From assembly GCF_900142295.1 (NCBI RefSeq), contig NZ_FSRL01000001.1, forward strand, positions 2,852,001 to 2,916,000: a stretch of 64,000 nt of DNA, written 5' to 3'. The translations under genes were made by a program, and so were the position numbers. Shown in pieces: positions 1 to 64,000 of this stretch; the stretch's first letter is position 1, and every line of letters starts with the position of its first letter. The notes below the pieces were generated by a model. It saw only the letters and a list, made by a program, of their open reading frames with translations, was not told the DNA's origin and made no database searches. Source of the DNA: Vannielia litorea (GTDB lineage: Bacteria > Pseudomonadota > Alphaproteobacteria > Rhodobacterales > Rhodobacteraceae).

Positions 1-996
1 GTTGGCCGCACCGGCGCCCACGAACATCGGGTAGTCACCCACCTCGTTCTTGGCGAGCTCCTTGAAGCCGGGGTCGGTCCGCACCGCCTCGAAGGCGGCG
101 ACATAGGCATCGACCATATCCTGCGGTGTGCCGGCGGGCAGGAAGGCGATCTTCTGGCTCGGGTAGCCGGAGATGAAGAAGGCCTTCCAGGCGTCCCAGG
201 CAGTGCCCTCGGTCTCGCAGCCCTCGGTGGCTTCGCAGACTTCCTTGAAGCTCGGCATGTCGGGGAAGGTCGGGTCGCGGACGATCACGCCGTTCTCGTC
301 GAGCGCGCCCCAGGTCATCATCGGCACGGCGGTGCCGGCGGCCACCAGGTCGGCCGCGCCGCCGAGGTAGCCCGAGGAGGTCTGGTAGTCGATCGTGGCT
401 TCGCCGCGCTCGAACATCAGGCGGCCGTCACCGCGCCCCTTGATCCCGAAGACCGGCTCCACCTTCATGCCCAGCATCTGCCAGGCGAGCAGCGGCACGA
501 GATCGAGGCCGGTGGCCCCCTGCGAGCCGAAGATGAAGTCGATGTCCTTGAGGTTGTTGGCCGAGCCGTCGAACTTGGCGCCATCCTCGGCGTTGATGTA
601 GGCCACGCCGCCGGTGCCGGTGGCCATGACGGGGATCCAGTCCTTGTACTCGTAGCGCACGCGCGGGTCGTTCAGCAGGTAGGGAAACTGGGTCGAACCG
701 GAGGTGCCGAACAGCAGCGTGCCATCCTCGTGCTCCTGCTCCTGGAACCAGTTGGCGCCCTTGGTCGAGCCGGCGCCGGGCATGAACTTGACCACCACGG
801 TCGGATTGCCGGGCAGCTGTTCGGAGAGCAGCGGCGCGAAGAAGTTGGCCCATTTGGCGGAGCCGCCGGTTTCGGAGAACGGAATAACCCATTCGATCGT
901 CTTGCCGGAAAAATCGACTTCGGCCAGCGCGGGGGCGGTCATCCCGGCAACGGCGAGCGTGGCAGCAGCCAGTCTGGATGCGAGCTTCATGGTCAT
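1..996 (-). CDS. tctC: TctC/Bug-family tripartite tricarboxylate transporter solute-binding protein (C-terminus outside window)
   Basis: Periplasmic binding protein that delivers a carboxylic acid to a TctAB-type permease. The product begins with a clear Sec signal (MTMKLASRLAAATLAVAG, then APALA|E), followed by Bug-family features: a DFSGKTIEWVIPFSETGG beta-strand/loop, the FMPGAGSTKGANWF segment and a GTSGSTQFP loop. Start chosen at 996 because GGGAGG lies 6 nt upstream; ATG at 990 is possible. The reading frame runs off the left edge, so about 330 residues are visible and tctB/tctA would lie outside the window if present. It diverges from a TctD/TctE-like regulator pair, the classic arrangement for this transporter. 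The substrate (citrate, tricarballylate or another acid) cannot be told from sequence. Confidence 0.88.
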   Translation of the reverse strand, partial: MTMKLASRLAAATLAVAGMTAPALAEVDFSGKTIEWVIPFSETGGSAKWANFFAPLLSEQLPGNPTVVVKFMPGAGSTKGANWFQEQEHEDGTLLFGTSGSTQFPYLLNDPRVRYEYKDWIPVMATGTGGVAYINAEDGAKFDGSANNLKDIDFIFGSQGATGLDLVPLLAWQMLGMKVEPVFGIKGRGDGRLMFERGEATIDYQTSSGYLGGAADLVAAGTAVPMMTWGALDENGVIVRDPTFPDMPSFKEVCEATEGCETEGTAWDAWKAFFISGYPSQKIAFLPAGTPQDMVDAYVAAFEAVRTDPGFKELAKNEVGDYPMFVGAGAAN

Positions 997-1108
997 AGGT
1001 GTCCTCCCAAGGACGTTCGTCGTGCCCGGTGCAGCGCACCGAACCCTTCAGTTTTGCATTTCAGGGAACGAATCCCTCCTCCAATGCGACTGAACCTGCC
1101 GGACCAAC

Positions 1109-1126
1109 CTTGCGCCAAACTTGCGC
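1109..1126. promoter_or_regulatory. Candidate response-regulator binding repeats upstream of tctD
   Basis: Two copies of CTTGCGC start 11 bp apart (1109 and 1120) in the divergent tctC/tctD intergenic region. Tandem direct repeats at about one helical turn are the usual target of OmpR/TctD-family winged-helix regulators. The repeat is seen directly; that TctD binds it is inferred. It lies about 20 bp upstream of the tctD start. Confidence 0.35.
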
Positions 1127-1146
1127 AACATGACAAAACTTTGATC

Positions 1147-1818
1147 ATGAGGATCGCCATCATCGAGGATAACACGGAGCTGGCACATGGAATTGCCTCG
1201 CGTCTGCGCGACCGGGGCCATTCGGTGGACGTGCTGCACGACGGCGAGGAGGGCGATGCCTTTCTGGCCCGGGATGGCGCCGACCTCGTGGTGCTCGACA
1301 TCAACCTGCCCCTGATGAACGGGCTCGCCGTGCTGCGCGCCCTGCGCCGGCGCGGCGACGGGGTGCCGGTGATCCTGCTCACCGCGCGCGGCGAGACGGA
1401 GGAGCGCGTGGCGGGTCTCGATGCGGGTGCCGACGACTATCTGACCAAGCCCTTCGAAATGGACGAACTGGAGGCGCGGCTGCGCGCGCTGGCGCGGCGC
1501 AAGAACCTCGTCTTTGCCGCCATCGACCGGATCGGGCAGCTCGTCTTCGACCGGACCAGCCGCCAGCTGCTGGACGGCGACGAGCCGCTCGACGTGCCGC
1601 GCCGCGAGATCGCCACGCTGGAGTGCCTGCTCGAGCGGCGCGGGCGGATCGTGGCGAAGGCGCAACTCACCGCCCATGTCTACGGGACCGGGGCAGAGGT
1701 GGACGACAGCGCGATCGAGCCCCATGTCTCCCGGTTACGGCGCCGGCTGGAGGGCTACGGCATCAGGATCAAGACAGCACGCGGCCTGGGCTACATGCTG
1801 GAAGCCGAGACCCCATGA
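1147..1818 (+). CDS. tctD: OmpR-family response regulator, TctD-like
   Basis: DNA-binding response regulator of 223 aa. Receiver domain, residues 1-115: acidic pair in IIEDN, phospho-acceptor D51 in VVLDINLP, LLTARG switch threonine and LTKPFE lysine. C-terminal winged helix, residues ~125-220: DVPRREIATLECLL, recognition region DDSAIEPHVSRLRRRL and wing ARGLGYML. The start at 1147 was chosen because the receiver fold begins exactly there; upstream in-frame codons have no family similarity. It overlaps the sensor kinase by 4 nt (ATGA), so the two are co-translated. The divergent tctC gene suggests it controls carboxylate uptake. Confidence 0.92.
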   Translation: MRIAIIEDNTELAHGIASRLRDRGHSVDVLHDGEEGDAFLARDGADLVVLDINLPLMNGLAVLRALRRRGDGVPVILLTARGETEERVAGLDAGADDYLTKPFEMDELEARLRALARRKNLVFAAIDRIGQLVFDRTSRQLLDGDEPLDVPRREIATLECLLERRGRIVAKAQLTAHVYGTGAEVDDSAIEPHVSRLRRRLEGYGIRIKTARGLGYMLEAETP

Positions 1819-3209
1819 GCGCCGGGTCATGGTCGCTGCGGGCGCGACTGCTTCTGCTGATCCTCTGCCCGCTCCTGGTGGTCGGCTCGGCGCTGGGGTT
1901 CTGGCGGTTCCAGTCGGCGCAGAGCACGGCCCAGGAGCTGTTCGACCGGGGCCTTCTGGCCACCGCGCTGGCCATTGCACGGGACGTGACGATCTCGGAG
2001 GGCGATGCGCTCTCGCCCCGGACCCGCGACCTGATTTCCGACGCAGGCGGCGGCGAGGTGTTCTATCACGTCACCGGGCCGGGGGGATATTACGTGACCG
2101 GCTATGCCTACCCGCCGAGCGTCGGCGTGCGCCCGTCGGGCGATGACCTGCACTACCTGGTGGCGGAGTATCGTGGCGAGCCGGTGCGGGTGCTGCGCCT
2201 GACCGAGACCACCACGCTGGGAAACCTCACCGGCGAGACCATCGTGACCGTCTGGCAACGCGTCGCCGACCGGCAGCGGTTTGCCCATGCGCTGGCCTGG
2301 AGAGCCGCGGCGGTGATCACGGCGCTGCTGGCCACGCTGGTCGTGGTGGTGTGGTTCGGCGTCAACATCGGCCTGCGGCCGCTTGCAAACCTGCGCGCGG
2401 CCATCGAGCGCCGCTCGCCCGACGACCTGAGCCGGATCCAGCGCGCCGTGCCGGTGGAGGTCAGCGGCATCGTCAGCACGCTGAACCGCCTGCTCGGGCA
2501 GGTGGAAAACGACATCAAGGCGCATCAGGCCTTCATCTCCGACGCGGCGCATCAGCTGCGCAATCCGGCCTCCGGCATCCTCTCGCTGGCCGAGACGATG
2601 CCGGCGGTCACCGACCCCTCCGAGAGGGCGGCGCATGAGCAGAAGCTGATCGCCGCTGCCCGCAAGTCGGCCCGGCTCGCGGAACGGCTGCTCTCGCTCG
2701 AGCGCCTGCGCTACAGTACTGCCACGGCCCAGGAGGCCTTCGACCTGAGCGACTGCGCGGCGGCGGCCTGCGGCGATATCGCCTCGCAAGCCCTGGCGCG
2801 TGACATCGAATTCACCTTCGAGCGATGCCGCGAACCCCTGCCGGTCATCGCGGACCAGACCCTGGTGGCCGAGGCGATCGGCAATCTCGTCGACAATGCG
2901 CTGACCCATGGCGGGTCCGGGTTGCGCATGGTCCGCGTCAGCACCAGGACGGATGGCGCCGTCGCCGAGGTGGAGGTCGAGGATGACGGGGCCGGGCTTC
3001 CGGCCGGGGCGGACGCGGTGGTGTTTCGCAGGTTCAGCCAGCTCGACGGTGGCAAGGGCAGCGGCCTCGGCCTGTCGATCGTGCAGGAGGTCGCCCGCGC
3101 CCATGGCGGGGAGGCTGCGCTGCGGAGCCGCACCGGCGGCGCGACCTTCGTGCTGTCCTTCCCGCTTGCAAGGCCCGGCTCACCGGCGGCGCCGGCGCAG
3201 AGCGGCTGA
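1815..3209 (+). CDS. tctE: Sensor histidine kinase, TctE-like
   Basis: Membrane-bound sensor kinase of 464 aa that pairs with the preceding response regulator. Transmembrane helix ~9-30, periplasmic sensing domain ~31-160, second helix ~163-187, then a HAMP-like linker. Phospho-acceptor box FISDAAHQLRNP (His near residue 245), N box EAIGNLVDNALTHGG, G1 box VEDDGAGLP and G2 box GKGSGLGLSIV are all intact, so it should be active. The ATG lies within the tctD stop (ATGA). The periplasmic part resembles the sensor domain of TctE kinases, but the ligand is unknown. Confidence 0.92.
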   Translation: MSAGSWSLRARLLLLILCPLLVVGSALGFWRFQSAQSTAQELFDRGLLATALAIARDVTISEGDALSPRTRDLISDAGGGEVFYHVTGPGGYYVTGYAYPPSVGVRPSGDDLHYLVAEYRGEPVRVLRLTETTTLGNLTGETIVTVWQRVADRQRFAHALAWRAAAVITALLATLVVVVWFGVNIGLRPLANLRAAIERRSPDDLSRIQRAVPVEVSGIVSTLNRLLGQVENDIKAHQAFISDAAHQLRNPASGILSLAETMPAVTDPSERAAHEQKLIAAARKSARLAERLLSLERLRYSTATAQEAFDLSDCAAAACGDIASQALARDIEFTFERCREPLPVIADQTLVAEAIGNLVDNALTHGGSGLRMVRVSTRTDGAVAEVEVEDDGAGLPAGADAVVFRRFSQLDGGKGSGLGLSIVQEVARAHGGEAALRSRTGGATFVLSFPLARPGSPAAPAQSG

Positions 3210-3308
3210 GCCGCGCCGGGCGCCCGGTCAGCCGGAGGCGCGCCGACAATGGTGCCCCAGATCCGTCCGCGCCCGCCCGACTATCAGCAGCGCGGCGCCG
3301 CGGGCGAT

Positions 3309-3749
3309 CTAGAGCATGCCCAGCGTTGCGATGAAGGGCGCCACGTTGAGCCGGGTGATCAGCAGCCCGTTCACCCAGCCCACGAAGACGCCGACGAGGC
3401 AAACCATCCCCACGATCTCGAGCGTGTCGAACTGGATCGACCAACCAAGGCCGAGGTCGATGCCGTTGAGCAGCAGGAAGCCCGCGATCATCGACGTGAG
3501 GCCCACGACCGAGCCGACCGACAGGTCGATGCCGCCGGTGAAGATGACATAGGTCATGCCGATGGCGAGGAAGGCGTTGATCGCCACATGCTTGGAGATC
3601 AGCACCGCCTTGGCAACGCTCAGAAAGTTGGGCGCGGCCATGGCGAAACAGGTCAAGACGAGGATCAGCGCCGCGAAGGTCCGGGCCTTCAGCAGCAGCA
3701 GGAGCCAGTTCACCTGCGCGGCGGGTTGCGGTTGGGCGGTGACGCTCAT
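3309..3749 (-). pseudogene. Truncated ribose-type ABC transporter permease (rbsC remnant)
   Basis: The frame starts like a normal RbsC-family permease: hydrophobic helices, MTYVIFTGGIDLSVGSVVGL (the conserved EAA-like/GGIDLSVGS signature) and NGLLITRLNVAPFIATLGML. It then stops at codon 147, where about 330 residues would be expected. The missing part holds the C-terminal helices, and none of it is visible before the kinase gene downstream. Together with the damaged ATPase fragment upstream this is a decayed sugar importer, not a functional short protein. Confidence 0.82.
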
Positions 3750-4128
3750 GCGGCGCTCTCCTGTCTGTGCTCATGGGGGTGGCCGCGGCGAGCACCTCGG
3801 CGGCCTCGGTAGTGCGGGAGAATTCGCCGGTGATCCGGCCATCGGCCATCGCCAGGATACGGTCGCTGAGCGCCATGCACTCCTCGATCTCGGAGGTGCG
3901 GACCAGCACCCCCAGCCCCTCGGCGGCGAGCTGCCGCATGACCCTGTAGATCTCGGCCTTGGCGCCCACGTCGACGCCGCGCCTGGGCTCGTCCATCAGC
4001 AAGATCTTCGGGCCGGTCATCAGCGCCTTGCCGATGATGACCTTCTGCTGGTTGCCGCCGGAGCGCGACGACACCGGGTTCTCGGCGCTGGAGACCTTGA
4101 TGGTGAGCCGCCGCCGGAGCCCGCCGCG
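3742..4128 (-). pseudogene. C-terminal remnant of ribose-type ABC transporter ATPase (rbsA)
   Basis: About 125 codons of the second ATPase half remain. The ABC signature appears as RSGGNQQKV instead of LSGGNQQKV. Walker B appears as ILLMDEPRRGVDVGAKAEIYRV, with Thr replaced by Arg in the usual EPTRG. The first ATPase domain and Walker A are absent. A stop lies at about 4129-4131 just upstream. The expected coupled end (QESAA then TGA overlapping the permease ATG) is out of frame by one base, so a single-base indel separates body and end. Deletion, substitutions at key residues and a frameshift all point to a dead gene. Confidence 0.8.
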
Positions 4129-4163
4129 CTACGCGCCAATGGTTATATTATGTTTCGATGCAA

Positions 4164-4656
4164 TCAGGCCGTCGCTTCGATGGCATCCAGGTTCCGCTCC
4201 AGCACGGCCATGACCGCCTCGCGCAGTGGATCGCGTGCCCCGCGCCCAGGCCGCGGCGAGGATCAGCTTGGAGCGCGTCGTGCCCGCCGGCACCGAGAGG
4301 CCCACGAAGGTGACGCCCGGCACCTGCAGGCGCGCGGTCCTGCGCGGCACGATGGCCAGCCCGGTGCCGGCCGCGACGAGGTTGACGATGGTCTGCCTTT
4401 CCTCCGCAACCTGCGCGATGCGGGCCGTCAGCCCGGCCGCCGCGTTGTCGATGGCACCGACCTTCAGGACCGGAGCCTCCGACTTGCGGACAAAGCGCAC
4501 CTTGGCCTCGAAGGCGTCGGCCGAGGCCACCAGCGCGCGGGTGCCCTCGATCAGCGCCGCACCGGCCTCGGTGATTGAAACCGCCCGCGTGGTCCGCAGG
4601 AAGAGGCGGGTTTTCTCCGCGACGGCGAGAAAACACTTGGGCCGCTTGATGTCTAT
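4164..4656 (-). pseudogene. LysR-family regulator remnant with internal deletions and a frameshift
   Basis: The N-terminus reads [13 protein letters not shown], the LysR helix start, but the expected ATG is ATA. It jumps straight to [16 protein letters not shown], so most of the HTH region is missing. Another in-frame jump occurs after [11 protein letters not shown], removing much of the effector domain. It resumes at [28 protein letters not shown] and the C-terminal end appears only after a one-base frameshift near GTR (then [22 protein letters not shown], stop at 4164). It is divergent from the tartrate/malate dehydrogenase gene, so it was probably its regulator. Confidence 0.82.
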
Positions 4657-4842
4657 CGGGCGGCCTCTCTCTTTTGCAAATCTGAATAAAGTCATTTGAC
4701 GATTGAGAAGCCGCATCCCTTCCAGATACCTTCCCGCAAAACCCCGAGGAGAGGCGTTGGAGGATTTCCCGCCATGTCTGTCAGCCAACTGGACCCCGCC
4801 GGGGGCTCCGGGTCACAAGCCGAACGGCAAGGGAGCAACCCA

Positions 4843-5916
4843 TTGAGAACCTACAAGATCGCTTCCATTCCGGCCGATGGCATCGGCCCCGAGGTCATCG
4901 CCGCCGGCCTGCAGGCGCTCGAAGCCCTGGCCCGGCGCGACGGCGGCTTCGAGCTCGACGTGACCGAGTTCGACTGGTCGTCGGAGCGCTACCGCAAGAC
5001 CGGCGCGCTGATGCCCGAAGACGGCCGGGACCAGATCAAGGATTTCGACGCCATCTTCTTCGGAGCCGTCGGCGCCCCCGACATACCGGATCACGTCACC
5101 CTCTGGGGCCTGCGCCTGCCGCTCTGCCAGGGTTTCGACCAATACGCCAACGTGCGCCCCACCAAGATCCTGCCCGGCATCACCTCGCCGCTGGCAGGTG
5201 TCGGCCCCGGCGACCTGGACTGGGTAATCGTCCGCGAGAACTCCGAAGGCGAGTATTCCGGCATCGGCGGCCGGGCCCACAGGGGTCTGCCCGAGGAGGT
5301 GGCGACCGAAGTGTCGATCTTCACCCGCGTCGGCGTGGAGCGGATCATGCGCTACGCCTTCAAGCCCGCCCAGTCCCGCCCGCGCAAGCTGCTGACGGTG
5401 GTGACCAAGTCCAACGCCCAGCGCCACGGCATGGTGATGTGGGACGAGATCGCTGCCGAGGTCGGCAAGGATTTCCCCGATGTGACCTGGGACAAGATGC
5501 TGGTCGACGCGATGACCGTGCGGATGGTCAAGAGCCCCCGCTCGCTCGACACCATCGTGGCCACCAACCTGCACGCCGACATCCTGAGCGACCTCGCCGG
5601 TGCGCTGGCCGGGTCTCTCGGCGTGGCGCCCACCGGCAACATCGACCCCGAGCGCCGCTACCCCTCGATGTTCGAGCCGATCCACGGCTCGGCCTTCGAC
5701 ATCACCGGCAAGGGCATCGCCAACCCCGTGGCCACGTTCTGGACCGCAAGCCAGATGCTCGAGCACCTGGGCGAGGCCGATGCCGCCCGCCGCCTGATGC
5801 GGGCGGTGGAGAAGGTCTGCGCCGATGGCATCCTCACGCCCGACGTGGGCGGCGATGCGACCACCCGGCAGGTGACCGACGCGGTCTGCGAAGCGATCCG
5901 CGGCGAGAACATCTGA
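4843..5916 (+). CDS. ttuC: Tartrate dehydrogenase / D-malate dehydrogenase (decarboxylating)
   Basis: Cytosolic NAD- and divalent-metal-dependent beta-decarboxylating dehydrogenase of the isocitrate/isopropylmalate dehydrogenase superfamily, 357 aa. Features: IPADGIGPEV at the N-terminus, the substrate Arg region around FDQYANVRPTKILPG, VIVRENSEGEYSGIGG, VTKSNAQRHGMVMWDE, the metal-binding NLHADILSDLAGAL and EPIHGSAFDITGKGIANP. The start is taken as TTG at 4843 (GGGAG 7 nt upstream) because similarity to the family begins at RTYKIASIPADG. An in-frame ATG at 4774 would add 23 residues without family similarity. Tartrate, D-malate and isopropylmalate substrates are not separable here, but the TtuC/DmlA subfamily is clear. 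Confidence 0.87.
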   Translation: MRTYKIASIPADGIGPEVIAAGLQALEALARRDGGFELDVTEFDWSSERYRKTGALMPEDGRDQIKDFDAIFFGAVGAPDIPDHVTLWGLRLPLCQGFDQYANVRPTKILPGITSPLAGVGPGDLDWVIVRENSEGEYSGIGGRAHRGLPEEVATEVSIFTRVGVERIMRYAFKPAQSRPRKLLTVVTKSNAQRHGMVMWDEIAAEVGKDFPDVTWDKMLVDAMTVRMVKSPRSLDTIVATNLHADILSDLAGALAGSLGVAPTGNIDPERRYPSMFEPIHGSAFDITGKGIANPVATFWTASQMLEHLGEADAARRLMRAVEKVCADGILTPDVGGDATTRQVTDAVCEAIRGENI

Positions 5917-6117
5917 GGCAGGCCATGGGCGCCGCTGAGGCATCGGCGCCGGTGTGCTGGCCGGCCCGCATGTCTTGCCGGCCGCCTTGGGCAGGCACAC
6001 CCGCAGCATGGCGCCCACGCGCCCCCCTCACTGCCTCTGTCCGGGTCGTCGCACTCTGCGCCGCGCCGCGCCTGCCGCCCCTTCGCCGCCCCGTGCAAAA
6101 AGTTTCAAAAACCCGTC

Positions 6118-6146
6118 TTGCCATCCTCCGACATTGCTCCTAGAAA
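6118..6146 (+). promoter_or_regulatory. Candidate promoter of tRNA-Phe
   Basis: TTGCCA (6118-6123) and TAGAAA (6141-6146) separated by 17 bp lie about 37 bp before the tRNA 5' end. Match and spacing suit a housekeeping promoter, but GC-rich alphaproteobacterial promoters are poorly conserved. Confidence 0.35.
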
Positions 6147-6182
6147 CGCGCGACCCTGGGAGCAGGCAACCGCTCCCCCCGT

Positions 6183-6257
6183 GCCCGGGTAGCTCAGGGG
6201 TAGAGCAGTGGATTGAAAATCCTCGTGTCGGTGGTTCGATTCCGCCCCCGGGCACCA
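6183..6257 (+). tRNA. tRNA-Phe (anticodon GAA)
   Basis: A 75-nt cloverleaf with encoded CCA. The acceptor stem GCCCGGG pairs with CCCGGGC at 6247-6253, followed by the A discriminator and CCA. The D arm begins TAGCTCAGGGGTAGAGC. The anticodon loop TTGAAAA holds GAA. The T arm GGTTCGATTCC is canonical. The gene is intact although an island is inserted at its 3' end, because the island's attachment repeat restores the 3' half. Confidence 0.96.
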
Positions 6258-6258
6258 T
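6212..6258 (+). repeat. attL: Left attachment site (47-bp direct repeat, in tRNA-Phe)
   Basis: Starts with attgaaaatcctcgtgtcgg and runs from the anticodon arm to the end of the tRNA. It recurs perfectly at 20379-20425. The flanking bases differ on both sides. This is the expected core of a tRNA-directed integration, covering the 3' half of the tRNA. Confidence 0.93.
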
Positions 6259-6306
6259 AAAAATCAAATACTTAGAGCCAATCCAGCGTATGGCATGAGG
6301 GCGCGC

Positions 6307-6324
6307 GTGTAATTTATGTGTAAT
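6307..6324. repeat. Island end repeat, left copy (possible integrase arm site)
   Basis: GTGTAATTTATGTGTAAT, itself two GTGTAAT units. A copy with one mismatch sits at 20233-20250 near the other end in the same orientation. It overlaps the last base of the integrase stop codon. Paired short repeats just inside both att cores suit arm-type binding by a tyrosine integrase (inference). Confidence 0.5.
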
Positions 6325-7502
6325 CAGGCCGAACTTTTCGGCTTTAACTTGCGGATGTTGTCGTCGTAGGTGCCGCTGACCCGCCCTTCCAACCGATCCA
6401 TGGCCGCCTCGATGTGGGACCCGCTTTGATGCGCGTAGCGGGCAACCATGGACAAGGTCTTGTGACCAGATATGCGCTGCACAGTGGGTAGATCGACCCC
6501 GGCCTGCACCAAATGCGTCACCGCCGTATGGCGAAGTGTGTGAGGGGTGATCTGGTCGGGATCGAGGCCAGCTCGCTCAGCGGAGCGGCGAAACGCCTTG
6601 CGGATCGTGTGGACGTGGCCGGTTGCGCTTCCCAGAGAAGGGAACAGCCATTCGCAGCCAGGCGGCAACATCTCCATGCGTTTTCTAAGATAGTCGGCCA
6701 ATTCACGCGTGATCGGCTGCTCACGAGACCCCGCTTTGGCCCGCGGAACCCAGATCACCCGCTTCCCGACGTCGACGTCTTCGCGACGGATCTTGAGAAT
6801 TTCCGCGTGGCGCATCCCAGTGTGAAGTCCAACCATGACGAAGGCGTGGACGTTTTCGTTGTGATCTGAAGCTGCGGCGTCCAACAACGCAACGCACTGA
6901 TCATCCGTCAGGTACACGATCCGCTGGTTATCTTCTTTGAAGCGATTGATCCTGACCGACTTGCTTTTTATCCACTTCCACTCGACCGCCTGGTTCAGCA
7001 GGTGTGAAAGTGTGGCCAAGTCTCGGTTCACGGTAGCCTTTGCTGCGCCCGCGGAGCGGCGGGCCTTCTTGTAGCGTTCAACGTCGAAGGACTCGATGGC
7101 ACTCAAGGGCTTGGCGGCAAGAAACGGCACCAAGTGCTGCCTTAACTGACGCTCTTTGATGTCTATGTTCTTTCCGTCGCTATCCCGAAGCCTCTGTACG
7201 TAGCGGTCTGCTGCCTCTTCGAAGCTCAGAGGAGTTTTGCGCCCCTCGGGCAACTCCAATCGCTGACGCCTTGCATCAGTTCTGGCTTGGGCGATGAAAT
7301 CTTCCGCCTGCTGCCTCGTCACACCCTCGGACTCTCTCCCGATCACGCGGTGAATGCGCCGACGGTCGACCATGATGTTGACGGAATAGACTCCGTCGCC
7401 GTTTCCATCCCGTCGAAATGTGATCCCGTGCTCCGAAATGGAAGCCCCTCGCTGGAGAGAACGGATCGCAGGACGTGTGAGCTTTGAGAAGCGAATAGGC
7501 AT
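6324..7502 (-). CDS. int: Tyrosine-type site-specific integrase of the island
   Basis: 392-aa phage-type integrase catalysing excision and insertion at tRNA-Phe. N-terminal arm-binding domain ~1-85, core-binding SAM-like domain ~92-185, catalytic domain ~195-375. All catalytic residues are visible: R231 (TGMRHAEI), K256 (RAKAGSREQPI), H321 and R324 (PHTLRHTA), H347 (SGHKTL) and nucleophile Y356 (ARYAHQS). Its 3' end is 65 bp from the tRNA, the usual place for the integrase of a tRNA-inserted island. Expected to be functional. Confidence 0.95.
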   Translation of the reverse strand: MPIRFSKLTRPAIRSLQRGASISEHGITFRRDGNGDGVYSVNIMVDRRRIHRVIGRESEGVTRQQAEDFIAQARTDARRQRLELPEGRKTPLSFEEAADRYVQRLRDSDGKNIDIKERQLRQHLVPFLAAKPLSAIESFDVERYKKARRSAGAAKATVNRDLATLSHLLNQAVEWKWIKSKSVRINRFKEDNQRIVYLTDDQCVALLDAAASDHNENVHAFVMVGLHTGMRHAEILKIRREDVDVGKRVIWVPRAKAGSREQPITRELADYLRKRMEMLPPGCEWLFPSLGSATGHVHTIRKAFRRSAERAGLDPDQITPHTLRHTAVTHLVQAGVDLPTVQRISGHKTLSMVARYAHQSGSHIEAAMDRLEGRVSGTYDDNIRKLKPKSSA

Positions 7503-7514
7503 TCCAATGAACCT

Positions 7515-8054
7515 CTAGAACGGAATCTCGTCGTCGATGTCTCTACTGGGTGGCGGCTCACCAACATCGGGAAGAACGTCCTGTTTCTTCTCGCCCATCG
7601 CGACCGCAACTAGGTCCTCCCAATGTTCGTCAACTCGCTCCCTCACGATGGCGTCCAAACTGATGCTGAAATCCCAATCGTTCCCCCGCCAACGACCGCG
7701 CCAGAAATGCCCATTCTCTTCGATCAGCGCCCAAATGTGTTGCTCTTCGAAGGTCAACAACTCAGGAGCAACAATTCCGAGCGATACCAAACGCTGGCTC
7801 TCGCGGACGTGCCAAAGTACATCGGCGCGTTCTCCGAACGTATTCGGCTCATCAAAATCAGAGTTGCGCCACTTGTTGATGACCTGCGTCTGAATGTGTT
7901 CGGCCAAAGTCGCTTCAATGAATGATGACTTGGTTCGTCGCTGGGAGCGAGCCGCCAACTCGCACAAGTAGTTCAGGCGCGGATCGAGCCGAATCGAGAC
8001 CGTCTCGGTCCTGCCCAGCTTGGAACCTGCCCCCTTCGGAACCTTGATCGCCAT
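7515..8054 (-). CDS. Ribbon-helix-helix-like DNA-binding protein
   Basis: 179 aa. Residues ~14-55 read TETVSIRLDPRLNYLCELAARSQ, then KSSFIEATLAEHIQ, the strand-helix-helix pattern of CopG/Arc-type repressors. The remaining two thirds (FTFEE-like helices, a Trp-rich segment and an acidic C-terminus ending DDEIPF) match no family I recognise. Start placed at 8054 with GAGGA just upstream; longer in-frame starts exist up to 8168. It lies 12 bp upstream of the integrase gene on the same strand, so it may regulate or be co-transcribed with it. A 17-bp palindrome lies 49 bp upstream, consistent with autoregulation. Confidence 0.65.
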   Translation of the reverse strand: MAIKVPKGAGSKLGRTETVSIRLDPRLNYLCELAARSQRRTKSSFIEATLAEHIQTQVINKWRNSDFDEPNTFGERADVLWHVRESQRLVSLGIVAPELLTFEEQHIWALIEENGHFWRGRWRGNDWDFSISLDAIVRERVDEHWEDLVAVAMGEKKQDVLPDVGEPPPSRDIDDEIPF

Positions 8055-8102
8055 GATGTCCTCGTGTCGAAACGTTCTGTAATGATCCATTTTGCACGGT
8101 TC

Positions 8103-8119
8103 GTATTGAGTTTCAATAC
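8103..8119. promoter_or_regulatory. 17-bp palindromic operator between divergent island regulators
   Basis: GTATTGA-GTT-TCAATAC is a perfect 7-bp inverted repeat in the 125-bp divergent gap between the RHH gene and the HTH gene. Its position upstream of both starts fits an operator, most likely for the RHH protein (inference). Confidence 0.5.
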
Positions 8120-8179
8120 ATGTCTTGCCCTTCTTGTCGTGTGCTGACCGAAGAACCCTGTTGAGCAAGGAACCAGGCC

Positions 8180-8428
8180 ATGAAAATCGACACTGACACG
8201 CAGCGGGTTTTCATCCACCCGGACGGACGCATGGATCGCAAGAACGCGGCCCGCTACCTTGGCTGCTCGCCGAAAACGCTCGCTGATTGGGCGATGAAGG
8301 GCCAAGGACCGCAGTACGTTCTGTTGGGCGGACGCGCTTTCTACTTCCTCGAAGACCTGCAATCCTGGATCGCCGCCGCCCCTCGCCTCGCCGGAACCGG
8401 CGGGCGGGATGCGCGGTCGAGCGACTAG
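8180..8428 (+). CDS. Small helix-turn-helix protein, excisionase/AlpA-like
   Basis: 82 aa. The segment GRMDRKNAARYLGCSPKTLADWAMKG is a MerR-like helix-turn-helix of the excisionase type, followed by GPQYVLLGGRAFYFLEDLQSWI, the wing and trailing helix typical of Xis/AlpA proteins. Such proteins act as recombination directionality factors or island regulators. AAGGA precedes the ATG. It is divergent from the RHH gene and leads a run of HTH, HTH and recombinase genes, so a role in excision control is plausible. Confidence 0.7.
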   Translation: MKIDTDTQRVFIHPDGRMDRKNAARYLGCSPKTLADWAMKGQGPQYVLLGGRAFYFLEDLQSWIAAAPRLAGTGGRDARSSD

Positions 8429-8960
8429 GGCTGAGAGGATGCCGGGAGCAAAGAACCCGGACCGCAGGCGTATCCGCATCAGGCGTACCTACTCGGTGCC
8501 TGAAGTCGCGGCGCTTCTCGACGTTCACGTTCACACCGTTCGCCGGTGGCTCAAGGACGGGTTGGGTGCGATTGATGGCCGGAGCCCAACCCTGATCCAC
8601 GGCGCGGAACTTCGCGGGTTTCTGGATGCCCGCGCCGAAGGCAGGAAGCAAAAGTGCGGCCCCGACGAGATGTTCTGCCTTTCATGCCGTGCACCGCGCC
8701 TGCCAATCCTGGGCTCCGTCTACATTGCCGACCTCAACGAGAAAACGGTTCGCCTGGCTGGGGTGTGCTGCACATGTGACAGGAAAATCTGCCGCGCAGG
8801 GAGCGCTTCACGACTGCAAGAATACACCGCGTCATTCGGGCCACTCCAGAGGCGGAACCCAAGCCTAAAGGGGAGCAGCATTCCCCTCTTGGATCGTGAC
8901 TCAAAGGAGCAAGACGAAAATGGAAAAGTTCAACGCGGAAAACGAACGGATCAAGCGTGA
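8409..8960 (+). CDS. HTH-domain protein with C-terminal cysteine cluster
   Basis: 183 aa from ATG 8409; ATG 8439 is an alternative that removes the overlap with the previous gene. Residues ~25-75 (TYSVPEVAALLDVHVHTVRRWLKDGL, then GAELRGFLDAR) form an excisionase/MerR-type HTH. It continues with cysteine pairs CLSC, CCTC and C near KICRAG, a pattern that could bind zinc. It overlaps the next recombinase gene by 41 nt if that starts at 8920, suggesting a coupled unit. A regulatory or accessory role in mobility is inferred; the cysteine part has no family I recognise. Confidence 0.6.
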   Translation: MRGRATRAERMPGAKNPDRRRIRIRRTYSVPEVAALLDVHVHTVRRWLKDGLGAIDGRSPTLIHGAELRGFLDARAEGRKQKCGPDEMFCLSCRAPRLPILGSVYIADLNEKTVRLAGVCCTCDRKICRAGSASRLQEYTASFGPLQRRNPSLKGSSIPLLDRDSKEQDENGKVQRGKRTDQA

Positions 8961-9996
8961 CTACGCTGAGTTCCTGCGCGAAGCGGATCAGAAGTCTGAA
9001 TCGACCGTGCGCGGGATCGAAAAGGCGATCCTGCGCTTCGAGGAGTACACGAGTTACTGCGACTTTGGACGCTTCAATCGCGATCAGGCAAGAGGTTTCA
9101 GGGCGTCGCTGTCCGCCCCTTCCGACGAAAGCAAACGCTTAGGAAACTTGACCATTCTTTCGACCTTGAAAGCGGTGCAACGGTTCTTCCGGTGGCTGTC
9201 AGTGCAGCCCGGCTTCAAATCCAAAATCGACACCAACTCTATCGCCTACTTCAACCTCTCCGAAAAAGACATCCGCGCGGCGACTTCTTCGCCTTCGAAG
9301 CCCTCGCCGACCATGGATCAATTGAAGCGCGCATTGGCTTCGATGCCTTCTGAGACCATTTTGCATAGGCGTGATCGTGCTGTCTTTGCCCTTCTCATGA
9401 TGACCGGCATCCGTGACAATGCAGCCGCGTCCTTGCTGCTAGGCCATGTCGACATCGACCGGCAGATGATCGTCCAAGACCCCAAAACCGTCCGCACTAA
9501 GAACAGCAAGCTGATCGAGTCCGTGCTGTTGCCGCTTGGGCCCGAGATTGAAGGCGTTCTGTTCTCTTGGGTTCGATACCTTCGCGGCGAACTTCGGTGG
9601 CAGCCTGACGATCCCCTCTTCCCTCAATCCCGGCATCGGATCGACCCTCAAAGAGGACCGGTAGTGGACGGCATAAAGCGTCAGGTCTGGTCAAACTCCC
9701 AGCCTATTCGGCAAATATTCATGCGTGCATTTGCGAGTGCTGACTTGCCTTACTTCACACCGCACCGTGTACGGAATACCGTCGTCGAGTATGCGTACCT
9801 CACTTGCCGGACGCCCGAGGAGTTCAAAGCGTTCAGCCAGAACCTCGGTCATGAGAGCGTCGTCACGACCCTGTCGAGTTACGGGCAGATCCCCTTGGCG
9901 AGGCAACGGGAGCTGATACGCAACGCGGGGAAAAGTAAGGACCTGGACGCAAAGCTGGAACTCTTACTGGAGAAACTGGAACGAGACGAAAGATAG
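8920..9996 (+). CDS. Second tyrosine recombinase of the island
   Basis: 358-aa XerC/D-like site-specific recombinase, unlike the first integrase in sequence. N-terminal core-binding domain ~5-110. Catalytic residues: R165 (MTGIRDNAA), H282 and R285 (TPHRVRNT), H311 (NLGHESVV) and Y321 (LSSYGQIP). The lysine region (VRTKNSKLIESVLLP) is also present. Start at ATG 8920 follows AAAGGAG at about 11 nt; GTG 8896 is possible. Its role is unknown: it could serve excision or be a remnant of a nested element. Confidence 0.85.
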   Translation: MEKFNAENERIKRDYAEFLREADQKSESTVRGIEKAILRFEEYTSYCDFGRFNRDQARGFRASLSAPSDESKRLGNLTILSTLKAVQRFFRWLSVQPGFKSKIDTNSIAYFNLSEKDIRAATSSPSKPSPTMDQLKRALASMPSETILHRRDRAVFALLMMTGIRDNAAASLLLGHVDIDRQMIVQDPKTVRTKNSKLIESVLLPLGPEIEGVLFSWVRYLRGELRWQPDDPLFPQSRHRIDPQRGPVVDGIKRQVWSNSQPIRQIFMRAFASADLPYFTPHRVRNTVVEYAYLTCRTPEEFKAFSQNLGHESVVTTLSSYGQIPLARQRELIRNAGKSKDLDAKLELLLEKLERDER

Positions 9997-10112
9997 AAAT
10001 CCGTCCGATGCGCTACCTTGGATAGAAGGAAATCATCATGCTAGCGTGCGCCCCAAGCGCTGGCGGGTAGAATCTCGCAGAAATTAGAGAAAGTCGGGGC
10101 AGAGCAGTTTCC

Positions 10113-12134
10113 ATGAGCACGGATATCAAGTCACTCGAGTCGTTCGTCTGGTCCATCGCTGAACTTCTTCGCGGCGACTTCAAGCAGTCCGAGTATGGCA
10201 AGGTCATCCTGCCCTTTGTCGTGCTGCGCCGACTCGACTGCATCCTTGAAGAGACCCAACCCGCCGTCCTCGACATGGCAGGCAACCTGCCCGACGACAT
10301 GGACGACGATGCCCGCGACTCCCTGCTCTCAGGTGTCGTCGGTCAAGACATCCGCCTCTACAACCTGTCCCGCTTCACCTTCGCATCGCTCAAGGGGCAG
10401 GACGCCAAGGACATCCACAAGAACCTGATCGACTACATCACCAAGTTCTCGGGCAACGTCCGCGACATCTTCCTCGACAAATTCCTGTTCACCGACCAAC
10501 TCAAGCGGCTGAACGACGCCGGTCTGCTCTATCAAGTGTTCGACAAGTTCACCCAGATCGACCTGCACCCGAACGCCATCTCGAACCTTGAGATGGGGTA
10601 TCTGTTCGAAGACCTGATCCGCCGGTTCTCGGAAATCTCGAACGAGACCGCGGGCGAACACTACACCCCGCGCGAGGTCATTCGCCTGATCGTCTCGCTG
10701 CTGCTGATCAACGATAAGGACGCGTTGACCGGGTCGGGTGTCATCCGCCAAGTCTATGACCCCGCCGCGGGCACGGGCGGGATGCTGTCCATCGCCGAGA
10801 TGGAGATGAAGGCGCTGAACGACCGCATCCGCGTCGAACTCTTCGGGCAGGAACTCAACCCGGAGTCTTTCGCAATCTGTAAGTCCGACATGCTGGTGAC
10901 CGGGCATAACCCCGAGAACATCGCCTTCGGAAACACGCTGACCCAAGACGCCCACGCCAACAAACGCTTCCACTACATGCTGTCCAATCCTCCCTACGGC
11001 GTGGACTGGAAGAAATACGCCGACCCGATCAAGGACGAGGCAGCAGAGCAGGGCATGTCCGGTCGTTTCGGCGCGGGTCTGCCCCGCATCTCTGACGGGC
11101 AGCTCCTGTTCCTGCAACACATGATCTCCAAGATGCGCAATGACGAACAAGGCTCGCGCATTGGCATTGTCATGAACGGCTCGCCGCTGTTCACCGGCGG
11201 GGCCGGGTCAGGCGAAAGCGAGATCCGGCGCTGGATGCTGGAAAACGACTGGGTCGAGGCGATTATCGCGCTGCCGACCGACCTTTTCTACAACACCGGC
11301 ATTCAGACCTATGTCTGGCTGCTTACCAACCGCAAGGACACGGCGCGGCGTGGCAAGGTGCAACTGATCGATGCCAGTGGGGAACGCTTCTGGAAATCCA
11401 TGCGGAAATCCCTTGGGTCCAAGCGTCGGGAAATCCCCGAAGATGGCACCGAAGAGATCGCGCGCATCTACCACGACATGCTGAACGGCAATTCGGGCTG
11501 GGAGGATGTGTCGAAAATCTTCAACACGACCGGCTTCGGCTACCGCGAAATCCGCGTCGAACGCCCGCTGAAACTCGCCTTTGCGGTGACGCCCGAGGCG
11601 TTGGAAGCGCTGCGCGAGGCGAAACCGTTCCAGAAACTTGACGCAGACGACCAGACCCGCGTTCTGGACGCCTTGCAGGATCACTTGCCCGGCGATGAGC
11701 GCTGGGCCTGTCGCGACGACTTCGACAAGGCGTTCTCCGCCGCCCTTCGCAGCAGCGGCGTCAAGATCGGTGCGCCGGTGCGCAAGGCAATCCTGTCCGC
11801 ATTGTCGGAACGCGACGAAGATGCCGAGGTCTGCACCGACAAAAAGGGCAATCCCGAACCCGACACCGATCTGCGCGATCACGAACTGGTGCCCTTGGGC
11901 GAGGACTGGCGCGCCTATGTGCAGCGCGAGGTTTTGCCCTTTGTTCCTGACGCTTGGGTGGATGAAACCCACACCGACGCGACGGACGGCGGTGTGGGGC
12001 GTGTGGGCTATGAAATCAACTTCAACCGCTACTTCTACAAATACGTGCCCCCAAGACAGCTCGAAGAAATCGACGCCGAGTTGAAGGCGCTGGAAGCCGA
12101 GATCGCAGGTCTGTTGCAGGAGGTGGTCGAGTGA
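10113..12134 (+). CDS. hsdM: Type I restriction-modification DNA methyltransferase subunit
   Basis: 673-aa N6-adenine methyltransferase subunit. Helical N-terminal HsdM domain ~5-150 (LRGDFKQSEYGKVILPFVVLRRLD). SAM-binding motif I YDPAAGTGGM at ~213-222 and catalytic motif IV NPPYGVDW at ~291-298. The C-terminal extension ends in a coiled-coil-like EIDAELKALEAEIAGLL that probably contacts HsdS. It is longer than the roughly 530-residue EcoKI-type subunits because of the C-terminal extension after residue ~480. First gene of the defence operon; forms M2S with HsdS and R2M2S with HsdR. Confidence 0.95.
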   Translation: MSTDIKSLESFVWSIAELLRGDFKQSEYGKVILPFVVLRRLDCILEETQPAVLDMAGNLPDDMDDDARDSLLSGVVGQDIRLYNLSRFTFASLKGQDAKDIHKNLIDYITKFSGNVRDIFLDKFLFTDQLKRLNDAGLLYQVFDKFTQIDLHPNAISNLEMGYLFEDLIRRFSEISNETAGEHYTPREVIRLIVSLLLINDKDALTGSGVIRQVYDPAAGTGGMLSIAEMEMKALNDRIRVELFGQELNPESFAICKSDMLVTGHNPENIAFGNTLTQDAHANKRFHYMLSNPPYGVDWKKYADPIKDEAAEQGMSGRFGAGLPRISDGQLLFLQHMISKMRNDEQGSRIGIVMNGSPLFTGGAGSGESEIRRWMLENDWVEAIIALPTDLFYNTGIQTYVWLLTNRKDTARRGKVQLIDASGERFWKSMRKSLGSKRREIPEDGTEEIARIYHDMLNGNSGWEDVSKIFNTTGFGYREIRVERPLKLAFAVTPEALEALREAKPFQKLDADDQTRVLDALQDHLPGDERWACRDDFDKAFSAALRSSGVKIGAPVRKAILSALSERDEDAEVCTDKKGNPEPDTDLRDHELVPLGEDWRAYVQREVLPFVPDAWVDETHTDATDGGVGRVGYEINFNRYFYKYVPPRQLEEIDAELKALEAEIAGLLQEVVE

Positions 12135-12282
12135 TTTTTTGCCTGTTCCTCGCGGTTCCTTCTTGTTTCTCTATGTTCCTTGGCATACCTACTGGGTCAA
12201 CAAGACCCGCCACGCCTCGGGCAGAGCTTCGGCTTTGTACTGCGCACCCCGGCGGGTTACTTGTTTTTGGGGTGGGCAAAAT

Positions 12283-13206
12283 ATGAAGTTTGCCAAACCC
12301 GCTATATCCGTAGATGACCAGCTCGACCTGTTGAAACAGCGCGGCATGACCGTGCCGGACGAGGTGCGCGCGCGGCATTACCTCCAACATATCTCCTACT
12401 ACCGGCTGCGCGCCTACTGGCTTCCGTTTGAGGGCGCAAAGCAAGGCGATGCGCATTGCTTCAAGGATGACACGTCATTTGACGATGTGCTGTCGCTCTA
12501 TGTCTTCGACCGACAGCTCCGCCTTTTGGTCATGGACGCTGTTGAGCGGGTCGAGGTGGCGATCCGTGCCTCCTGGGCGCATCACATGGCCATGTCGCAC
12601 GGGCCGCACGGATACTTGGACCAGCAGCACTATTCGAAAGTGCGCCACCATGCGTCGATGGTGGACAGTCTGACCAAAGAGTTCGACCGCTCGCGGGACA
12701 CCTTTGCAGAGCATTACCGCACGAAATACACCGACCCCACCTTGCCGCCCGTCTGGATGGCGGCAGAGCTTATGTCCTTTGGTTTGCTGTCCAAGTTCTA
12801 CGGCGGGCTGAAATCCCGGGCGGAGCGTCAGGCCATCGCCAAGCCGCTAGGGCTGGACGAAAAGGTGCTGACCTCTTTCGCGCACCACATGAGCCATGTC
12901 CGCAACATCTGCGCCCACCACGGGCGGCTGTGGAACCGACGGTTTACGATTCAGATGATCGTCCCGCGCTACCCGGCGCGGCTGGCCATCGCGATGAAGG
13001 GGGCGGACTCCCGAAACATCCACAACACCTTGGTGACACTGGATCAGATGCTGCGGATCGTTGCACCGGGGACAACGTGGTGCGACCGGGTCCTCCTGCT
13101 GATGGCAGAGTGTGCTTTTGCCAATCCGCAAGCGATGGGGTTCCCCGAAGGTTGGGAACAACAGCCGATTTGGAAAGCAGGACAAGTTCAGGAGGTGGGC
13201 CAGTGA
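12283..13206 (+). CDS. Abi family (AbiD/AbiF-type) protein with HEPN motif
   Basis: 307 aa. Opens KPAISVDDQLDLLKQRGMTV and continues with YLQHISYYRLRAYW, the Abi_2 (AbiD/F) signature seen in abortive-infection proteins. The R-X4-H motif RNICAH near residues 207-212, followed by HGRLWNR, marks a HEPN ribonuclease-like active site. Known relatives are linked to phage resistance through RNA cleavage; that activity is inferred here. It sits between hsdM and hsdS after a 148-bp less GC-rich leader, and its stop overlaps the hsdS GTG start, so it is translated together with the specificity subunit. Confidence 0.85.
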   Translation: MKFAKPAISVDDQLDLLKQRGMTVPDEVRARHYLQHISYYRLRAYWLPFEGAKQGDAHCFKDDTSFDDVLSLYVFDRQLRLLVMDAVERVEVAIRASWAHHMAMSHGPHGYLDQQHYSKVRHHASMVDSLTKEFDRSRDTFAEHYRTKYTDPTLPPVWMAAELMSFGLLSKFYGGLKSRAERQAIAKPLGLDEKVLTSFAHHMSHVRNICAHHGRLWNRRFTIQMIVPRYPARLAIAMKGADSRNIHNTLVTLDQMLRIVAPGTTWCDRVLLLMAECAFANPQAMGFPEGWEQQPIWKAGQVQEVGQ

Positions 13207-14552
13207 GTACCGACAGTTCGCGGTTCGCCAAACCAGCTTGGGCATCGGGTCTTCCAAGCGACTGGCAGGTACTGCCGATCAAAAAGATCGTCTCAACGCC
13301 GATCACAGATGGTCCCCACGAGACACCCGACTTTCTTGATGAAGGCGTCATATTCATCTCCGCTGAGGCGATACAGGATGGTAAGATCGACTTTGCCCGG
13401 CGGCGGGGGTTCATCTCTGAGGCAGACAATCGCCGTTACTCGCGCAAGTATTCCCCTGAGACTGGCGACATTTATGTTGTGAAATCTGGTGCGACGACCG
13501 GCAAGTCAGCGATGGTTGGCGAAAATGCAGACTTTAATATTTGGTCGCCGCTTGCAGTTATCCGCTCGAAATCGTCGATGGACAGTCGCTTTGTGCTGCA
13601 CACGATCCGCAGTCAGATCGTTCAATACGCGATTGCTATAAATTGGTCGTGGGGAACTCAGCAGAACATCGGAATGGGTGCTCTTGGAAGGATCCAAGTG
13701 CCTATCCCCGACCTCGCGACCCAACGCCAGATTGCCAACTTTCTGGACCGTGAGACCGCAAGAATAGGCCTGCTGATCGAGAAACGTGAGAAGTTCGCCT
13801 CCCTCGTTGCAGAAGCACGGGACTCGCTGGTGGCGACGATGATCTGCGGCGAAAGTTCCGAGAAGTTGGATACGACACGGAACGACTGGACCGACGCGCG
13901 CCCTGAGAATTGGAAAAGCGAAAGGGCAAAGATTTATTTCCGCGAACGGATCGAAAAAAGCGTGGATGGGTCTGAGGAACTCCTAACCGTGTCGCACATT
14001 ACAGGCGTCACAACGCGTGCCGAAAAAGACGTGAACATGTTTCTCGCCGAGAGCAATAAGGGATACAAGATCGTTCATCCCGGCGACATTGTGATCAACA
14101 CGATGTGGGGTTGGATGGGCGCTATGGGCGTCAGTTCCCATCACGGCATCATCAGTCCATCATATGGTGTCTACCGCCCAACTTCGGATGCATTTGATCG
14201 CGACTATCTGGATTTGATGCTGCGTTCAAAACCGTTCGTCGCCGAAGTAACGAGGCGTAGCAAGGGCATCCATTCCTCGCGTCTTCGTATCTATCCCGAT
14301 GCCTTTTTGGATATGCGGCTACCCGTGCCGCCGCGCGATGAACAATTCGCCATCCTCGCAGAACTTCGTCGTCGAACAGAACGTGAGAACGCGCTTCTGG
14401 CGAAGAATGAACAGGCGTCAGCGTTGCTCAAAGAATACCGCTCCGCCCTGATCACCGCCGCTGTCACGGGTCAGATCGACGTGACGACCTACACCAAATC
14501 CGGCACCCCCGACCGCCGCCTCGACGCCATCCAAGAGGAGATGGGCGCGTGA
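13203..14552 (+). CDS. hsdS: Type I restriction-modification specificity subunit
   Basis: 449 aa from a GTG that overlaps the abi stop (GTGA), preceded by AGGAGG. Two target-recognition domains (~10-180 and ~220-395) are separated by a conserved helical spacer (DLATQRQIANFLDRETARI, then REKFASLVAEARDSLVATM). The matching C-terminal helix is PRDEQFAILAELRRRTERE, then LKEYRSALITAAVTGQIDV. Both half-site domains are full length, so it should specify a bipartite recognition sequence. It is one of the least GC-rich genes in the window, consistent with horizontal exchange. Confidence 0.93.
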   Translation: MSTDSSRFAKPAWASGLPSDWQVLPIKKIVSTPITDGPHETPDFLDEGVIFISAEAIQDGKIDFARRRGFISEADNRRYSRKYSPETGDIYVVKSGATTGKSAMVGENADFNIWSPLAVIRSKSSMDSRFVLHTIRSQIVQYAIAINWSWGTQQNIGMGALGRIQVPIPDLATQRQIANFLDRETARIGLLIEKREKFASLVAEARDSLVATMICGESSEKLDTTRNDWTDARPENWKSERAKIYFRERIEKSVDGSEELLTVSHITGVTTRAEKDVNMFLAESNKGYKIVHPGDIVINTMWGWMGAMGVSSHHGIISPSYGVYRPTSDAFDRDYLDLMLRSKPFVAEVTRRSKGIHSSRLRIYPDAFLDMRLPVPPRDEQFAILAELRRRTERENALLAKNEQASALLKEYRSALITAAVTGQIDVTTYTKSGTPDRRLDAIQEEMGA

Positions 14553-14583
14553 TTTCCATTCTGTATTGCAACGAGTTGACCTC

Positions 14584-16818
14584 ATGAGAGACGCCCAAAA
14601 ACCCAACCAGTTCACCCTGAACAACTTGCTGTCGCGTCTCAAAGAGGGTCGTTTTGTCGTCCCAGACTTTCAGCGTGAGTTCGAGTGGAAACCTTGGGAT
14701 ATCTCGGATCTGATGCGGTCAATCTTCCTCGACTACTACGTCGGCAGTCTGCTGCTGTGGAAAGGCAAGGAAGAGAACTTCGACGCCCTCGCTTGCGAAC
14801 CGATCTATGGTCACACCGGCGCTGGATCATCCGAACACATCGTTCTCGACGGACAGCAGCGCCTGACCGCTCTCTACTATGCCTGTGTCGCGCCTGATGT
14901 GCCTCTGCCAGACCGTGCCAACCGCGCGATCTACTTCATCCGCGTCGACCGGTTCATGCGTGAAGAATACGACGACGCGTTCAGTTACGACTGGAAGACC
15001 AAACGTCTTGAGAAACTGACCCAAGATCCATCGATCCAGTACGAAGAGCACATCTTTCCGCTTTCTGTGATCGGCGCTGGCGGGTGGGCGATGCCGACTT
15101 GGGTTCAGGGATATATGAAGCATTGGCAGGAAAAGACTGCCGAGGCGCGAGAACTGGGCAACGATGAAGACGCCGAGCTGTTCCAAGTTCATGCCGACAA
15201 CGCCGAGAAGTTTGGCGAAGAACTCAAAAGTCTGACCGAGCAATACCAGTTGTCCTACATCGAACTCGACAAGGATCTGGGGTTGGACAAAATCTGCGAT
15301 ATCTTCACCCAGATCAACAGCAAGGGCGTGCGGTTGGACGTGTTCGACCTGCTCAACGCCTTGCTGAAACCTCGCGACCTGCAACTCAAGTTCATGTGGC
15401 GCAAGGCGCGCGGGCGTCTGGAGTTCGTCGATAGTTCGAAACTGAACGTCTACATCTTGCAGGTCATGTCGATCCTGAAGCAGGCATACTGCTCACCCAA
15501 GTATCTGTATTATCTCATGCCGGGGCACCAAAAGACGATCCGCACCCCAGATGGGAAGACCGAGAAAGAGGTGCTGGTTCACACTACCGATGAGTTCGTC
15601 GCGCTGTGGGACACGTCCGTGACGGCGTTGGAGCGCGCGATCAAGATGCTGCGCCATCCGCAAGAGTTTGGTGTCACATCGTCAAAGTATCTGCCCTACG
15701 TGTCGATCCTTCCCGCGTTCTCGTCGTTGCAGGAACATGTCCGCACATTGCCGGCAGACAGACGCCTCGACGGTCAACGCAAGGTCCGGTTTTGGTATTG
15801 GGCGGCGATCTTCACGTCACGATATTCTGGATCAGTCGAGTCAACGGCAGCGCGTGACTTCCAGAACGTGAAATCGTGGATCGATGACGACAGCAAGGAA
15901 CCGCCACTGATTCAAGAGTTCAAGACCCGGTTCAAGAACCTCGAACTGCGTCGTGAGACCAAATACGGGTCGTCGATCTACAACGGCATCTTCAACCTGC
16001 TTGTGTTGAACGGTGCGCGCGACTGGATCACGGGCAACATCCCTGAGAACGAACTGCTGGATGATCATCACATCGTTCCAGCGTCTTGGGGCGATGCCAA
16101 TCTGCAAGATCGATCGGTGCATTCGATCCTAAACCGAACGCCCTTGCTCGATGAGACGAACCGACATGTGATCCGGGATAAATTGCCTAACGCCTACTTG
16201 CCGGAACTGATCGCCAAGAACGGGGAAAGTCGTGTTCGTGCGATCTTGGAGAGTCACCTGATTTCGCCTGCTGCCTTCGACATTCTAATGAGAGAGGGCT
16301 TTTCGGCGTCGGACTTCGAAGAGTTCATCAACGAACGCCAAAGAACCTGCGTCGAGGCGATTGAGTCTCTGCTGATCAAAGAACGACTCGACCTATCCCC
16401 AGACCTCCGCGATCTGGACGAACGTATCGAGATTGCCGAACTGTCACTGCGCGCGAAGATCGAAACCGCCCTGTCCGCGCAGGAGGACGTGTTCCCGCAA
16501 CATGTGATGGAGAAGGTTCGGCAAAGACTGAACCGAGCGCAGCGCAAGAACCCCGCGTTCGACAAAGACTACTATGCGACCATGGGCGGGATGCTTGAGT
16601 TCTGCGACCTGCAAGAACTCAAGGATATCATCCTTGCGAAGGCGAACTGGCAAGAATTCGTCGGCATCTACAATTCGAAAGAAGATCTATCAAAACGGGT
16701 CGATCAACTTGCAGAAATCCGAAACGGAATCCGACACAGCAGGACAATCGATGCGGTTTCAAGAAAAGACGGTGAGGCGGCACTGACGTGGTTTGAGGCC
16801 GTGAACAAAAATGTCTGA
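14584..16818 (+). CDS. DUF262 / HNH (GmrSD-like) protein with C-terminal HEPN-like motif
   Basis: 744 aa. Residues ~15-110 are a DUF262 (ParB-like, GmrS-type) domain with VVPDFQREFEWKPWD and the nucleotide-linked motif DGQQR at ~89-93. The middle holds an HNH/DUF1524-like nuclease segment, DDHHIVPASW at ~496-505, followed by ILNRTPLLDETNR, the GmrD-type layout. The C-terminal ~180 residues end in EIRNGIRHSR, an RN-X3-H HEPN-like motif near 713-718. GmrSD proteins are modification-dependent restriction enzymes. Whether this one cuts DNA, RNA or both is unknown. A TTG start at 14566 is possible. It lies 31 bp after hsdS and overlaps the next gene by 8 nt, so it is part of the operon. Confidence 0.8.
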   Translation: MRDAQKPNQFTLNNLLSRLKEGRFVVPDFQREFEWKPWDISDLMRSIFLDYYVGSLLLWKGKEENFDALACEPIYGHTGAGSSEHIVLDGQQRLTALYYACVAPDVPLPDRANRAIYFIRVDRFMREEYDDAFSYDWKTKRLEKLTQDPSIQYEEHIFPLSVIGAGGWAMPTWVQGYMKHWQEKTAEARELGNDEDAELFQVHADNAEKFGEELKSLTEQYQLSYIELDKDLGLDKICDIFTQINSKGVRLDVFDLLNALLKPRDLQLKFMWRKARGRLEFVDSSKLNVYILQVMSILKQAYCSPKYLYYLMPGHQKTIRTPDGKTEKEVLVHTTDEFVALWDTSVTALERAIKMLRHPQEFGVTSSKYLPYVSILPAFSSLQEHVRTLPADRRLDGQRKVRFWYWAAIFTSRYSGSVESTAARDFQNVKSWIDDDSKEPPLIQEFKTRFKNLELRRETKYGSSIYNGIFNLLVLNGARDWITGNIPENELLDDHHIVPASWGDANLQDRSVHSILNRTPLLDETNRHVIRDKLPNAYLPELIAKNGESRVRAILESHLISPAAFDILMREGFSASDFEEFINERQRTCVEAIESLLIKERLDLSPDLRDLDERIEIAELSLRAKIETALSAQEDVFPQHVMEKVRQRLNRAQRKNPAFDKDYYATMGGMLEFCDLQELKDIILAKANWQEFVGIYNSKEDLSKRVDQLAEIRNGIRHSRTIDAVSRKDGEAALTWFEAVNKNV

Positions 16819-17227
16819 TCACAACCCCACCATCGCCGACCTCAAAGCGTTCATCCGCGCCCAACTCAACGCCAACTGCGATCCCGTGCCGCCAAAGACC
16901 GCGACCAGCCAGCAAAAGCACCTCACTGTCTGGACAACGCGCGACAAACGCCGCCCCATAGGTCTCGAATTCGGTCACGATGAAATCGTGAACCTCTGGA
17001 TCGTCAGCATGAATGCACCTCCAAAACTTCCTGACACGGTCAAGGTCACGAAGAAGGTGTGGAAGGGATCTGGGTGGCGAGACAAGGACCCCTCACCCGG
17101 CGAGAAGTCAAAAGGCGCGAACAGTAATCTCAAACCCTTTGAAGTTTTCAACACCCGCCCGATCACCCGTCTCGGTATTCAATCCATCGACGACGCGCGG
17201 GCGATCTTGGAGCATCTGTTCGCATGA
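16811..17227 (+). CDS. Unrecognised 138-aa protein co-translated in the hsd operon
   Basis: I recognise no family. The product is a soluble, mixed-charge protein with a proline-rich start, a Trp/Lys-rich centre (VTKKVWKGSGWRDKD) and a C-terminal helix (IDDARAILEHLFA). It has no signal peptide or membrane segment. The ATG overlaps the end of the DUF262 gene by 8 nt and its own stop overlaps the hsdR start (ATGA), so translation is coupled on both sides. This tight placement suggests a partner or antidote of the DUF262/HEPN protein (inference only). Confidence 0.7.
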   Translation: MSDHNPTIADLKAFIRAQLNANCDPVPPKTATSQQKHLTVWTTRDKRRPIGLEFGHDEIVNLWIVSMNAPPKLPDTVKVTKKVWKGSGWRDKDPSPGEKSKGANSNLKPFEVFNTRPITRLGIQSIDDARAILEHLFA

Positions 17228-20187
17228 CCGACACCCACACCATTGCCGACATTCATCAGGAAAAGGTCTTTGAGGCGCATATCGTCGCCTGCCTGACCGG
17301 CGAACAGGGATACATCGAGCGCGACCGCCCGTCCCATTATGACGTGGCCCATGCGCTCGACCCCGAACTGCTGTTCCGCTTTCTGAAAGACACGCAACCC
17401 GAGGCGTGGCAGGTGCTGGAAGATCATTACAGCGCGCAGGCCGAAGCGGAGGTTTTGAAACGTCTCGACAAGGCGCTGAAAGACAACCCGACCCATGTCG
17501 TGCTGCGCGAGGGCATCAAACTGGTGCCGAACATCCGCTTCGCACTGTGCTTCTTCAAACCTGCGTCGAACCTGAACCCCGATCTAACACGCCTCTACGA
17601 AGCGAACATCCTGTCCGTGATGCGCCAGGTGACCTATTCGGCAAAGAACAAAAACGCGATCGATCTGGTGACCTTCATCAACGGCATCCCGGTTGCGACG
17701 CTTGAAGTGAAGAACTTGCTGACCGGGCAGAACGTCAAACACGCCGAGCAGCAGTATCGGCAAGACCGATCTCCCGCTGGCGAACCGCTGCTGACCTTCA
17801 AACGCGGTGCCATCGTCCATTTCGCGGTGGATCAGGACAATGTGTCGATGACGACGCGCCTGATGAACGGCAAGACGCGGTTCCTGCCCTTCAACCGTGG
17901 ACGCGACGGCGGTGCCGGAAACCCCGATGTGACGGGCGAGAACCGTGTCGCCTATCTCTACAAAGATCTGCCCGAGGCGAAGGCGGTGTTCTCGCGCGAG
18001 GTGCTCTTAGATCTGATCGGACGGTTCATCCACCTTGAACGCTCAGGCGGCAAAGAGGTGCTGATCTTCCCTCGGTTTCAGCAGTTCGACGCCGTGCGCA
18101 AACTGCTGTCGGATGCGCGATCCAAGGGCGCGGGACAGAACTACCTGATCCAGCACAGTGCCGGGTCGGGCAAGTCGAACACAATCGCCTGGACCGCCCA
18201 CCAGATCATCAACCTGCATGACGAGAACGACCAACCGCTCTTCGACACGGCGATCATCGTGACCGATCGCTTGGTGCTGGACCGGCAGTTGCAGAACACC
18301 ATCGGCGGGTTCGCCCAAACCGAGGGCGTGGTGAAGAAGATCGATGGCACGTCCCGCGATCTGAAAGACGCGATCCTGAAAGGCGCGCGGATCATCATCA
18401 CAACGATCCAGAAGTTCGGCACCGAGCATCTTGCGACGATCTCGGGTCAGGGAGGCAGGAACTTCGCGGTGATCATCGACGAGGCGCATTCGTCCCAATC
18501 CGGCAAGGCGGCACAGGCGATGAGCGATGCGCTGACCCGCGATGCCACCAGTTCCGATGATATTGAGGACATGGTTCTCGCGTTTCAGAAGGCGCGTGGA
18601 CCGCAGAAGAACATCTCGTTCCTCGCCTTCACTGCGACACCGCGAAACGTGACGCTGGAAAGGTTCGGTCGCATCGGGGCAGACGGCAAACCGCACCCGT
18701 TCCACCTCTATTCGATGCGTCAGGCAATCGAGGAAGGGTTCATTCTGGACGTGCTCCAGAACTACATGACCTACAAGGCATATTACCAACTTGAAAAGAC
18801 CATCGAAGACGACCCTGCCTTCAAGGGACGCAAGGCACAGTCGCGTGTCGCGCGTTATGCCTCGCTGCATCCGACCGCCATCGATCAGAAGGTTGAGGTG
18901 ATCGTCGAACACTTCCGCCGTCACGTTGCCGAGGAACTGGGCGGCAAGGCGAAGGCGATGATCGTGACCCAGAGTCGCGAACATGCCCTGCGTTACTGGC
19001 AACAACTGACCCGCTACATCGCAGACAAGGGATACACCGATCTGAAGGCTTTGGTGGCGTTCTCTGGCGATTTGAACATCGATGGCAATGTCTGGACCGA
19101 GGCGACCGCAAACGGGTTCGCCGAAACCGAACTGCCGAAGAAGTTCGACACCGACGAGTTCCAGATCCTTGTCGTCGCCGAGAAATACCAGACCGGTTTC
19201 GACCAACCGAAACTCGTCGCGATGTATGTGGACAAGAAACTTGCCGGGTTGCAGGCAGTGCAGACGCTCGCTCGGTTGAACCGGACGCATCCCGGCAAGA
19301 TCCGAACCTGCGTTCTCGACTTCCAGAATACGATGGAAGACGTGAAAGAGGCGTTCGCGCCCTTCTTCGAGGCGACCGCACTCGAAGAACGCACCGATCT
19401 GAACCAAATCTATGATCTAGAACAGCGCATTTCGTCTTCGACCTACATCCACAAAGACGAAGTCGAACGGTTCGCCGCCCAGTTCTTCAAGGGCGATCTG
19501 ACGACGCAAGACCGCCTCAAGTTGGAGGGTATTGTCCGCGAGGCGGTGGAGCGGTTTGTCCTGGACGAAGACGAGGCACAGCAGGAAGAGTTCCGGCAAC
19601 TCCTGAAGAGTTTCCAGCGGTTCTACGCCTTCGTGGCGCAGGTGTTGTCGCTCAACGATACGTGGTTAGAGAAACTCTACGCCTACACATCGTGGTTGTC
19701 ACGCCTGCTGCCGTCGCGCGATGTGCCTGCCGATATCAAGATCACCGACGACATGTTGAACCTGTCCGCGTTCAAGCTGCAGAAGGGCGAGGAAGGCAGC
19801 GCTTCGTTGAACGCGGGCGAGACCCGAACGCTCGACCCGATCACCGAGTTCGGCGCAAACCCATACACCGAGGAGGAAGAGAGATCGCTGTCCGAGATCA
19901 TCGACTCGTTCAATGAACGGCATGGCACCCAGTTCTCGCGTGAAGACTTCCTGCGCTTCGAACGGGTCACTCGCGATATCATGGACGAAGAGATGACCGA
20001 GATGGTCAAAAACAACCCGGCAGATGTGGTCTACAACGCGTTCTCGCAGGCGTTCTTCCAAGGCATGGTCAGGGCGTTCCAGCAAGACAACGAGATGCGC
20101 AACATCGTCATGACAGACAAGGACGCGCGAGACCAAGCGACGCGGCACTTCTTCAAGCGAGCGCAGAGGCAGGCACGCGATGGGTGA
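17224..20187 (+). CDS. hsdR: Type I restriction enzyme motor/endonuclease subunit
   Basis: 987-aa restriction subunit. The PD-(D/E)XK nuclease lies near residues 147-163 (AIDLVTFINGIPVATLEVK) with the downstream QxxxY-type QQYRQ. SF2 helicase motor: Walker A HSAGSGKSN at ~311-319, DEAH box IIDEAHSSQSG near 420, motif III FTATPR and motif VI region QTLARLNRTHPGK. All key residues are present and there is no frameshift, so the R-M system should be complete. Start overlaps the preceding unknown gene by 4 nt. It is the last gene of the island, ending about 190 bp before the right attachment site. Confidence 0.95.
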   Translation: MTDTHTIADIHQEKVFEAHIVACLTGEQGYIERDRPSHYDVAHALDPELLFRFLKDTQPEAWQVLEDHYSAQAEAEVLKRLDKALKDNPTHVVLREGIKLVPNIRFALCFFKPASNLNPDLTRLYEANILSVMRQVTYSAKNKNAIDLVTFINGIPVATLEVKNLLTGQNVKHAEQQYRQDRSPAGEPLLTFKRGAIVHFAVDQDNVSMTTRLMNGKTRFLPFNRGRDGGAGNPDVTGENRVAYLYKDLPEAKAVFSREVLLDLIGRFIHLERSGGKEVLIFPRFQQFDAVRKLLSDARSKGAGQNYLIQHSAGSGKSNTIAWTAHQIINLHDENDQPLFDTAIIVTDRLVLDRQLQNTIGGFAQTEGVVKKIDGTSRDLKDAILKGARIIITTIQKFGTEHLATISGQGGRNFAVIIDEAHSSQSGKAAQAMSDALTRDATSSDDIEDMVLAFQKARGPQKNISFLAFTATPRNVTLERFGRIGADGKPHPFHLYSMRQAIEEGFILDVLQNYMTYKAYYQLEKTIEDDPAFKGRKAQSRVARYASLHPTAIDQKVEVIVEHFRRHVAEELGGKAKAMIVTQSREHALRYWQQLTRYIADKGYTDLKALVAFSGDLNIDGNVWTEATANGFAETELPKKFDTDEFQILVVAEKYQTGFDQPKLVAMYVDKKLAGLQAVQTLARLNRTHPGKIRTCVLDFQNTMEDVKEAFAPFFEATALEERTDLNQIYDLEQRISSSTYIHKDEVERFAAQFFKGDLTTQDRLKLEGIVREAVERFVLDEDEAQQEEFRQLLKSFQRFYAFVAQVLSLNDTWLEKLYAYTSWLSRLLPSRDVPADIKITDDMLNLSAFKLQKGEEGSASLNAGETRTLDPITEFGANPYTEEEERSLSEIIDSFNERHGTQFSREDFLRFERVTRDIMDEEMTEMVKNNPADVVYNAFSQAFFQGMVRAFQQDNEMRNIVMTDKDARDQATRHFFKRAQRQARDG

Positions 20188-20232
20188 CGCTGCTGCAATC
20201 CGGGACAGAACAAGTCCGTGGAGAACGACCGA

Positions 20233-20250
20233 GTGTAATTTGTGTGTAAT
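20233..20250. repeat. Island end repeat, right copy
   Basis: GTGTAATTTGTGTGTAAT matches the left copy at 6307-6324 in 17 of 18 positions and has the same orientation. It lies 128 bp inside the right attachment core. Confidence 0.5.
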
Positions 20251-20378
20251 GCTTACCGGAAAGTTCCGGGATTGTTCAGACGCAGATCGATGATTGGCAC
20301 ACCAGAAGGCCCGAAAATTTGGCGACTTTCCAATCCGTTCCGAGTTGCCTAGACCAGCCCTCACAAACCAGTACGAAA

Positions 20379-20425
20379 ATTGAAAATCCTCGTGTCGGTG
20401 GTTCGATTCCGCCCCCGGGCACCAT
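20379..20425 (+). repeat. attR: Right attachment site (47-bp direct repeat of tRNA-Phe 3' half)
   Basis: Perfect copy of 6212-6258. Only the 3' part of the tRNA is present and there is no D arm or 5' acceptor strand, so this is the attachment core left by integration and not a second tRNA gene. Confidence 0.93.
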
Positions 20426-20695
20426 CCTTCTCCCCGGCATCTCCCACCCCTTGACGGCAAGGCTTTGAGAAGACCCTGGCCGTCGGATTGCCTGGCGGTC
20501 GTCGACGGCCTCTTCACCTGTCCGGCCCTGTGGTGCGCGGATCCTTGCCTTGCGGGCAGAGGATTGCACTTGGCAAGCGCTGCAATGCAGCAATACTACT
20601 TGTGATTGAGTCCCGGTTCACCCCGAAGGCACGCCGCAGAGCGCGGAGGTTGCCGGGGGCGACCCCTGGTCCGGGCAATGTGCGATGAGGCTGTG
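20426..20695. other. Non-coding region between island and polysaccharide cluster
   Basis: The full gap from hsdR to the next gene is 508 bp (20188-20695). Apart from the arm repeat, attR and the candidate promoter at 20570-20599, I see no credible gene, hairpin-plus-T-run or RNA in it. Confidence 0.5.
20570..20599 (+). promoter_or_regulatory. Candidate promoter of the polysaccharide operon
   Basis: TTGGCA (20570-20575) and TACTAC (20594-20599) with an 18-bp spacer, leaving a leader of roughly 90 nt before the first glycosyltransferase. It is the best sigma70-like match I found in this gap, and the strand fits the run of coupled genes downstream. Confidence 0.3.
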
Positions 20696-21964
20696 GTGAA
20701 GATTCTGGTGGTGGGCATCAATTACGACCCGGAGATCATATCGACCGGCGTCTACACCACCGGCATGGCCGAGCAGATGGCGCGATTCGGGGCCGAGGTG
20801 CGGGTGGTCACGGCCAAGCCGCACTATCCGGCCTGGCGCGTGTTCGAAGGCTGGCGCGGCCCGACGTGGCGCCGTCGCCTGTCGCCGGACGGGGTGCGCA
20901 TCGTCCACTGCCCGCTCTACGTGCCCCGCAGGCCCACGGGCGCGCGGCGGATCCTGCATCACCTCAGCTTCGCCCTCACAGCGCTGCCCGTTGCGGCCTG
21001 GCACGGCCTGGTCTGGCGGCCCGACGTCACGTTTGTTGCCGTGCCATCCATGCTCTCGGCGCCCGTGGCCTGGATCGCGGCCCGCGCGGCGGGCGGCAAG
21101 GCCTGGATGCACATCCAGGACTTCGAGGTCGAGGCCGCCTTCGCCACCGGCCTCCTGCGCGAGGGCAGCCGGGCCGGCCGCGCCGCCCTGGCCTTCGAGC
21201 GCTGGGTGCTGCGCCGGTTCGACAGGATCAGTTCGATCTCGCGGCCGATGCTGGCCAGGCTGCGCGACAAGCAGGTCGACGCGGCACGGGTGTACGAGCT
21301 GCGCAACTGGGCCAATATCGAGAAGGTCACCCCGCTCGAGCCGCCCTCTCCGATGAAGGCCGACCTCGGCATCGGCACCCGCCACGTGGCGCTCTATTCG
21401 GGCAACCTCGCCAACAAGCAGGGGCTCGACATCATTCCCCGGATCGCGCGGCAGCTCGCGGACCGCAGCGACCTGACCTTCGTCGTCTGTGGCGACGGCC
21501 CGATGCGGGCAACGCTGGTGGAGCAGTCGCAAGGTCTGACGAACATCCGCTTCCTGCCGCTTCAGCCCCTCGACCGTCTGAGCGATCTGCTGGGCATGGC
21601 AGATGTCCACCTGCTGCCGCAGATCGCCGGGGCGGCCGACCTGGTGCTGCCCTCCAAGCTGACCAACATGCTGGCCTCCGGGCGCCCGGTGCTGGCCACG
21701 GCAGAGCCCGGAACCGCATTGGCCGAGGAGGTCGAAGGCGCGGGCGTGCTCGTGCCGCCCGGCGATGCAGAGGCCGCCGCAAAGGCGCTCTCCGCCCTGC
21801 TCGATGACCCCGCCCGGCGCGCGCGGCTGGGCCGCGAGGCGCGCACCCGCGCGCTCCAGAGGTGGGACATGCAGGCCATCCTCGCCCGCCTGCGAGACGC
21901 CTTCCACGACCTGTCAGACAGCGCCCCCCTGCCGAGCCCCGAGACGAGGAGAATTGGCGAATGA
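20696..21964 (+). CDS. WcaI-like GT4 glycosyltransferase
   Basis: 422-aa cytoplasmic or membrane-associated glycosyltransferase with GT-B fold. N-terminal acceptor domain begins [26 protein letters not shown], the WcaI/WbuB-type start. The C-terminal donor domain has [31 protein letters not shown] and the E-rich loop near [21 protein letters not shown] at 20696 is used because GAGG lies 5 nt upstream; ATG 20678 would add six residues. It overlaps gmd by 4 nt. In colanic-acid-type loci WcaI adds fucose, which fits the GDP-fucose genes here, but the acceptor is unknown. Confidence 0.85.
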
Positions 21965-23079
21965 AGAAAGCCCTCATCACCGGGATCACCGGCCAGGACG
22001 GCTCCTACCTGGCCGAGTTCCTGCTCGAAAAAGGCTACGAGGTGCATGGCATCAAGCGCCGTGCATCGCTCTTCAACACCCAGCGGGTCGATCACATCTA
22101 CCAGGATCCCCATGTCGAGCATCAGCGGCTGAAGCTGCACTACGGCGACCTGACCGACACCTCCAACCTCACCCGCCTGCTGGCCGATATCGAGCCCGAC
22201 GAGGTCTACAACCTCGGCGCCCAGTCCCACGTGGCGGTGAGCTTCGAAGCGCCGGAATACACCGCCGATGTGGATGCCATGGGCACGCTGCGCCTTCTGG
22301 AGGCGATCCGCTTCCTGGGCCTGGAAAGGAAGGCCCGCTTCTACCAGGCCTCCACCTCCGAGCTCTACGGGCTGGTGCAGGAAACGCCCCAGCGCGAGAC
22401 CACGCCCTTCTACCCCCGCTCGCCCTACGCGGTGGCCAAGCTCTATGCCTACTGGATCACGGTGAACTACCGCGAGAGCTACGGGATCTATGCCTGCAAC
22501 GGCATCCTCTTCAATCACGAGAGCCCGCGCCGCGGCGAAACCTTCGTGACCCGCAAGATCACCCGAGGCCTTGCCAACATCGCCATGGGCCTCGAGCCCT
22601 GCCTCTACATGGGCAACATCGACGCCCTGCGCGACTGGGGCCATGCAAAGGACTACGTGCGGATGCAGTGGATGATGCTGCAGCAGGATGAGGCCGAGGA
22701 TTTCGTGATCGCCACCGGCAAGCAGTATTCGGTGCGCGAGTTCATCCGGTGGACGGCGGCGGAGCTGTCGATGGAGCTGGAGTTCTCCGGTGAGGGCGTC
22801 GAAGAGAGGGCGACGGTGGTGAAGGTCGACAACAACATGGCCCCGGCCGTGAAGCCCGGCGACGTGGTGATGCGCATCGACCCGCGCTACTTCCGCCCCG
22901 CCGAGGTGGAAACGCTCTTGGGCGCGCCGGAGAAGGCCCGGGAGAAACTCGGCTGGGTGCCGGAGATCACGGCGCAGGAGATGTGCACCGAGATGGTCTC
23001 CGAAGACCTGAAATCCGCCCGTCGAACCGCCCTGCTGAAGGCCCACGGGCTGGAACTGCCGGTCAGCCTGGAGGGGTGA
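21961..23079 (+). CDS. gmd: GDP-mannose 4,6-dehydratase
   Basis: 372-aa extended SDR enzyme converting GDP-mannose to GDP-4-keto-6-deoxymannose, the first step to GDP-L-fucose. NADP-binding [21 protein letters not shown], the family marker [11 protein letters not shown], catalytic STSELYG and [10 protein letters not shown] (YxxxK), then [16 protein letters not shown]. Length is standard. Coupled to the upstream glycosyltransferase. The partner enzyme, GDP-fucose synthase, lies about 8.5 kb downstream at the end of the cluster. Confidence 0.97.
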
Positions 23080-23181
23080 GGAGATGGCGCTTCCACACGG
23101 TCTGACCTGCCCCTCACCGGCAGCGGGCGCTTCTGCGAAAGCCCGGTCCACCCCCCGCACCGCCCAAGGAGTTCGCACGCG

Positions 23182-24264
23182 ATGACTGACCTCAAGGCCC
23201 CACCCCGTGTTGCCCTCGTCGGCGGGCAATGGGCCCAGAACGTTGGCAACGCCTTCTTCAATCTCGGCGGCAAATACGTGCTGGATCGGGTATTCGGAGA
23301 TGGCGCCGTGGGCTTCTACCAGGACCAGCCGAACTACCGGACGCTGCACAACAAGTTCAAGGGCAACCCCAAGACCTACGTCGACTTCGTGAGCTCTCTC
23401 GACATCGACTACCTCGTTCTGCAAGGCCCCGTGCTCAATGGCTGGCTGCGACAGAGCTGGGAGAACGCCTTTCGCGCCCTGCGCGACCGTGGCACAAAGG
23501 TAATCTTTCTCTCCTCGGCCTTCTTCAAGTTCCGCGACAGTGAGATCCAGGCCGTTAAGGCCTTTCTGGAAGAATACCCGCCTGCCCTGATCTCCACACG
23601 CGACGGGCGGAGTTACGACATCCTGAAGGATTGGCTGCCGGCCGTCCCCAAATACAACGGTATCGACAGCGGCTTCTTCCTCAACCGCTGCGTAGCGCCC
23701 TTCGCCGTGCGCAAGGACGTTCGCTACATCACCAAGAACTTCGACCGCTACCCCGAACCGGAGATCCTGACCGAGGACCCCGGACCGAAGTTCAACACCC
23801 GGCAGGTCGAGATCGCTGGGCGGACCCTGTTTCTCGCGGTGCCCAAGTTCCTCGACAGGCATGCGCACAAGGGCAAGATCAGGGGTTATCTCGCCGATGT
23901 CTTCGACCGCCGACGGCTGCCTGCGGAATTCGACGGGATGAGGATCATCCGTCCCGAACACCGCTTCTTTCCGCACATGACTCACAAGATCTACCGGCAG
24001 CCCAATGCCACTGCATCCGACGAACCCTGGACCTATATCAATCTCTACGGCAATGCCGAGTTCACGCTGTCCGACCGGGTTCATGCCTGTGTGGCAACAC
24101 TGGCCTACGGGCATCCGGCCATGCTGTTCACCCCCTCGCCCCGCTCGGCGCTCTTCGATCGCCTGCGCGTCGGAGACCTGCGGGAGCGACTGGTATCGCT
24201 GAACCTCGATCTGCTTCGCTCCGAGCAGGAGGCGGAGATCGAATGGTTGAGATCGCAAATCTGA
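23182..24264 (+). CDS. Polysaccharide pyruvyltransferase-family protein
   Basis: 360 aa. Begins with a Rossmann-like VALVGGQWAQNVGNAFFNLGG and ends with the family signature SDRVHACVATLAYGHPAML. Members of this family transfer pyruvate from phosphoenolpyruvate to sugar hydroxyls as ketals, giving acidic exopolysaccharides. The region between is divergent, so the acceptor sugar is unknown. It starts 102 bp after gmd and overlaps the following glycosyltransferase by 22 nt. Confidence 0.78.
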   Translation: MTDLKAPPRVALVGGQWAQNVGNAFFNLGGKYVLDRVFGDGAVGFYQDQPNYRTLHNKFKGNPKTYVDFVSSLDIDYLVLQGPVLNGWLRQSWENAFRALRDRGTKVIFLSSAFFKFRDSEIQAVKAFLEEYPPALISTRDGRSYDILKDWLPAVPKYNGIDSGFFLNRCVAPFAVRKDVRYITKNFDRYPEPEILTEDPGPKFNTRQVEIAGRTLFLAVPKFLDRHAHKGKIRGYLADVFDRRRLPAEFDGMRIIRPEHRFFPHMTHKIYRQPNATASDEPWTYINLYGNAEFTLSDRVHACVATLAYGHPAMLFTPSPRSALFDRLRVGDLRERLVSLNLDLLRSEQEAEIEWLRSQI

Positions 24265-25346
24265 CATCGGCGCGTGACATGGGGCAGCACCGCGTGAACT
24301 GCATCGTCATCCTCCCGCCGCCCGTCACCGGCCAGACCCTCGTCTCCCGCGCGACGAGCGAGGCCGTGGTGCGGGCCGGGCGGGGGCGGATCTGGGGGGT
24401 GACGAACGACCGGGGGCTGACAGGGTGGCGCTGGACGTTGGCCAAGCACTGGCGGCTGCTGGGGGCGCTGGTTCGGGCCGGTGCGCTGTCGCGCGGGCGG
24501 CAGCGCTGCTATTTCGTGCCGGACGCGGGCAAGGGGCTCTGGCTCAACCTCATCGAGGCCCCGCTGATGCGCCTCGGGTTTCGGGAGGTCTGGCTGCATC
24601 ACCATGTCTTCAGCTATGTCCGCAGGCGCGACTGGAAGATGGCGCTGTTGCTGAAGATCCTCGGTACGGGGGTGCGGCACGTGGTGCTGGGCCGTCCCAT
24701 GTCCGACGGGCTGGCCGCCCGCTATGGCGCGGCGCGGTTTCACGTGCTGGGCAACGCCGCCTTCGTGGCCGAGGCGCCACCGGGCCGGACCCGCGACAGA
24801 CTGCGGACCATCGGCTTTCTGGGCAACATCACCCGCGACAAGGGCATCGGCCTGTTCATCGACACGCTGCGCGCCCTGGAGGCCGAGGGCGAGGCGGTGA
24901 AGGCGGTGATCGCCGGGCCCATCGCCGACCCGGCCCTTCGCGCCGAGATCGCGGCCTTCGTGGCCGAGGCGCCCGACCGGCGGCGGGCCCCCGGCGCGGT
25001 TGGCGGCGCCGCCAAGCGGGCATTCTTCGACGAGATCGACCTGCTGCTCTTCCCCTCGCTCTACGCCAACGAGGCCCTCCCGCTGACGATCTACGAGGCG
25101 CTCGCCGCAGGGGTTCCGGTGCTGGCCACCCGGCGCGGCTGCATCCCCGACCAGCTGGAGGGCACCGGATGGACTTTCGACGAGGCTGGCTTCGTGGCTG
25201 CCGCGGAGGCACAGGCGGCAGCCTGGCGGGCCGACCCGGCCCGCTTTGCCGAGGCCTCCCGCACGGCCCGCGCGCTCTATTCCCGCCGCCGCGCCGAGGA
25301 CGACCGCAGCCTCGCCGCCCTTGTCGCAAAGGTCACGGCGCCATGA
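24243..25346 (+). CDS. Glycosyltransferase family 4-like protein
   Basis: 367 aa with GT-B fold. N-terminal CIVILPPPVTGQTLVSRATSEAV, then C-terminal donor-domain features GFLGNITRDKGIGLFIDTLRAL, AVIAGPIADP and FPSLYANEALPLTIYEALAAGVPVLAT (the EX7E-type motif). ATG 24243 has GGAG 5 nt upstream and gives a 22-nt overlap with the previous gene; ATG 24279 is an alternative. Its stop overlaps the next start (ATGA). Sugar and linkage are unknown. Confidence 0.82.
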   Translation: MVEIANLTSARDMGQHRVNCIVILPPPVTGQTLVSRATSEAVVRAGRGRIWGVTNDRGLTGWRWTLAKHWRLLGALVRAGALSRGRQRCYFVPDAGKGLWLNLIEAPLMRLGFREVWLHHHVFSYVRRRDWKMALLLKILGTGVRHVVLGRPMSDGLAARYGAARFHVLGNAAFVAEAPPGRTRDRLRTIGFLGNITRDKGIGLFIDTLRALEAEGEAVKAVIAGPIADPALRAEIAAFVAEAPDRRRAPGAVGGAAKRAFFDEIDLLLFPSLYANEALPLTIYEALAAGVPVLATRRGCIPDQLEGTGWTFDEAGFVAAAEAQAAAWRADPARFAEASRTARALYSRRRAEDDRSLAALVAKVTAP

Positions 25347-26101
25347 CGACGACCCGCGGCACCGGACCGAACACCTGGCGCCCCACCCGCCTGCTCCGAC
25401 GGCGACTGTCTCTCCACCCCTCGCTCTACGTCCCGCTCCGCCGGTTCACCAGGCCGGGCACGGTGGTGACCGCAGAGACCGACCTCGTCATCGAAGGGTT
25501 TCCGCGCAGCGGCAATACCTGGATGGAAGCGCTGGCGCACCACTGCGCGACCCGCCCCCTTCGCCTGGCGCATCACAGCCACGCGGCGGCCCATGTGCGC
25601 CACGCCCATGCGCTCGGGGTTCCGACCGTCGTGCTCTTCCGCGACCCCGACAGCGCGGTCCGCTCGTACCTGACGCTCTATGCCAACAACCTCGACGTCC
25701 GCGACGCCTTCCGGGACTACATCACCTTCTACAACGCCATCCGCCCGCTCTGTGGCAAGGCCATCGCGCTGGTCAGCTTCACCACCGTGACGGAACGACC
25801 GGCCGAGGTGATCGAGCGGCTCGCACGGCAACACGGGTTGCCTGTCGATCCGGCGCGGATCGCTTCCGGTGACGACCGAGCAGCGGTTTTCGCGCGGATG
25901 GACGAAAAGGCGGCCCGGCTCAAGCGCGACGGCGGCCGGTCCGACAGCCACCCGGGGCACGGGCCGCGTGGCGCCGAAGCGGTGCGCGCGGCAGCCGCCC
26001 GTGCACTGGATCGCCCCGAGGTACAGGCGCTCCGCCAGAAGGCCAGGACCCTGCACGACGCGATGACCGCACAGGTGCGCCACTCGGAGGGCAGCGCATG
26101 A
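25343..26101 (+). CDS. Sulfotransferase-like protein (1 of 3)
   Basis: 252 aa. Contains the PAPS 5'-phosphosulfate loop EGFPRSGNTWMEAL at ~47-60 and the 3'-phosphate-binding FRDPDSAVRSYL at ~97-108, the two hallmark motifs of cytosolic and carbohydrate sulfotransferases. No signal peptide, so it would act in the cytoplasm on lipid-linked intermediates. Coupled by ATGA overlaps to the genes on both sides. Confidence 0.72.
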   Translation: MTTTRGTGPNTWRPTRLLRRRLSLHPSLYVPLRRFTRPGTVVTAETDLVIEGFPRSGNTWMEALAHHCATRPLRLAHHSHAAAHVRHAHALGVPTVVLFRDPDSAVRSYLTLYANNLDVRDAFRDYITFYNAIRPLCGKAIALVSFTTVTERPAEVIERLARQHGLPVDPARIASGDDRAAVFARMDEKAARLKRDGGRSDSHPGHGPRGAEAVRAAAARALDRPEVQALRQKARTLHDAMTAQVRHSEGSA

Positions 26102-27396
26102 AGCGGGTCTTGCACCTGGCCGCAACAACCACCGGCAAGATGGCGCTCCAATCGCTTGCCATCTCGCTGACCTCCCGCATCGGTCAGCTTGCCATGACGG
26201 TTCTGGCGGCGCGGATGCTGGCGCCGGAGGGCTTCGGCGTTTTCACCTTCGCACTCGGTGTCGGCCTGGTGGGAGGGCGCCTCTTTGGCCTCGGTTGGCC
26301 GATCCTGATGAATCGCTTCGTGCCGAAGTATCGGCTGGCGGAAGATTGGCCCCTGTTGCGCGGCCTGGTGCGGGCCGCAGGCGGCGTGACGCTGCTTGCA
26401 GGGCTCACGGGAGGGCTGCTCTGTGCCGCACTCGCCCTGGTTCTGGGGCCTGAGAGCACGCTGCACACCGGCCTTCTGCTCGGCGGGCTCCTGCTGCCGG
26501 TGATGGCCTTCCGCAGCCTCTTCCGCAACCTGCTTGCGGCCCTGCGTACGCCCCAGCGCGGGATCGTGGTCGACGAGCTGCTGCCTGCCGGCCTGATGAC
26601 CCTGATGCTGCTGGCCTTTCTGGGCGGCCAGATCGACGCCGAGGATGCGACCTTGCTCTACGTTCTGGCGAGCCTCGTCGCGGTCGGTGCGGGCGGATGG
26701 TGGGTGCTGCACCGCTTGCCCCCCCAAACCGGCCGCGCCGCGCCGCGCTACACCCTAGGACGTTGGATGCGCACCGCCCTGCCCGCACTCGTCGGCAGCT
26801 CCGCCCGGCTGTTGATGAACCGCACCGACATTCTGATGATCGCCCCCCTGGCGACGATGGCGGCCGTGGGCCACTACGGGGCCGCGATGCGGATCACCTA
26901 CCTGCAGGCGGCGCCCGTCATCGTCCTGTCCACCGTCATCACGGCGCGTCTGAGCGAGGCCTTCGCCGCCGGCCAGGTGGACCGTGGCAAGCGCCTCTTC
27001 TTCGGCTCCCTCGCCTTCGCCGCGGCCTGGACCCTGCCCTGCGCCCTGGCCTTCGTGGTCTTCGACGGCGAGATCATGCGGCTGGTGTTCGGTGCGGCCT
27101 ATGTCGAGGCCGCGCCGATCCTGTCGGTGCTCGCCATCGCCCAGGTCGGCGCGGCGCTGAACATCCCGGCAACCTCGCTGATGCTGATGACCGGCCGCCA
27201 GGCGGCCTTCGGCAAGATGACCCTTGCCGCCCTGCTGCTGAACATCGGCGGAAACCTTGCCCTCATCCCGCCCTACGGCGGACTCGGCGCCGCCATCGCC
27301 ACCGCCGTCTCGATCATCGCCCTGACCCTGATGCAGCTGACGAGCTGCGCGGTGATCCTCCGGAGCGGCAGATATGCTGAGAGGGATGGTCAGTGA
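26098..27396 (+). CDS. Polysaccharide/oligosaccharide flippase (Wzx-like)
   Basis: 432-aa integral membrane protein with about 12-14 hydrophobic helices. It has the polysaccharide-synthase/MOP start: SLAISLTSRIGQLAMTVLAARMLAPEGFGVFTFA. Expected to flip the undecaprenyl-linked repeat unit across the inner membrane. The central helix region (LLMNRTDILMIAPLATMAAVGHYGAAMRI) is typical of RfbX/Wzx. Overlaps the upstream sulfotransferase (ATGA) and the downstream one (GTGA). Confidence 0.87.
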   Translation: MKRVLHLAATTTGKMALQSLAISLTSRIGQLAMTVLAARMLAPEGFGVFTFALGVGLVGGRLFGLGWPILMNRFVPKYRLAEDWPLLRGLVRAAGGVTLLAGLTGGLLCAALALVLGPESTLHTGLLLGGLLLPVMAFRSLFRNLLAALRTPQRGIVVDELLPAGLMTLMLLAFLGGQIDAEDATLLYVLASLVAVGAGGWWVLHRLPPQTGRAAPRYTLGRWMRTALPALVGSSARLLMNRTDILMIAPLATMAAVGHYGAAMRITYLQAAPVIVLSTVITARLSEAFAAGQVDRGKRLFFGSLAFAAAWTLPCALAFVVFDGEIMRLVFGAAYVEAAPILSVLAIAQVGAALNIPATSLMLMTGRQAAFGKMTLAALLLNIGGNLALIPPYGGLGAAIATAVSIIALTLMQLTSCAVILRSGRYAERDGQ

Positions 27397-28358
27397 CTCT
27401 ACAGGTGCTTATTCATATCGGTCTCCACAAGACAGCGTCCTCGCTCCTTCAAGAAAGGCTGTTCTGCCGGAAAGATCACGGCTTCGAACGGCCCACGCGC
27501 GACAGGCGGCTCATTCACGATGCCTTTGTTCTGCCGGGTCCTCTGGAGCTTACGCCCGGTGATGCGCTTGACGACTTGCGCCGCGCCCGCGACGCCGCAA
27601 CAGCGGCTGGACGAGTTCTGGTCATTTCGCACGAGCGCCTTTCGGGCTATCCGTCGTCTGGCGGTTTTGACCGTCGCAGCATTGCAAGTCGGCTCCGCGC
27701 GGCCTTTCCGGATGCCAGAATCCTGATGGTAGTGCGCGAGCAGCGCGCAATGATCGCCTCAATGTACCTGCAGACCGTCAGCGACGGCAGTTCTCTCCCG
27801 ATCGGACGGTTCTTGTCCCCAAGTGAGCCACGACTTCTGCGCATGCCCGGTTTTCGGCCCGACTATCTCGAGTATGACAGCCTGTTGGCGCTTTATCGTG
27901 AGCTCTTCGGCGAACGCAATGTTCTGCTCCTGCCTTTTGAACAGCTCAAATCAGACCCCGCCACCGCCTTGGCGCGGATTTACGACCATGTTCATTCTGA
28001 GCGTAGTCACGTCGCTCCTTTCGACCCGGATCTGTTGCGTACACACGTCAACCGAAGCCGCCCGATGGCCTACCAAGCACTGCGGCGTTACTTCAACGTG
28101 GCCACCAGGAACCAGATCTCTGACAGCGGCCTGTTCGAGTTCGAAACCGCCAAGGCTGAGGCAATCTTTCGAGCGTTGCGACCCGTCGCAGAGGTGCTGC
28201 GTCCCTTGGACAGCTGGCTAAAAAAACGGCTGGCTGCGAAAGTGGCACATTTCTGTGAAGGCAGATACGGCGCATCCAATGCCCGTCTGGAAGCGGCGAC
28301 GGGATTGCAGCTCGCACCCTTGGGCTACGATGTCACCGCACCTTCGGTGCGTCCATGA
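27393..28358 (+). CDS. Sulfotransferase-like protein (2 of 3)
   Basis: 321 aa from GTG 27393 (GTGA overlap with the flippase). IHIGLHKTASSLLQERLF is a P-loop-like PAPS site, and ILMVVREQRAMIASMYLQ resembles the 3'-phosphate-binding segment. FEQLKSDPATALARIYDHV matches the conserved YEDL-type region. Codon use is less GC-biased than in its neighbours, suggesting later acquisition. It could act on a different sugar from the other two sulfotransferase-like proteins. Confidence 0.7.
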   Translation: MTLQVLIHIGLHKTASSLLQERLFCRKDHGFERPTRDRRLIHDAFVLPGPLELTPGDALDDLRRARDAATAAGRVLVISHERLSGYPSSGGFDRRSIASRLRAAFPDARILMVVREQRAMIASMYLQTVSDGSSLPIGRFLSPSEPRLLRMPGFRPDYLEYDSLLALYRELFGERNVLLLPFEQLKSDPATALARIYDHVHSERSHVAPFDPDLLRTHVNRSRPMAYQALRRYFNVATRNQISDSGLFEFETAKAEAIFRALRPVAEVLRPLDSWLKKRLAAKVAHFCEGRYGASNARLEAATGLQLAPLGYDVTAPSVRP

Positions 28359-29212
28359 GGCTCCCTGGCTTCCTAATCATCGGCGCGATGAAGGCCGGCA
28401 CGACCTCGCTCTACGATGATCTGAGCCGGGTGCCCGGCCTCTACCTGCCGCCCGAGAAGGAACCCGAAGACCTGGCGGATCCGGATGTCGAAACGCCCGC
28501 GGGACGCGCCGCCTATGCCGCCAGGTTCGCAGCGGCGCCTGCGGGGGCGCTCTGCGGCGAGGCCTCCACCGCCTATGCCAAGCGGCCGACCCACGAGGGC
28601 GTGGCGGAGCGGGCGGCGCGGGTGCTGGGGCCGGGGCTGCGCATCATCTACCTCACCCGCGACCCGGTCCGCCGGATCGTCAGCCAGTATCACCACCTGC
28701 ACGGTCTGGGGCTCGAGACCCGGCCGCTCAACGATGCCGTTCTGGCAGACGAAACCTACGTGGCCTACAGCCGCTACGACTGGCAGCTCGCGCCCTGGCG
28801 CGCCAGCTTCGGGCCCGCGCAGGTGCTGGTGATCCGCTTCGAGGAGTATATCGCCCGCCGTGCCGAGACCCTGCAGACGGTCTGCGGCTTTCTCGGTGTC
28901 GCCGCGCCCCGGGCCACCCCGGCCAGCCACCGCAACGCCTCCGCCGGAAAGCGCATCGTCCGGCCCGGATCGCCCTGGTCGAGGATCGCCCACTCGCATC
29001 TCTATCTCTACCGGATCAAACCCCACCTGCCGACCGGGCTGAGAGACCGCCTGAAAACCCTCCTGCTCCCGGCCACCGCCCCCCTGACCGAACCCCTCAC
29101 CCCGGCCACCCGTGCCGAGCTGGAGCGGCGGTTGGGAACGGAGGCGCCCCGCGCTCATGCCGCGACGGCAGATGTGAACGGCGCACCAATGCCGGGAAAG
29201 CGCGCGCCATGA
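28355..29212 (+). CDS. Sulfotransferase domain protein (3 of 3)
   Basis: 285 aa. LIIGAMKAGTTSLYDDLSRVPG is the classic heparan-sulfate-type 5'-PSB loop and IIYLTRDPVRRIVSQYHH the 3'-PB motif. VIRFEEYIARRAETLQTVCGFLGV completes the Sulfotransfer_1-like pattern. It is the clearest sulfotransferase of the three. ATGA overlaps link it to the genes on both sides. Confidence 0.85.
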   Translation: MRLPGFLIIGAMKAGTTSLYDDLSRVPGLYLPPEKEPEDLADPDVETPAGRAAYAARFAAAPAGALCGEASTAYAKRPTHEGVAERAARVLGPGLRIIYLTRDPVRRIVSQYHHLHGLGLETRPLNDAVLADETYVAYSRYDWQLAPWRASFGPAQVLVIRFEEYIARRAETLQTVCGFLGVAAPRATPASHRNASAGKRIVRPGSPWSRIAHSHLYLYRIKPHLPTGLRDRLKTLLLPATAPLTEPLTPATRAELERRLGTEAPRAHAATADVNGAPMPGKRAP

Positions 29213-30531
29213 TACGGGTCCTGATCGTTCTGACCTTGGCGCTCGGGCCTCTGCAGTGGATCACGCTTGCGGACGTTGGCCTCACGCTGAAACCCGTCCA
29301 CATTCCGTTCTTTGCCCTTGCGATTATCGGCTGGCTCCACGCCGGCTCCCGAAGAGTGGAGCGGGCCGAAATACGATCCGTGGCGCCCTTCGCGATGTTT
29401 TACTCGTGCTATATCGCACTGATGCTGCTCTCGGCGTTCTACAACGGCACCGGATTCATCTATGTAATGAAATTGCTGGTGTACTTTCTGGCATCGGCAG
29501 GGTTCTTCTTTGCCCTGTTGAGGATCGGCCGCCAGCAGGCGTTGTCCGCAGTGATGACAGGTGGCCTGCTTTCTGCGGTCCTTTTCTTTGCGGTCGCCAG
29601 CATCACGCTTCAACTGCGCGGCATCAACATCTTTGCTGTGGTCGGGTCAGCGGTTCAATCCGGCAACCCCTCGTTTCTTCAATTCATGATATTTCGAAAT
29701 GTGTTCAATGCGCCGGGTGTCTCGTCAGAGGACGCCGTGGGCGTTGCATTGCGGCACACGTCCCTCGGGTTCATCTTCATTGGCGGAGTTGTGGCACTGG
29801 CCGCGTCCCGTGGCTCAAGACTTGCCGCTGCCGGAGCCATGTTCTCAATCCTGATCATCCTCGTCAGTGTCAGCCGGTCGCTCATCCTTGCCTATGCGAT
29901 CGCACTGATCCCGGCCGGGCTTGCCCTGCTCAGGGGGCACCCAAGAGGCTTTGCGGCACTTACTCTCGGTGCGGGTCTAATACTGATTACACTGTTCATT
30001 GTTCTGCAACCCGATCTGGGGGGTATTGGCACCATCCTGTCGGAGCGCTTTGGCAGTTTCGATGAAGACGGCCGGGTCGGCATGTATGGGTACGCACTCA
30101 ATGAGATCAACAACCGGGCATTTCTCGGCTATGGGCCGGGGTATGAATTCGAGCACGGCTCCGCAAAAACACACCAGGCCCACAATATCTTTCTGGGTGC
30201 GTGGATGCAGGGCGGATACCTTTGCCTGCTGACAGCAATCGGATTTATGGCGAGCCTCATGTTCATGTATTTCCGGTCCATGCTTCTGACCTTCGGATCT
30301 GTGCAGAACGTTCTCTTGCTGGGCCTCCTGGTCTTGCCGCTCTTTCGCTCACAACTGAGTGGAGGGGGAGGCAACTTCACCCTTGCGGAGTGGATATGCA
30401 TCGCTGTCGCGGTGGCAATTGCCGTCCCCTCGGCGCATAGGCCCAAGCACTTGCAAGACAGGGTTTCCGGCACCGGGCGGCAGCCGCCCCTCGGGGCCTT
30501 GCACGATGTGACCTCACCACACCTTCGATGA
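29209..30531 (+). CDS. O-antigen ligase/polymerase-like membrane protein (Wzy-like)
   Basis: 440 aa with about 11-12 hydrophobic helices. The Wzy_C/O-antigen ligase loop is visible: RSLILAYAIALIPAG before a large loop, then GYGPGYEFEHGSAKTHQAHNIFLGAWMQGG with the conserved His-rich H-x-H-N-like element. Likely polymerises repeat units in the periplasm. It is less GC-rich than its neighbours. It ends tail to tail with the next gene without any gap, which closes this run of the operon. Confidence 0.8.
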   Translation: MIRVLIVLTLALGPLQWITLADVGLTLKPVHIPFFALAIIGWLHAGSRRVERAEIRSVAPFAMFYSCYIALMLLSAFYNGTGFIYVMKLLVYFLASAGFFFALLRIGRQQALSAVMTGGLLSAVLFFAVASITLQLRGINIFAVVGSAVQSGNPSFLQFMIFRNVFNAPGVSSEDAVGVALRHTSLGFIFIGGVVALAASRGSRLAAAGAMFSILIILVSVSRSLILAYAIALIPAGLALLRGHPRGFAALTLGAGLILITLFIVLQPDLGGIGTILSERFGSFDEDGRVGMYGYALNEINNRAFLGYGPGYEFEHGSAKTHQAHNIFLGAWMQGGYLCLLTAIGFMASLMFMYFRSMLLTFGSVQNVLLLGLLVLPLFRSQLSGGGGNFTLAEWICIAVAVAIAVPSAHRPKHLQDRVSGTGRQPPLGALHDVTSPHLR

Positions 30532-31323
30532 TCACCCCCCGAGGCGGGAGGATCCCCAGGTCTCCAGGGAGTCGAGGGTTGCGGGGTCGGGGAGGCTGTT
30601 GGCCAGGACGCCGCCGTGGAACCGGCCGAGAAACGGCAGGCTGCTGTTGTTCCTCCGTCCCAGGAAGATCTCGTGGGCGCCCAGGGTTCCGCCCGAGGGC
30701 ACGGCGGCGCTTGCGGCCGTCGTCGCGCCATCGACCCGCAGGCTCGCGGTCTGCGCGGCGAGGTCGGCGAGGCCGGTGAGCAGGAAGGCGCCGGGCACCG
30801 GGTGTCCGAGCGACTTCAGCGTTTCGCCCGCGCCGCTGCCGCGCACCCGGAACTCCAGCACACCGGCGCCGTGCTGGGCGCTCGGGGCAAAGACGGCCAG
30901 GGTGCCCGCGTGGCTGTTGGAGTTGGCCGAGGTTTCCAGCACGCAGCAGGTGCTGGTGTCGGTGAGCTTGGTGATCGCAAGCATGACCAGCGCCTGGGCG
31001 CCGCCCCAGTCGAAGGCCGCCGCCGAGAGGCTTGCGTTGCTGCCATTGAAGGCCAGCCAGTGCAGCGTGCCGTCGGTCTGGTAGAGAGGCCGCGCCACGG
31101 CACTGGCCTGGCTCATGTGCCGGCCGTTGCCGCTCTTGTCCTGCATCAGCCCCACCGGGTCGCCCGCCGAGGTCACAGGAAGGGTGCCTGCCGCATCCTG
31201 AAACAGCGTCGACAGGTCGGAGGGGTCGTACCAGGCGAGCAGGCCGGAAAGCTCGGCCGGAGAGGCCGTGGCATCGGTGCGGCCAAGGGCGAGGCGGGTG
31301 AGGCTGAGGTCGAACCCGATCAT
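30532..31323 (-). CDS. Lectin-fold protein resembling a GTA head-spike fiber
   Basis: 263 aa. Begins MIGFDLSLTRLAL, then GLLAWYDPSDLSTLFQDAAGTLPVT and DKSGNGRHMSQASAVARPLY. This is a concanavalin/LamG-like layout common in Rhodobacterales phage and GTA tail or spike proteins. It continues LAFNGSNASLSA and ends ANSLPDPATLDSLETW. No signal peptide. In Rhodobacter capsulatus the spike fiber gene (ghsB) follows the spike base gene (ghsA); here a base-like gene is 1.3 kb upstream on the same strand. Assignment to the spike family is by pattern recognition, so treat the name as tentative. Confidence 0.55.
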   Translation of the reverse strand: MIGFDLSLTRLALGRTDATASPAELSGLLAWYDPSDLSTLFQDAAGTLPVTSAGDPVGLMQDKSGNGRHMSQASAVARPLYQTDGTLHWLAFNGSNASLSAAAFDWGGAQALVMLAITKLTDTSTCCVLETSANSNSHAGTLAVFAPSAQHGAGVLEFRVRGSGAGETLKSLGHPVPGAFLLTGLADLAAQTASLRVDGATTAASAAVPSGGTLGAHEIFLGRRNNSSLPFLGRFHGGVLANSLPDPATLDSLETWGSSRLGG

Positions 31324-31452
31324 GGCTCAAAGGCCCTCGGCGGCGTGCTGCGGCGCGGGCGGGCGGGGGGTGGTCGGTGCGGTCATGGCGACGTCCTCTT
31401 CTGGCCTGGGTCGCCCTGGGGCACGGTTGCGCCGGGCGGTCTGGGGCACACC

Positions 31453-31480
31453 CTAGGCGGGGGCCGTTAACACCGTGCCA
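31453..31480. promoter_or_regulatory. 28-bp element upstream of the spike-fiber-like gene and GDP-fucose synthase gene (copy 1)
   Basis: Starts CTAGG and ends TAACACCGTGCCA. It matches a second copy at 32941-32968 in 21 of 28 positions without gaps, with weaker similarity for a further ~13 bp. Both copies sit between a leftward spike-like gene and a rightward gene, so the transcribed direction is unclear. Confidence 0.45.
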
Positions 31481-31581
31481 TGGCACCGTGCGCTCCGCCG
31501 CCGAAACCCGGTTTGGCGGTTGCCTGCGCGATGCTGCGGCTGCAAAATCGCGCCGAACGCAAGAACCACGGACCCGTGCCC

Positions 31582-32517
31582 ATGACCTACGATCTGACCG
31601 GAAAGCGCATCTGGGTGGCGGGCCACCGGGGCATGGTCGGCGGCGCCGTGGTGCGGCGCCTGGCGCAGGAGGACTGCGAGGTGATCCGCGCCGGCCGCGA
31701 GGTGGTGGACCTGCTCGACCAGCGCGCCGTCGGCGACTGGATGCAGGCCACCCGGCCCGATGCCATCGTGCTGGCCGCCGCCAAGGTCGGCGGGATCCAC
31801 GCCAACGACACCCGGCCGGTGGAATTTCTTTACGAGAACCTGATGATCGAGGCCAATATCCTGCACGCCGCCCATGCCGCCGACGTGGGTCGGCTGCTCT
31901 TTCTCGGCTCGTCCTGCATCTATCCGCGGATGGCGCCGCAGCCGATCACCGAAGACAGCCTGCTCACCGGGCCGCTCGAGGCCACCAACGAATGGTATGC
32001 CATCGCCAAGATCGCGGGCATCAAGCTGGTTCAGGCCCATCGCAAGCAGTTCGGCCGCGCGTGGATCTCGGCGATGCCGACCAATCTCTACGGTCCGGGC
32101 GACAACTACGATCTGCACTCGAGCCACGTTCTGCCCGCCCTGTTGCGCAAGTTTCACGAGGCACGGGCGCGCGGCGAGGGGCAGGTCGTGGTCTGGGGGT
32201 CGGGCAAGCCGCTGCGCGAATTCCTGCACTGTGACGACCTCGCCGATGCGCTGGTGTTCCTGCTCCGGCACTACGACGGCTACGAGCACATCAACGTGGG
32301 CTCGGGCGCCGAGGTGTCGATCCGCGAGCTGGCCGAAACCATCGCCGAGGTGGTGGGCTTCGAGGCAGATCTCGTGTTCGACGCCTCCCGGCCCGACGGC
32401 ACGCCGCGCAAGCTGATGGACAGCAGCCGCCTGCACGCGTTGGGCTGGAACAGGGCCCGCGGCCTGAAAGACGGCATCCGCTCGACCTATGCGGCGTTCC
32501 TGGCGGAGGGCCTCTGA
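31582..32517 (+). CDS. fcl: GDP-L-fucose synthase
   Basis: 311-aa extended SDR epimerase/reductase making GDP-L-fucose from the Gmd product. VAGHRGMVGGAVVRRL NADP loop, AAKVGGIHAN, LGSSCIYPRMAPQPI, catalytic YAIAKIAGIKL (YxxxK) and PTNLYGPGDNYD are all diagnostic. Full length. Start at ATG 31582 is where family similarity begins; a longer in-frame stretch upstream overlaps the 28-bp element and lacks similarity. It is separated from gmd by the cluster and flanked on both sides by leftward spike-like genes. Confidence 0.96.
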   Translation: MTYDLTGKRIWVAGHRGMVGGAVVRRLAQEDCEVIRAGREVVDLLDQRAVGDWMQATRPDAIVLAAAKVGGIHANDTRPVEFLYENLMIEANILHAAHAADVGRLLFLGSSCIYPRMAPQPITEDSLLTGPLEATNEWYAIAKIAGIKLVQAHRKQFGRAWISAMPTNLYGPGDNYDLHSSHVLPALLRKFHEARARGEGQVVVWGSGKPLREFLHCDDLADALVFLLRHYDGYEHINVGSGAEVSIRELAETIAEVVGFEADLVFDASRPDGTPRKLMDSSRLHALGWNRARGLKDGIRSTYAAFLAEGL

Positions 32518-32597
32518 AGGCCGCGCCGCCGCGCCGTCCGCTTGCGGCAGCGGGCCGCGGAAGACCGCAACCCTCCGCGCCGCCGGGCCAGCGCCGC

Positions 32598-32864
32598 TCA
32601 GGCCACCACGAAGCCGTGGATGCCGCTCGCGGTGGTTCCGGTCGCCCGCACCCGGCGCACTCCGACGGGCAGGATCGTCCTGTCGCCCACGCTCACGCTG
32701 CGCGTCTGCCCGCCCTGGGTGACGATCGAAAGGCTGCCGCCGGTCTCCACGTAGAGCGACACGCAGACGGCAGCGAGGTCGGTGCCATCGGACGGGGTGA
32801 TCGGCAGGATATCGGTTGCCGGGCCCGCAAGGCTCGGCGTGCGGTTCTTGAACGGGTCATTCAT
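32598..32864 (-). CDS. GTA head-spike-base-like small protein (Rcc01079 family)
   Basis: 88 aa. The sequence DPFKNRTPSLAGPATDILPITPSDGTDL, then VSLYVETGGSLSIVTQGG and RRVRATGTTASGIHGFV, matches the compact beta protein found at the base of gene-transfer-agent head spikes (GhsA, Rcc01079) and in related phages. No signal peptide. It lies in the polysaccharide locus away from any GTA capsid genes in this window. The spike-fiber-like gene is downstream on the same strand beyond fcl. Confidence 0.7.
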   Translation of the reverse strand: MNDPFKNRTPSLAGPATDILPITPSDGTDLAAVCVSLYVETGGSLSIVTQGGQTRSVSVGDRTILPVGVRRVRATGTTASGIHGFVVA

Positions 32865-32940
32865 GGTCGGTCCCTCTGTTTGGCTGAACGACAAGAGCCG
32901 GCGGGGCGTCGCGGCCCGCCGGTTCGCTTGCCGGGTGAGG

Positions 32941-32968
32941 CTAGGGCAAGGCCGATAACACTCTGCCA
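32941..32968. promoter_or_regulatory. 28-bp element upstream of the spike-base-like gene and sapC (copy 2)
   Basis: Starts CTAGG and ends TAACACTCTGCCA; 21 of 28 positions match 31453-31480. It lies 77 bp from the leftward spike-base start and 86 bp from the rightward SapC-like start, mirroring the first copy. Confidence 0.45.
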
Positions 32969-33054
32969 CACCACCGCGCGGTGCACCCTCCCCTTGCAAC
33001 CCGGCCCCCAGCGGTTACACCAAGGCAGGCACCAAAGAGGCGAGGAGAGCGGAT

Positions 33055-33789
33055 ATGGCCAAGCAACTGTTGTTCTATGAGACCCCGGTCGCGGTGAACC
33101 CGGCGAAACACGGCAAGACCTGCATCAACTTCGGCGGGGATTTCAGCTATGCCGCCGGGGTCAATTCGGTGCCCATCGCCGCCTCCGAATTCGCCCTCTG
33201 CGCCGCCGAATACCCCATCGTCTTCGCGGGCACGCTTGAGGCCCCGGTGCCCTCGGTCATCCTCGGCCTCGACGGCGCCCGCAACGCGATGGTGGGCAAG
33301 AAGGGCGCCTGGCTTGGTGCCTATGTCCCCGCCTACATCCGCCGCTACCCCTTCGTGCTGTCGCAGCAGGACGAGGCCGGCAACCAGACCCTGCACCTCG
33401 ACGAGACGGCGGATTGCCTCAACACCAAGGGCAGGGGCGAGGCCCTGTTCGACGGTGAGGGCCAGCCTTCGGACTACCTGAAGGACGTGCTGAAATTCCA
33501 GCAGGAGTACCAGTCGCAGCACCAGCGCACCCAGGCCTATGCCCGGCGGCTGGCCGAGCTGGAGCTGCTCAAGCCCATGCGCGCCGATTACACCACGCCC
33601 AAGGGCGAGAAGCGCACGCTTCAGGGTTTCTTCAGCGTCGACCGCGACAAGCTGAAGGCACTCGACGACGCGGCGGTGATGCAGATGTTCCGCAACGACG
33701 AGCTGGAGTGCACCTTCCTCCACCTCGCCTCGGCGCGCAACTTCAAGGCGCTGGCCGACCGGGTGAGCGAGGCCGAGAAGGCCGCCTGA
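33055..33789 (+). CDS. SapC family protein
   Basis: 244 aa. The SapC pattern is seen: VPIAASEFALCAAEYPIVF, WLGAYVPAYIRRYPFVL, LHLDETADCLNTKGRGEALFDGEGQPSDYL and the C-terminal LQGFFSVDRDKLKALDDAAVMQMFRNDELECTFLHLASARNF. SapC is named from the Campylobacter S-layer secretion locus, but the biochemical role of this widespread family is not established. No signal peptide or membrane helix. SD GAGGAGAG upstream of the ATG. Located next to the polysaccharide and spike genes, so a surface-related role is plausible. Confidence 0.88.
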   Translation: MAKQLLFYETPVAVNPAKHGKTCINFGGDFSYAAGVNSVPIAASEFALCAAEYPIVFAGTLEAPVPSVILGLDGARNAMVGKKGAWLGAYVPAYIRRYPFVLSQQDEAGNQTLHLDETADCLNTKGRGEALFDGEGQPSDYLKDVLKFQQEYQSQHQRTQAYARRLAELELLKPMRADYTTPKGEKRTLQGFFSVDRDKLKALDDAAVMQMFRNDELECTFLHLASARNFKALADRVSEAEKAA

Positions 33790-33795
33790 TGCGCC

Positions 33796-34375
33796 TCAGG
33801 GCCGGGCGTAGCGGACAAAGGCGAAGCGGCGGGCATCGGGCGACCACGACGGCACGTTGATCGTGCCTTGCCCGCCCCAGAAGCTGGCCAGCGTTTCGCC
33901 CGCCCCGCCCGCCGCAGGCATCAGCCGCAGCGACACCTCGCGGCCAAACGGGTGGCCCTCGGTGCCCGGCGGATAGGCAAGGTAGAGCACGTGGCGGCCA
34001 TCGGGCGAGGGATGCGGAAACCAGTCCACGCTCTCGCCGCCGGTCATCTCCTCGGGGTCCTCGCCGCCCGGCCCCATCCGCCAGAGGGTCATCCGCCCGC
34101 CCCGGTCGGAGTTGAACCATATGTGCCGGCCATCGGGCGTATAATCCGGCCCGTCGTAATGCCCGCCCCCCGCGATCAGCACCCTCTCCTCGCCGCCCTC
34201 CACGGGGATCGTGGCGATGCCGAAGGCGCCGTCGCGCACGCAGGTATAGGCGAGCCGCGCGCCATCGGGCGAGCGCATCTCCGGCCCAGTTCGGCGCCTC
34301 GATGTGCCGGTCGGTCTCGAGCAGCGTCTCGACCTTGCCGGTCTCCAGATCGAAGATCTCCAGCGCGGCAAACAT
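33796..34375 (-). pseudogene. Broken TolB-like beta-propeller (PD40) protein
   Basis: Two frames are needed. The first reads ALEIFDLETGKVETLLETDRHIEAPNWAG and then loses sense near 34280. The second, offset by one base, reads RSPDGARLAYTCVRDG and continues through several propeller blades (GRHIWFNSDRGG, DGRHVLYLAYPPG, SPDARRFAFVRYA) to a normal end. Intact relatives have one to two extra blades between these parts, so an internal deletion created the frameshift. The ATG overlaps the GH43 stop (TGATG), so it was once the last gene of the downstream-reading operon. Confidence 0.75.
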
Positions 34376-35961
34376 CAGGTCGGGTCGTAGCCGAACCGCG
34401 TGAAATCGGCAGCCCGCCCCTGCCCGGTGATGTCAAAGCACATCATCCCCACGAAGGCCCCGGTGAAGGAGCCATGCTCGCCCCGCCCGCCCTCGTCGGA
34501 GATCACGCTCGCATCCAGCTCCGGCCCGAAGGGCTGCCAGTTGCCGCCGCCCTGCCGGTAGAGAAACTGCTGGCGGGCATGGTCCACCTCCACCGACAGC
34601 TCCACCGGCCCCTCGGCCAGCGCCACCGGCGCGGCCGGAAACTGCATGCGCCCGTCCGGCCAGTCGCCGGGGCAGGACATCAGCATCAGGCAGCGGCCCA
34701 GCTCCTCGGTCCAGGAGACCGCGGCAAAGTGAAACTTGTACCGGTTGTAATAGGTCGTCAGCCCGGCCGCCTGCTGGTAGGTCGTGGGCTCGAACAGCTC
34801 CAGCGTGGTCGCCGCGCGGTACTTCAGGTGCTCCTGCCGCCGCGCCACGAGGCTCTGCTCGAACCAGCTGCCAATGCTCTCCCGCCCGATCAGGCGCAGC
34901 GCCTCGCCTGTGAAGGTAAAAATCCGCTCCGGCTCCGGCGTGCGCAGCCATTGAAACTCCGGCGGCAGGCTGTCGGTGAACCTGCGTTCAATCGCCTGCG
35001 GCGCGCGCGGCTCCACGTCAAACGGTGCGGGCACCTCCAGATGCGCCAGCGTTCCGCCGCCCTCCACATACAGCCAATCGTCGCGCCACTCGCATTTCTC
35101 GATGCCGGTCTCCCGCCCCAGCGGCGAGAACCGCCCCGGCAGCGGCCGCGAGCAGAGAAAGCTGTGATAGGTCTCGCCCTCCGGCGTCTCCACGATCTGC
35201 CCGTGCCCGGTGCGTTGCAGCGGCGCGTCGGGGGCATCCTTGGCGGTCAGCAGATGGGTGTCGGGGTGCAGCTCATAGGGGCCGAACACCTCGCGGCTGC
35301 GCGCCATCGTCACCGCATGGCTGTAGCCCGTGCCGCCTTCGGCCACCGTGAGGTAATACCAGCCGTTCCGCTTGCTCAGATGCGGCCCCTCGGTCAGCCC
35401 CAGCGAGGATCCCCTGGAGATCACCTTCATCTCCCCCTTCAGCCCCTCCTCGGGGTGCCACTCCTGGCAGAGGATGCCATCGAAGGCCGAGGTCTTCGGC
35501 TTGCCGCCGATGCTCTCGCTGATGTGGTTCCACTTGAGCACCAGCCAGTATTTGCGCCCGTCGTCGTCATGAAACAGCGAAGGGTCGAACCCGTGACTGC
35601 TCACATAGGTCGGCTCGCTCCACGGCCCCTCGATGCTGGGCGCGGTGACGATGTAGTTGTGGGCGTCCTTGAAGTTGCCGTCATAGCGTTTCACATCCGT
35701 GTAGACGAGCCAGAACAACCCATCGGCGTAACTCAGGCAGGGCGCCCAGATGCCGCAGCTGTCGGGATCGCCGCGCATATCGAGCTGGCTGGCGCGGCTC
35801 AGCGGGCGGCAGGCCAGATCCCAGTTCACCAGGTCGCGCGAGCGGTGGATCTGTACGCCCGGATACCATTCGAAGGTGGAGGTGGCGATGAAGTACTCGT
35901 CGCCCGCCCGGCAGATCGAGGGGTCGGGGTTGAAGCCCGGCAGGATCGGATTGCGGATCAT
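34375..35961 (-). CDS. Glycoside hydrolase family 43 beta-xylosidase/arabinofuranosidase
   Basis: 528-aa cytoplasmic glycosidase. Five-bladed GH43 domain, ~1-310: NPILPGFNPDPSICRAGDEYFI (catalytic-base Asp in the PDPS loop), DSCGIWAPCLSYADGLFWL, SHGFDPSLFHDDDGRKYW and GLTEGPHLSKRNGWYYL (catalytic-acid Glu). C-terminal beta-sandwich ~330-525 of the xylosidase type. No signal peptide, so short oligosaccharides are cleaved after import. Overlaps the upstream aldo/keto reductase by 4 nt. Confidence 0.92.
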   Translation of the reverse strand: MIRNPILPGFNPDPSICRAGDEYFIATSTFEWYPGVQIHRSRDLVNWDLACRPLSRASQLDMRGDPDSCGIWAPCLSYADGLFWLVYTDVKRYDGNFKDAHNYIVTAPSIEGPWSEPTYVSSHGFDPSLFHDDDGRKYWLVLKWNHISESIGGKPKTSAFDGILCQEWHPEEGLKGEMKVISRGSSLGLTEGPHLSKRNGWYYLTVAEGGTGYSHAVTMARSREVFGPYELHPDTHLLTAKDAPDAPLQRTGHGQIVETPEGETYHSFLCSRPLPGRFSPLGRETGIEKCEWRDDWLYVEGGGTLAHLEVPAPFDVEPRAPQAIERRFTDSLPPEFQWLRTPEPERIFTFTGEALRLIGRESIGSWFEQSLVARRQEHLKYRAATTLELFEPTTYQQAAGLTTYYNRYKFHFAAVSWTEELGRCLMLMSCPGDWPDGRMQFPAAPVALAEGPVELSVEVDHARQQFLYRQGGGNWQPFGPELDASVISDEGGRGEHGSFTGAFVGMMCFDITGQGRAADFTRFGYDPT

Positions 35962-37010
35962 CGCTGCGCGGCCCCCCTGGTCTGCTCCGCCGACTGCGCC
36001 CAGAGGTTGATCGCCTCCTCGTCGGCGTATTCGTCGATCTCCGCCAGCTCGGCCTCGGTGAACTCCAGGTTCCTGACCGCGCCCGCGCAATCCACCACCT
36101 GGCTGGGCTTGCTGGCCCCGATCAGCGCGGTGGTGATCCCGCCGCCGCGCAGCACCCAGGCAATCGCCATCTGCGCCAAGGTCTGCCCGCGCCGCTCGGC
36201 AATGGCATTGAGCGCGCGGATGTTCTCGATCGCCCGCTCGCTCAGCATCTCCGATCGCAGGCTCTTGCCCTGCGTCGCCCGGCTGCCCTCTGGCACGCCG
36301 TTCAGGTACTTCGCCGTCAGCATCCCCTGCGCCAGCGGGGTGAAGGCGATGGAGCCCACGCCCAGCTCGGCCAGCGTGTCCTTCAGCCCGTCCCGCTCGA
36401 CCCAGCGGTTGATCATGTTGTAGCTCGGCTGGTGGATCAGGCAGGGGGTGCCGAGGTCGCGCAGGATCGCCACCGCCTCCCGCGTCCGCTCGGAGTTGTA
36501 CGAAGAGATCCCCGCGTAGAGCGCCCGCCCCGACCGCACGATGAAATCCAGCGCGCCCATGGTCTCCTCCAGCGGCGTGTCCGGGTCGAAGCGGTGGGAG
36601 TAGAAGATATCGACGTAATCCAGCCCCAGCCGCTTCAGCGAGGCATCGCAGGAACTCACCAGGTACTTCCGCGAGCCCCATTCGCCATAGGGCCCCTCCC
36701 ACATCTTGTAGCCCGCCTTCGACGAGATGATGAGCTCGTCGCGGTAGGGCGCAAGATCCGTCCGCAGGATCTCGCCAAACGCCTGCTCCGCCGCACCGGG
36801 GCGCGGCCCGTAGTTGTTGGCAAGGTCGAAATGGGTGATCCCGTGGTCAAAGGCCGTCTTGCAGATGTCGCGCTTGGTCTCATGGGCGCTGTCGTCGCCG
36901 AAGTTGTGCCACAGCCCCAGCGACACCGCCGGCAGCCGCACCCCCGAGCGCCCGCAGCGGCGATAGACCATCCGCTCGTAACGGTCCTGCGCGGCGGAAT
37001 AGACACTCAT
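35958..37010 (-). CDS. Aldo/keto reductase, MgrA/YghZ-like
   Basis: 350 aa. AKR catalytic tetrad visible: Asp and Tyr in FDLANNYGPRPG, Lys in ISSKAGYKMW, His in FYSHRFDPDTP. NADPH-binding end GASKPSQVVDCAGA. The pattern MWEGPYGEWGSRKYL is characteristic of L-glyceraldehyde-3-phosphate reductases (AKR14). In this sugar operon it may reduce an aldose or ketose intermediate. ATG 37010 overlaps the Gfo/Idh stop by 4 nt. Confidence 0.9.
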   Translation of the reverse strand: MSVYSAAQDRYERMVYRRCGRSGVRLPAVSLGLWHNFGDDSAHETKRDICKTAFDHGITHFDLANNYGPRPGAAEQAFGEILRTDLAPYRDELIISSKAGYKMWEGPYGEWGSRKYLVSSCDASLKRLGLDYVDIFYSHRFDPDTPLEETMGALDFIVRSGRALYAGISSYNSERTREAVAILRDLGTPCLIHQPSYNMINRWVERDGLKDTLAELGVGSIAFTPLAQGMLTAKYLNGVPEGSRATQGKSLRSEMLSERAIENIRALNAIAERRGQTLAQMAIAWVLRGGGITTALIGASKPSQVVDCAGAVRNLEFTEAELAEIDEYADEEAINLWAQSAEQTRGAAQR

Positions 37011-38128
37011 GCCAAGAGCGCCTTCGCCGCATCCGGACCCAGCGCAGCCGGCCGCTCGCAGGTGGTGGAAATCTCCAGCGCCCGGCCCTCCTCGCCCGCC
37101 TTCAGGATCGAGGTCATCACATCCACCACATGGGTGGCAAAGGCGTCCGAGCAGCGGTGCGGCCGGCCGTCGAGGATCGCCGCGCCCATGTCGGCCAGAC
37201 CGGCGGTGCGGTAGTTCGCCCGCACCCCCTCGTTGGACTTGCCGAAGGGGTGCTGCCACTCGCCCGAGAAGTTGGTAAAGGCCCCCTTCTCGGTGATCCG
37301 CACCTCGCCGCCGAAGAAATTGGGATCGGGCACATGCAGCGTGCCCTCGGTGCCGTAGAGCTCCATGTTCGAATGTCCGTGCTGCCACACGTCCCAGCTC
37401 GCCACGAAGGTCACCTGCGCGCCGCTCTCGAACTGAAGGATCGAGTGGATCGTCGTCGGCGTCTCCACCTTGATCCGCTCTCCGAAGCGCGGCTGCGAGG
37501 TGATCGTGCGAAACGCGTTCGCGCTCGAGCTCATCGCCACCACGCGCTTTACCGGCCCGAGCAGCTGCACGAGGTTGCTCACGTAATAGGGCCCGATGTC
37601 CAGCACCGGCCCGGCTCCCGGCTGGAAGAAGAAATCGGGGTTCGGGTGCCAGCTTTCCATGCCGGGAGACTGCACGAAGCAGGTGCCCGAGGTGATCCGC
37701 CCCACCGCGCCCTCGTCCACCAGGTGCCGCGCCAGCTGATGCGCACCGCCAAGGAAGGTATCGGGCGCCGAGCCCACCCGCAGGCCCTTCTCGCCCGCGA
37801 TCTTCTTCAGCGCCTCACCCTCTTCCAGCGACAGCACGAAGGGCTTTTCGCTATAAACATGCTTGCCCGCCTCCAGCACGCGCCTGGAGACCTCGAAATG
37901 TGCGTTCGGCACGGTGAGGTTCACCACCACGTCCACGTCGGAGGCGCCCAAGAGCCCCTCGACCGTTTCAGCCCGCAGCCCGAACTCCTCCGCCCGCGCC
38001 TTGGCCGCGGCCTCCGCCACATCGGCGCAGGCACGCATCTCGATGCCCTTGAAGAGCGGCGCGAGGCGCATGTAGGCGGCCGAGATGTTGCCGCAGCCGA
38101 TGACGCCGATTCCCAGAGTGTCAGCCAT
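37007..38128 (-). CDS. Gfo/Idh/MocA family sugar oxidoreductase
   Basis: 373 aa. NAD(P)-binding GVIGCGNISAAYMRLA, conserved EKP in YSEKPFVLSLEEGEAL (~95-110) and the C-terminal substrate domain with GAGPVLDIGPYYVSNL (catalytic Asp/Tyr-like region). Such enzymes oxidise sugars or inositols to lactones or ketosugars. The location between a TIM-barrel isomerase and an AKR suggests sugar interconversion after import. Substrate unknown. Confidence 0.9.
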   Translation of the reverse strand: MADTLGIGVIGCGNISAAYMRLAPLFKGIEMRACADVAEAAAKARAEEFGLRAETVEGLLGASDVDVVVNLTVPNAHFEVSRRVLEAGKHVYSEKPFVLSLEEGEALKKIAGEKGLRVGSAPDTFLGGAHQLARHLVDEGAVGRITSGTCFVQSPGMESWHPNPDFFFQPGAGPVLDIGPYYVSNLVQLLGPVKRVVAMSSSANAFRTITSQPRFGERIKVETPTTIHSILQFESGAQVTFVASWDVWQHGHSNMELYGTEGTLHVPDPNFFGGEVRITEKGAFTNFSGEWQHPFGKSNEGVRANYRTAGLADMGAAILDGRPHRCSDAFATHVVDVMTSILKAGEEGRALEISTTCERPAALGPDAAKALLA

Positions 38129-38131
38129 GGC

Positions 38132-38881
38132 TCAAAACCCCTTCACGGCGGCAATCGACCGCTCGGCAAAGCGCCGCGCGTCATTGGGCTTGTCGTGCTC
38201 CATCACGAAAAGATCCACGCCCGCGCCCTTCAGCGCGGCCATCAGCCCCGGCCAGTCGAGCGTGCCATGGCCCACGTCGGCCCAGCCGTCCTCGTCGGCG
38301 CACTCGCCCTCGGGGGCGATGTCCTTCACATGGGCGGTGGTGATCCGGTCGGCATGATCGGCGATCCACTTCAGCGGGTCCGCTCCGCCGCGCACCACCC
38401 AGGCCACGTCCATCTCCCACTCGATCTCGGGCGCAAGGTCGAGGATCACCTGCATCGGCAGGGTGCCATCCTCCAGCGCCATGAACTCCCAATGGTGGTT
38501 GTGCCAGCCAAAGCGCAGCCCCGCCCCCCGCACCCGCTTGCCCGCCTCGGCAATCCGGTTGGCAAGCTGCTTCCAGGCGCCCAGGTCGGCGCCGTTTCGG
38601 TATTCATCCGTCGGCGCCGGACAGAACAGCCGCTCCATCCCCAGCACCTTGGCCGCGGCCAGGCTCTTCTCGATCTCCTCCTCGAAGGCGCCGAGCGGAA
38701 AGAAATGCCCCGAAGGCATCGCAAGCCCGTTGGCATCGAGCAGCGCCTTGAAGGCATGCGGCTCGGCATAGACCCCGCCAAAGCCCTCCACATTGCGGTA
38801 GCCCAGCCCGGCGAGATGGGCGAGCGTGTCTTCCCAGGGCCCCGCGTCGCGGGACGAATAGAGCTGGTAAGAGATATCCAT
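38132..38881 (-). CDS. Sugar phosphate isomerase/epimerase (xylose isomerase-like TIM barrel)
   Basis: 249 aa AP_endonuc_2-type TIM barrel. Metal ligands are visible in RFGWHNHHWEF (His), EMDVAWVVRGG (Asp), TTAHVKDI (His) and VMEHDKPND (Glu). The family includes ketose 3-epimerases and IolE/IolI-like enzymes. It is separated from the Gfo/Idh gene by 3 nt and from the ABC ATPase by about 21 nt, so it is part of one transcript. Confidence 0.87.
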   Translation of the reverse strand: MDISYQLYSSRDAGPWEDTLAHLAGLGYRNVEGFGGVYAEPHAFKALLDANGLAMPSGHFFPLGAFEEEIEKSLAAAKVLGMERLFCPAPTDEYRNGADLGAWKQLANRIAEAGKRVRGAGLRFGWHNHHWEFMALEDGTLPMQVILDLAPEIEWEMDVAWVVRGGADPLKWIADHADRITTAHVKDIAPEGECADEDGWADVGHGTLDWPGLMAALKGAGVDLFVMEHDKPNDARRFAERSIAAVKGF

Positions 38882-38902
38882 GATCGGTCCTGTCGTATCG
38901 GC

Positions 38903-39979
38903 TCAGAGCCGGGTTTCGTTCGTTTTTTCAAAGAGATGTGCGCGCTCGGCCGCAAAGCCCAGCGGCAGCGGCGCGCCGGGGGCGATCTCGGTCTGCCCGT
39001 CGATCCGCACCCATACATGCCGCCCCGCCACATCGCAGCGCAGCAGCGTGTCGGAGCCCAGCGGCTCCACCAGCTCCACCGTCGCCTTCACCTGGAAGGG
39101 CTTCTGGGCTGCCGCCTCGCCGCTGGCGATATGCTCGGGCCGGATGCCCAGCCAGGCCGCGCCGTCCCGCGCCTCGCCCTGCCAGTCGTAGCCCTCGAGC
39201 GGAATCGCCAGCTCGCCCGCAAGAAAGTTGCCGCCCTGCACCTCCCCCTCGAAGAAGTTCATCGTCGGCGAGCCGATGAACTCGGCCACATACTTGCTGG
39301 CCGGTCGGTTGTAGATCTGGTTGGGGCTGTCGAGCTGGAGGATCATCCCCGATTTCATGATCGCGATCCGGTCGGCCAGCGTCATCGCCTCGATCTGGTC
39401 GTGGGTCACGTAGATCATCGTGTTGCCGAGCGTCTGGTGCAGCTGCTTGATCTCCACCCGCAGGTCGGCCCGCAGCTTGGCATCGAGGTTCGAGAGCGGC
39501 TCGTCGAACAGGAACACGTCCACATCCCGCACCAGCGCCCGGCCGATCGCCACCCGCTGCCGCTGCCCGCCCGAAAGCGCCGAGGGCTTGCGGTCGAGCA
39601 GCGCCTCCATCTGGAGCACCTTGGCCGCCCGCGCCACCCGCTCCGCGATCTCCGCCTTGGGGATGCCCGCGTTCTTGAGCCCGAAGGTCAGATTGCCGCG
39701 CACCGTCATCTGCGGGTAGAGCGCATAGCTCTGAAACACCATGCCGATGCCGCGCTTGCTGGGCTCCTCCCAGGTCACGTTCTTGCCGCCGATCCAGATC
39801 TGCCCGTCGGTCACGTCGAGCAGGCCTGCGATGCAGTTGAGCAGGGTGGACTTGCCGCAGCCCGACGAGCCCAGCAGCACCAGGAACTCGCCGTTGACCA
39901 CATCGAGGTTCAGGTCGCGCAGCACCTTCACCGCGCCGAAGGAGAGGTCGAGATGCTTGATTTCAATGCTGTGTTCCAT
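38903..39979 (-). CDS. Sugar ABC transporter ATP-binding protein (MalK/UgpC type)
   Basis: 358 aa. Walker A GSSGCGKST (~37-45), Q loop VFQSYALYPQM, signature LSGGQRQRVAIGRAL, Walker B VFLFDEPLSNLDAKLR and H loop YVTHDQIEAMTLADR. C-terminal TOBE/OB regulatory domain ~240-358 with WLGIRPEHIA. ATG 39979 follows AAAGGGTGA; a GTG at 39985 would add two residues and overlap the permease stop. Energises the two permeases upstream. Confidence 0.95.
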   Translation of the reverse strand: MEHSIEIKHLDLSFGAVKVLRDLNLDVVNGEFLVLLGSSGCGKSTLLNCIAGLLDVTDGQIWIGGKNVTWEEPSKRGIGMVFQSYALYPQMTVRGNLTFGLKNAGIPKAEIAERVARAAKVLQMEALLDRKPSALSGGQRQRVAIGRALVRDVDVFLFDEPLSNLDAKLRADLRVEIKQLHQTLGNTMIYVTHDQIEAMTLADRIAIMKSGMILQLDSPNQIYNRPASKYVAEFIGSPTMNFFEGEVQGGNFLAGELAIPLEGYDWQGEARDGAAWLGIRPEHIASGEAAAQKPFQVKATVELVEPLGSDTLLRCDVAGRHVWVRIDGQTEIAPGAPLPLGFAAERAHLFEKTNETRL

Positions 39980-39981
39980 GC

Positions 39982-40923
39982 TCACCCTTTGACCGCGCCC
40001 GCCGCGATGCCGCGGACGAAGAGTTTTCCGGAGATGAAGTAGATGACCAGCGGCACCAGCCCGGTGAGGAGCGTTGCCGCCATGTTGACGTTGTATTCCT
40101 TCACGCCCTGCACCGAGTTGACGATGTTGTTGAGCTGAACGGTCATCGGGTAGAGGTCGGGCTTGGTGTAGACCACGCCGAAGAGGAAGTCGTTCCAGAT
40201 GCCCGTCACCTGCAGGATCATGGCCACCACGAAGATCGGCAGGCTCATCGGCAGCATGATCTGGAAGTAGATCTGCCAGAACCCGGCCCCATCCACCCGC
40301 GCCGCCTTGAACAGCTCCTCCGGCAGCGAGGTGAAGTAGTTGCGGAAGAGCAGGGTCAGGATCGGCATGCCGAAGACCGAGTGCACCAGCACCAGCCCCG
40401 TCAGAGAGCCGTAAAGGCCGATCTCGCGCAGGATGATGACGATCGGGTAGAGCATCACCTGGTAGGGGATGAAGGCCCCGAAGATCAGGATGGTGAAGAA
40501 CACGTCGGCGCCCTTGAACCGCCAGTTCGCCAGCGCGTAGCCGTTCACCGAGGCGATCAGGATCGACAGGAACACGCTCGGCACGGTGATCCGCACCGAA
40601 TTCCAGAACCCGCGGCTGAGCCCGTCGCAGTTGAGCCCGGTGCAGGCCTCCGCCCAGGCCTTCACCCAGGGCTGAAAGGTGATCTCCACCGGCGGGGCAA
40701 AGATGTTGCCCAGCCGGATCTCGGGCATCCCCTTCAGCGAGGTCACGATCATCACGTAGAGCGGCAGCAGGTAGTAGAGCGCCACCACGATCAGCGTACC
40801 GTAGATGAAGATGTTGCGCCGCGAGAACCGGCGGCGCGGCTTGGGGCCCCGCGGGCCGCTGAGCGCGGGCGCCGCGGCATCGGCCCCGGCCACGGTGGCA
40901 GAGACGAGACCGGGATCAGACAC
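39982..40923 (-). CDS. Sugar ABC transporter permease (MalG type)
   Basis: 313 aa. Charged N-terminal tail, then six transmembrane helices. The EAA loop ELFKAARVDGAGFWQIYFQIMLPMSLP is intact. GTG 40923 is used because it gives an 8-nt overlap with the preceding permease; a longer ORF upstream reads into that gene. Pairs with the MalF-type permease. Confidence 0.92.
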   Translation of the reverse strand: MSDPGLVSATVAGADAAAPALSGPRGPKPRRRFSRRNIFIYGTLIVVALYYLLPLYVMIVTSLKGMPEIRLGNIFAPPVEITFQPWVKAWAEACTGLNCDGLSRGFWNSVRITVPSVFLSILIASVNGYALANWRFKGADVFFTILIFGAFIPYQVMLYPIVIILREIGLYGSLTGLVLVHSVFGMPILTLLFRNYFTSLPEELFKAARVDGAGFWQIYFQIMLPMSLPIFVVAMILQVTGIWNDFLFGVVYTKPDLYPMTVQLNNIVNSVQGVKEYNVNMAATLLTGLVPLVIYFISGKLFVRGIAAGAVKG

Positions 40924-41806
40924 GCTTCTTCCCTCCGAATTCGAGATAGGCCCAGGGGATGATGACCACGAGCACCGCAAGCAGCATCATCGTCGAGGCG
41001 GCAAAGCCCTGGCCGAGGTTCTGGCCCTGGAACATGTAGTCGTAGACGTATTTCGCCGGCACATCCGAGGCGATCCCCGGCCCGCCCCCGGTTTGCGCCA
41101 CGATCAGGTCGTAGAGCCGCACGATGCCGCTGGCGATGATGACGAGCGTGGTGATGAAGACCGGGCGCATCATCGGGATGACGATGAAGATATAGGTCTT
41201 CCACATCGGGATGCCGTCCACCCGCGCGGCCTTCCAGATCTCCTGGTCAATGCCCCGCAGGCCAGCGAGCATCAGGCACATGACGAGTCCGGTGCCCTGC
41301 CACAGCCCGGCGATCAGAACGCCGTAGATCACGATGTCGGCGTTGTAGAGCGGGTCGAAATCGAAGCTCTCCCAGCCCATCGCCCGGATCACCGACTGGA
41401 TGCCGAAATCGGGGTTGAGCAGCCATTGCCAGATCAGCCCGGTCACGATGAAGCTCAGCGCGAAGGGGTAGAGCAGGATGGTGCGGAAGGTGTTTTCAAA
41501 CCGGATCTTCTGGTCGAGCAGCGCCGCCAGCACGAAGCCCACGACCAGCGACAGCACCACCATGCAGGCGCCGTAGATCAGCAGATTCTCGATCGCCACG
41601 TTCCAGCGCTCGGTGCCCCAGAGCCGTTCGTATTGCGCCAGCCCCACCCATTGCTCGCGGGGCAGCAGCTTGGAGTTGGTGAAGGAATACACCACCGTCC
41701 AGATCGTGCCGCCGGTAAAGACGACGAGCGCCGTCAGCACCATCGGGATGGCGGCGATCTTGGCGTTGATGTTCCGGAAAAGCCCAAACGGGCGGGCCGC
41801 GGCCAT
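40916..41806 (-). CDS. Sugar ABC transporter permease (MalF type)
   Basis: 296 aa, six helices. EAA loop EIWKAARVDGIPMWKTYIFIVIPMMRP. First permease after the binding-protein gene, separated from it by 71 bp that hold a GC-rich hairpin. Coupled to the MalG-type permease by overlap. Confidence 0.93.
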   Translation of the reverse strand: MAAARPFGLFRNINAKIAAIPMVLTALVVFTGGTIWTVVYSFTNSKLLPREQWVGLAQYERLWGTERWNVAIENLLIYGACMVVLSLVVGFVLAALLDQKIRFENTFRTILLYPFALSFIVTGLIWQWLLNPDFGIQSVIRAMGWESFDFDPLYNADIVIYGVLIAGLWQGTGLVMCLMLAGLRGIDQEIWKAARVDGIPMWKTYIFIVIPMMRPVFITTLVIIASGIVRLYDLIVAQTGGGPGIASDVPAKYVYDYMFQGQNLGQGFAASTMMLLAVLVVIIPWAYLEFGGKKRV

Positions 41807-41837
41807 GGCGCTCCCCTCTCGCGCTGGTCGGGTGACA

Positions 41838-41863
41838 GGGGCGGCCCGTGCGCGGCCCGCCCC
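41838..41863 (-). terminator. Intercistronic GC hairpin after the sugar-binding-protein gene
   Basis: GGGGCGG (41838-41844) pairs with CCGCCCC (41857-41863) in the 71-bp gap between binding protein and permease. No U-run follows, so it is more likely an RNA-stabilising or partial-termination element that keeps binding-protein mRNA in excess. Confidence 0.35.
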
Positions 41864-41877
41864 CGGTGAACGGCGGA

Positions 41878-43110
41878 TCAGTCCTTGCTTGCCACGATAT
41901 CGACAAAGCGCGCCTGGGCATCCTCGGCGCTGATCGACGTATCCTGGAAGAACTGCACGAAGAGGTCGTTCAGCTGGTTGTTGGTGTCCTCGGTGTTCAG
42001 CATGTTCACGTCGGGCATGGTCTTGCCGTCGGCGAGCAGCTGGAGGCCCTTCTTCATGCAGTCGTTGGCGCTGGCGAGGTCCACGTCACCCCGGATCGGC
42101 AGCGAGCCCTTCTTGAGGTTGAAGGCCACCTGCGTCTGCGGCTTCAGCAGGGTCGCGGCCAGCGCATCCTGTGCCGCCTCGATCTCGGCATCGCCGGTCT
42201 CGGGAAAGTAGAAGGCGTCGCCCCCGGTCGAGAGCACCTCGATCACGCCGAGGCCCGGCAGGCAGGTGTAGTCCTCGCCCGCGGTCTGGCCCGCCACGGC
42301 GAACTCGCCCTGCGCCCAGTCCCCCATGATCTGCCCGCCGGCCTGGCCGGTGATCACCAGGTTGGTGGCCTGGTTCCAGTCCTGCACGTTGGAGCCCTGC
42401 ACCATGTCGCGCATGTCCGCTGCCGCCTTGAACACGCGGGCCATCTCCTCGCCCGCCGCCAGCTCGGCATCGCCGTCGCCATAGACCTTTTGCAGCACAT
42501 CCGGCCCCGCCAGCGTGGCCATCAGCACGTTGAACGCGCCCGAGCTCTGCCAGCTCTGCCCGCCCAGCGCCATCGGCTGAATACCGGCCTCGCGCAGCTT
42601 GGGCGCGGCGGCCACGAACTCGTCCCAGTTGGTCGGCACGGCCACACCGGCCTTTTCGAAGGCCCCGTTGGACAGCCACAGCCACTGCCAGGAGTGGATG
42701 TTCACCGGCGCGCAGTAGATCTTGCCATCGACCGTGCAGGCATCGAGCAGCGAGGGCGGGTTGACGATGTCTTTCCAGCCCTCGGCCTCGGCCACATGGG
42801 TCATGTCGCGCAGCAGACCGGCCTCGATCAGCTCCTCGGCCTGGCGCCCGTGGTTGAACTGGAACGCCCCCATCGGGTCGCCGCCGATGATCCGGCTCAC
42901 CATCACCGGGCGCGCGGTGCCACCGCCGCCGGCAATCGCGCCGTCGACCCATTTGTGCTCGGTCTGGCTCTCGAATTCCGTGGCGAATTGCTGCACCGCG
43001 GCCGCCTCGCCGCCGGAGGTCCACCAATGGGTCACCTCGAGATCGGCGGCCGAAAGGGCGGTGCCTGCGCAGAGCGCCGTGCCCGCCATCAGAATGGTCC
43101 GAAACGTCAT
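41878..43110 (-). CDS. Sugar ABC transporter substrate-binding protein (family 1)
   Basis: 410 aa, periplasmic. Signal peptide TFRTILMAGTALCAGTALSA|AD. Family-1 start DLEVTHWWTSGGEAAAVQQF, aromatic-rich binding region YCAPVNIHSWQWLWLSNGAFEKAG and ITGQAGGQIMGDWAQGEF in the second lobe. First gene of the leftward operon. Two LacI-type operators lie in its upstream region, so expression should respond to the divergent LacI regulator. Confidence 0.94.
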   Translation of the reverse strand: MTFRTILMAGTALCAGTALSAADLEVTHWWTSGGEAAAVQQFATEFESQTEHKWVDGAIAGGGGTARPVMVSRIIGGDPMGAFQFNHGRQAEELIEAGLLRDMTHVAEAEGWKDIVNPPSLLDACTVDGKIYCAPVNIHSWQWLWLSNGAFEKAGVAVPTNWDEFVAAAPKLREAGIQPMALGGQSWQSSGAFNVLMATLAGPDVLQKVYGDGDAELAAGEEMARVFKAAADMRDMVQGSNVQDWNQATNLVITGQAGGQIMGDWAQGEFAVAGQTAGEDYTCLPGLGVIEVLSTGGDAFYFPETGDAEIEAAQDALAATLLKPQTQVAFNLKKGSLPIRGDVDLASANDCMKKGLQLLADGKTMPDVNMLNTEDTNNQLNDLFVQFFQDTSISAEDAQARFVDIVASKD

Positions 43111-43182
43111 TTCTATTCCTCCCTGCGGGCTCTGCGCGTCGCACGCCCTGTCGTTGTCTGCGCCATCCGTTCCGGCGCCTGC

Positions 43183-43194
43183 AATCGTTTACAT
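43183..43194. promoter_or_regulatory. LacI-type operator, second (partial) site
   Basis: AATCGTTTACAT is the mirror of most of the main operator at 43223-43238. The CG centres are 44 bp apart, about four helical turns, allowing DNA looping by a LacI tetramer (inference). Confidence 0.55.
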
Positions 43195-43222
43195 TCTCAG
43201 GGCCTCCCCGCCCCGCTCTTGC

Positions 43223-43238
43223 ATGTAAACGATTACAT
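43223..43238. promoter_or_regulatory. LacI-type operator, main site
   Basis: ATGTAAACGATTACAT has arms ATGTAA/TTACAT around a central CG, the standard architecture for LacI/GalR regulators. It lies between the divergent lacI and binding-protein genes. Confidence 0.75.
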
Positions 43239-43314
43239 GGATATTTTCCGGCAGTGCCGCCCTTGTCAAGCGCCGGGTTACCGCTCACGGGCCGCTTTCG
43301 AGGGATTTATTTCG

Positions 43315-44349
43315 ATGGCTCAAAAAACTGTCAGAATCCGGGATGTTGCGCGCGCGGCCGGGGTTTCCACGGCCACCGTCAGCCGGGCGCTCTCCAACCC
43401 CGACCTGCTCACCGAGAGCACACGCAAGGCGGTGGAAGACGCGGTTCGAATCACCGGCTACAGGGTCAACCACGCGGCCCGGAACCTGCGGATGCAGCGC
43501 GCCGGCGCCGTGCTGGTGCTGGTGCCCAACCTCGGCAACCCGTTCTTTTCCGCCATCCTCGCCGCGATCTCCGAAAGCTTCGCGGGAACCGATACCTCCG
43601 TGCTGATCGCCGACACCGCCAGCGGCGAGTCGGGCGGGCGCGAGCTGGCCGGCTACTTTCTCGATGGCCGGATCGACGGGATGATCTCGCTCGACGGCAA
43701 CCTGACCCGCAGCGATCTCGACGTGTTCGAGAGTTCCGGCCTTTCCGACCGCGTGGTCTTTGCCTGCGAATGGGTCGAGGGCGCGGGGCTGCCCTCGGTG
43801 CGCTCCGACAACGTCCAGGGCGCGCGCCTCGCGGTGCAGCACCTTCACGGGTTGGGCCACCGCGACATCGCCCATGTCACCGGCCCGGCCGGCAACGTGC
43901 TCACCAAGGCCCGGCGCGAGGGCATGCTGGCCGAGCGCGCCCGCCTCGGCCTGCCCAGCCGCGACGACTGGATCATCCGGGGCGACTTCTCGCTCGCCTC
44001 CGGCCGCGACGCCGCCGAGCGGATCATCGCCATGAAGGAGCGGCCCACGGCGGTGTTCTGCGCCTCCGACCAGGTGGCCTTCGCGCTGATGTCCACCCTC
44101 ACCGCGGCGGGCGTGCGGGTGCCCGAGGATATCTCGGTGGTCGGCTTCGACGATATCGAGCTGAGCAAGGTCTACACCCCCGCCCTCACCACCATCCGGC
44201 AGGATCGCCACGCGCTTGGCGCTCATGCCGCGCGGCTCCTCCAGGAAAGGATCGCCGCCGCCGCCGACCCGCTCGCCGACACCGCCGTTCCGCAGGTCGA
44301 AACCATCGGCGTGAAACTGGTGGCCCGGCAGAGCACCGCCGCGCCCTGA
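43315..44349 (+). CDS. LacI-family transcriptional regulator
   Basis: 344 aa. N-terminal HTH at ~5-26 (VRIRDVARAAGVSTATVSRALSNPD) with hinge GYRVNHAARNLRMQR, then the periplasmic-binding-protein-like effector domain (VLVLVPNLGNPFFSAILAAI, VSVVGFDDIELS-type region near 280). ATG 43315 with GAGGG upstream; the longer frame upstream is antisense to the binding protein. Divergent from the ABC operon with operators between, so it is the local repressor. Confidence 0.95.
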   Translation: MAQKTVRIRDVARAAGVSTATVSRALSNPDLLTESTRKAVEDAVRITGYRVNHAARNLRMQRAGAVLVLVPNLGNPFFSAILAAISESFAGTDTSVLIADTASGESGGRELAGYFLDGRIDGMISLDGNLTRSDLDVFESSGLSDRVVFACEWVEGAGLPSVRSDNVQGARLAVQHLHGLGHRDIAHVTGPAGNVLTKARREGMLAERARLGLPSRDDWIIRGDFSLASGRDAAERIIAMKERPTAVFCASDQVAFALMSTLTAAGVRVPEDISVVGFDDIELSKVYTPALTTIRQDRHALGAHAARLLQERIAAAADPLADTAVPQVETIGVKLVARQSTAAP

Positions 44350-44355
44350 GCGGCG

Positions 44356-45696
44356 TCAGGCCGAGAGCAGCCGCCGCTGGTCCTCGCGCAGGGCGTGAAT
44401 GTCGAGGTCGTCCACGATGTCCACGTCATCGAGCGACACCACCTGGTCGGTTTCGAGGCTCCGCTTCAGCTTGACGTGATGGGCAAGCCCGATGGGCAGG
44501 GCGTTCAGCGCCACCGACTCGCTCGCCGGAATGGCCTTGGCCCAAACCTTGAACCCGCCCTCGCCGTCGAGGAACTCCCCGGCCTGAAAATGCCCCTTGG
44601 AGGTCGCCACTGCATCGGCCCGGAAGATCCGGCTCTCGCCCGTGGGCTCGCCGCGCAGGCAGGCCGAGAGCACCGACATCGCCGTTTCCAGCCCGATCAG
44701 GTGAAAGGGGCGCCACATCGAGCCATACCAGCCGCTCTTGTCGGTCATCAGCCCGTATTGGTTGAAGCATTGCCGGGTGTAGTCGTTCGGCGCCTTGAAG
44801 GTCACGAACATGCCGTACTGGATGTTGTTCAGCACTACCCGGCCATCGCGCTCCCGCGAGGCGGCAATATCGACGATCCCCGCCTTCTCCAGCCGCCCGC
44901 CCTCGCTCGCGGGCTTGAACACCTCGGCCAGGTCCTGAAGCCCGGCGGGCGGAAACGCCAGCCCGTCCTTCGGGCAGTCCAGCCCGGTCGCATTGGCCAC
45001 CGCCGCCATCTCGATCGCCGCCTTGGTGCCATCGGTGAAGGAATTGTACATCTTCGGGTTGAAGTCCCCCGCCGCCACCTGCTCGGGGGTGAAATCGAAG
45101 TAATCCCACACCGTGTCCGGGGTGGAGTAGCGGTAGCCGGGGCAAAAGTTCATCCCCTTGCCCGCCGCGACAAGCTCGAAGCCGCAGGCCCGCACCCAGT
45201 CCACCAGCTCGCACATCGCGGCCGGCTGGTCGCCATAGGCCATCGAGTAGACAACCCCCGCCTTCCGGGCCTTCTCCGCCAGCAGCGCGCCCACCATCAC
45301 ATCGGCCTCGACGTTGACCATCACCACGTGCTTGCCCGCCGCGATCGCCGCCAGCGCGTGCCGCGTGCCCGCCAGCGGGTGTCCCGTCGCCTCGATGATG
45401 CATTCGATCTCGCCACAGCCCATCAGCTCGGCGGCATCGTCGGTGATCCAGGTCCGGCCGGAGGCCAGCGCGTCATCGGCCGAGGCCGCCGTGTATTGCT
45501 CGACCGGCCAGTGAACCCGCTCGAACGCGCCGCGCGCCTTGCCCGGGTCGAGGTCGGCCACCGCCACCACGTGCAGCCCCTCGATGTGTCGGGCCTGCGC
45601 GAGAATCATCGAGCCGAACTTGCCCGCCCCGATGAGACCCACACGCACCGGCCGTCCCCCGGCGGCCCGCGCCGCCAACATGCTCGACAGATTCAT
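44356..45696 (-). CDS. SAF-domain homoserine-dehydrogenase-like oxidoreductase
   Basis: 446 aa. N-terminal NAD(P) fold PVRVGLIGAGKFGSMILAQA; middle substrate part with CIIEATGHPLAGTRHALAAI, AYGDQPAAMCELVDWV and GKGMNFCPGYRY; C-terminal SAF-like end LKRSLETDQVVSLDDVDI. This predicted homoserine-dehydrogenase-like group (COG4091) is common in sugar and polyol clusters, and homoserine is not its likely substrate. Convergent with lacI (6 nt between stops) and divergent from the transketolase genes. Confidence 0.82.
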   Translation of the reverse strand: MNLSSMLAARAAGGRPVRVGLIGAGKFGSMILAQARHIEGLHVVAVADLDPGKARGAFERVHWPVEQYTAASADDALASGRTWITDDAAELMGCGEIECIIEATGHPLAGTRHALAAIAAGKHVVMVNVEADVMVGALLAEKARKAGVVYSMAYGDQPAAMCELVDWVRACGFELVAAGKGMNFCPGYRYSTPDTVWDYFDFTPEQVAAGDFNPKMYNSFTDGTKAAIEMAAVANATGLDCPKDGLAFPPAGLQDLAEVFKPASEGGRLEKAGIVDIAASRERDGRVVLNNIQYGMFVTFKAPNDYTRQCFNQYGLMTDKSGWYGSMWRPFHLIGLETAMSVLSACLRGEPTGESRIFRADAVATSKGHFQAGEFLDGEGGFKVWAKAIPASESVALNALPIGLAHHVKLKRSLETDQVVSLDDVDIVDDLDIHALREDQRRLLSA

Positions 45697-45756
45697 CGTC
45701 CAACTCCCTGATTGCCGCCAAACGGTAGTCCCGCCCCGCCCTGCGCCACCATCAAA

Positions 45757-45776
45757 TTAATCTATGCGATCATTAA
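45757..45776. promoter_or_regulatory. Weak inverted repeat between SAF oxidoreductase and transketolase genes
   Basis: TTAAT (45757-45761) and ATTAA (45772-45776) frame a 10-bp AT/GC-mixed centre in the 155-bp divergent gap, a locally AT-rich spot in GC-rich DNA. Operator or promoter function is a guess. Confidence 0.22.
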
Positions 45777-45851
45777 GCAGGGCTTCACCGCAGTTTAAGA
45801 ATACACCGTTGTAAGGCCGGCCGCGCCCTGCCAGAACCGCCTCGGAGGACA

Positions 45852-46724
45852 ATGGCGCAAAGGGAGGAGCCACCAGTGGAGCACGCGGCAGTATCGAACG
45901 TGAGCCTCGCCCGCCGGGCATGGTCCATCCGGCGCAACGCGCTGCGGATGGGCGAGGTGCAGGGGCAGGGATACATCGGGCAGGCGCTCGGGGCGGCCGA
46001 TGTGCTGGCGGTGTCCTACTTCCACGCCCTGCGCTATCGCCCCGGCGAGCCCGACTGGGAGGGCCGGGACCGCTTTCTTCTCTCCATCGGCCACTACGCC
46101 ATCGCGCTCTACGCCGCGCTGATCGAGGCCGGCATCCTGCCCGAAGACGAGATCGAAACCTACGGCATGGACGACTCACGCCTGCCCATGTCGGGCATGG
46201 CCGCCTACACGCCGGGGATGGAGATCACCGGCGGCAGCCTCGGCCACGGGCTGGGCATCGCCGTCGGCATGGCGCTCGGGCTGAAGCGCAAGAAGAGCGA
46301 CGCCTTCGTCTACAACATGCTGTCGGATGGCGAGCTGGGCGAGGGCTCCACCTGGGAGGCGGTCATGGGCGCCGCTGCCTGGAAGCTCGACAACCTCATC
46401 GCCATCGTCGATTTCAACAACCAGCAGGCCGACGGCCCCACGATGGACGCGCTGGCCACCGGCCCCGGCACCGAGGCCGCCAAGTGGCAGGCCTTCGGCT
46501 GGCACGCCGAGGAGGTCGACGGCAATGACATCAGCGCCGTGGTGGCCGCCTTCGACCGGGCGCGAAACCTGGCCGACCCGCGCCCCCGCGCGATCATCTG
46601 CAACACCAGAATGTGCAAGGGCGTGCCCTTTCTGGAAGAGCGCGAAATCACCCATTTCGTCCGCGTCGAGCCCGAGGAATGGGCCAAGGCGCTCGCCCAC
46701 CTCGATCAGGAGATGCCCGCATGA
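45852..46724 (+). CDS. Transketolase N-terminal (ThDP-binding) subunit
   Basis: 290 aa, alpha subunit of a two-subunit transketolase-like enzyme. ThDP/Mg motif LSDGELGEGSTWEAVMGAAAWKLDNLIAIVDFNN, and GGSLGHGLGIAVGMALGLK. SIGHYAIALYA replaces the usual SKGHA element. ATG 45852 has GGAGG just upstream. Coupled (ATGA) to the C-terminal subunit. The substrate is likely a ketose phosphate or branched sugar in this sugar cluster. Confidence 0.9.
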   Translation: MAQREEPPVEHAAVSNVSLARRAWSIRRNALRMGEVQGQGYIGQALGAADVLAVSYFHALRYRPGEPDWEGRDRFLLSIGHYAIALYAALIEAGILPEDEIETYGMDDSRLPMSGMAAYTPGMEITGGSLGHGLGIAVGMALGLKRKKSDAFVYNMLSDGELGEGSTWEAVMGAAAWKLDNLIAIVDFNNQQADGPTMDALATGPGTEAAKWQAFGWHAEEVDGNDISAVVAAFDRARNLADPRPRAIICNTRMCKGVPFLEEREITHFVRVEPEEWAKALAHLDQEMPA

Positions 46725-47761
46725 TCGGCCCCAACTCCCGCCGCACGCCCGCCCACATCGCCCGGCCCAGGCCGGCCGAGCGCGGCGCCCGCACCTCCGC
46801 CATGATCGCCTCGCTCGATGCCGAGGGCCGCGACACCATCGCCGCCCCCTTCGGCCACGCGCTCGTCGACCTCGCCAAGACCCGTGACGACATCGTCGGC
46901 CTCACCGCCGACCTGAGCAAGTACACCGACCTCCACGTCTTCGCCCAGGCCTACCCCGACCGGTTCTACCAGATGGGCATGGCCGAGGCGCTGCTGATGT
47001 CCGCCGCCGCCGGCATGGCCCGCGAGGGCTTCACCCCCTTCGCCACCACCTACGCCGTCTTTGCCTCGCGCCGCGCCTACGATTTCATCGTCATGGCCAT
47101 CGCCGAGGAAAACCTGCCCGTCAAGATCGTCTGCGCCCTGCCCGGGCTGACCACCGGCTACGGCCCCAGCCACCAGGCCACCGAAGATCTCGCCATCATG
47201 CGCGGCATGCCCAACATGACCGTGCTCGACCCCTGCGATGCGGTCGAAACCGACCAGGCCACCCGCGCCATCGCCGACCATCCCGGCCCGGTCTACATGC
47301 GCCTGCTGCGCGGCAAGGTGCCCGACGTGCTGGGCGAATACGGCTACCGGTTCGAGCTGGGCCGCGCCAAGGAGATCCGGGGCGGCAGCGACGTGCTCTT
47401 CATCTCCTCGGGCTTCATGACCATGCGCTGCCTCGACGCCGCAGCGGCGCTGGAGAAGGACGGCATCAGCTGCGCCGTCCTGCACTCCCCCACCATCAAG
47501 CCGCTGGACGAGGCCACCATCTGCGCCGAGGCCGCCAAGGGAGGGCGGCTGGTGGTGACGGCCGAGAACCATTCCATCACCGGCGGCCTGGGCGAGGCCG
47601 TCGCGGGGGCGCTGGCGCGCAATCAGGTCCACGTCCCCTTCCGGCAGGTCGCGCTGCCGGACGAATTTCTCGATGCAGGCGCACTCCCTTCGCTTCACGA
47701 GCAATACGGGCTATCGGTGGCCAGCATCACCGCACGGGTAAAGGACTGGCTCAATGACTGA
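46721..47761 (+). CDS. Transketolase C-terminal (pyrimidine-binding) subunit
   Basis: 346 aa. Begins with a short low-similarity tail, then the PYR domain: GLTADLSKYTDLHVFAQAYPDRFYQMGMAEALLMSAAAGMA (conserved Glu in MAEA) and GPSHQATEDLAIMRGMPNMTVLDP. C-terminal transketolase domain ~215-346. Start ATG 46721 overlaps the alpha subunit stop. Together the two chains equal one full transketolase. Overlaps the next dehydrogenase gene by 8 nt, tying it to the downstream operon. Confidence 0.9.
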   Translation: MIGPNSRRTPAHIARPRPAERGARTSAMIASLDAEGRDTIAAPFGHALVDLAKTRDDIVGLTADLSKYTDLHVFAQAYPDRFYQMGMAEALLMSAAAGMAREGFTPFATTYAVFASRRAYDFIVMAIAEENLPVKIVCALPGLTTGYGPSHQATEDLAIMRGMPNMTVLDPCDAVETDQATRAIADHPGPVYMRLLRGKVPDVLGEYGYRFELGRAKEIRGGSDVLFISSGFMTMRCLDAAAALEKDGISCAVLHSPTIKPLDEATICAEAAKGGRLVVTAENHSITGGLGEAVAGALARNQVHVPFRQVALPDEFLDAGALPSLHEQYGLSVASITARVKDWLND

Positions 47762-48656
47762 AGCAAACACCGGAACAGCGATCATCGGCCTCGGCGTCAT
47801 GGGCCGGGGCATGGCAAAGAACATCCTCGCGGCGGGCATTCCGCTCACCGGCTTCGACATGGCCCAGCCCGCGCTCGACGCGCTGAAGGCGATGGGCGGC
47901 ACCCCCGCCGCCTCCGCCGCCGAGGCCGCCTCGGGCGCCTCGCTGCTGCTGCTGATGGTGGTCAACGCCGCCCAGGCCCGCGCCGCGCTCTTCGAGCAGG
48001 GCGCCGCCGCCGCCCTCTCGCCCGGCGCCACCGTCATGCTCTCCTCCACCGTCGCCCCCTCCGCCGCCCGCGCGCTGGGCGACGAGCTGGCCGAGATGGG
48101 CCACCACCTGCTCGACGCGCCTGTGTCCGGCGGGCAGGTCGGCGCCGAGGCGGGCACGCTGACCATCATGGCCTCCGGCTCCGCCCAGGCCTTCGCCCGC
48201 GCCGAAAAGGTGCTCGAGGCCACCGCCGGCACGGTCCACCGCCTCGGCGACGCGCCGGGCATGGGCGCGACCTACAAGGTTGTCCACCAGCTCGCCGCCG
48301 GGGTGCATATCGCCGCCGCCGCCGAGCTGATGAGCTTCGGCGCCAAGGCCGGCTGCGACCCGAGAAAGCTGCACGAGATCGTCATGGCCTCCGCGGGCGC
48401 AAGCTGGATGCTCGGCAACCGCGGCCCCCGGATGATGGAGGCCGACCCCGAGGTCACCTCCACCGTCGAGATCTTCATCAAGGATCTCGGGCTGGTCGAG
48501 GAAACCGCCAAGGAGGCCGAGGCCCCCGTGCCGCTGGCCGCCCTCTCGCTGCAACTCTTCTCCGCCGCCCGCGCCCTCGGCCACGGCAAGGCGGACGATG
48601 CCCTCGTTATCCGCGCCTACGAGGCGCTCACCGGAAAACCCGTGCACGAAAGCTGA
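47754..48656 (+). CDS. HIBADH-family dehydrogenase, L-threonate dehydrogenase (LtnD)-like
   Basis: 300 aa. Rossmann loop IIGLGVMGRGMAKNIL, substrate-binding DAPVSGGQVGAEAGTL and a catalytic-lysine segment TYKVVHQLAAGVHIAAAAE. In this segment HQ replaces the usual NN, as in LtnD-type enzymes. It would oxidise a 2- or 3-hydroxy sugar acid. Overlaps the transketolase gene and is followed 4 nt later by an SDR gene. Confidence 0.82.
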   Translation: MTEANTGTAIIGLGVMGRGMAKNILAAGIPLTGFDMAQPALDALKAMGGTPAASAAEAASGASLLLLMVVNAAQARAALFEQGAAAALSPGATVMLSSTVAPSAARALGDELAEMGHHLLDAPVSGGQVGAEAGTLTIMASGSAQAFARAEKVLEATAGTVHRLGDAPGMGATYKVVHQLAAGVHIAAAAELMSFGAKAGCDPRKLHEIVMASAGASWMLGNRGPRMMEADPEVTSTVEIFIKDLGLVEETAKEAEAPVPLAALSLQLFSAARALGHGKADDALVIRAYEALTGKPVHES

Positions 48657-48659
48657 CCC

Positions 48660-49418
48660 ATGCCCGACCTGCTCACCGGAAAGACCGCCATCATCACCGG
48701 CGCCGCCAGCCCCCGCGGCCTCGGCAAGGCCACTGCAAAGCTCTTTGCCGAGCACGGAGCCCGCGTCGCCATCCTCGACCTCGACGCGGCACAGGCCGAG
48801 GCCGCGGCGGCGGATCTTCCCGGTGAGGGACACATCGGGCTGGCCTGCGACGTCACCGTCAAACCGGCCTGCGCGGCCGCCTTCGCCGCCGTGCTCGAGG
48901 CCTTCGGCCAGGTCGACATCCTGGTGAACAACGCCGGCATCACCCAGCCGCTGAAGTTCATGGAGATCGCGCCCGAGAACTACGAGGCCGTGCTCGACGT
49001 CAACCTGCGCGGCACTCTCTACATGAGCCAGGCCGCCCTGCCCCACATGCGCGGGCGCAAGCAGGGCTCCATCGTCAACATGAGCTCGGTCTCCGCCCAG
49101 CGCGGCGGCGGCATCTTCGGCGGCCCGCACTATTCGGCGGCGAAGGCAGGCGTGCTCGGCCTCACCAAGGCCCTGGCCCGCGAGGCCGCGCCCGACAACG
49201 TGCGCGCCAACGCCATCTGCCCCGGCTTCATCGCCACCGACATCACCGCAGGCAAGCTGACCGACCAGATGAAGGCCGCCGTGCTCGACGGCATCCCGAT
49301 GGGCCGCGCCGGCGAGGCCTCCGACGTGGCCGGCTGCGCCCTCTTCCTCGCCTCCGACCTAGCCGCCTATGTCACAGGCTCCGAGGTGGATGTGAACGGC
49401 GGCTCGCTGATCCACTGA
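48660..49418 (+). CDS. SDR family oxidoreductase
   Basis: 252 aa classical SDR. Cofactor loop IITGAASPRGLGKATAKLF, NNAGITQPLKF, catalytic Ser in NMSSVSAQRGGG and YSAAKAGVLGL (YxxxK), C-terminal DVNGGSLIH. Asp in ILDLDAAQ favours NAD(H). Likely a polyol or sugar dehydrogenase working with the preceding dehydrogenase. Last gene of the rightward transketolase operon. Confidence 0.88.
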   Translation: MPDLLTGKTAIITGAASPRGLGKATAKLFAEHGARVAILDLDAAQAEAAAADLPGEGHIGLACDVTVKPACAAAFAAVLEAFGQVDILVNNAGITQPLKFMEIAPENYEAVLDVNLRGTLYMSQAALPHMRGRKQGSIVNMSSVSAQRGGGIFGGPHYSAAKAGVLGLTKALAREAAPDNVRANAICPGFIATDITAGKLTDQMKAAVLDGIPMGRAGEASDVAGCALFLASDLAAYVTGSEVDVNGGSLIH

Positions 49419-49502
49419 AACCGCCCCACCGCGGGCTCACCCACGGACCCGCCCGTGTCTTCGCCCCCGCCAGGACGCCCCGAAGGGCGGACGAGCGCGC
49501 GC

Positions 49503-50459
49503 CTATCCCGCCAGCTCCGTCACGCTCTCGAAGCTCTCCACCGTCAGCCCGTGGCGCGCCACGATCCGCGCCACCTCTCCCGCGTGCCGCTCTGCCTCCT
49601 CGGCGATCCAGCCCAGAAAGATCTGCACCGCCTTGCGGCCCAGGTACCGGCTCGGACAGATCGCCCAATGCGCCGGAAACCGCAGCACCGGCAGCTTCGG
49701 CGCCACCGGCACCAGCCGCCCCTCCGCCACCTCCGCGCTCGCCACCGCCAGCGATTCCAGCACCATCCCGACCCCGTCGAGCGCCAGTTGCAGCGCCATC
49801 GAGGAGCGGTCCATCAGCAGGGTCTTGCGGTTCGCCCTGGTCTCGATCCCGTTGCGCAGGAGCCAGCTGTCCCACTGGCAGAGGTTGCGCGCCGAGTCGA
49901 TGAACCGCGCCTGCCCGAAGGGGTCGCCGCCCAGGCCGGCAAGGTAGTCGGGCGTCGCCAGCGGCAGGATGTCGTCGTCCACCACCGGCTCAACGTGCAT
50001 CCCGCCCCAGTTGCCCGTGCCGTAGCGGATATCGAGATCCATCAGCTCGCGGTCAAAATCCGTGGGGTCGGGCGCGGCGTCCACACGCAGCTCCCATTCC
50101 GGGTGCCTCTCGACGAAGCGCGAGAGCCGCGGCCCGAGCCAGAGCACCCCGAAACTCGGCGCCACCCGCAGGTTCAGCCGCCGCGTCTCGCGCGAGCGGC
50201 CAAGGTTGCGCCGCGCGTCCTTCAGCATCCTGAGGGCGGTGCCCGCCGACTGGTAGAGCTGCTCGCCCTCCAGCGTCAGCGAAAGCTGTCGCCCGTCGCG
50301 GCGAAAGAGCTTCACCCCGAGTTGCTGCTCCAGGAGCTTGATCTGCTGGCTGACGGCCGAGGGTGAGACCGAGAGCTCTTCGGCAGCGCGGGAGAGCGTG
50401 CCCCGCCGCGCCACCGCCTCGAAGTAGAGGATGGCATTGAGGTTCTCGGTCCGTGCCAT
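49503..50459 (-). CDS. LysR-family regulator, GcvA-like
   Basis: 318 aa. HTH at ~8-55 (LNAILYFEAVARRGTLSRAAEELSVSPSAVSQQIKLLEQQLGV) and a type-2 effector domain with LRVAPSFGVLWLGPRLSRFVERHPEW and LALDGVGMVLESLAVA. Lies 12 bp downstream of the FAH-family gene on the same strand, so it is last in the gntR-fah-lysR operon and may control the cluster or itself. Confidence 0.92.
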   Translation of the reverse strand: MARTENLNAILYFEAVARRGTLSRAAEELSVSPSAVSQQIKLLEQQLGVKLFRRDGRQLSLTLEGEQLYQSAGTALRMLKDARRNLGRSRETRRLNLRVAPSFGVLWLGPRLSRFVERHPEWELRVDAAPDPTDFDRELMDLDIRYGTGNWGGMHVEPVVDDDILPLATPDYLAGLGGDPFGQARFIDSARNLCQWDSWLLRNGIETRANRKTLLMDRSSMALQLALDGVGMVLESLAVASAEVAEGRLVPVAPKLPVLRFPAHWAICPSRYLGRKAVQIFLGWIAEEAERHAGEVARIVARHGLTVESFESVTELAG

Positions 50460-50471
50460 TCCCCTGCTTTC

Positions 50472-51317
50472 TTAATTGGCCGCCACGGCCTCCTGCCGCT
50501 GGCGCCCGAGGCCTTCCACCTCGATCTCCATCACGTCGCCCGGCTTCAGGAAGCGCTGCGGCTTCATGCCCATGCCCACGCCAGAGGGCGTGCCGGTGGC
50601 GATGATGTCGCCGGGCTGAAGCTCCATGAAACGGCTCATGTAGCTGATGATCTCGGCCACGGTGAAGATCATGTCGTCGGTATTGCTGTCCTGCACCGTC
50701 TCGCCGTTGAGGTCGAGCGTAACGCGCAGCTTCTGCGGGTCCGCCACTTCGTCGGCGGTCACCAGCCAGGGGCCGGTCGGGCCGAATGTCGGGGCCGACT
50801 TGCCCTTCATCCACTGGCCGCCGCGCTCGATCTGGAACTCGCGCTCGCTCACGTCATTGATGGTGCAATAGCCCGCAACGTGGCTCAACGCGTCCTCCTC
50901 GCTGACGTAGAGCGCGGTCTTGCCGATCACCACGCCCAGCTCCACCTCCCAGTCCCCCTTCACGCTGTCGCGGGGGATGATGACGTTGTCGTAAGGCCCA
51001 GAAAGCGCACTCGTCGCCTTGCAGAAGATGATCGGCTCCTTCGGCGGCTCGGCGCCGGTCTCCTCGGCGTGCTTGGTGTAGTTCAGCCCGATGCAGAAGA
51101 AGTTGGGCACCCGCGCCACGCAGCTGCCGATCCGCCCGGGGTTCTCGACCACCGGCAGGCTCTCCACGTCGATCGCACGGATCGCCTCCAGCGCCTCGAG
51201 CGAAACGCCCTCGCCCGCCAGCTCGCCCACCTTGCCCGAAAGGTCGCGCACGCGGCCCTCCGCATCCAGAATGCCGGGTTTTTCCGCGCCCGCCGGGCCA
51301 AAACGCAAGAGTTTCAT
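50472..51317 (-). CDS. Fumarylacetoacetate hydrolase-family protein
   Basis: 281 aa. Core FAH fold: FFCIGLNYTKHAEETG, KATSALSGPYDNVIIP, EVELGVVIGK (metal-binding Glu), NDVSEREFQ and TGTPSGVGMGM. The family cleaves C-C bonds in acylpyruvates. Relatives include 2,4-diketo-3-deoxy-L-fuconate hydrolase, which would link to the dehydratase and SDR genes downstream (inference). Follows gntR by 42 bp. Confidence 0.9.
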   Translation of the reverse strand: MKLLRFGPAGAEKPGILDAEGRVRDLSGKVGELAGEGVSLEALEAIRAIDVESLPVVENPGRIGSCVARVPNFFCIGLNYTKHAEETGAEPPKEPIIFCKATSALSGPYDNVIIPRDSVKGDWEVELGVVIGKTALYVSEEDALSHVAGYCTINDVSEREFQIERGGQWMKGKSAPTFGPTGPWLVTADEVADPQKLRVTLDLNGETVQDSNTDDMIFTVAEIISYMSRFMELQPGDIIATGTPSGVGMGMKPQRFLKPGDVMEIEVEGLGRQRQEAVAAN

Positions 51318-51359
51318 ATGGTCTCGTTTCCTTTGTTGAGTGTGCTTCAGGCCGGTCGC

Positions 51360-52070
51360 TCACTTCGCCGAAGTGACGTCGCCCGTGGGTTCGCTTGTGG
51401 GGGCAGGCTGTAGCTCTCCCACCCGCGTGTTGGTATCGAAATGTCGCCGGATCTGCCGGCGCAGCGCGTCGAGATGCGTCGAGATGGTGGATTTCACCCT
51501 GCGCCGGTCTCGCGCGCGCAGTCCCTCGATGATGCCGTTGTGCTCATCGAAAACCCGCTGCTGGCTGCGCCCGATCCGGCTGCCCAGAAAGCGCGCGCGC
51601 CACATCTTGGCGAGATAGGTGCCATGGGTCTCGGCCAGCGCGGGGTTGCCCGCGGCCCGGACGATGGCGGAATGAAACTCCATGTCGATCTCGAACAGGT
51701 CGATCTCGTCGGTGGTCGGCGCAAGCTCCTCCATCCGGGCCTGCACGGCGGCGGCGGCGTCGATGTCGGCCTCGGTGGCATGTTCCACCGCAAGGTCGCC
51801 CGAGAGCAGTTCGAGCGCCTTGAGCACCTCGAGGTTGTCGACAACATCCTTCCAGGTCGGGTCGGACACGATCGGGCTGCGCGACGGGCGCAGCTCCACC
51901 AGCCCCTCCAGCGACAGGATTCGAATCGCCTCGCGCATCGGCGTCCGGCTCACGCCCAACTCGGCCGCGTTGTCGCGCTCCTTGATCGACGCGCCGGGGC
52001 GTAGCTTGCCCCGCAGAATGTCCCGCCGCAGTCGCTTCGCGATCTGCTCGGGCAACAACTTGTCCGACAT
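51360..52070 (-). CDS. GntR-family regulator (FCD/FadR type)
   Basis: 236 aa. Winged HTH at ~1-70 (LLPEQIAKRLRRDILRGKLRPGASIKE, LGVSRTPMREAIRILSLEGLVEL) and an all-helical FCD domain ~85-215 with metal-binding pattern FHSAIVRAAGN. Divergent from the TRAP transporter operon. A perfect 14-bp palindrome lies in the gap and is its probable operator. Confidence 0.93.
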   Translation of the reverse strand: MSDKLLPEQIAKRLRRDILRGKLRPGASIKERDNAAELGVSRTPMREAIRILSLEGLVELRPSRSPIVSDPTWKDVVDNLEVLKALELLSGDLAVEHATEADIDAAAAVQARMEELAPTTDEIDLFEIDMEFHSAIVRAAGNPALAETHGTYLAKMWRARFLGSRIGRSQQRVFDEHNGIIEGLRARDRRRVKSTISTHLDALRRQIRRHFDTNTRVGELQPAPTSEPTGDVTSAK

Positions 52071-52163
52071 CCTCCGCCTCTTTCGAGCGATTCCCTCCCG
52101 GGCACGGGCGATTTGCAGGCGTATGCTGCGAAATCAACCACCAAAAAGTGCCTCTCCGCCAAA

Positions 52164-52177
52164 TTTGGTATACCAAA
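52164..52177. promoter_or_regulatory. GntR operator, main site
   Basis: TTTGGTATACCAAA is a perfect palindrome in the gap between divergent gntR and dctP. TGGTATACCA is a form commonly seen for FadR/FCD regulators of sugar-acid genes. Confidence 0.75.
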
Positions 52178-52218
52178 ACCCGTTGATTGTCGACATGGCT
52201 TCCGGTAGCTTCTCGCGG

Positions 52219-52232
52219 GATGGTATGCCATC
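52219..52232. promoter_or_regulatory. GntR operator, second site
   Basis: GATGGTATGCCATC differs from a palindrome by one base pair and shares TGGTAT.CCA with the main site; the centres are 55 bp apart. It lies closer to dctP. Confidence 0.55.
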
Positions 52233-52315
52233 TGTCGATGCGCGTTGGAGGATGCGCAGTAACGAAAAGCGGCTCTCCCCGGGGAGGGGCAATGCCGCGC
52301 AGGGAGGATAACTCT

Positions 52316-53332
52316 ATGAAACTTTCGACCGTTTTCACGACGGCCGCTGCCGCTGCGCTCATGGCGGGCGCCGTGTCGGCCGATCCGATCACCCTTCGGA
52401 TCCAGACCCACTATGCCACCGAGCATCCGACCGGCCAGGCGCTCGCCACCTGGATCGATGACGTCCAGACCATGTCGGGCGGCGATATCACCGTCGAGAT
52501 GTTCTACTCCTCGTCCGTGGTCGCCACCACCGAGACCTTCGACGCCGCCATCAACGGCATCATCGACTGCGACGCCACCGGCGGCGCCTACCAGACCGGC
52601 AAGAACCCCGCGTTCCAGTTCGTCGGCGACATCATGGGCGGCTACGACACCCCCTGGCAGCAGTACTCCTGGCTCTACTACGGTGACGGCTACGCCGCCG
52701 CCCAGGAGCTCTACAACGCCCAGGGCATGCAGCTCATCGGCTGGTCGATCTACGGCCAGGAGTCGCTCTCGTCCTCCAAGCCGCTGGCCGGCTTCGAAGA
52801 CCTGAAGGGCTGGAAGTTCCGTTCGCCCCCCGGCATGGAAACCGAGATCTTCGAAAAGCTCGGCGCCTCGCCGATCGTGATGGACTTCACCGAGATCTTC
52901 ACCGCGCTGGAAACCGGCATCATCGACGGCGCCGACGCTTCGGGTCTGGCCAACAACGTGGGCCTCGGTCTCTACGACATCGTGAAGCACGCCACCTACC
53001 CGGGCTTCCACTCCATGCCGTCCGACCACCTCGCCTGTAACCAGGCCGTGTGGGAAGGCATGACCGAGCAGCAGCGCCGGATCATCGACACCGCCTGGCA
53101 GAAGCTCAGCTTCCAGATCGCGCTGGCGAACGAGAAGGCCAACGCCGAGGCCGCCGCCGAGCTCACCGCCGCCGGCGTCACCCTCTACGACTGGTCGCCG
53201 GAAGACCGCGCCGAGTTCCGCAAGGGCGCCCAGGCTGCTTGGGAAGATTGGGGCACCCGTTCGCCGGAAGCCGCCGCGCTTCTCGCCAGCCACAAGACCT
53301 ACCTCACTCAGCTGGGCCTGATCAGCGAGTAA
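52316..53332 (+). CDS. dctP: TRAP transporter solute-binding protein (DctP type)
   Basis: 338 aa, periplasmic. Signal peptide KLSTVFTTAAAAALMAGAVSA|D. DctP fold with THYATEHPTGQALATWIDD, GWKFRSPPGMETEIFEKLGASPIVMDFTEIFTALETGIIDGAD (the conserved Arg that binds the ligand carboxylate lies in KFR). ATG 52316 follows GGGAGGATAA. First gene of the dctPQM operon under GntR operators. The ligand is likely a sugar acid. Confidence 0.94.
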   Translation: MKLSTVFTTAAAAALMAGAVSADPITLRIQTHYATEHPTGQALATWIDDVQTMSGGDITVEMFYSSSVVATTETFDAAINGIIDCDATGGAYQTGKNPAFQFVGDIMGGYDTPWQQYSWLYYGDGYAAAQELYNAQGMQLIGWSIYGQESLSSSKPLAGFEDLKGWKFRSPPGMETEIFEKLGASPIVMDFTEIFTALETGIIDGADASGLANNVGLGLYDIVKHATYPGFHSMPSDHLACNQAVWEGMTEQQRRIIDTAWQKLSFQIALANEKANAEAAAELTAAGVTLYDWSPEDRAEFRKGAQAAWEDWGTRSPEAAALLASHKTYLTQLGLISE

Positions 53333-53339
53333 GCATCTC

Positions 53340-53398
53340 GCGGGGCGCGGCTCTCGTGCCGCGCCCCGCACTCTGCCGAGCCCCGCACGCCGGGGCTC
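53340..53398 (+). terminator. Tandem hairpins between dctP and dctQ
   Basis: A 12-bp stem, GCGGGGCGCGGC/GCCGCGCCCCGC (53340-53369, 6-nt loop), is followed by an 8-bp stem, GAGCCCCG/CGGGGCTC (53378-53398, 5-nt loop). No U-run follows directly. The position suits partial termination or mRNA protection that keeps DctP in excess over the permease. Confidence 0.6.
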
Positions 53399-53476
53399 AT
53401 CCTTCTTCGGGCAGAAAAAACTTCGGGCAGAAGAAAACAACCAACATCGCAACATGACCGCTTGGGGAGGTGCGCC

Positions 53477-54289
53477 ATGTCTGAAATTCTCCATAAGGAA
53501 AGCGTCTGGCTCGGGGGGCTGAGAAAGCCCGTCAGAACGGCCGCCATCGTCTTCACCGGCATCGCCGCCCTGGTCTGGGCCTGGCTGGTGCTCAACCAGA
53601 TCTTCGTCGATGGCGCCTACGGGATGCACGAGATGATCCGGCCCGCCGGCAAGCCGATCGTCTGGGTCATGCTCGTCTCGGCCTTCCTGTCGATCCTCTT
53701 CGCCTCGATCTACCTGTCGGACTTCATCGGCCCGATCGAGGACAAGCCTGCAGGCTTCTTCGACATCCTCTCCCTGGTCACCTCGCGGATGGCGATGATC
53801 ATGATCGGCCTGATCGTGATCGTCATGTTCTACGAGGTGGTCTCGCGCTACGTCTTCTCGCGCCCGACCCTCTGGGCCAACGAGCTCTCGCTCTGGATCG
53901 CGGGCGTCGTGTTTCTCTTCGCGGGTCAATACGCGATGCAGCAGCGCAGCCACATCCGCATCTACGTGATCTACGACGTGATGCCCCGCTGGATGCAGAA
54001 GACCGCCGACGTGATCTCGGTCGGCCTCATCGTCGGCTTCACCGTCGCGCTGGTCTGGGGCGGCTACACCGACGCCAAGACCCGGCTCCTGCGGATGGAA
54101 ACCTTCGGCACCGCCTGGGATCCGCCCATTCCGGGCACCATGAAGGCCACGATCCTCTTCATCATCGTTCTCGTGACCATCCAGGCCGTGTCGAACCTGA
54201 TCGCCGACTGGAACAAGGCCCCCGAACACCACACCGACGAGATCGACGAGCTCGAGATCGAAAACATCCGCAAGACGCTGGAGGGCTGA
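53477..54289 (+). CDS. dctQ: TRAP transporter small permease (DctQ type)
   Basis: 270 aa, larger than the usual ~170-200 because of an N-terminal part with two extra hydrophobic segments (~20-100). The DctQ core with four helices follows: VVSRYVFSRPTLWANELSLWIAGVVFLFAG and RSHIRIYVIYD. ATG 53477 follows GGGGAGG at 6 nt. Works with DctM; 3-bp gap to the next gene. Confidence 0.9.
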   Translation: MSEILHKESVWLGGLRKPVRTAAIVFTGIAALVWAWLVLNQIFVDGAYGMHEMIRPAGKPIVWVMLVSAFLSILFASIYLSDFIGPIEDKPAGFFDILSLVTSRMAMIMIGLIVIVMFYEVVSRYVFSRPTLWANELSLWIAGVVFLFAGQYAMQQRSHIRIYVIYDVMPRWMQKTADVISVGLIVGFTVALVWGGYTDAKTRLLRMETFGTAWDPPIPGTMKATILFIIVLVTIQAVSNLIADWNKAPEHHTDEIDELEIENIRKTLEG

Positions 54290-54292
54290 TCC

Positions 54293-55885
54293 ATGGTCGA
54301 TATCGGAACTCTCAGCCTGCTGGTCCTGGCGGGCATGTTCATCCTGCTTGCCATCGGCATGCCCCTCGGCTTCGCCTCCGCCTTCCTCGCGGTGGTCACG
54401 CTGATCCTCAAGTTCGACGTCGACATCCTGTTCCGCGACTTCGGGCGCGGGCCGTTCTCGGTGCTCGGCCAGGCCGTCTATCGGCAGATGACGAACTACG
54501 TGCTGATCTCGATACCGTTGTTCATCTTCATGGCCGCGCTGCTCGAACGCACCGGCATCGCGCGCGACATGTACAACTCGCTGAACGTCTGGCTCAGCCG
54601 GATGCGTGGCGGCATCGCGGTCGTCACCTCGGTCATGGCGGTCATCATGGCCGCGATGTCGGGCATCATCGGCGGCGAGGTGGTGCTGCTGGGCCTCATC
54701 GCGCTGCCCCAGATGCTGCGGCTGGGCTACAACCAGAACCTCGCCATCGGCACCATCTGCGCCAGCGGCTCGCTGGGCACCATGATCCCGCCGTCCATCG
54801 TGCTCATCTTCTACGGCCTGGTGACGGAAACCTCGATCAAGGCGCTCTTCACCGCCTCGTTCCTGCCGGGCTTCATGCTGGCCTCCTTCTTCATCGTCTA
54901 CATCCTGATCCGCACGCGGCTCAATCCGTCGCTCGCGCCGCTGCCGCCGGAAGACCCGACTGCCGTCAAGGGCTCCGAAAAGGGGATGCGCTTCCTCGGG
55001 TTCCTCGCCTACTTCGGGCTCTGGATCACCGGCGTGCTGTTCCTGCGGGCGGTGTTCTTCTGGGCCACCGGCGAAGGCTACGTGACCGAGGGCGTCGACC
55101 CGATCGCGCTCGGCATGGTCTACCACATGCCCTGGATCGCCGGCGCCTTCGGCCTCTGCCTCGCCGCGGTGTTCCTCGTCGGCCGGGAGCGCACCCGCGA
55201 AGGCTGGGAGATGGGCAAGGGCCTCGTCGCGCCGGTCATCGTCATCGGCGTGGTGCTGGGCTCCATCTACATGGGCATCACCGGCATCACCGAGGCCGCC
55301 GGCATGGGCGTGGTGGCGGTGTTCACCATCTCCGTCCTGCGCCGCGAGATGACCTTCGACATCGTCTGGGACAGCCTGATGCGCACGCTCAAGTCCACCG
55401 GCACGATCATCTGGGTCACCATCGGCGCCGCGGCGCTCGCGGCGGCCTACACCCTGGCGGGCGGGCCGACCTATGTGGCCAACATGATCGTCGCCGCCGA
55501 GCTGCCCACCATGGGCATCATCCTGATGATGATGCTGATCTTCCTCATCATGGGGATGTTCATGGACTGGGTCGGCATCGTGCTGCTGATCATGCCGGTG
55601 TTCCTGCCCATCGTGCTGAAGCTGCCGGTGGAGGAACTGGGCTACCTCGGCGGGCTCGACCCGCGCCACGTGGCGGTCTGGTTCGGCGTGCTGTTCTGCA
55701 TGAACATGCAGGTCAGCTTCCTGTCGCCGCCCTTCGGGCCTGCGGCCTTCTACCTGAAGTCCGTGGCCCCGCCGCACATCACGCTGACAGCCATCTTCCG
55801 CGGTTTCCTGCCCTTCATCTGCCTCCAGCTCTGCGCTCTTGCGGTGCTGCTGATCTGGCCGCCCATCGTGACGGTCTTCCTCTGA
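54293..55885 (+). CDS. dctM: TRAP transporter large permease (DctM type)
   Basis: 530-aa polytopic membrane protein with about 12-14 helices. DctM markers: ISIPLFIFMAALLERTGIARDMYNSL, GSLGTMIPPSIVLIFYGLVTETSIKALFTA, MGMFMDWVGIVLLIMPVFLPI and LFCMNMQVSFLSPPFGPAAFYLK. Larger than minimal DctM (about 430) by an insert around 220-310 with extra helices. Confidence 0.94.
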   Translation: MVDIGTLSLLVLAGMFILLAIGMPLGFASAFLAVVTLILKFDVDILFRDFGRGPFSVLGQAVYRQMTNYVLISIPLFIFMAALLERTGIARDMYNSLNVWLSRMRGGIAVVTSVMAVIMAAMSGIIGGEVVLLGLIALPQMLRLGYNQNLAIGTICASGSLGTMIPPSIVLIFYGLVTETSIKALFTASFLPGFMLASFFIVYILIRTRLNPSLAPLPPEDPTAVKGSEKGMRFLGFLAYFGLWITGVLFLRAVFFWATGEGYVTEGVDPIALGMVYHMPWIAGAFGLCLAAVFLVGRERTREGWEMGKGLVAPVIVIGVVLGSIYMGITGITEAAGMGVVAVFTISVLRREMTFDIVWDSLMRTLKSTGTIIWVTIGAAALAAAYTLAGGPTYVANMIVAAELPTMGIILMMMLIFLIMGMFMDWVGIVLLIMPVFLPIVLKLPVEELGYLGGLDPRHVAVWFGVLFCMNMQVSFLSPPFGPAAFYLKSVAPPHITLTAIFRGFLPFICLQLCALAVLLIWPPIVTVFL

Positions 55886-55961
55886 GGCCCTGACACGTTC
55901 GCCGGGGCGGCCCAGCGCCGCCCCGGCCCTCGACCTTCGGCCGCAAGGAGCGCTCACTTCC

Positions 55962-57050
55962 ATGGCCAGCATCAGCCGTCTCCAGGCCGACCATTACATC
56001 ATCCCCCTGCCGCAGGTGCTCGAAGACTCGATGCACGGCGCGATGGAGAATTTCGAGGTCATCACCGCCCGCGTCACCGATGCCGACGGGGCCGAAGGGG
56101 TCGGCTACACCTACACCTGCGGCGTGAACGGCGGCGCCATCGCCGACATTCTCACCCGCGAGATGGCCCCCCGCGTTGCCGGGCGCGACGCCGACCTGAT
56201 CGAGGCGATCTGGAAGGATCTCTGGTGGGCCTGCCACTACGGCGGCCGCGGCGGCCCCACCGTCATGGCCCTCTCGGCCCTCGACATGGCGCTGTGGGAT
56301 CTCAAGGCCAGGCGCGCAAACATGCCGCTCTGGCGCCTGCTGGGCGGCTACGACCCCCGCGTGCCCTGCTACATGGGCGGGGTGGACCTGCACCTCTCTC
56401 CCGCCGAGCTGGTCGAGCAGACCCACCGCAACCTCGAGGCCGGCCACCGCCACATCAAGATCAAGTGCGGCCGCAACGCGCTGCGCGAGGATGTCGCGCG
56501 CATGTCCGCCATGCGCGAGGCCTTCGGCCCCGACATGCCGCTGATGACCGACGCCAACATGAAGTTCACGGTCGATGGCGCCATCCGCGCCGCCCGCGCA
56601 TTCCGCGAGTTCGACCTGACATGGTTCGAAGAGCCGATCCCGCCCGACGATCCGGCAGGCCACGCCCGCATCCTCTCCGAGGGCGGCGTGCCGCTGGCCA
56701 CCGGCGAGAACCTCCGCACCCTCTGGGAGTTCAAGACCCTCTTCGACAGCAAGGGCATCTCCTACCCCGAGCCCGATGTCACCGGCTGCGGCGGCGTGAC
56801 CGGCTTCATGAAGATCGCCGCCCTGGCCGAGGCGCACCACCTGCCCGTCACCAGCCACGGCGCCCATGACGTGACCGTGCACCTCTTGGCGGCGGCCCCG
56901 AACAGGAGCTATCTTGAGATGCACAGCTTCGGGCTGAACGACTACATCGAAACCCCGCTTACCGTGGTTGAAGGCCATGTCACCGCGCCCGAAACCCCGG
57001 GCCACGGCGTCGCCTTCGACTGGGACAAGCTGGAAGCCTGCCGCGCCTGA
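55962..57050 (+). CDS. Mandelate racemase/muconate lactonizing-family enzyme
   Basis: 362-aa enolase-superfamily protein with MR-type active site. Catalytic lysines K166 and K168 (HIKIKCG), metal ligands D197 (MTDANMKF), E223 (WFEEPI) and E249 (ATGENL), D272 near PDVTGCGG, and H299 (TSHGAHD). This set indicates proton abstraction from a sugar acid, most likely dehydration to a 2-keto-3-deoxy acid. It starts 76 bp after dctM, so the TRAP ligand is probably its substrate or a precursor. Confidence 0.92.
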   Translation: MASISRLQADHYIIPLPQVLEDSMHGAMENFEVITARVTDADGAEGVGYTYTCGVNGGAIADILTREMAPRVAGRDADLIEAIWKDLWWACHYGGRGGPTVMALSALDMALWDLKARRANMPLWRLLGGYDPRVPCYMGGVDLHLSPAELVEQTHRNLEAGHRHIKIKCGRNALREDVARMSAMREAFGPDMPLMTDANMKFTVDGAIRAARAFREFDLTWFEEPIPPDDPAGHARILSEGGVPLATGENLRTLWEFKTLFDSKGISYPEPDVTGCGGVTGFMKIAALAEAHHLPVTSHGAHDVTVHLLAAAPNRSYLEMHSFGLNDYIETPLTVVEGHVTAPETPGHGVAFDWDKLEACRA

Positions 57051-57061
57051 GGAGGATCGCC

Positions 57062-58003
57062 ATGCTCACCCAAAGCCAGATCGACACCTTCAACACCGAG
57101 GGCGTGCTCGTCGTCGACAACGTGCTGCCCGGCGACACGCTTGCGGCGGTGAAAGCCGAGTATGCCGAGCTGATGGACCGGCTCTATGACGGCTGGCACG
57201 CCGAGGGCAAGGTGCCCGCCCCGGAGGGCATGGACTTCTGGCAGAAGCTGCTGGTGAGCTACGAGAAGGGCTGCGCCTGGTTCCAGCCGATGGACATCTC
57301 GCTCCCCGGCGGCGAGATCGAGGCCGACACCCCCTTTCACTTCGGCCCCGCCGTCTTCGACATGCTCACCTGTGGCCGCCTGCTCGACATGGTCGAAAGC
57401 CTGATCGGCCCCGAGATCACCTCCAACCCCATCCAGCACGTGCGCCTCAAGCCGCCGTCGCGCACCCTGCGCGCCGGCGAGACCACCGCGCACATGATGG
57501 CGACCGACTGGCACCAGGATCGCGCCGTGGCCCATGCCGAGGGCGACAACACGCAGATGGTCACCGTCTGGCTGGCGATCTCCGATGCCACGCTGGAGAA
57601 CGGCTGCCTCCAGGTCGTGCCCGGCAAGCCGCAGATGTATCCGCACTGCCCGCAAAGGCAGACCTCCATCGCCAAGGGCCTGCTCGACGAAAGCAAGGCG
57701 CGGCCCCTGCCGGTAAAGGCGGGCGGCGCGGTGCTGTTCCACCCGCTCACGCCCCACGCCTCGCTCGACAACGTCTCGGACACCTTCCGCTGGTCCTTCG
57801 ACATCCGCTACAACGTCACCGGCCAGCCCACCGGCCGCGCCCATTTTCCCGATTTCATCGCCCGCTCGCGGGCCCGCCCCGAGACCGAGCTGAAGGATTG
57901 GAAGACGTGGAAGAAGATGTGGCTCGATTGCCGCGCCCGCCTCGCCCCCGCGCCCCTGATCCCGATCCACCGCTGGGACGGCAACGCCCCCGTCTGCGCC
58001 TGA
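57062..58003 (+). CDS. Phytanoyl-CoA dioxygenase (PhyH) family protein
   Basis: 313 aa Fe(II)/2-oxoglutarate-dependent oxygenase fold. Iron triad H151 and D153 (TDWHQDRAV) with H232 (FHPLTPHASLDN); the 2-oxoglutarate Arg probably lies in FRWSFDIRYN. Substrate unknown: members hydroxylate acyl-CoA, amino-acid-like and small osmolyte molecules. An oxygenase between an enolase-superfamily dehydratase and a UxaA protein is unusual for plain sugar-acid catabolism. Confidence 0.87.
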   Translation: MLTQSQIDTFNTEGVLVVDNVLPGDTLAAVKAEYAELMDRLYDGWHAEGKVPAPEGMDFWQKLLVSYEKGCAWFQPMDISLPGGEIEADTPFHFGPAVFDMLTCGRLLDMVESLIGPEITSNPIQHVRLKPPSRTLRAGETTAHMMATDWHQDRAVAHAEGDNTQMVTVWLAISDATLENGCLQVVPGKPQMYPHCPQRQTSIAKGLLDESKARPLPVKAGGAVLFHPLTPHASLDNVSDTFRWSFDIRYNVTGQPTGRAHFPDFIARSRARPETELKDWKTWKKMWLDCRARLAPAPLIPIHRWDGNAPVCA

Positions 58004-58050
58004 TCCACCCCTGTAGGGTGGGCAATCTGCCCACCATCCCCGGAGCTTAC

Positions 58051-59541
58051 ATGAACACCGTCCGCCTCTCCCCCGCCGACAACGTCGTCACCGCCATCGC
58101 CCCCCTCGAAGTGGGCCAGGAGGGCGCCAGCCAGCTCATCCCGCGCGGCCACAAGATGGCAACCGAGGCCATCGCCAGGGGCGAACCCGTGCGCAAATAC
58201 GCCCAGATCATCGGCTATGCGGCAGAGGACATCGCGCAGGGCGCCCATGTCCACACCCACAACCTCGAGTTTCGCAATGTCGATACCGAGTATGAATTCG
58301 CCACCAACCTCCGCCCCGTGGAGCCCGTGGCCACGCCCGACACCTTCATGGGCTACCGCCGCAGCACGGGCCGCGTCGGCACCCGCAACTACATCGCGCT
58401 TCTGACCTCGGTGAACTGCTCCGCCACCGCTGCCCGCCAGATCGCCCAGCATTTCACGCCCGAAAGGCTCGCCGCCTATCCCAACGTCGATGGCGTGGTG
58501 GCCTTCGTCCATGGTACCGGTTGCGCGATGGGCGGCGACGGCACCGGCTTTCAGCTGCTCCAGCGCACCCTCTGGGGCTATGCCCGCAACCCCAATGTCG
58601 GCGGCGTGCTGATGGCGGGGCTGGGCTGCGAAGGCATGCAGATCGACTGGCTGCTCGAGGCCTACGGCCTCACCCCCGGCCCGCTCTTCCAGACGATGAA
58701 CATCCAGGACGTCGGCGGCCTGCGCAAGACCGTCGAGCTGGGCATCGCCCAGGTCGAGGCCATGCTGCCCGAGGTCAACAAGGCCCGCCGCGAGGAATGC
58801 CCCGCCTCCGAGCTGATGGTCGGGCTCGAGTGCGGCGGCTCCGACGCCTGGTCGGGCATCACCGCCAATCCGGCCGTGGGCCACGCCTGCGACCTGCTGG
58901 TGGCCCAGGGCGGCACCGGCGTGCTGGCCGAAACGCCCGAGGTCTACGGCGCCGAGCACCTCCTGACCGCCCGCGCCAAGGACCGCGCCACCGGCGAAAA
59001 GCTCATCGAGCTGATCCACTGGTGGGAAGACTACACCGCCAGGGCGGGCGGCTCGATGGACAACAACCCCTCCCCCGGCAACAAGAAGGGCGGGCTGACC
59101 ACGATCCTCGAAAAGTCGCTCGGTGCGGCCTCCAAGGGCGGCACCACGCCGCTGATGGGCGTCTACAGATACGCCGAGCCGGTGACCGAGAAGGGCTTCA
59201 CCTTCATGGATACGCCGGGCTACGACCCGGCCTCGGTCACGGGCATGATCGCCGGCGGCGCCAACCTCGTCTGCTTCACCACCGGGCGCGGCTCCGCCTT
59301 CGGCTCCAAGCCCAGCCCCTGCATGAAGGTCTCCTCCAACTCGGTCCTCTACGAAAAGCAGACCGACGACATGGACGTGAACGCCGGCCGCATCCTCACC
59401 GAGGGCGCCTCCGTCGAGGAGGTGGGCCGCGAGATCTACCAGATGTGGCTCCGCATGGCCTCCGGCGAGAAGACCAAGTCCGAGCTGCAGGGCCTCGGCG
59501 ACTACGAGTTCGTCCCCTGGCAGGTCGGAGCCGTGATGTGA
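58051..59541 (+). CDS. UxaA-family (altronate/galactarate dehydratase-like) hydro-lyase
   Basis: 496 aa. N-terminal SAF domain ~1-95 (VRLSPADNVVTAIAPLEVGQEG) and a large UxaA catalytic part with VGTRNYIALLTSVNCSATAARQI, GTGCAMGG, GLECGGSDAWSGITANPAVG, MDNNPSPGNKKGGLTTILEKSLGA and TTGRGSAFGSKPSPCMKVSSN. These iron-dependent enzymes dehydrate altronate- or galactarate-type acids. ATG 58051 follows GGAG; the frame extending upstream lies in the PhyH gene. Single full-length protein, not split. Confidence 0.92.
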   Translation: MNTVRLSPADNVVTAIAPLEVGQEGASQLIPRGHKMATEAIARGEPVRKYAQIIGYAAEDIAQGAHVHTHNLEFRNVDTEYEFATNLRPVEPVATPDTFMGYRRSTGRVGTRNYIALLTSVNCSATAARQIAQHFTPERLAAYPNVDGVVAFVHGTGCAMGGDGTGFQLLQRTLWGYARNPNVGGVLMAGLGCEGMQIDWLLEAYGLTPGPLFQTMNIQDVGGLRKTVELGIAQVEAMLPEVNKARREECPASELMVGLECGGSDAWSGITANPAVGHACDLLVAQGGTGVLAETPEVYGAEHLLTARAKDRATGEKLIELIHWWEDYTARAGGSMDNNPSPGNKKGGLTTILEKSLGAASKGGTTPLMGVYRYAEPVTEKGFTFMDTPGYDPASVTGMIAGGANLVCFTTGRGSAFGSKPSPCMKVSSNSVLYEKQTDDMDVNAGRILTEGASVEEVGREIYQMWLRMASGEKTKSELQGLGDYEFVPWQVGAVM

Positions 59542-60602
59542 GCGCGGCCCTCCCGCTCTGCATCATCGGCGCGGGCGCCATCGGCATGCGTCACGTCGAG
59601 GTCGCCAGTGCCTCGCCCGATGTGACCATCAGCGCCATCGTCGAGCCCCACGCGCCGCGCCGCGCCGAACTGGCGGCGCAGGGCCTGCCCATGGTGGCAA
59701 GCCTCGCCGAGGTGCCCGAGGGCACCCGCGCGGCGATCATCGCCTCGCCCACCAACGATCACTTCGCCACCGCGCTCGCCTGCCTCGAGCGCGGCTGGCA
59801 CGTGCTGGTCGAAAAGCCCATCACCACCACACCCGGCGAGGCCCGCAGGCTCGAGGCCGAGGCCAAGGCGCGCGGCCTCCACCTCATCACCGGCCACCAC
59901 CGCCGCTGCCACCCCTACACCCAGCAGGCCCGCGCCGCGCTCGGCACGCTGGGCCGGCTCGTCGGCCTCTCCGGGCACTGGTCGCTGCGCAAGCACAACA
60001 CCTATTACGATGTCGAGTGGCGCCGCTCTCCCGGCGCCGGGCCGGTGATGACCAACCTCTGCCACGAGGCCGACCTCCTGGCCTTCCTCCTCGGCCCGAT
60101 CACGGAAGTCACGGCGCTCACCTCCAACACGGTGCGCGGCCATGTCATCGAGGATACCGCCGCGCTGGCCTTCCGCTTCGAGAGCGGCGTGCTCGGCAGC
60201 TACTTCGTCTCCGATGCCGGGGCCTCGCCCTGGTCCTTCGAGGCCAGCAGCTCCGAAAACCCCGACATCGCCGGCTCCGGGCAGGATTACCTGCGCTTCA
60301 CCGGCACCGAGGGCGCGCTGGAGTTTCCCTCGCTCACCCGCTGGGGCGCCTCGGCCCCCGGCGAGGTCGAATGGCGCAAGCCGCTCGCGCGCACCCCCGG
60401 CCCCGAGACCCCGCGCATCGACCCGCTGGCCGAGCAGCTCCGCCGCTTCGCCGCACTCTGCGCCGGTGGCACCGATAACGTGCTCTGCACCGCCGCCGAG
60501 GGCCGCGCCGCGCTCGAGGTCACCCTGGCCACCCTGCTCTCCGCCCGCGAGAGCCGCCCGGTCGCACCCGGCGAGGTGCCCGACGATTTCCGGGGGCACT
60601 GA
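59538..60602 (+). CDS. Gfo/Idh/MocA family oxidoreductase
   Basis: 354 aa from GTG 59538 (overlaps the UxaA stop). CIIGAGAIGMRHVEVA NAD loop, EKPITTTPGEARRLE (EKP motif) and C-terminal GAGPVMTNLCHEADLLAFLLG. The VMTNLCHEADLL pattern resembles sugar or inositol dehydrogenases. Substrate unknown. Confidence 0.9.
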   Translation: MSAALPLCIIGAGAIGMRHVEVASASPDVTISAIVEPHAPRRAELAAQGLPMVASLAEVPEGTRAAIIASPTNDHFATALACLERGWHVLVEKPITTTPGEARRLEAEAKARGLHLITGHHRRCHPYTQQARAALGTLGRLVGLSGHWSLRKHNTYYDVEWRRSPGAGPVMTNLCHEADLLAFLLGPITEVTALTSNTVRGHVIEDTAALAFRFESGVLGSYFVSDAGASPWSFEASSSENPDIAGSGQDYLRFTGTEGALEFPSLTRWGASAPGEVEWRKPLARTPGPETPRIDPLAEQLRRFAALCAGGTDNVLCTAAEGRAALEVTLATLLSARESRPVAPGEVPDDFRGH

Positions 60603-60603
60603 C

Positions 60604-61722
60604 ATGGCCCGTCGCAAGCGCATCGCCATCGCCGGGCGGGGGCTGATCGGCGCCGCCGCCGCCCGCCACGCGGCGCTCGCCGGCCACGAGGTCACCCTCA
60701 TCGGCCCCTCCGAGCCCGAGACCTGGGCCGATCACCCCGGCCCCTTCGCCTCGCATTACGACGAGGGCCGCATCACCCGCGCCAACGACAGCCGCGCCTA
60801 TTACGTCGAGGCCGCCATGGCCTCCATCGCCCGCTATGCCGAGATCGAGGCGCAGAGCGGCATCTCCTTCTTCACCGAGGCCGGGGCGCTCCTGGCCGGG
60901 GCGGCAGGCTACATGGGCGAAGTCGCCGCCAACCGCACCCGCTTTGCCGTGGCCTCCGACCTGCTCGACGCCCCGGCGCTGGCCCGGCGCTTTCCCTTCT
61001 TCGCCCTGCCGTCCGACTGGACCGGACTCCACGAGGCCAGCGGCGCCGGCCACATCAGCCCCCGCCGCCTCGTCGCCGCGCAAACCGAGGCCGCCCGCCG
61101 CGCCGGCGCGCGGGTGATCGACGCCGAGGTGATCCACGTCGCCCCCGGCCGTCTTCGCACCGGCCACACCGATTTCGAGGCCGAGGAAATCATCGTGGCC
61201 GCCGGCGGCTGGACCGACGCGCTGCTGGGCCGCGCACCCACCCTCCTCGTCCGCCCCCGCACCGTGGCACTGGCCGAGATCGGCCAGGCCGAGGCCGCCC
61301 GCCTCGCCGCCATGCCTTCGGCGGTGCTCGACACCGAGAACGGCGCCTACATCCTGCCGCCCATCCGCTACCCTGACGGCAAGCTCTGGCTCAAGATCGG
61401 CGGCGACTGGCAGGACGACCGGCTAACGACGCAATCCGAGATCAACGCCTGGTTCCGCGCCGGCGGCGCGGCCGCCGTGCGCGACCGCCTCGCCGACCAG
61501 CTCCGCCAGTTTCTCCCCGGCCTCGCCTGGGAGAGCCTCCGCATGGCCCCCTGCGTCACGAGCTGGACCGCGACCGGCACCCCCGAGATCGCCCGCCTCT
61601 CCGCCGGGCTCACCCTCGCCACCGGCGGCAACGGCGCATCCGCCAAATGCTCCGACGAGCTGGGCCGCCGCGCCACCGCCATCGCCACCGGCCTCGCCGC
61701 CACCGAGGCCGAGGCCTCATGA
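60604..61722 (+). CDS. FAD-dependent oxidoreductase (DAO/sarcosine-oxidase-like)
   Basis: 372 aa. FAD-binding IAIAGRGLIGAAAARHAALAGHEVTLIG, with R in place of the usual GxG second residue (GRGLIG, the third Gly being retained). Mid segment PFASHYDEGRITRAND matches sarcosine-oxidase-like flavoproteins. C-terminal YILPPIRYPDGKLWLKIGGDW and LATGGNGASAKCSDELG; the latter holds the Cys typical of covalent FAD attachment. Oxidises a C-N or C-O bond. Confidence 0.88.
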   Translation: MARRKRIAIAGRGLIGAAAARHAALAGHEVTLIGPSEPETWADHPGPFASHYDEGRITRANDSRAYYVEAAMASIARYAEIEAQSGISFFTEAGALLAGAAGYMGEVAANRTRFAVASDLLDAPALARRFPFFALPSDWTGLHEASGAGHISPRRLVAAQTEAARRAGARVIDAEVIHVAPGRLRTGHTDFEAEEIIVAAGGWTDALLGRAPTLLVRPRTVALAEIGQAEAARLAAMPSAVLDTENGAYILPPIRYPDGKLWLKIGGDWQDDRLTTQSEINAWFRAGGAAAVRDRLADQLRQFLPGLAWESLRMAPCVTSWTATGTPEIARLSAGLTLATGGNGASAKCSDELGRRATAIATGLAATEAEAS

Positions 61723-61747
61723 CCCCCCGACAAGAAGGACCGACCTC

Positions 61748-62641
61748 ATGACCAAACCCCGTATCGGCTTCATCGGCATGGGCCTGATGGGCCGCGCGAT
61801 GGTGGAATGCCTGCAGGCCGCCGACTACCCCGTGACCGTGCTCGGCAACCGCGACCGCACCGGCGTCGAGGAGGCGCTCGCCCGTGGCGCCACAGAGGCC
61901 CCCGATGCCGCCGCGCTCACCGCCGAAGCCGATATCGTCATGCTTTGCGTCGGCACCTCCGAGCAGGTCGAAAGCCGCGTCTACGGCCCCAAGGGCGTGC
62001 TCGAATCCGCCCGCGACGGGCTGGTGGTGATCGACTTCGGCACCTCCCTGCCCGCCTCCACCAAGAAGATCGCCGCCGATCTCGCCGCGCGCGGCGCCGC
62101 CTACCTCGACGCGCCGCTGGGCCGCACGCCCGCCCACGCGCGGGAGGGCAAGCTCAACATCATGGCCGCCGGCGACCGCGCCGCCTATGACAGGGTCAAA
62201 CCCGTGCTCGACACCCTGGGCGAGAACGTTTTTCACCTCGGCGCCTCCGGCAACGGCCACACCATCAAGCTCATCAACAACTTCTTTGCCATGACCACCG
62301 CCTCGGCCATGTCCGAGGCCTTCGCCCTCGCCGAAGCCGCCGGCATCGACCGCAGCGCGCTCTACGATGTCATGGCCGCAGGGCCCAACCACTCCGGCAT
62401 GATGGATTTCATCCGCAACTACGCGGTGGACGGCCAGATCGACCTCGCCTTCTCGGTCGCCAACGGCGCCAAGGACGTGGGCTACTACCGCCAGATGGCC
62501 ACCGACCTCGGGCTGCACTCGCGCATGTCCACCGCCGCCGACGCCACGCTGCGCGAGGCGCGCGACGGCGGCGCGGGCGAGATCATGGTGCCCGAACTGG
62601 TCGACTGGATGGACAAGAATCTCGGAAAGGAACCGAAATGA
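61748..62641 (+). CDS. HIBADH-family NAD(P)-dependent dehydrogenase
   Basis: 297 aa. GFIGMGLMGRAMVECL loop, active lysine in KLINNFFAMTTASAMSEAF. The usual DAPVSGG segment reads DAPLGRTPAHAREGKL, marking a substrate class different from its paralogue at 47754-48656. Probably reduces or oxidises a C3-C4 hydroxy acid at the end of the sugar-acid route. Overlaps the next SDR gene by 4 nt. Confidence 0.88.
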   Translation: MTKPRIGFIGMGLMGRAMVECLQAADYPVTVLGNRDRTGVEEALARGATEAPDAAALTAEADIVMLCVGTSEQVESRVYGPKGVLESARDGLVVIDFGTSLPASTKKIAADLAARGAAYLDAPLGRTPAHAREGKLNIMAAGDRAAYDRVKPVLDTLGENVFHLGASGNGHTIKLINNFFAMTTASAMSEAFALAEAAGIDRSALYDVMAAGPNHSGMMDFIRNYAVDGQIDLAFSVANGAKDVGYYRQMATDLGLHSRMSTAADATLREARDGGAGEIMVPELVDWMDKNLGKEPK

Positions 62642-63360
62642 GACTCGCAGGCAAAAAGGCCTTCGTCACCGCCGCCGGCCAGGGCATCGGCCGCGCCACC
62701 GCCGAAACCCTCGCCCGCGAGGGCGCCGAGGTCACCGCGACCGACCTGAAGGCCGGCCTGCTCGACGGGCTGGAGGTCGCCCACAGCTTTGCGCTCGACG
62801 TGCTCGACCCCGCCGCCCTGACCAGGGCCATCGAGGCGGCCAGACCCGACGTGCTGGTCAACTGCGCCGGCTGGGTCCACGCCGGCACCGTTATGGAGGC
62901 CACCGACGACGAGTTCGACTTCGCGATGAACCTCAACGTGCGCTCGCAGTTCCACGCTATCCGCGCCGCCCTGCCGCACATGCGCAGCCAGGGCGGCGGC
63001 GCCATCGTCAACATCGCCTCGGTGGCGTCGTCGATCATGGGCGTGCCCAACCGCTTCATCTACGGCACCTCCAAGGCCGCCGTGATCGGCCTCACCAAGT
63101 CGGTCGCCCGCGATTGCATCACCGACAAGATCCGCTGCAACTGCATCGCGCCGGGCACCGTCGACAGCCCCTCGCTGCACCAGCGCCTGCGCGACACCGG
63201 CGATTACGAGGCCGCGATGAAGGCCTTCGTCGCCCGCCAGCCGATGGGCCGCATCGGCACCGCCCAGGAGATCGCCGACCTGGTGCTCTACCTCGCCTGC
63301 GACGAAAGCCGCTACCTGACCGGCCAGTGCATCACCATCGACGGTGGCATGACCCTGTGA
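62638..63360 (+). CDS. SDR family oxidoreductase, 2-keto-3-deoxy-L-fuconate dehydrogenase/BDH2-like
   Basis: 240 aa classical SDR. FVTAAGQGIGRATAETLA loop, NCAGWVHAGTVMEATDDEFDFAMNLNVRS, catalytic NIASVASSIMGVPNRFIYGTSKAAVIGL (Ser, YxxxK), RCNCIAPGTVDSPSL and TIDGGM. These marks fit the BDH2/2-keto-3-deoxy-L-fuconate-dehydrogenase branch. Together with the FAH-family gene and the enolase-family gene it suggests a non-phosphorylative deoxy-sugar-acid pathway (inference). Confidence 0.88.
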   Translation: MRLAGKKAFVTAAGQGIGRATAETLAREGAEVTATDLKAGLLDGLEVAHSFALDVLDPAALTRAIEAARPDVLVNCAGWVHAGTVMEATDDEFDFAMNLNVRSQFHAIRAALPHMRSQGGGAIVNIASVASSIMGVPNRFIYGTSKAAVIGLTKSVARDCITDKIRCNCIAPGTVDSPSLHQRLRDTGDYEAAMKAFVARQPMGRIGTAQEIADLVLYLACDESRYLTGQCITIDGGMTL

Positions 63361-64000
63361 GCGAACCCCTCCCGAGAGAAGAACGCACCACCGCGGGCGT
63401 GGCCACCATGCTGCTGGCGGTGGTGTTCTTCATCTGCATCGACACCTCCGCCAAATGGCTCACCCTCTCCGGCCTGCCGGTGCTGATGGTGGTCTTCGCC
63501 CGCTACTTCGGCCATTTCACCTATGCCTGCCTCATCTACATCCCGCAGGAGGGGCTGGGCTGCTTCCGCTCGCGCTCGCCGCTCAAGCAGTTCCTGCGGA
63601 GCTGCTTTCTCTTCGGCTCCACCGTGCTCAACTTTTTCGCGCTGAAATACCTGCCGATCACCGTGACCACGACGATCATGTTCGCCGGGCCCATCGTGGT
63701 CACCCTTCTGGCCATCCCGCTGCTGGGCGAAAAGGTCGGCCTGCGCCGGTTTCTTGCCGTGGCGACGGGCTTTCTGGGCGTTCTGGTGGTGATCCAGCCC
63801 TGGAGCGCCGAATGGCACCCGGCCATGCTGTTCTCGCTCGCCGCCCTGCTCATGGCCTCGCTCTACTTCGTGATGACCCGCATGCTCGCCGGGATCGAGA
63901 CCAACGCCACCCAGCAGGTCTGGTCCGCCGGGATCGCCTCTCTCGTGCTCGCGCCCTTCGCCTTTTTCGCCTGGACCTGGCCGGAAACCACGACCCAATG
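63357..64000 (+). CDS. EamA/DMT-family transporter (3' end outside window)
   Basis: GTG 63357 overlaps the SDR stop (GTGA). The first ~214 residues show about seven hydrophobic helices in the EamA layout: TMLLAVVFFICIDTSAKWLTLSGLPVL, FARYFGHF, LKYLPITVTTTIMFAGPIVVTLLAIPLLGEKVG and TGFLGVLVVIQP. Likely exports or imports a small metabolite of the cluster. The gene continues past the window edge. Confidence 0.87.
   Translation, partial: MSEPLPREERTTAGVATMLLAVVFFICIDTSAKWLTLSGLPVLMVVFARYFGHFTYACLIYIPQEGLGCFRSRSPLKQFLRSCFLFGSTVLNFFALKYLPITVTTTIMFAGPIVVTLLAIPLLGEKVGLRRFLAVATGFLGVLVVIQPWSAEWHPAMLFSLAALLMASLYFVMTRMLAGIETNATQQVWSAGIASLVLAPFAFFAWTWPETTTQ

Follow-up and report, generated by a model that had tools for sequence, protein, structure and literature searches.

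The operon examined here raises the question of whether three genes interleaved with the core subunits of a type I restriction-modification system are dedicated parts of one defence system or separately exchangeable occupants of the operon. We addressed it in the window, that is, the whole stretch of 64,000 nucleotides from Vannielia litorea that was analysed, and in related loci (L numbers) from other genomes. Gene order, slot borders, exchange of occupants, protein motifs and the conservation of pairs in an RNA are directly observed. The reading that we consider probable is a type I operon carried on a tRNA-Phe island, with two accessory slots, one between hsdM and hsdS and one between hsdS and hsdR, that are filled and emptied by recombination.

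The operon and its island

All six genes claimed in the initial annotation (hsdM, an Abi gene, hsdS, a DUF262 gene, the gene of an unassigned protein, here called X, and hsdR) correspond to open reading frames on the forward strand at the coordinates given there (Table 1). Pfam and PADLOC bear out its domain calls, and hsdM, hsdS and hsdR are all present and open, as it had held. The motifs NPPY in HsdM and GSGKS, DEAH and D...ExK in HsdR were read by eye. By gene content this is a type I restriction-modification operon, for which site-specific methylation and restriction are predicted. The overlaps reported earlier are also present (GTGA at 13203, 8 nt at 16811-16818 and ATGA at 17224), while a gap of 31 nt separates hsdS from the DUF262 gene. 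The mechanically called reading frame of the Abi gene begins at TTG 12139; the likely start is ATG 12283, which leaves a leader of 148 nt after the hsdM stop codon.

Table 1. Features of the island and the operon, in window coordinates.
Feature	Position	Strand	Basis
tRNA-Phe (GAA), island attachment site	6183..6257	+	ARAGORN; Rfam tRNA 63.8 bits
attL, 47-bp repeat, 3' part of tRNA-Phe	6212..6258	+	100% identical to 20379-20425
Tyrosine integrase adjoining the tRNA	6324..7502	-	PF00589 E 2.3e-34
217-aa ORF	7515..8168	-	Weak CopG-like repressor match, E 0.007; no match in Pfam
HTH_17 / excisionase-like protein	8409..8960	+	Profile matches
Second tyrosine recombinase, directly upstream of hsdM	8896..9996	+	PF00589; phrog_1 integrase
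hsdM, 673 aa	10113..12134	+	N6_Mtase, HsdM_N (Pfam); PADLOC MTase_I E 2.4e-275
abiF-like RNA (RF03085), probable RNA antitoxin, loop longer than family consensus	12206..12257	+	Rfam 32.2 bits
Abi_2 (AbiF/AbiD) HEPN protein, 307 aa	12283..13206	+	PF07751 E 1.2e-58; PADLOC AbiD E 2.5e-71; PDB 8vz6 E 1.3e-53
hsdS, GTG start	13203..14552	+	PF01420; PADLOC Specificity_I
hsdS conserved central block, common to backbone relatives	13705..13784	+	blastn
hsdS conserved 3' block, its end the left edge of the hsdS-hsdR slot	14427..14552	+	blastn
DUF262 (GmrSD_N) - HNH-like - HEPN-like protein, 744 aa	14584..16818	+	PF03235 E 3.6e-31; PDB 7p9k E 1.4e-8
X, 138 aa, basic, not assigned to any family	16811..17227	+	Pfam, PADLOC, NCBIfam; homologues; model
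hsdR, 987 aa	17224..20187	+	HSDR_N, SWI2_SNF2; PADLOC REase_I; TIGR00348 209 bits (cut-off 284.55)
attR, 47-bp repeat of tRNA-Phe, right-hand copy	20379..20425	+	Repeat comparison

Two features had been overlooked earlier, namely the tRNA-Phe island and a structured RNA 5' of the Abi gene. Both hallmarks of a tRNA-integrated island are present: a flanking repeat of the tRNA 3' end and an adjacent integrase gene, which lies 65 bp inside attL. The attL and attR copies are spaced 14,167 bp apart, giving an island of about 14.2 kb, and GC content is 0.54-0.60 between the repeats compared with 0.63-0.73 outside them. The combination of tRNA-Phe, a perfect 47-bp repeat, an integrase and a shift in GC content indicates that the hsd operon, the second recombinase, the excisionase-like HTH protein and the 217-aa ORF are cargo of an integrated element. 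When the left flank was searched for in six sister species it was matched in four, at a site other than tRNA-Phe. A pair of HTH and tyrosine recombinase genes like that at 8409-9996 of the window, with about 31% and 37% identity, was also seen in L049 (12823-14370); there it leads a different operon, with a 773-aa protein and a DUF262 protein, whereas the window pair leads the hsd operon.

Exchange of genes between conserved flanks

HsdR was searched for in 390 genomes of the order, 49 of which gave a match at E 1e-100. The backbone set comprises 19 places including the window, defined by HsdR identity of at least 55% over most of the protein, and all 19 were inspected; partial rows (G299, G216) and rows below 55% identity, six of which were fetched (L107-L112), are outside the counts. 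X is present in four of these places (the window, L005, L006 and, as a fusion, L053), a DUF262 gene between hsdS and hsdR in two (the window and L040), and AbiF in three (the window, L005 and L006). In L098 a fragment of a distant DUF262 lies about 7 kb upstream. X, DUF262 and AbiF are also found without one another. The order hsdM-abi-hsdS-DUF262-x-hsdR, for which the initial annotation had proposed a search, does occur, but the complete six-gene set was found in a single backbone place. The description of the accessory genes as dedicated parts of one system is thus not supported.

The hsdS-hsdR junction is almost always occupied. One or more separate mechanically called ORFs of at least 79 aa lie there in 18 of the 19 backbone places, with families that differ almost every time; in the remaining one (L102) hsdS itself is extended. 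Matches in Pfam and PADLOC identify the occupant as DUF4160 in L093 and HNH_2 in L053 and L105, with a weak CBS match in L106, while a dGTPase fills the slot of L095 (9899-11215) and a DarT ADP-ribosyltransferase that of L097 (1456-2124). The occupants of L098, L099, L100 and L103 gave no convincing match in Pfam or PADLOC; those of L099 and L106 contain, by eye, HEPN-like R-N-x-x-A-H motifs that Pfam does not confirm. A 754-aa slot protein of L101 (4129-6393) weakly matches part of type I specificity subunits. The hsdR of L040 (10385-13383) matches in two frames and the hsdS of L106 (9255-10542) is spread over two ORFs, so that some backbone copies look broken.

The borders of exchange were compared by blastn of the operon against 12 of 23 other loci. 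Shared DNA mostly stops at the hsdS stop codon and resumes at the hsdR start. The hsdM block runs to 12134-12137, or to 13069-13206 where AbiF is shared (L004-L006). Within hsdS, one block extends from 13692-13731 to 13784 and another from 14427 to the stop at 14552, the latter ending instead at 14562 in L094, 14543 in L096 and 14527 in L100. The hsdR block begins at 17217-17233; in L004-L006 the last block starts already at 16828-16832 because X is shared, and L003 shares both X and the DUF262 gene with the window. Several relatives have HsdM and HsdR proteins at 84-97% identity together with slot genes that are unrelated or, in the case of X, about 70% identical. On sequence grounds this pattern is one of cassette exchange between conserved flanks.

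In 16 of 24 loci hsdS shares a 4-nt start/stop overlap with the gene that follows it in the slot, whether this is X, DUF262, DUF4160, HNH or another, and in 9 of 23 a 4-nt overlap precedes hsdR (the window, L004, L005, L006, L010, L040, L096, L098 and L106). The initial annotation had taken the overlaps as a sign both of co-translation and of partnership. Because the same overlaps recur with unrelated occupants, they speak for the former and not for the latter.

The accessory genes and the RNA

The protein encoded in the first slot carries a HEPN-type motif (RNICAH at residue 207) and aligns over residues 2-298 with the solved AbiF 8vz6. Its leader contains a match to the abiF RNA family on the strand and at the position expected of the leader of an Abi gene; its 32.2 bits (E 0.017 in 15 kb, 0.00024 in 221 nt) fall short of the gathering score, 37. 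A solo AbiF locus, L055, gives a match of 32.2 bits (E 0.058), likewise below the gathering score, whereas the leaders of L056 and L057 gave none at E 2, and none of seven loci reached the gathering score. Between the window and the L055 leader a core of 68 nt is 87% identical, and the AbiF proteins are 63% identical. We aligned eight of twelve AbiF leaders, excluding those of L058, L059, L060 and L062, which bore no similarity to that of the window. Standard pairs make up 97.2% of 108 cells, and four of 15 pairs are changed on both sides, two of these four resting on L056 and L057. The covariation score was not equalled in any of 500 shuffles, nor was the percentage of paired cells, and both were lost once the partners were slid; as many double-changed pairs, however, were reached in 11 of 500 shuffles, and as many pair types in 397 of 500. 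Covariation across these eight related sequences supports an abiF-like RNA, short of proof. The RNA strand of the window taken alone folds no better than shuffled sequences (z -0.91). As for a promoter before the RNA, the best -35/-10 pair of the window is equalled by 96.8% of 1000 shuffles, and among the eight leaders only that of L056 stands out (0.1%).

Because an abiF-like RNA probably precedes it, we regard the Abi gene as a probable type III-like RNA-toxin module, in which neutralisation by the RNA is predicted. At E 1e-20, AbiF was found in 11 of the 390 genomes, in three of them within this hsd operon (the window, L005, L006). Around the other eight, tblastn of the fetched neighborhood, which would miss distant hsd genes and is cut by a contig end in L059, found no relative of HsdM, HsdR or HsdS. 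The stop codons flagged in some AbiF copies proved to be those that terminate the genes, and a reading of them as internal stops was rejected. The RNA match, the conservation of pairs, the alignment with 8vz6 and the solo locus L055 lead us to read AbiF as a toxin under the control of its RNA and moving as a unit. L055 additionally holds, at 16730-17121 and about 7 kb from its AbiF gene, two matches to type II hammerhead ribozymes above the gathering score.

The DUF262 protein has 2832 homologues at E 0.001 among 8000 candidates scored, and among the matches listed the relatives with 63-66% identity carry names from cyanobacteria, Blastocatellia, Acidimicrobiales and Proteobacteria. An alignment of 24 sequences (22 of 120 listed homologues, the window and L040) shows DGQQR (89-93), DDHH (493-496), N517 and N526 to be invariant in all 24, and in R713-N714-x-I716-R717-H718 (RNGIRH at 713) all but one position is invariant. 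The DUF262 domain with DGQQR, a feature of GmrSD, is present, PF03235 scoring above its cut-off; DUF1524 (GmrD) gave no Pfam match at E 0.1. The closest solved structure is 7p9k, which we take to be BrxU, at E 1.4e-8 over residues 11-80. The predicted model has a mean pLDDT of 64.4 and a pTM of 0.34. It places strands at 493-496 and 516-519 and a helix at 523-530, with low confidence in that region, and fairly confident helices in the C-terminal ~130 residues (about 610-744). Given the low overall confidence, we relied on these C-terminal helices only. Motif and modelled helices together suggest a HEPN-like C-terminus, and by sequence the protein is of GmrSD/RloF-like type with a C-terminal HEPN motif, predicted to cleave modified DNA.

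Members of its subfamily (at least 58% identity) adjoin hsd genes in all five contexts examined (the window, L003, L040, L114 and L115), in L040 and L114 without X. In L115, a viral contig, the DUF262 gene overlaps the end of hsdM. Viral contigs hold this one close relative and three distant ones, and plasmids two distant matches. Among 398 genomes of the phylum two have a match at E 1e-100, one being that of the window itself. Eleven of 13 matching genomes, considered as carriers of the same subfamily, were rejected: identity is 25-30%, up to about residue 607, and the HEPN end is lacking. In L114 (8815-17707), an EcoEI-type type I operon, a SIR2-like gene lies between hsdS and the DUF262-HNH-HEPN gene.

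X has no family match among Pfam, PADLOC, NCBIfam and phrog profiles. A search of 5.8 billion proteins gave 38 candidates, of which thirty are homologues at E 0.001, and the records of its relatives name genera such as Sedimentitalea, Marivita, Jannaschia and Paracoccus, which are of Rhodobacteraceae type. A scan of one genome per species (84,980 species) yielded nine loci and the search of 390 genomes six with a match. One of these six (G047/L054), a 51-residue match antisense to a transporter gene, was dismissed as chance. Together with a plasmid match these merge to 13 places, two genomes, those with L005 and L006, being common to both searches. X is accompanied by hsd genes in ten of the 13 (the window, L002, L003-L007, L009, L010 and L053), in L002 by pieces of hsdS and hsdR only. 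It occurs without hsd genes in L008, where it adjoins a SNF2 helicase, and in L052, where an HNH domain is fused to it and the neighbor is an m5C methylase. The one plasmid match, at 35% identity, is L129 from Rhizobium, where the annotation shows no hsd gene within 9 kb; viral contigs gave none. X is found both with and without AbiF and both with and without DUF262, and in L003 the order of X and DUF262 is reversed. To judge by these sequences, X is a basic domain, not assigned to any family, that also occurs fused to HNH nucleases. In L013 (174-2808), and at the corresponding position of L052, the gene after an m5C DNA methylase gene encodes a protein that begins with X and ends with HNH_2; the two look like a type II restriction-modification pair. 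In L007 (9582-11481), X stands in the hsdS-hsdR slot between a 135-aa protein of no assigned function and an Mrr_cat nuclease gene.

Precedents and competing explanations

Defence genes inside type I operons are already known, from PrrC, RloF, TgvAB, DarTG2 and predicted HEPN links. In Vibrio cholerae VPI-2 the type I operon contains TgvAB, which shares with the window a GmrSD-type DUF262 domain with an HNH-like nuclease, a complementary layer against modified DNA (PMC11411939), both the nuclease and this role being predicted for the window. TgvAB consists of two proteins, both with DUF262 and both required, whereas DUF262 occurs in one of the six operon proteins of the window, which unlike TgvAB adds a HEPN-like domain to that protein, as well as X and AbiF with its RNA. 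In the type I loci of Campylobacter, too, a DUF262 gene, RloF (R-linked ORF F), separates hsdS from hsdR (Miller 2005, cited in PMC4619093), a likeness by domain and position; the available part of its description mentions neither a HEPN fusion nor X. PrrC of EcoprrI forms a second line whose gene is embedded in a type I operon (PMC3874165, PMC3710099), and it resembles the AbiF of the window in being a HEPN ribonuclease. In PrrC an ABC ATPase is fused to HEPN; the window AbiF has a probable RNA partner instead, and no accessory protein of the window gave a Pfam match to an ABC ATPase domain.

For AbiF itself, the RNA RCd22 of Clostridioides difficile neutralises the protein by direct binding (PMC12373285), and 8vz6 is the AbiF-RNA complex PbAbiF-AbiFr (PMC12737573); both systems combine an Abi_2 HEPN protein with an abiF RNA upstream (PMC12373285, PMC12737573), as the window probably does. 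Unlike them, the window AbiF lies inside an hsd operon, with one RNA motif and not two, and with a loop longer than the consensus. DarTG2 occupies the hsdS-hsdR site in enteropathogenic E. coli, where that site has been termed a potential recombination hotspot (PMC12255303). This is the slot of the window with a different occupant, and DarT also appears within the window's backbone set, in L097. Anantharaman et al. 2013 (PMC3710099) predicted both accessory types, a DUF262-HNH-HEPN fusion and Abi2/AbiF, in restriction-modification operons; X, the RNA and slot turnover are unmentioned in the available part of that work. In the accessible open-licence literature we found no description of X or of an abiF RNA inside an hsd operon, and no report of both slots filled at once or of such exchange borders together with an inventory of the genes between them. 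The initial annotation's undescribed combined system is therefore better described as a new combination of known layers, with accessory slots of a known kind and X as a new module.

The biochemical and phage-defence steps that we propose are modelled on TgvAB, PrrC, AbiF and DarTG2. HsdRMS would form the first layer by cutting unmodified DNA. The first slot would supply an RNA-protein toxin-antitoxin module, in which the AbiF HEPN ribonuclease is held off by its own abiF-like RNA and arrests the cell if infection upsets transcription or the complex, or if the RNA is lost. The second slot would supply a nuclease of GmrSD/RloF-like type that includes a HEPN domain of its own and may sense modified DNA or the failure of restriction and then cut DNA, RNA or both, together with X, which probably binds DNA or docks the slot protein onto the type I complex.

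How closely these layers are coupled can be read in more than one way. The suggestion that the accessories are tied to hsd genes held for X (ten of 13 places) and for the DUF262 subfamily (five of five contexts examined) but not for AbiF, which is in an hsd operon in three of 11 genomes; that X and the DUF262 subfamily are mostly found with hsd genes fits some functional link. Together with the overlapping genes and the precedent of PrrC, this association would agree with one integrated machine, in which the three accessory proteins are type I subunits under regulation, each released when restriction is blocked, as PrrC is in EcoprrI; we nevertheless regard such a machine as unlikely, the full set being present in one of 19 backbone loci, its parts occurring without each other, and AbiF with its RNA standing alone in L055. 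A looser coupling, through X as a general DNA-reading or docking module that directs the slot nuclease to DNA or brings it onto the type I complex, is a possibility to be taken seriously, if a minority one. More tentative is the view that X, as a basic domain for DNA binding or docking, is a new modular subunit associated with type I systems, through which one restriction complex aims swappable effectors while the RNA-held AbiF of the operon serves as an addiction and back-up layer. The corollary is equally tentative: X might work alone with HsdRMS or carry a nuclease, be it a fused HNH or a separate Mrr or DUF262-HNH-HEPN protein.

At the other extreme, the accessories could be neutral passengers that recombined into a tolerated site and play no part in defence. 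The fast turnover of slot content, and the several occupants that belong to no family, would suit passengers, but the named occupants are mostly defence-type proteins, the motifs of the DUF262 protein are invariant in 24 of 24 sequences, and TgvAB in its type I operon and the DarTG2 island are reported to protect against phage (PMC11411939, PMC12255303); passengers of this kind seem highly improbable to us.

Exchangeable slots on an island make the loose idea of defence genes hidden in restriction operons testable: with a near-constant hsdM/hsdR frame and sharp exchange borders, new effectors could be mined from the content of the hsdS-hsdR slot. They also place a probable RNA-toxin module inside a type I operon, from a family said to be ancestral to Cas13 (PMC12373285, PMC12737573), and bring to light in X a small uncharacterised domain that recurs with several nucleases. 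The slot gene of L096 (3988-4335) belongs to the integron-cassette protein family VCH_CASS14, which hints at how slot genes might travel.
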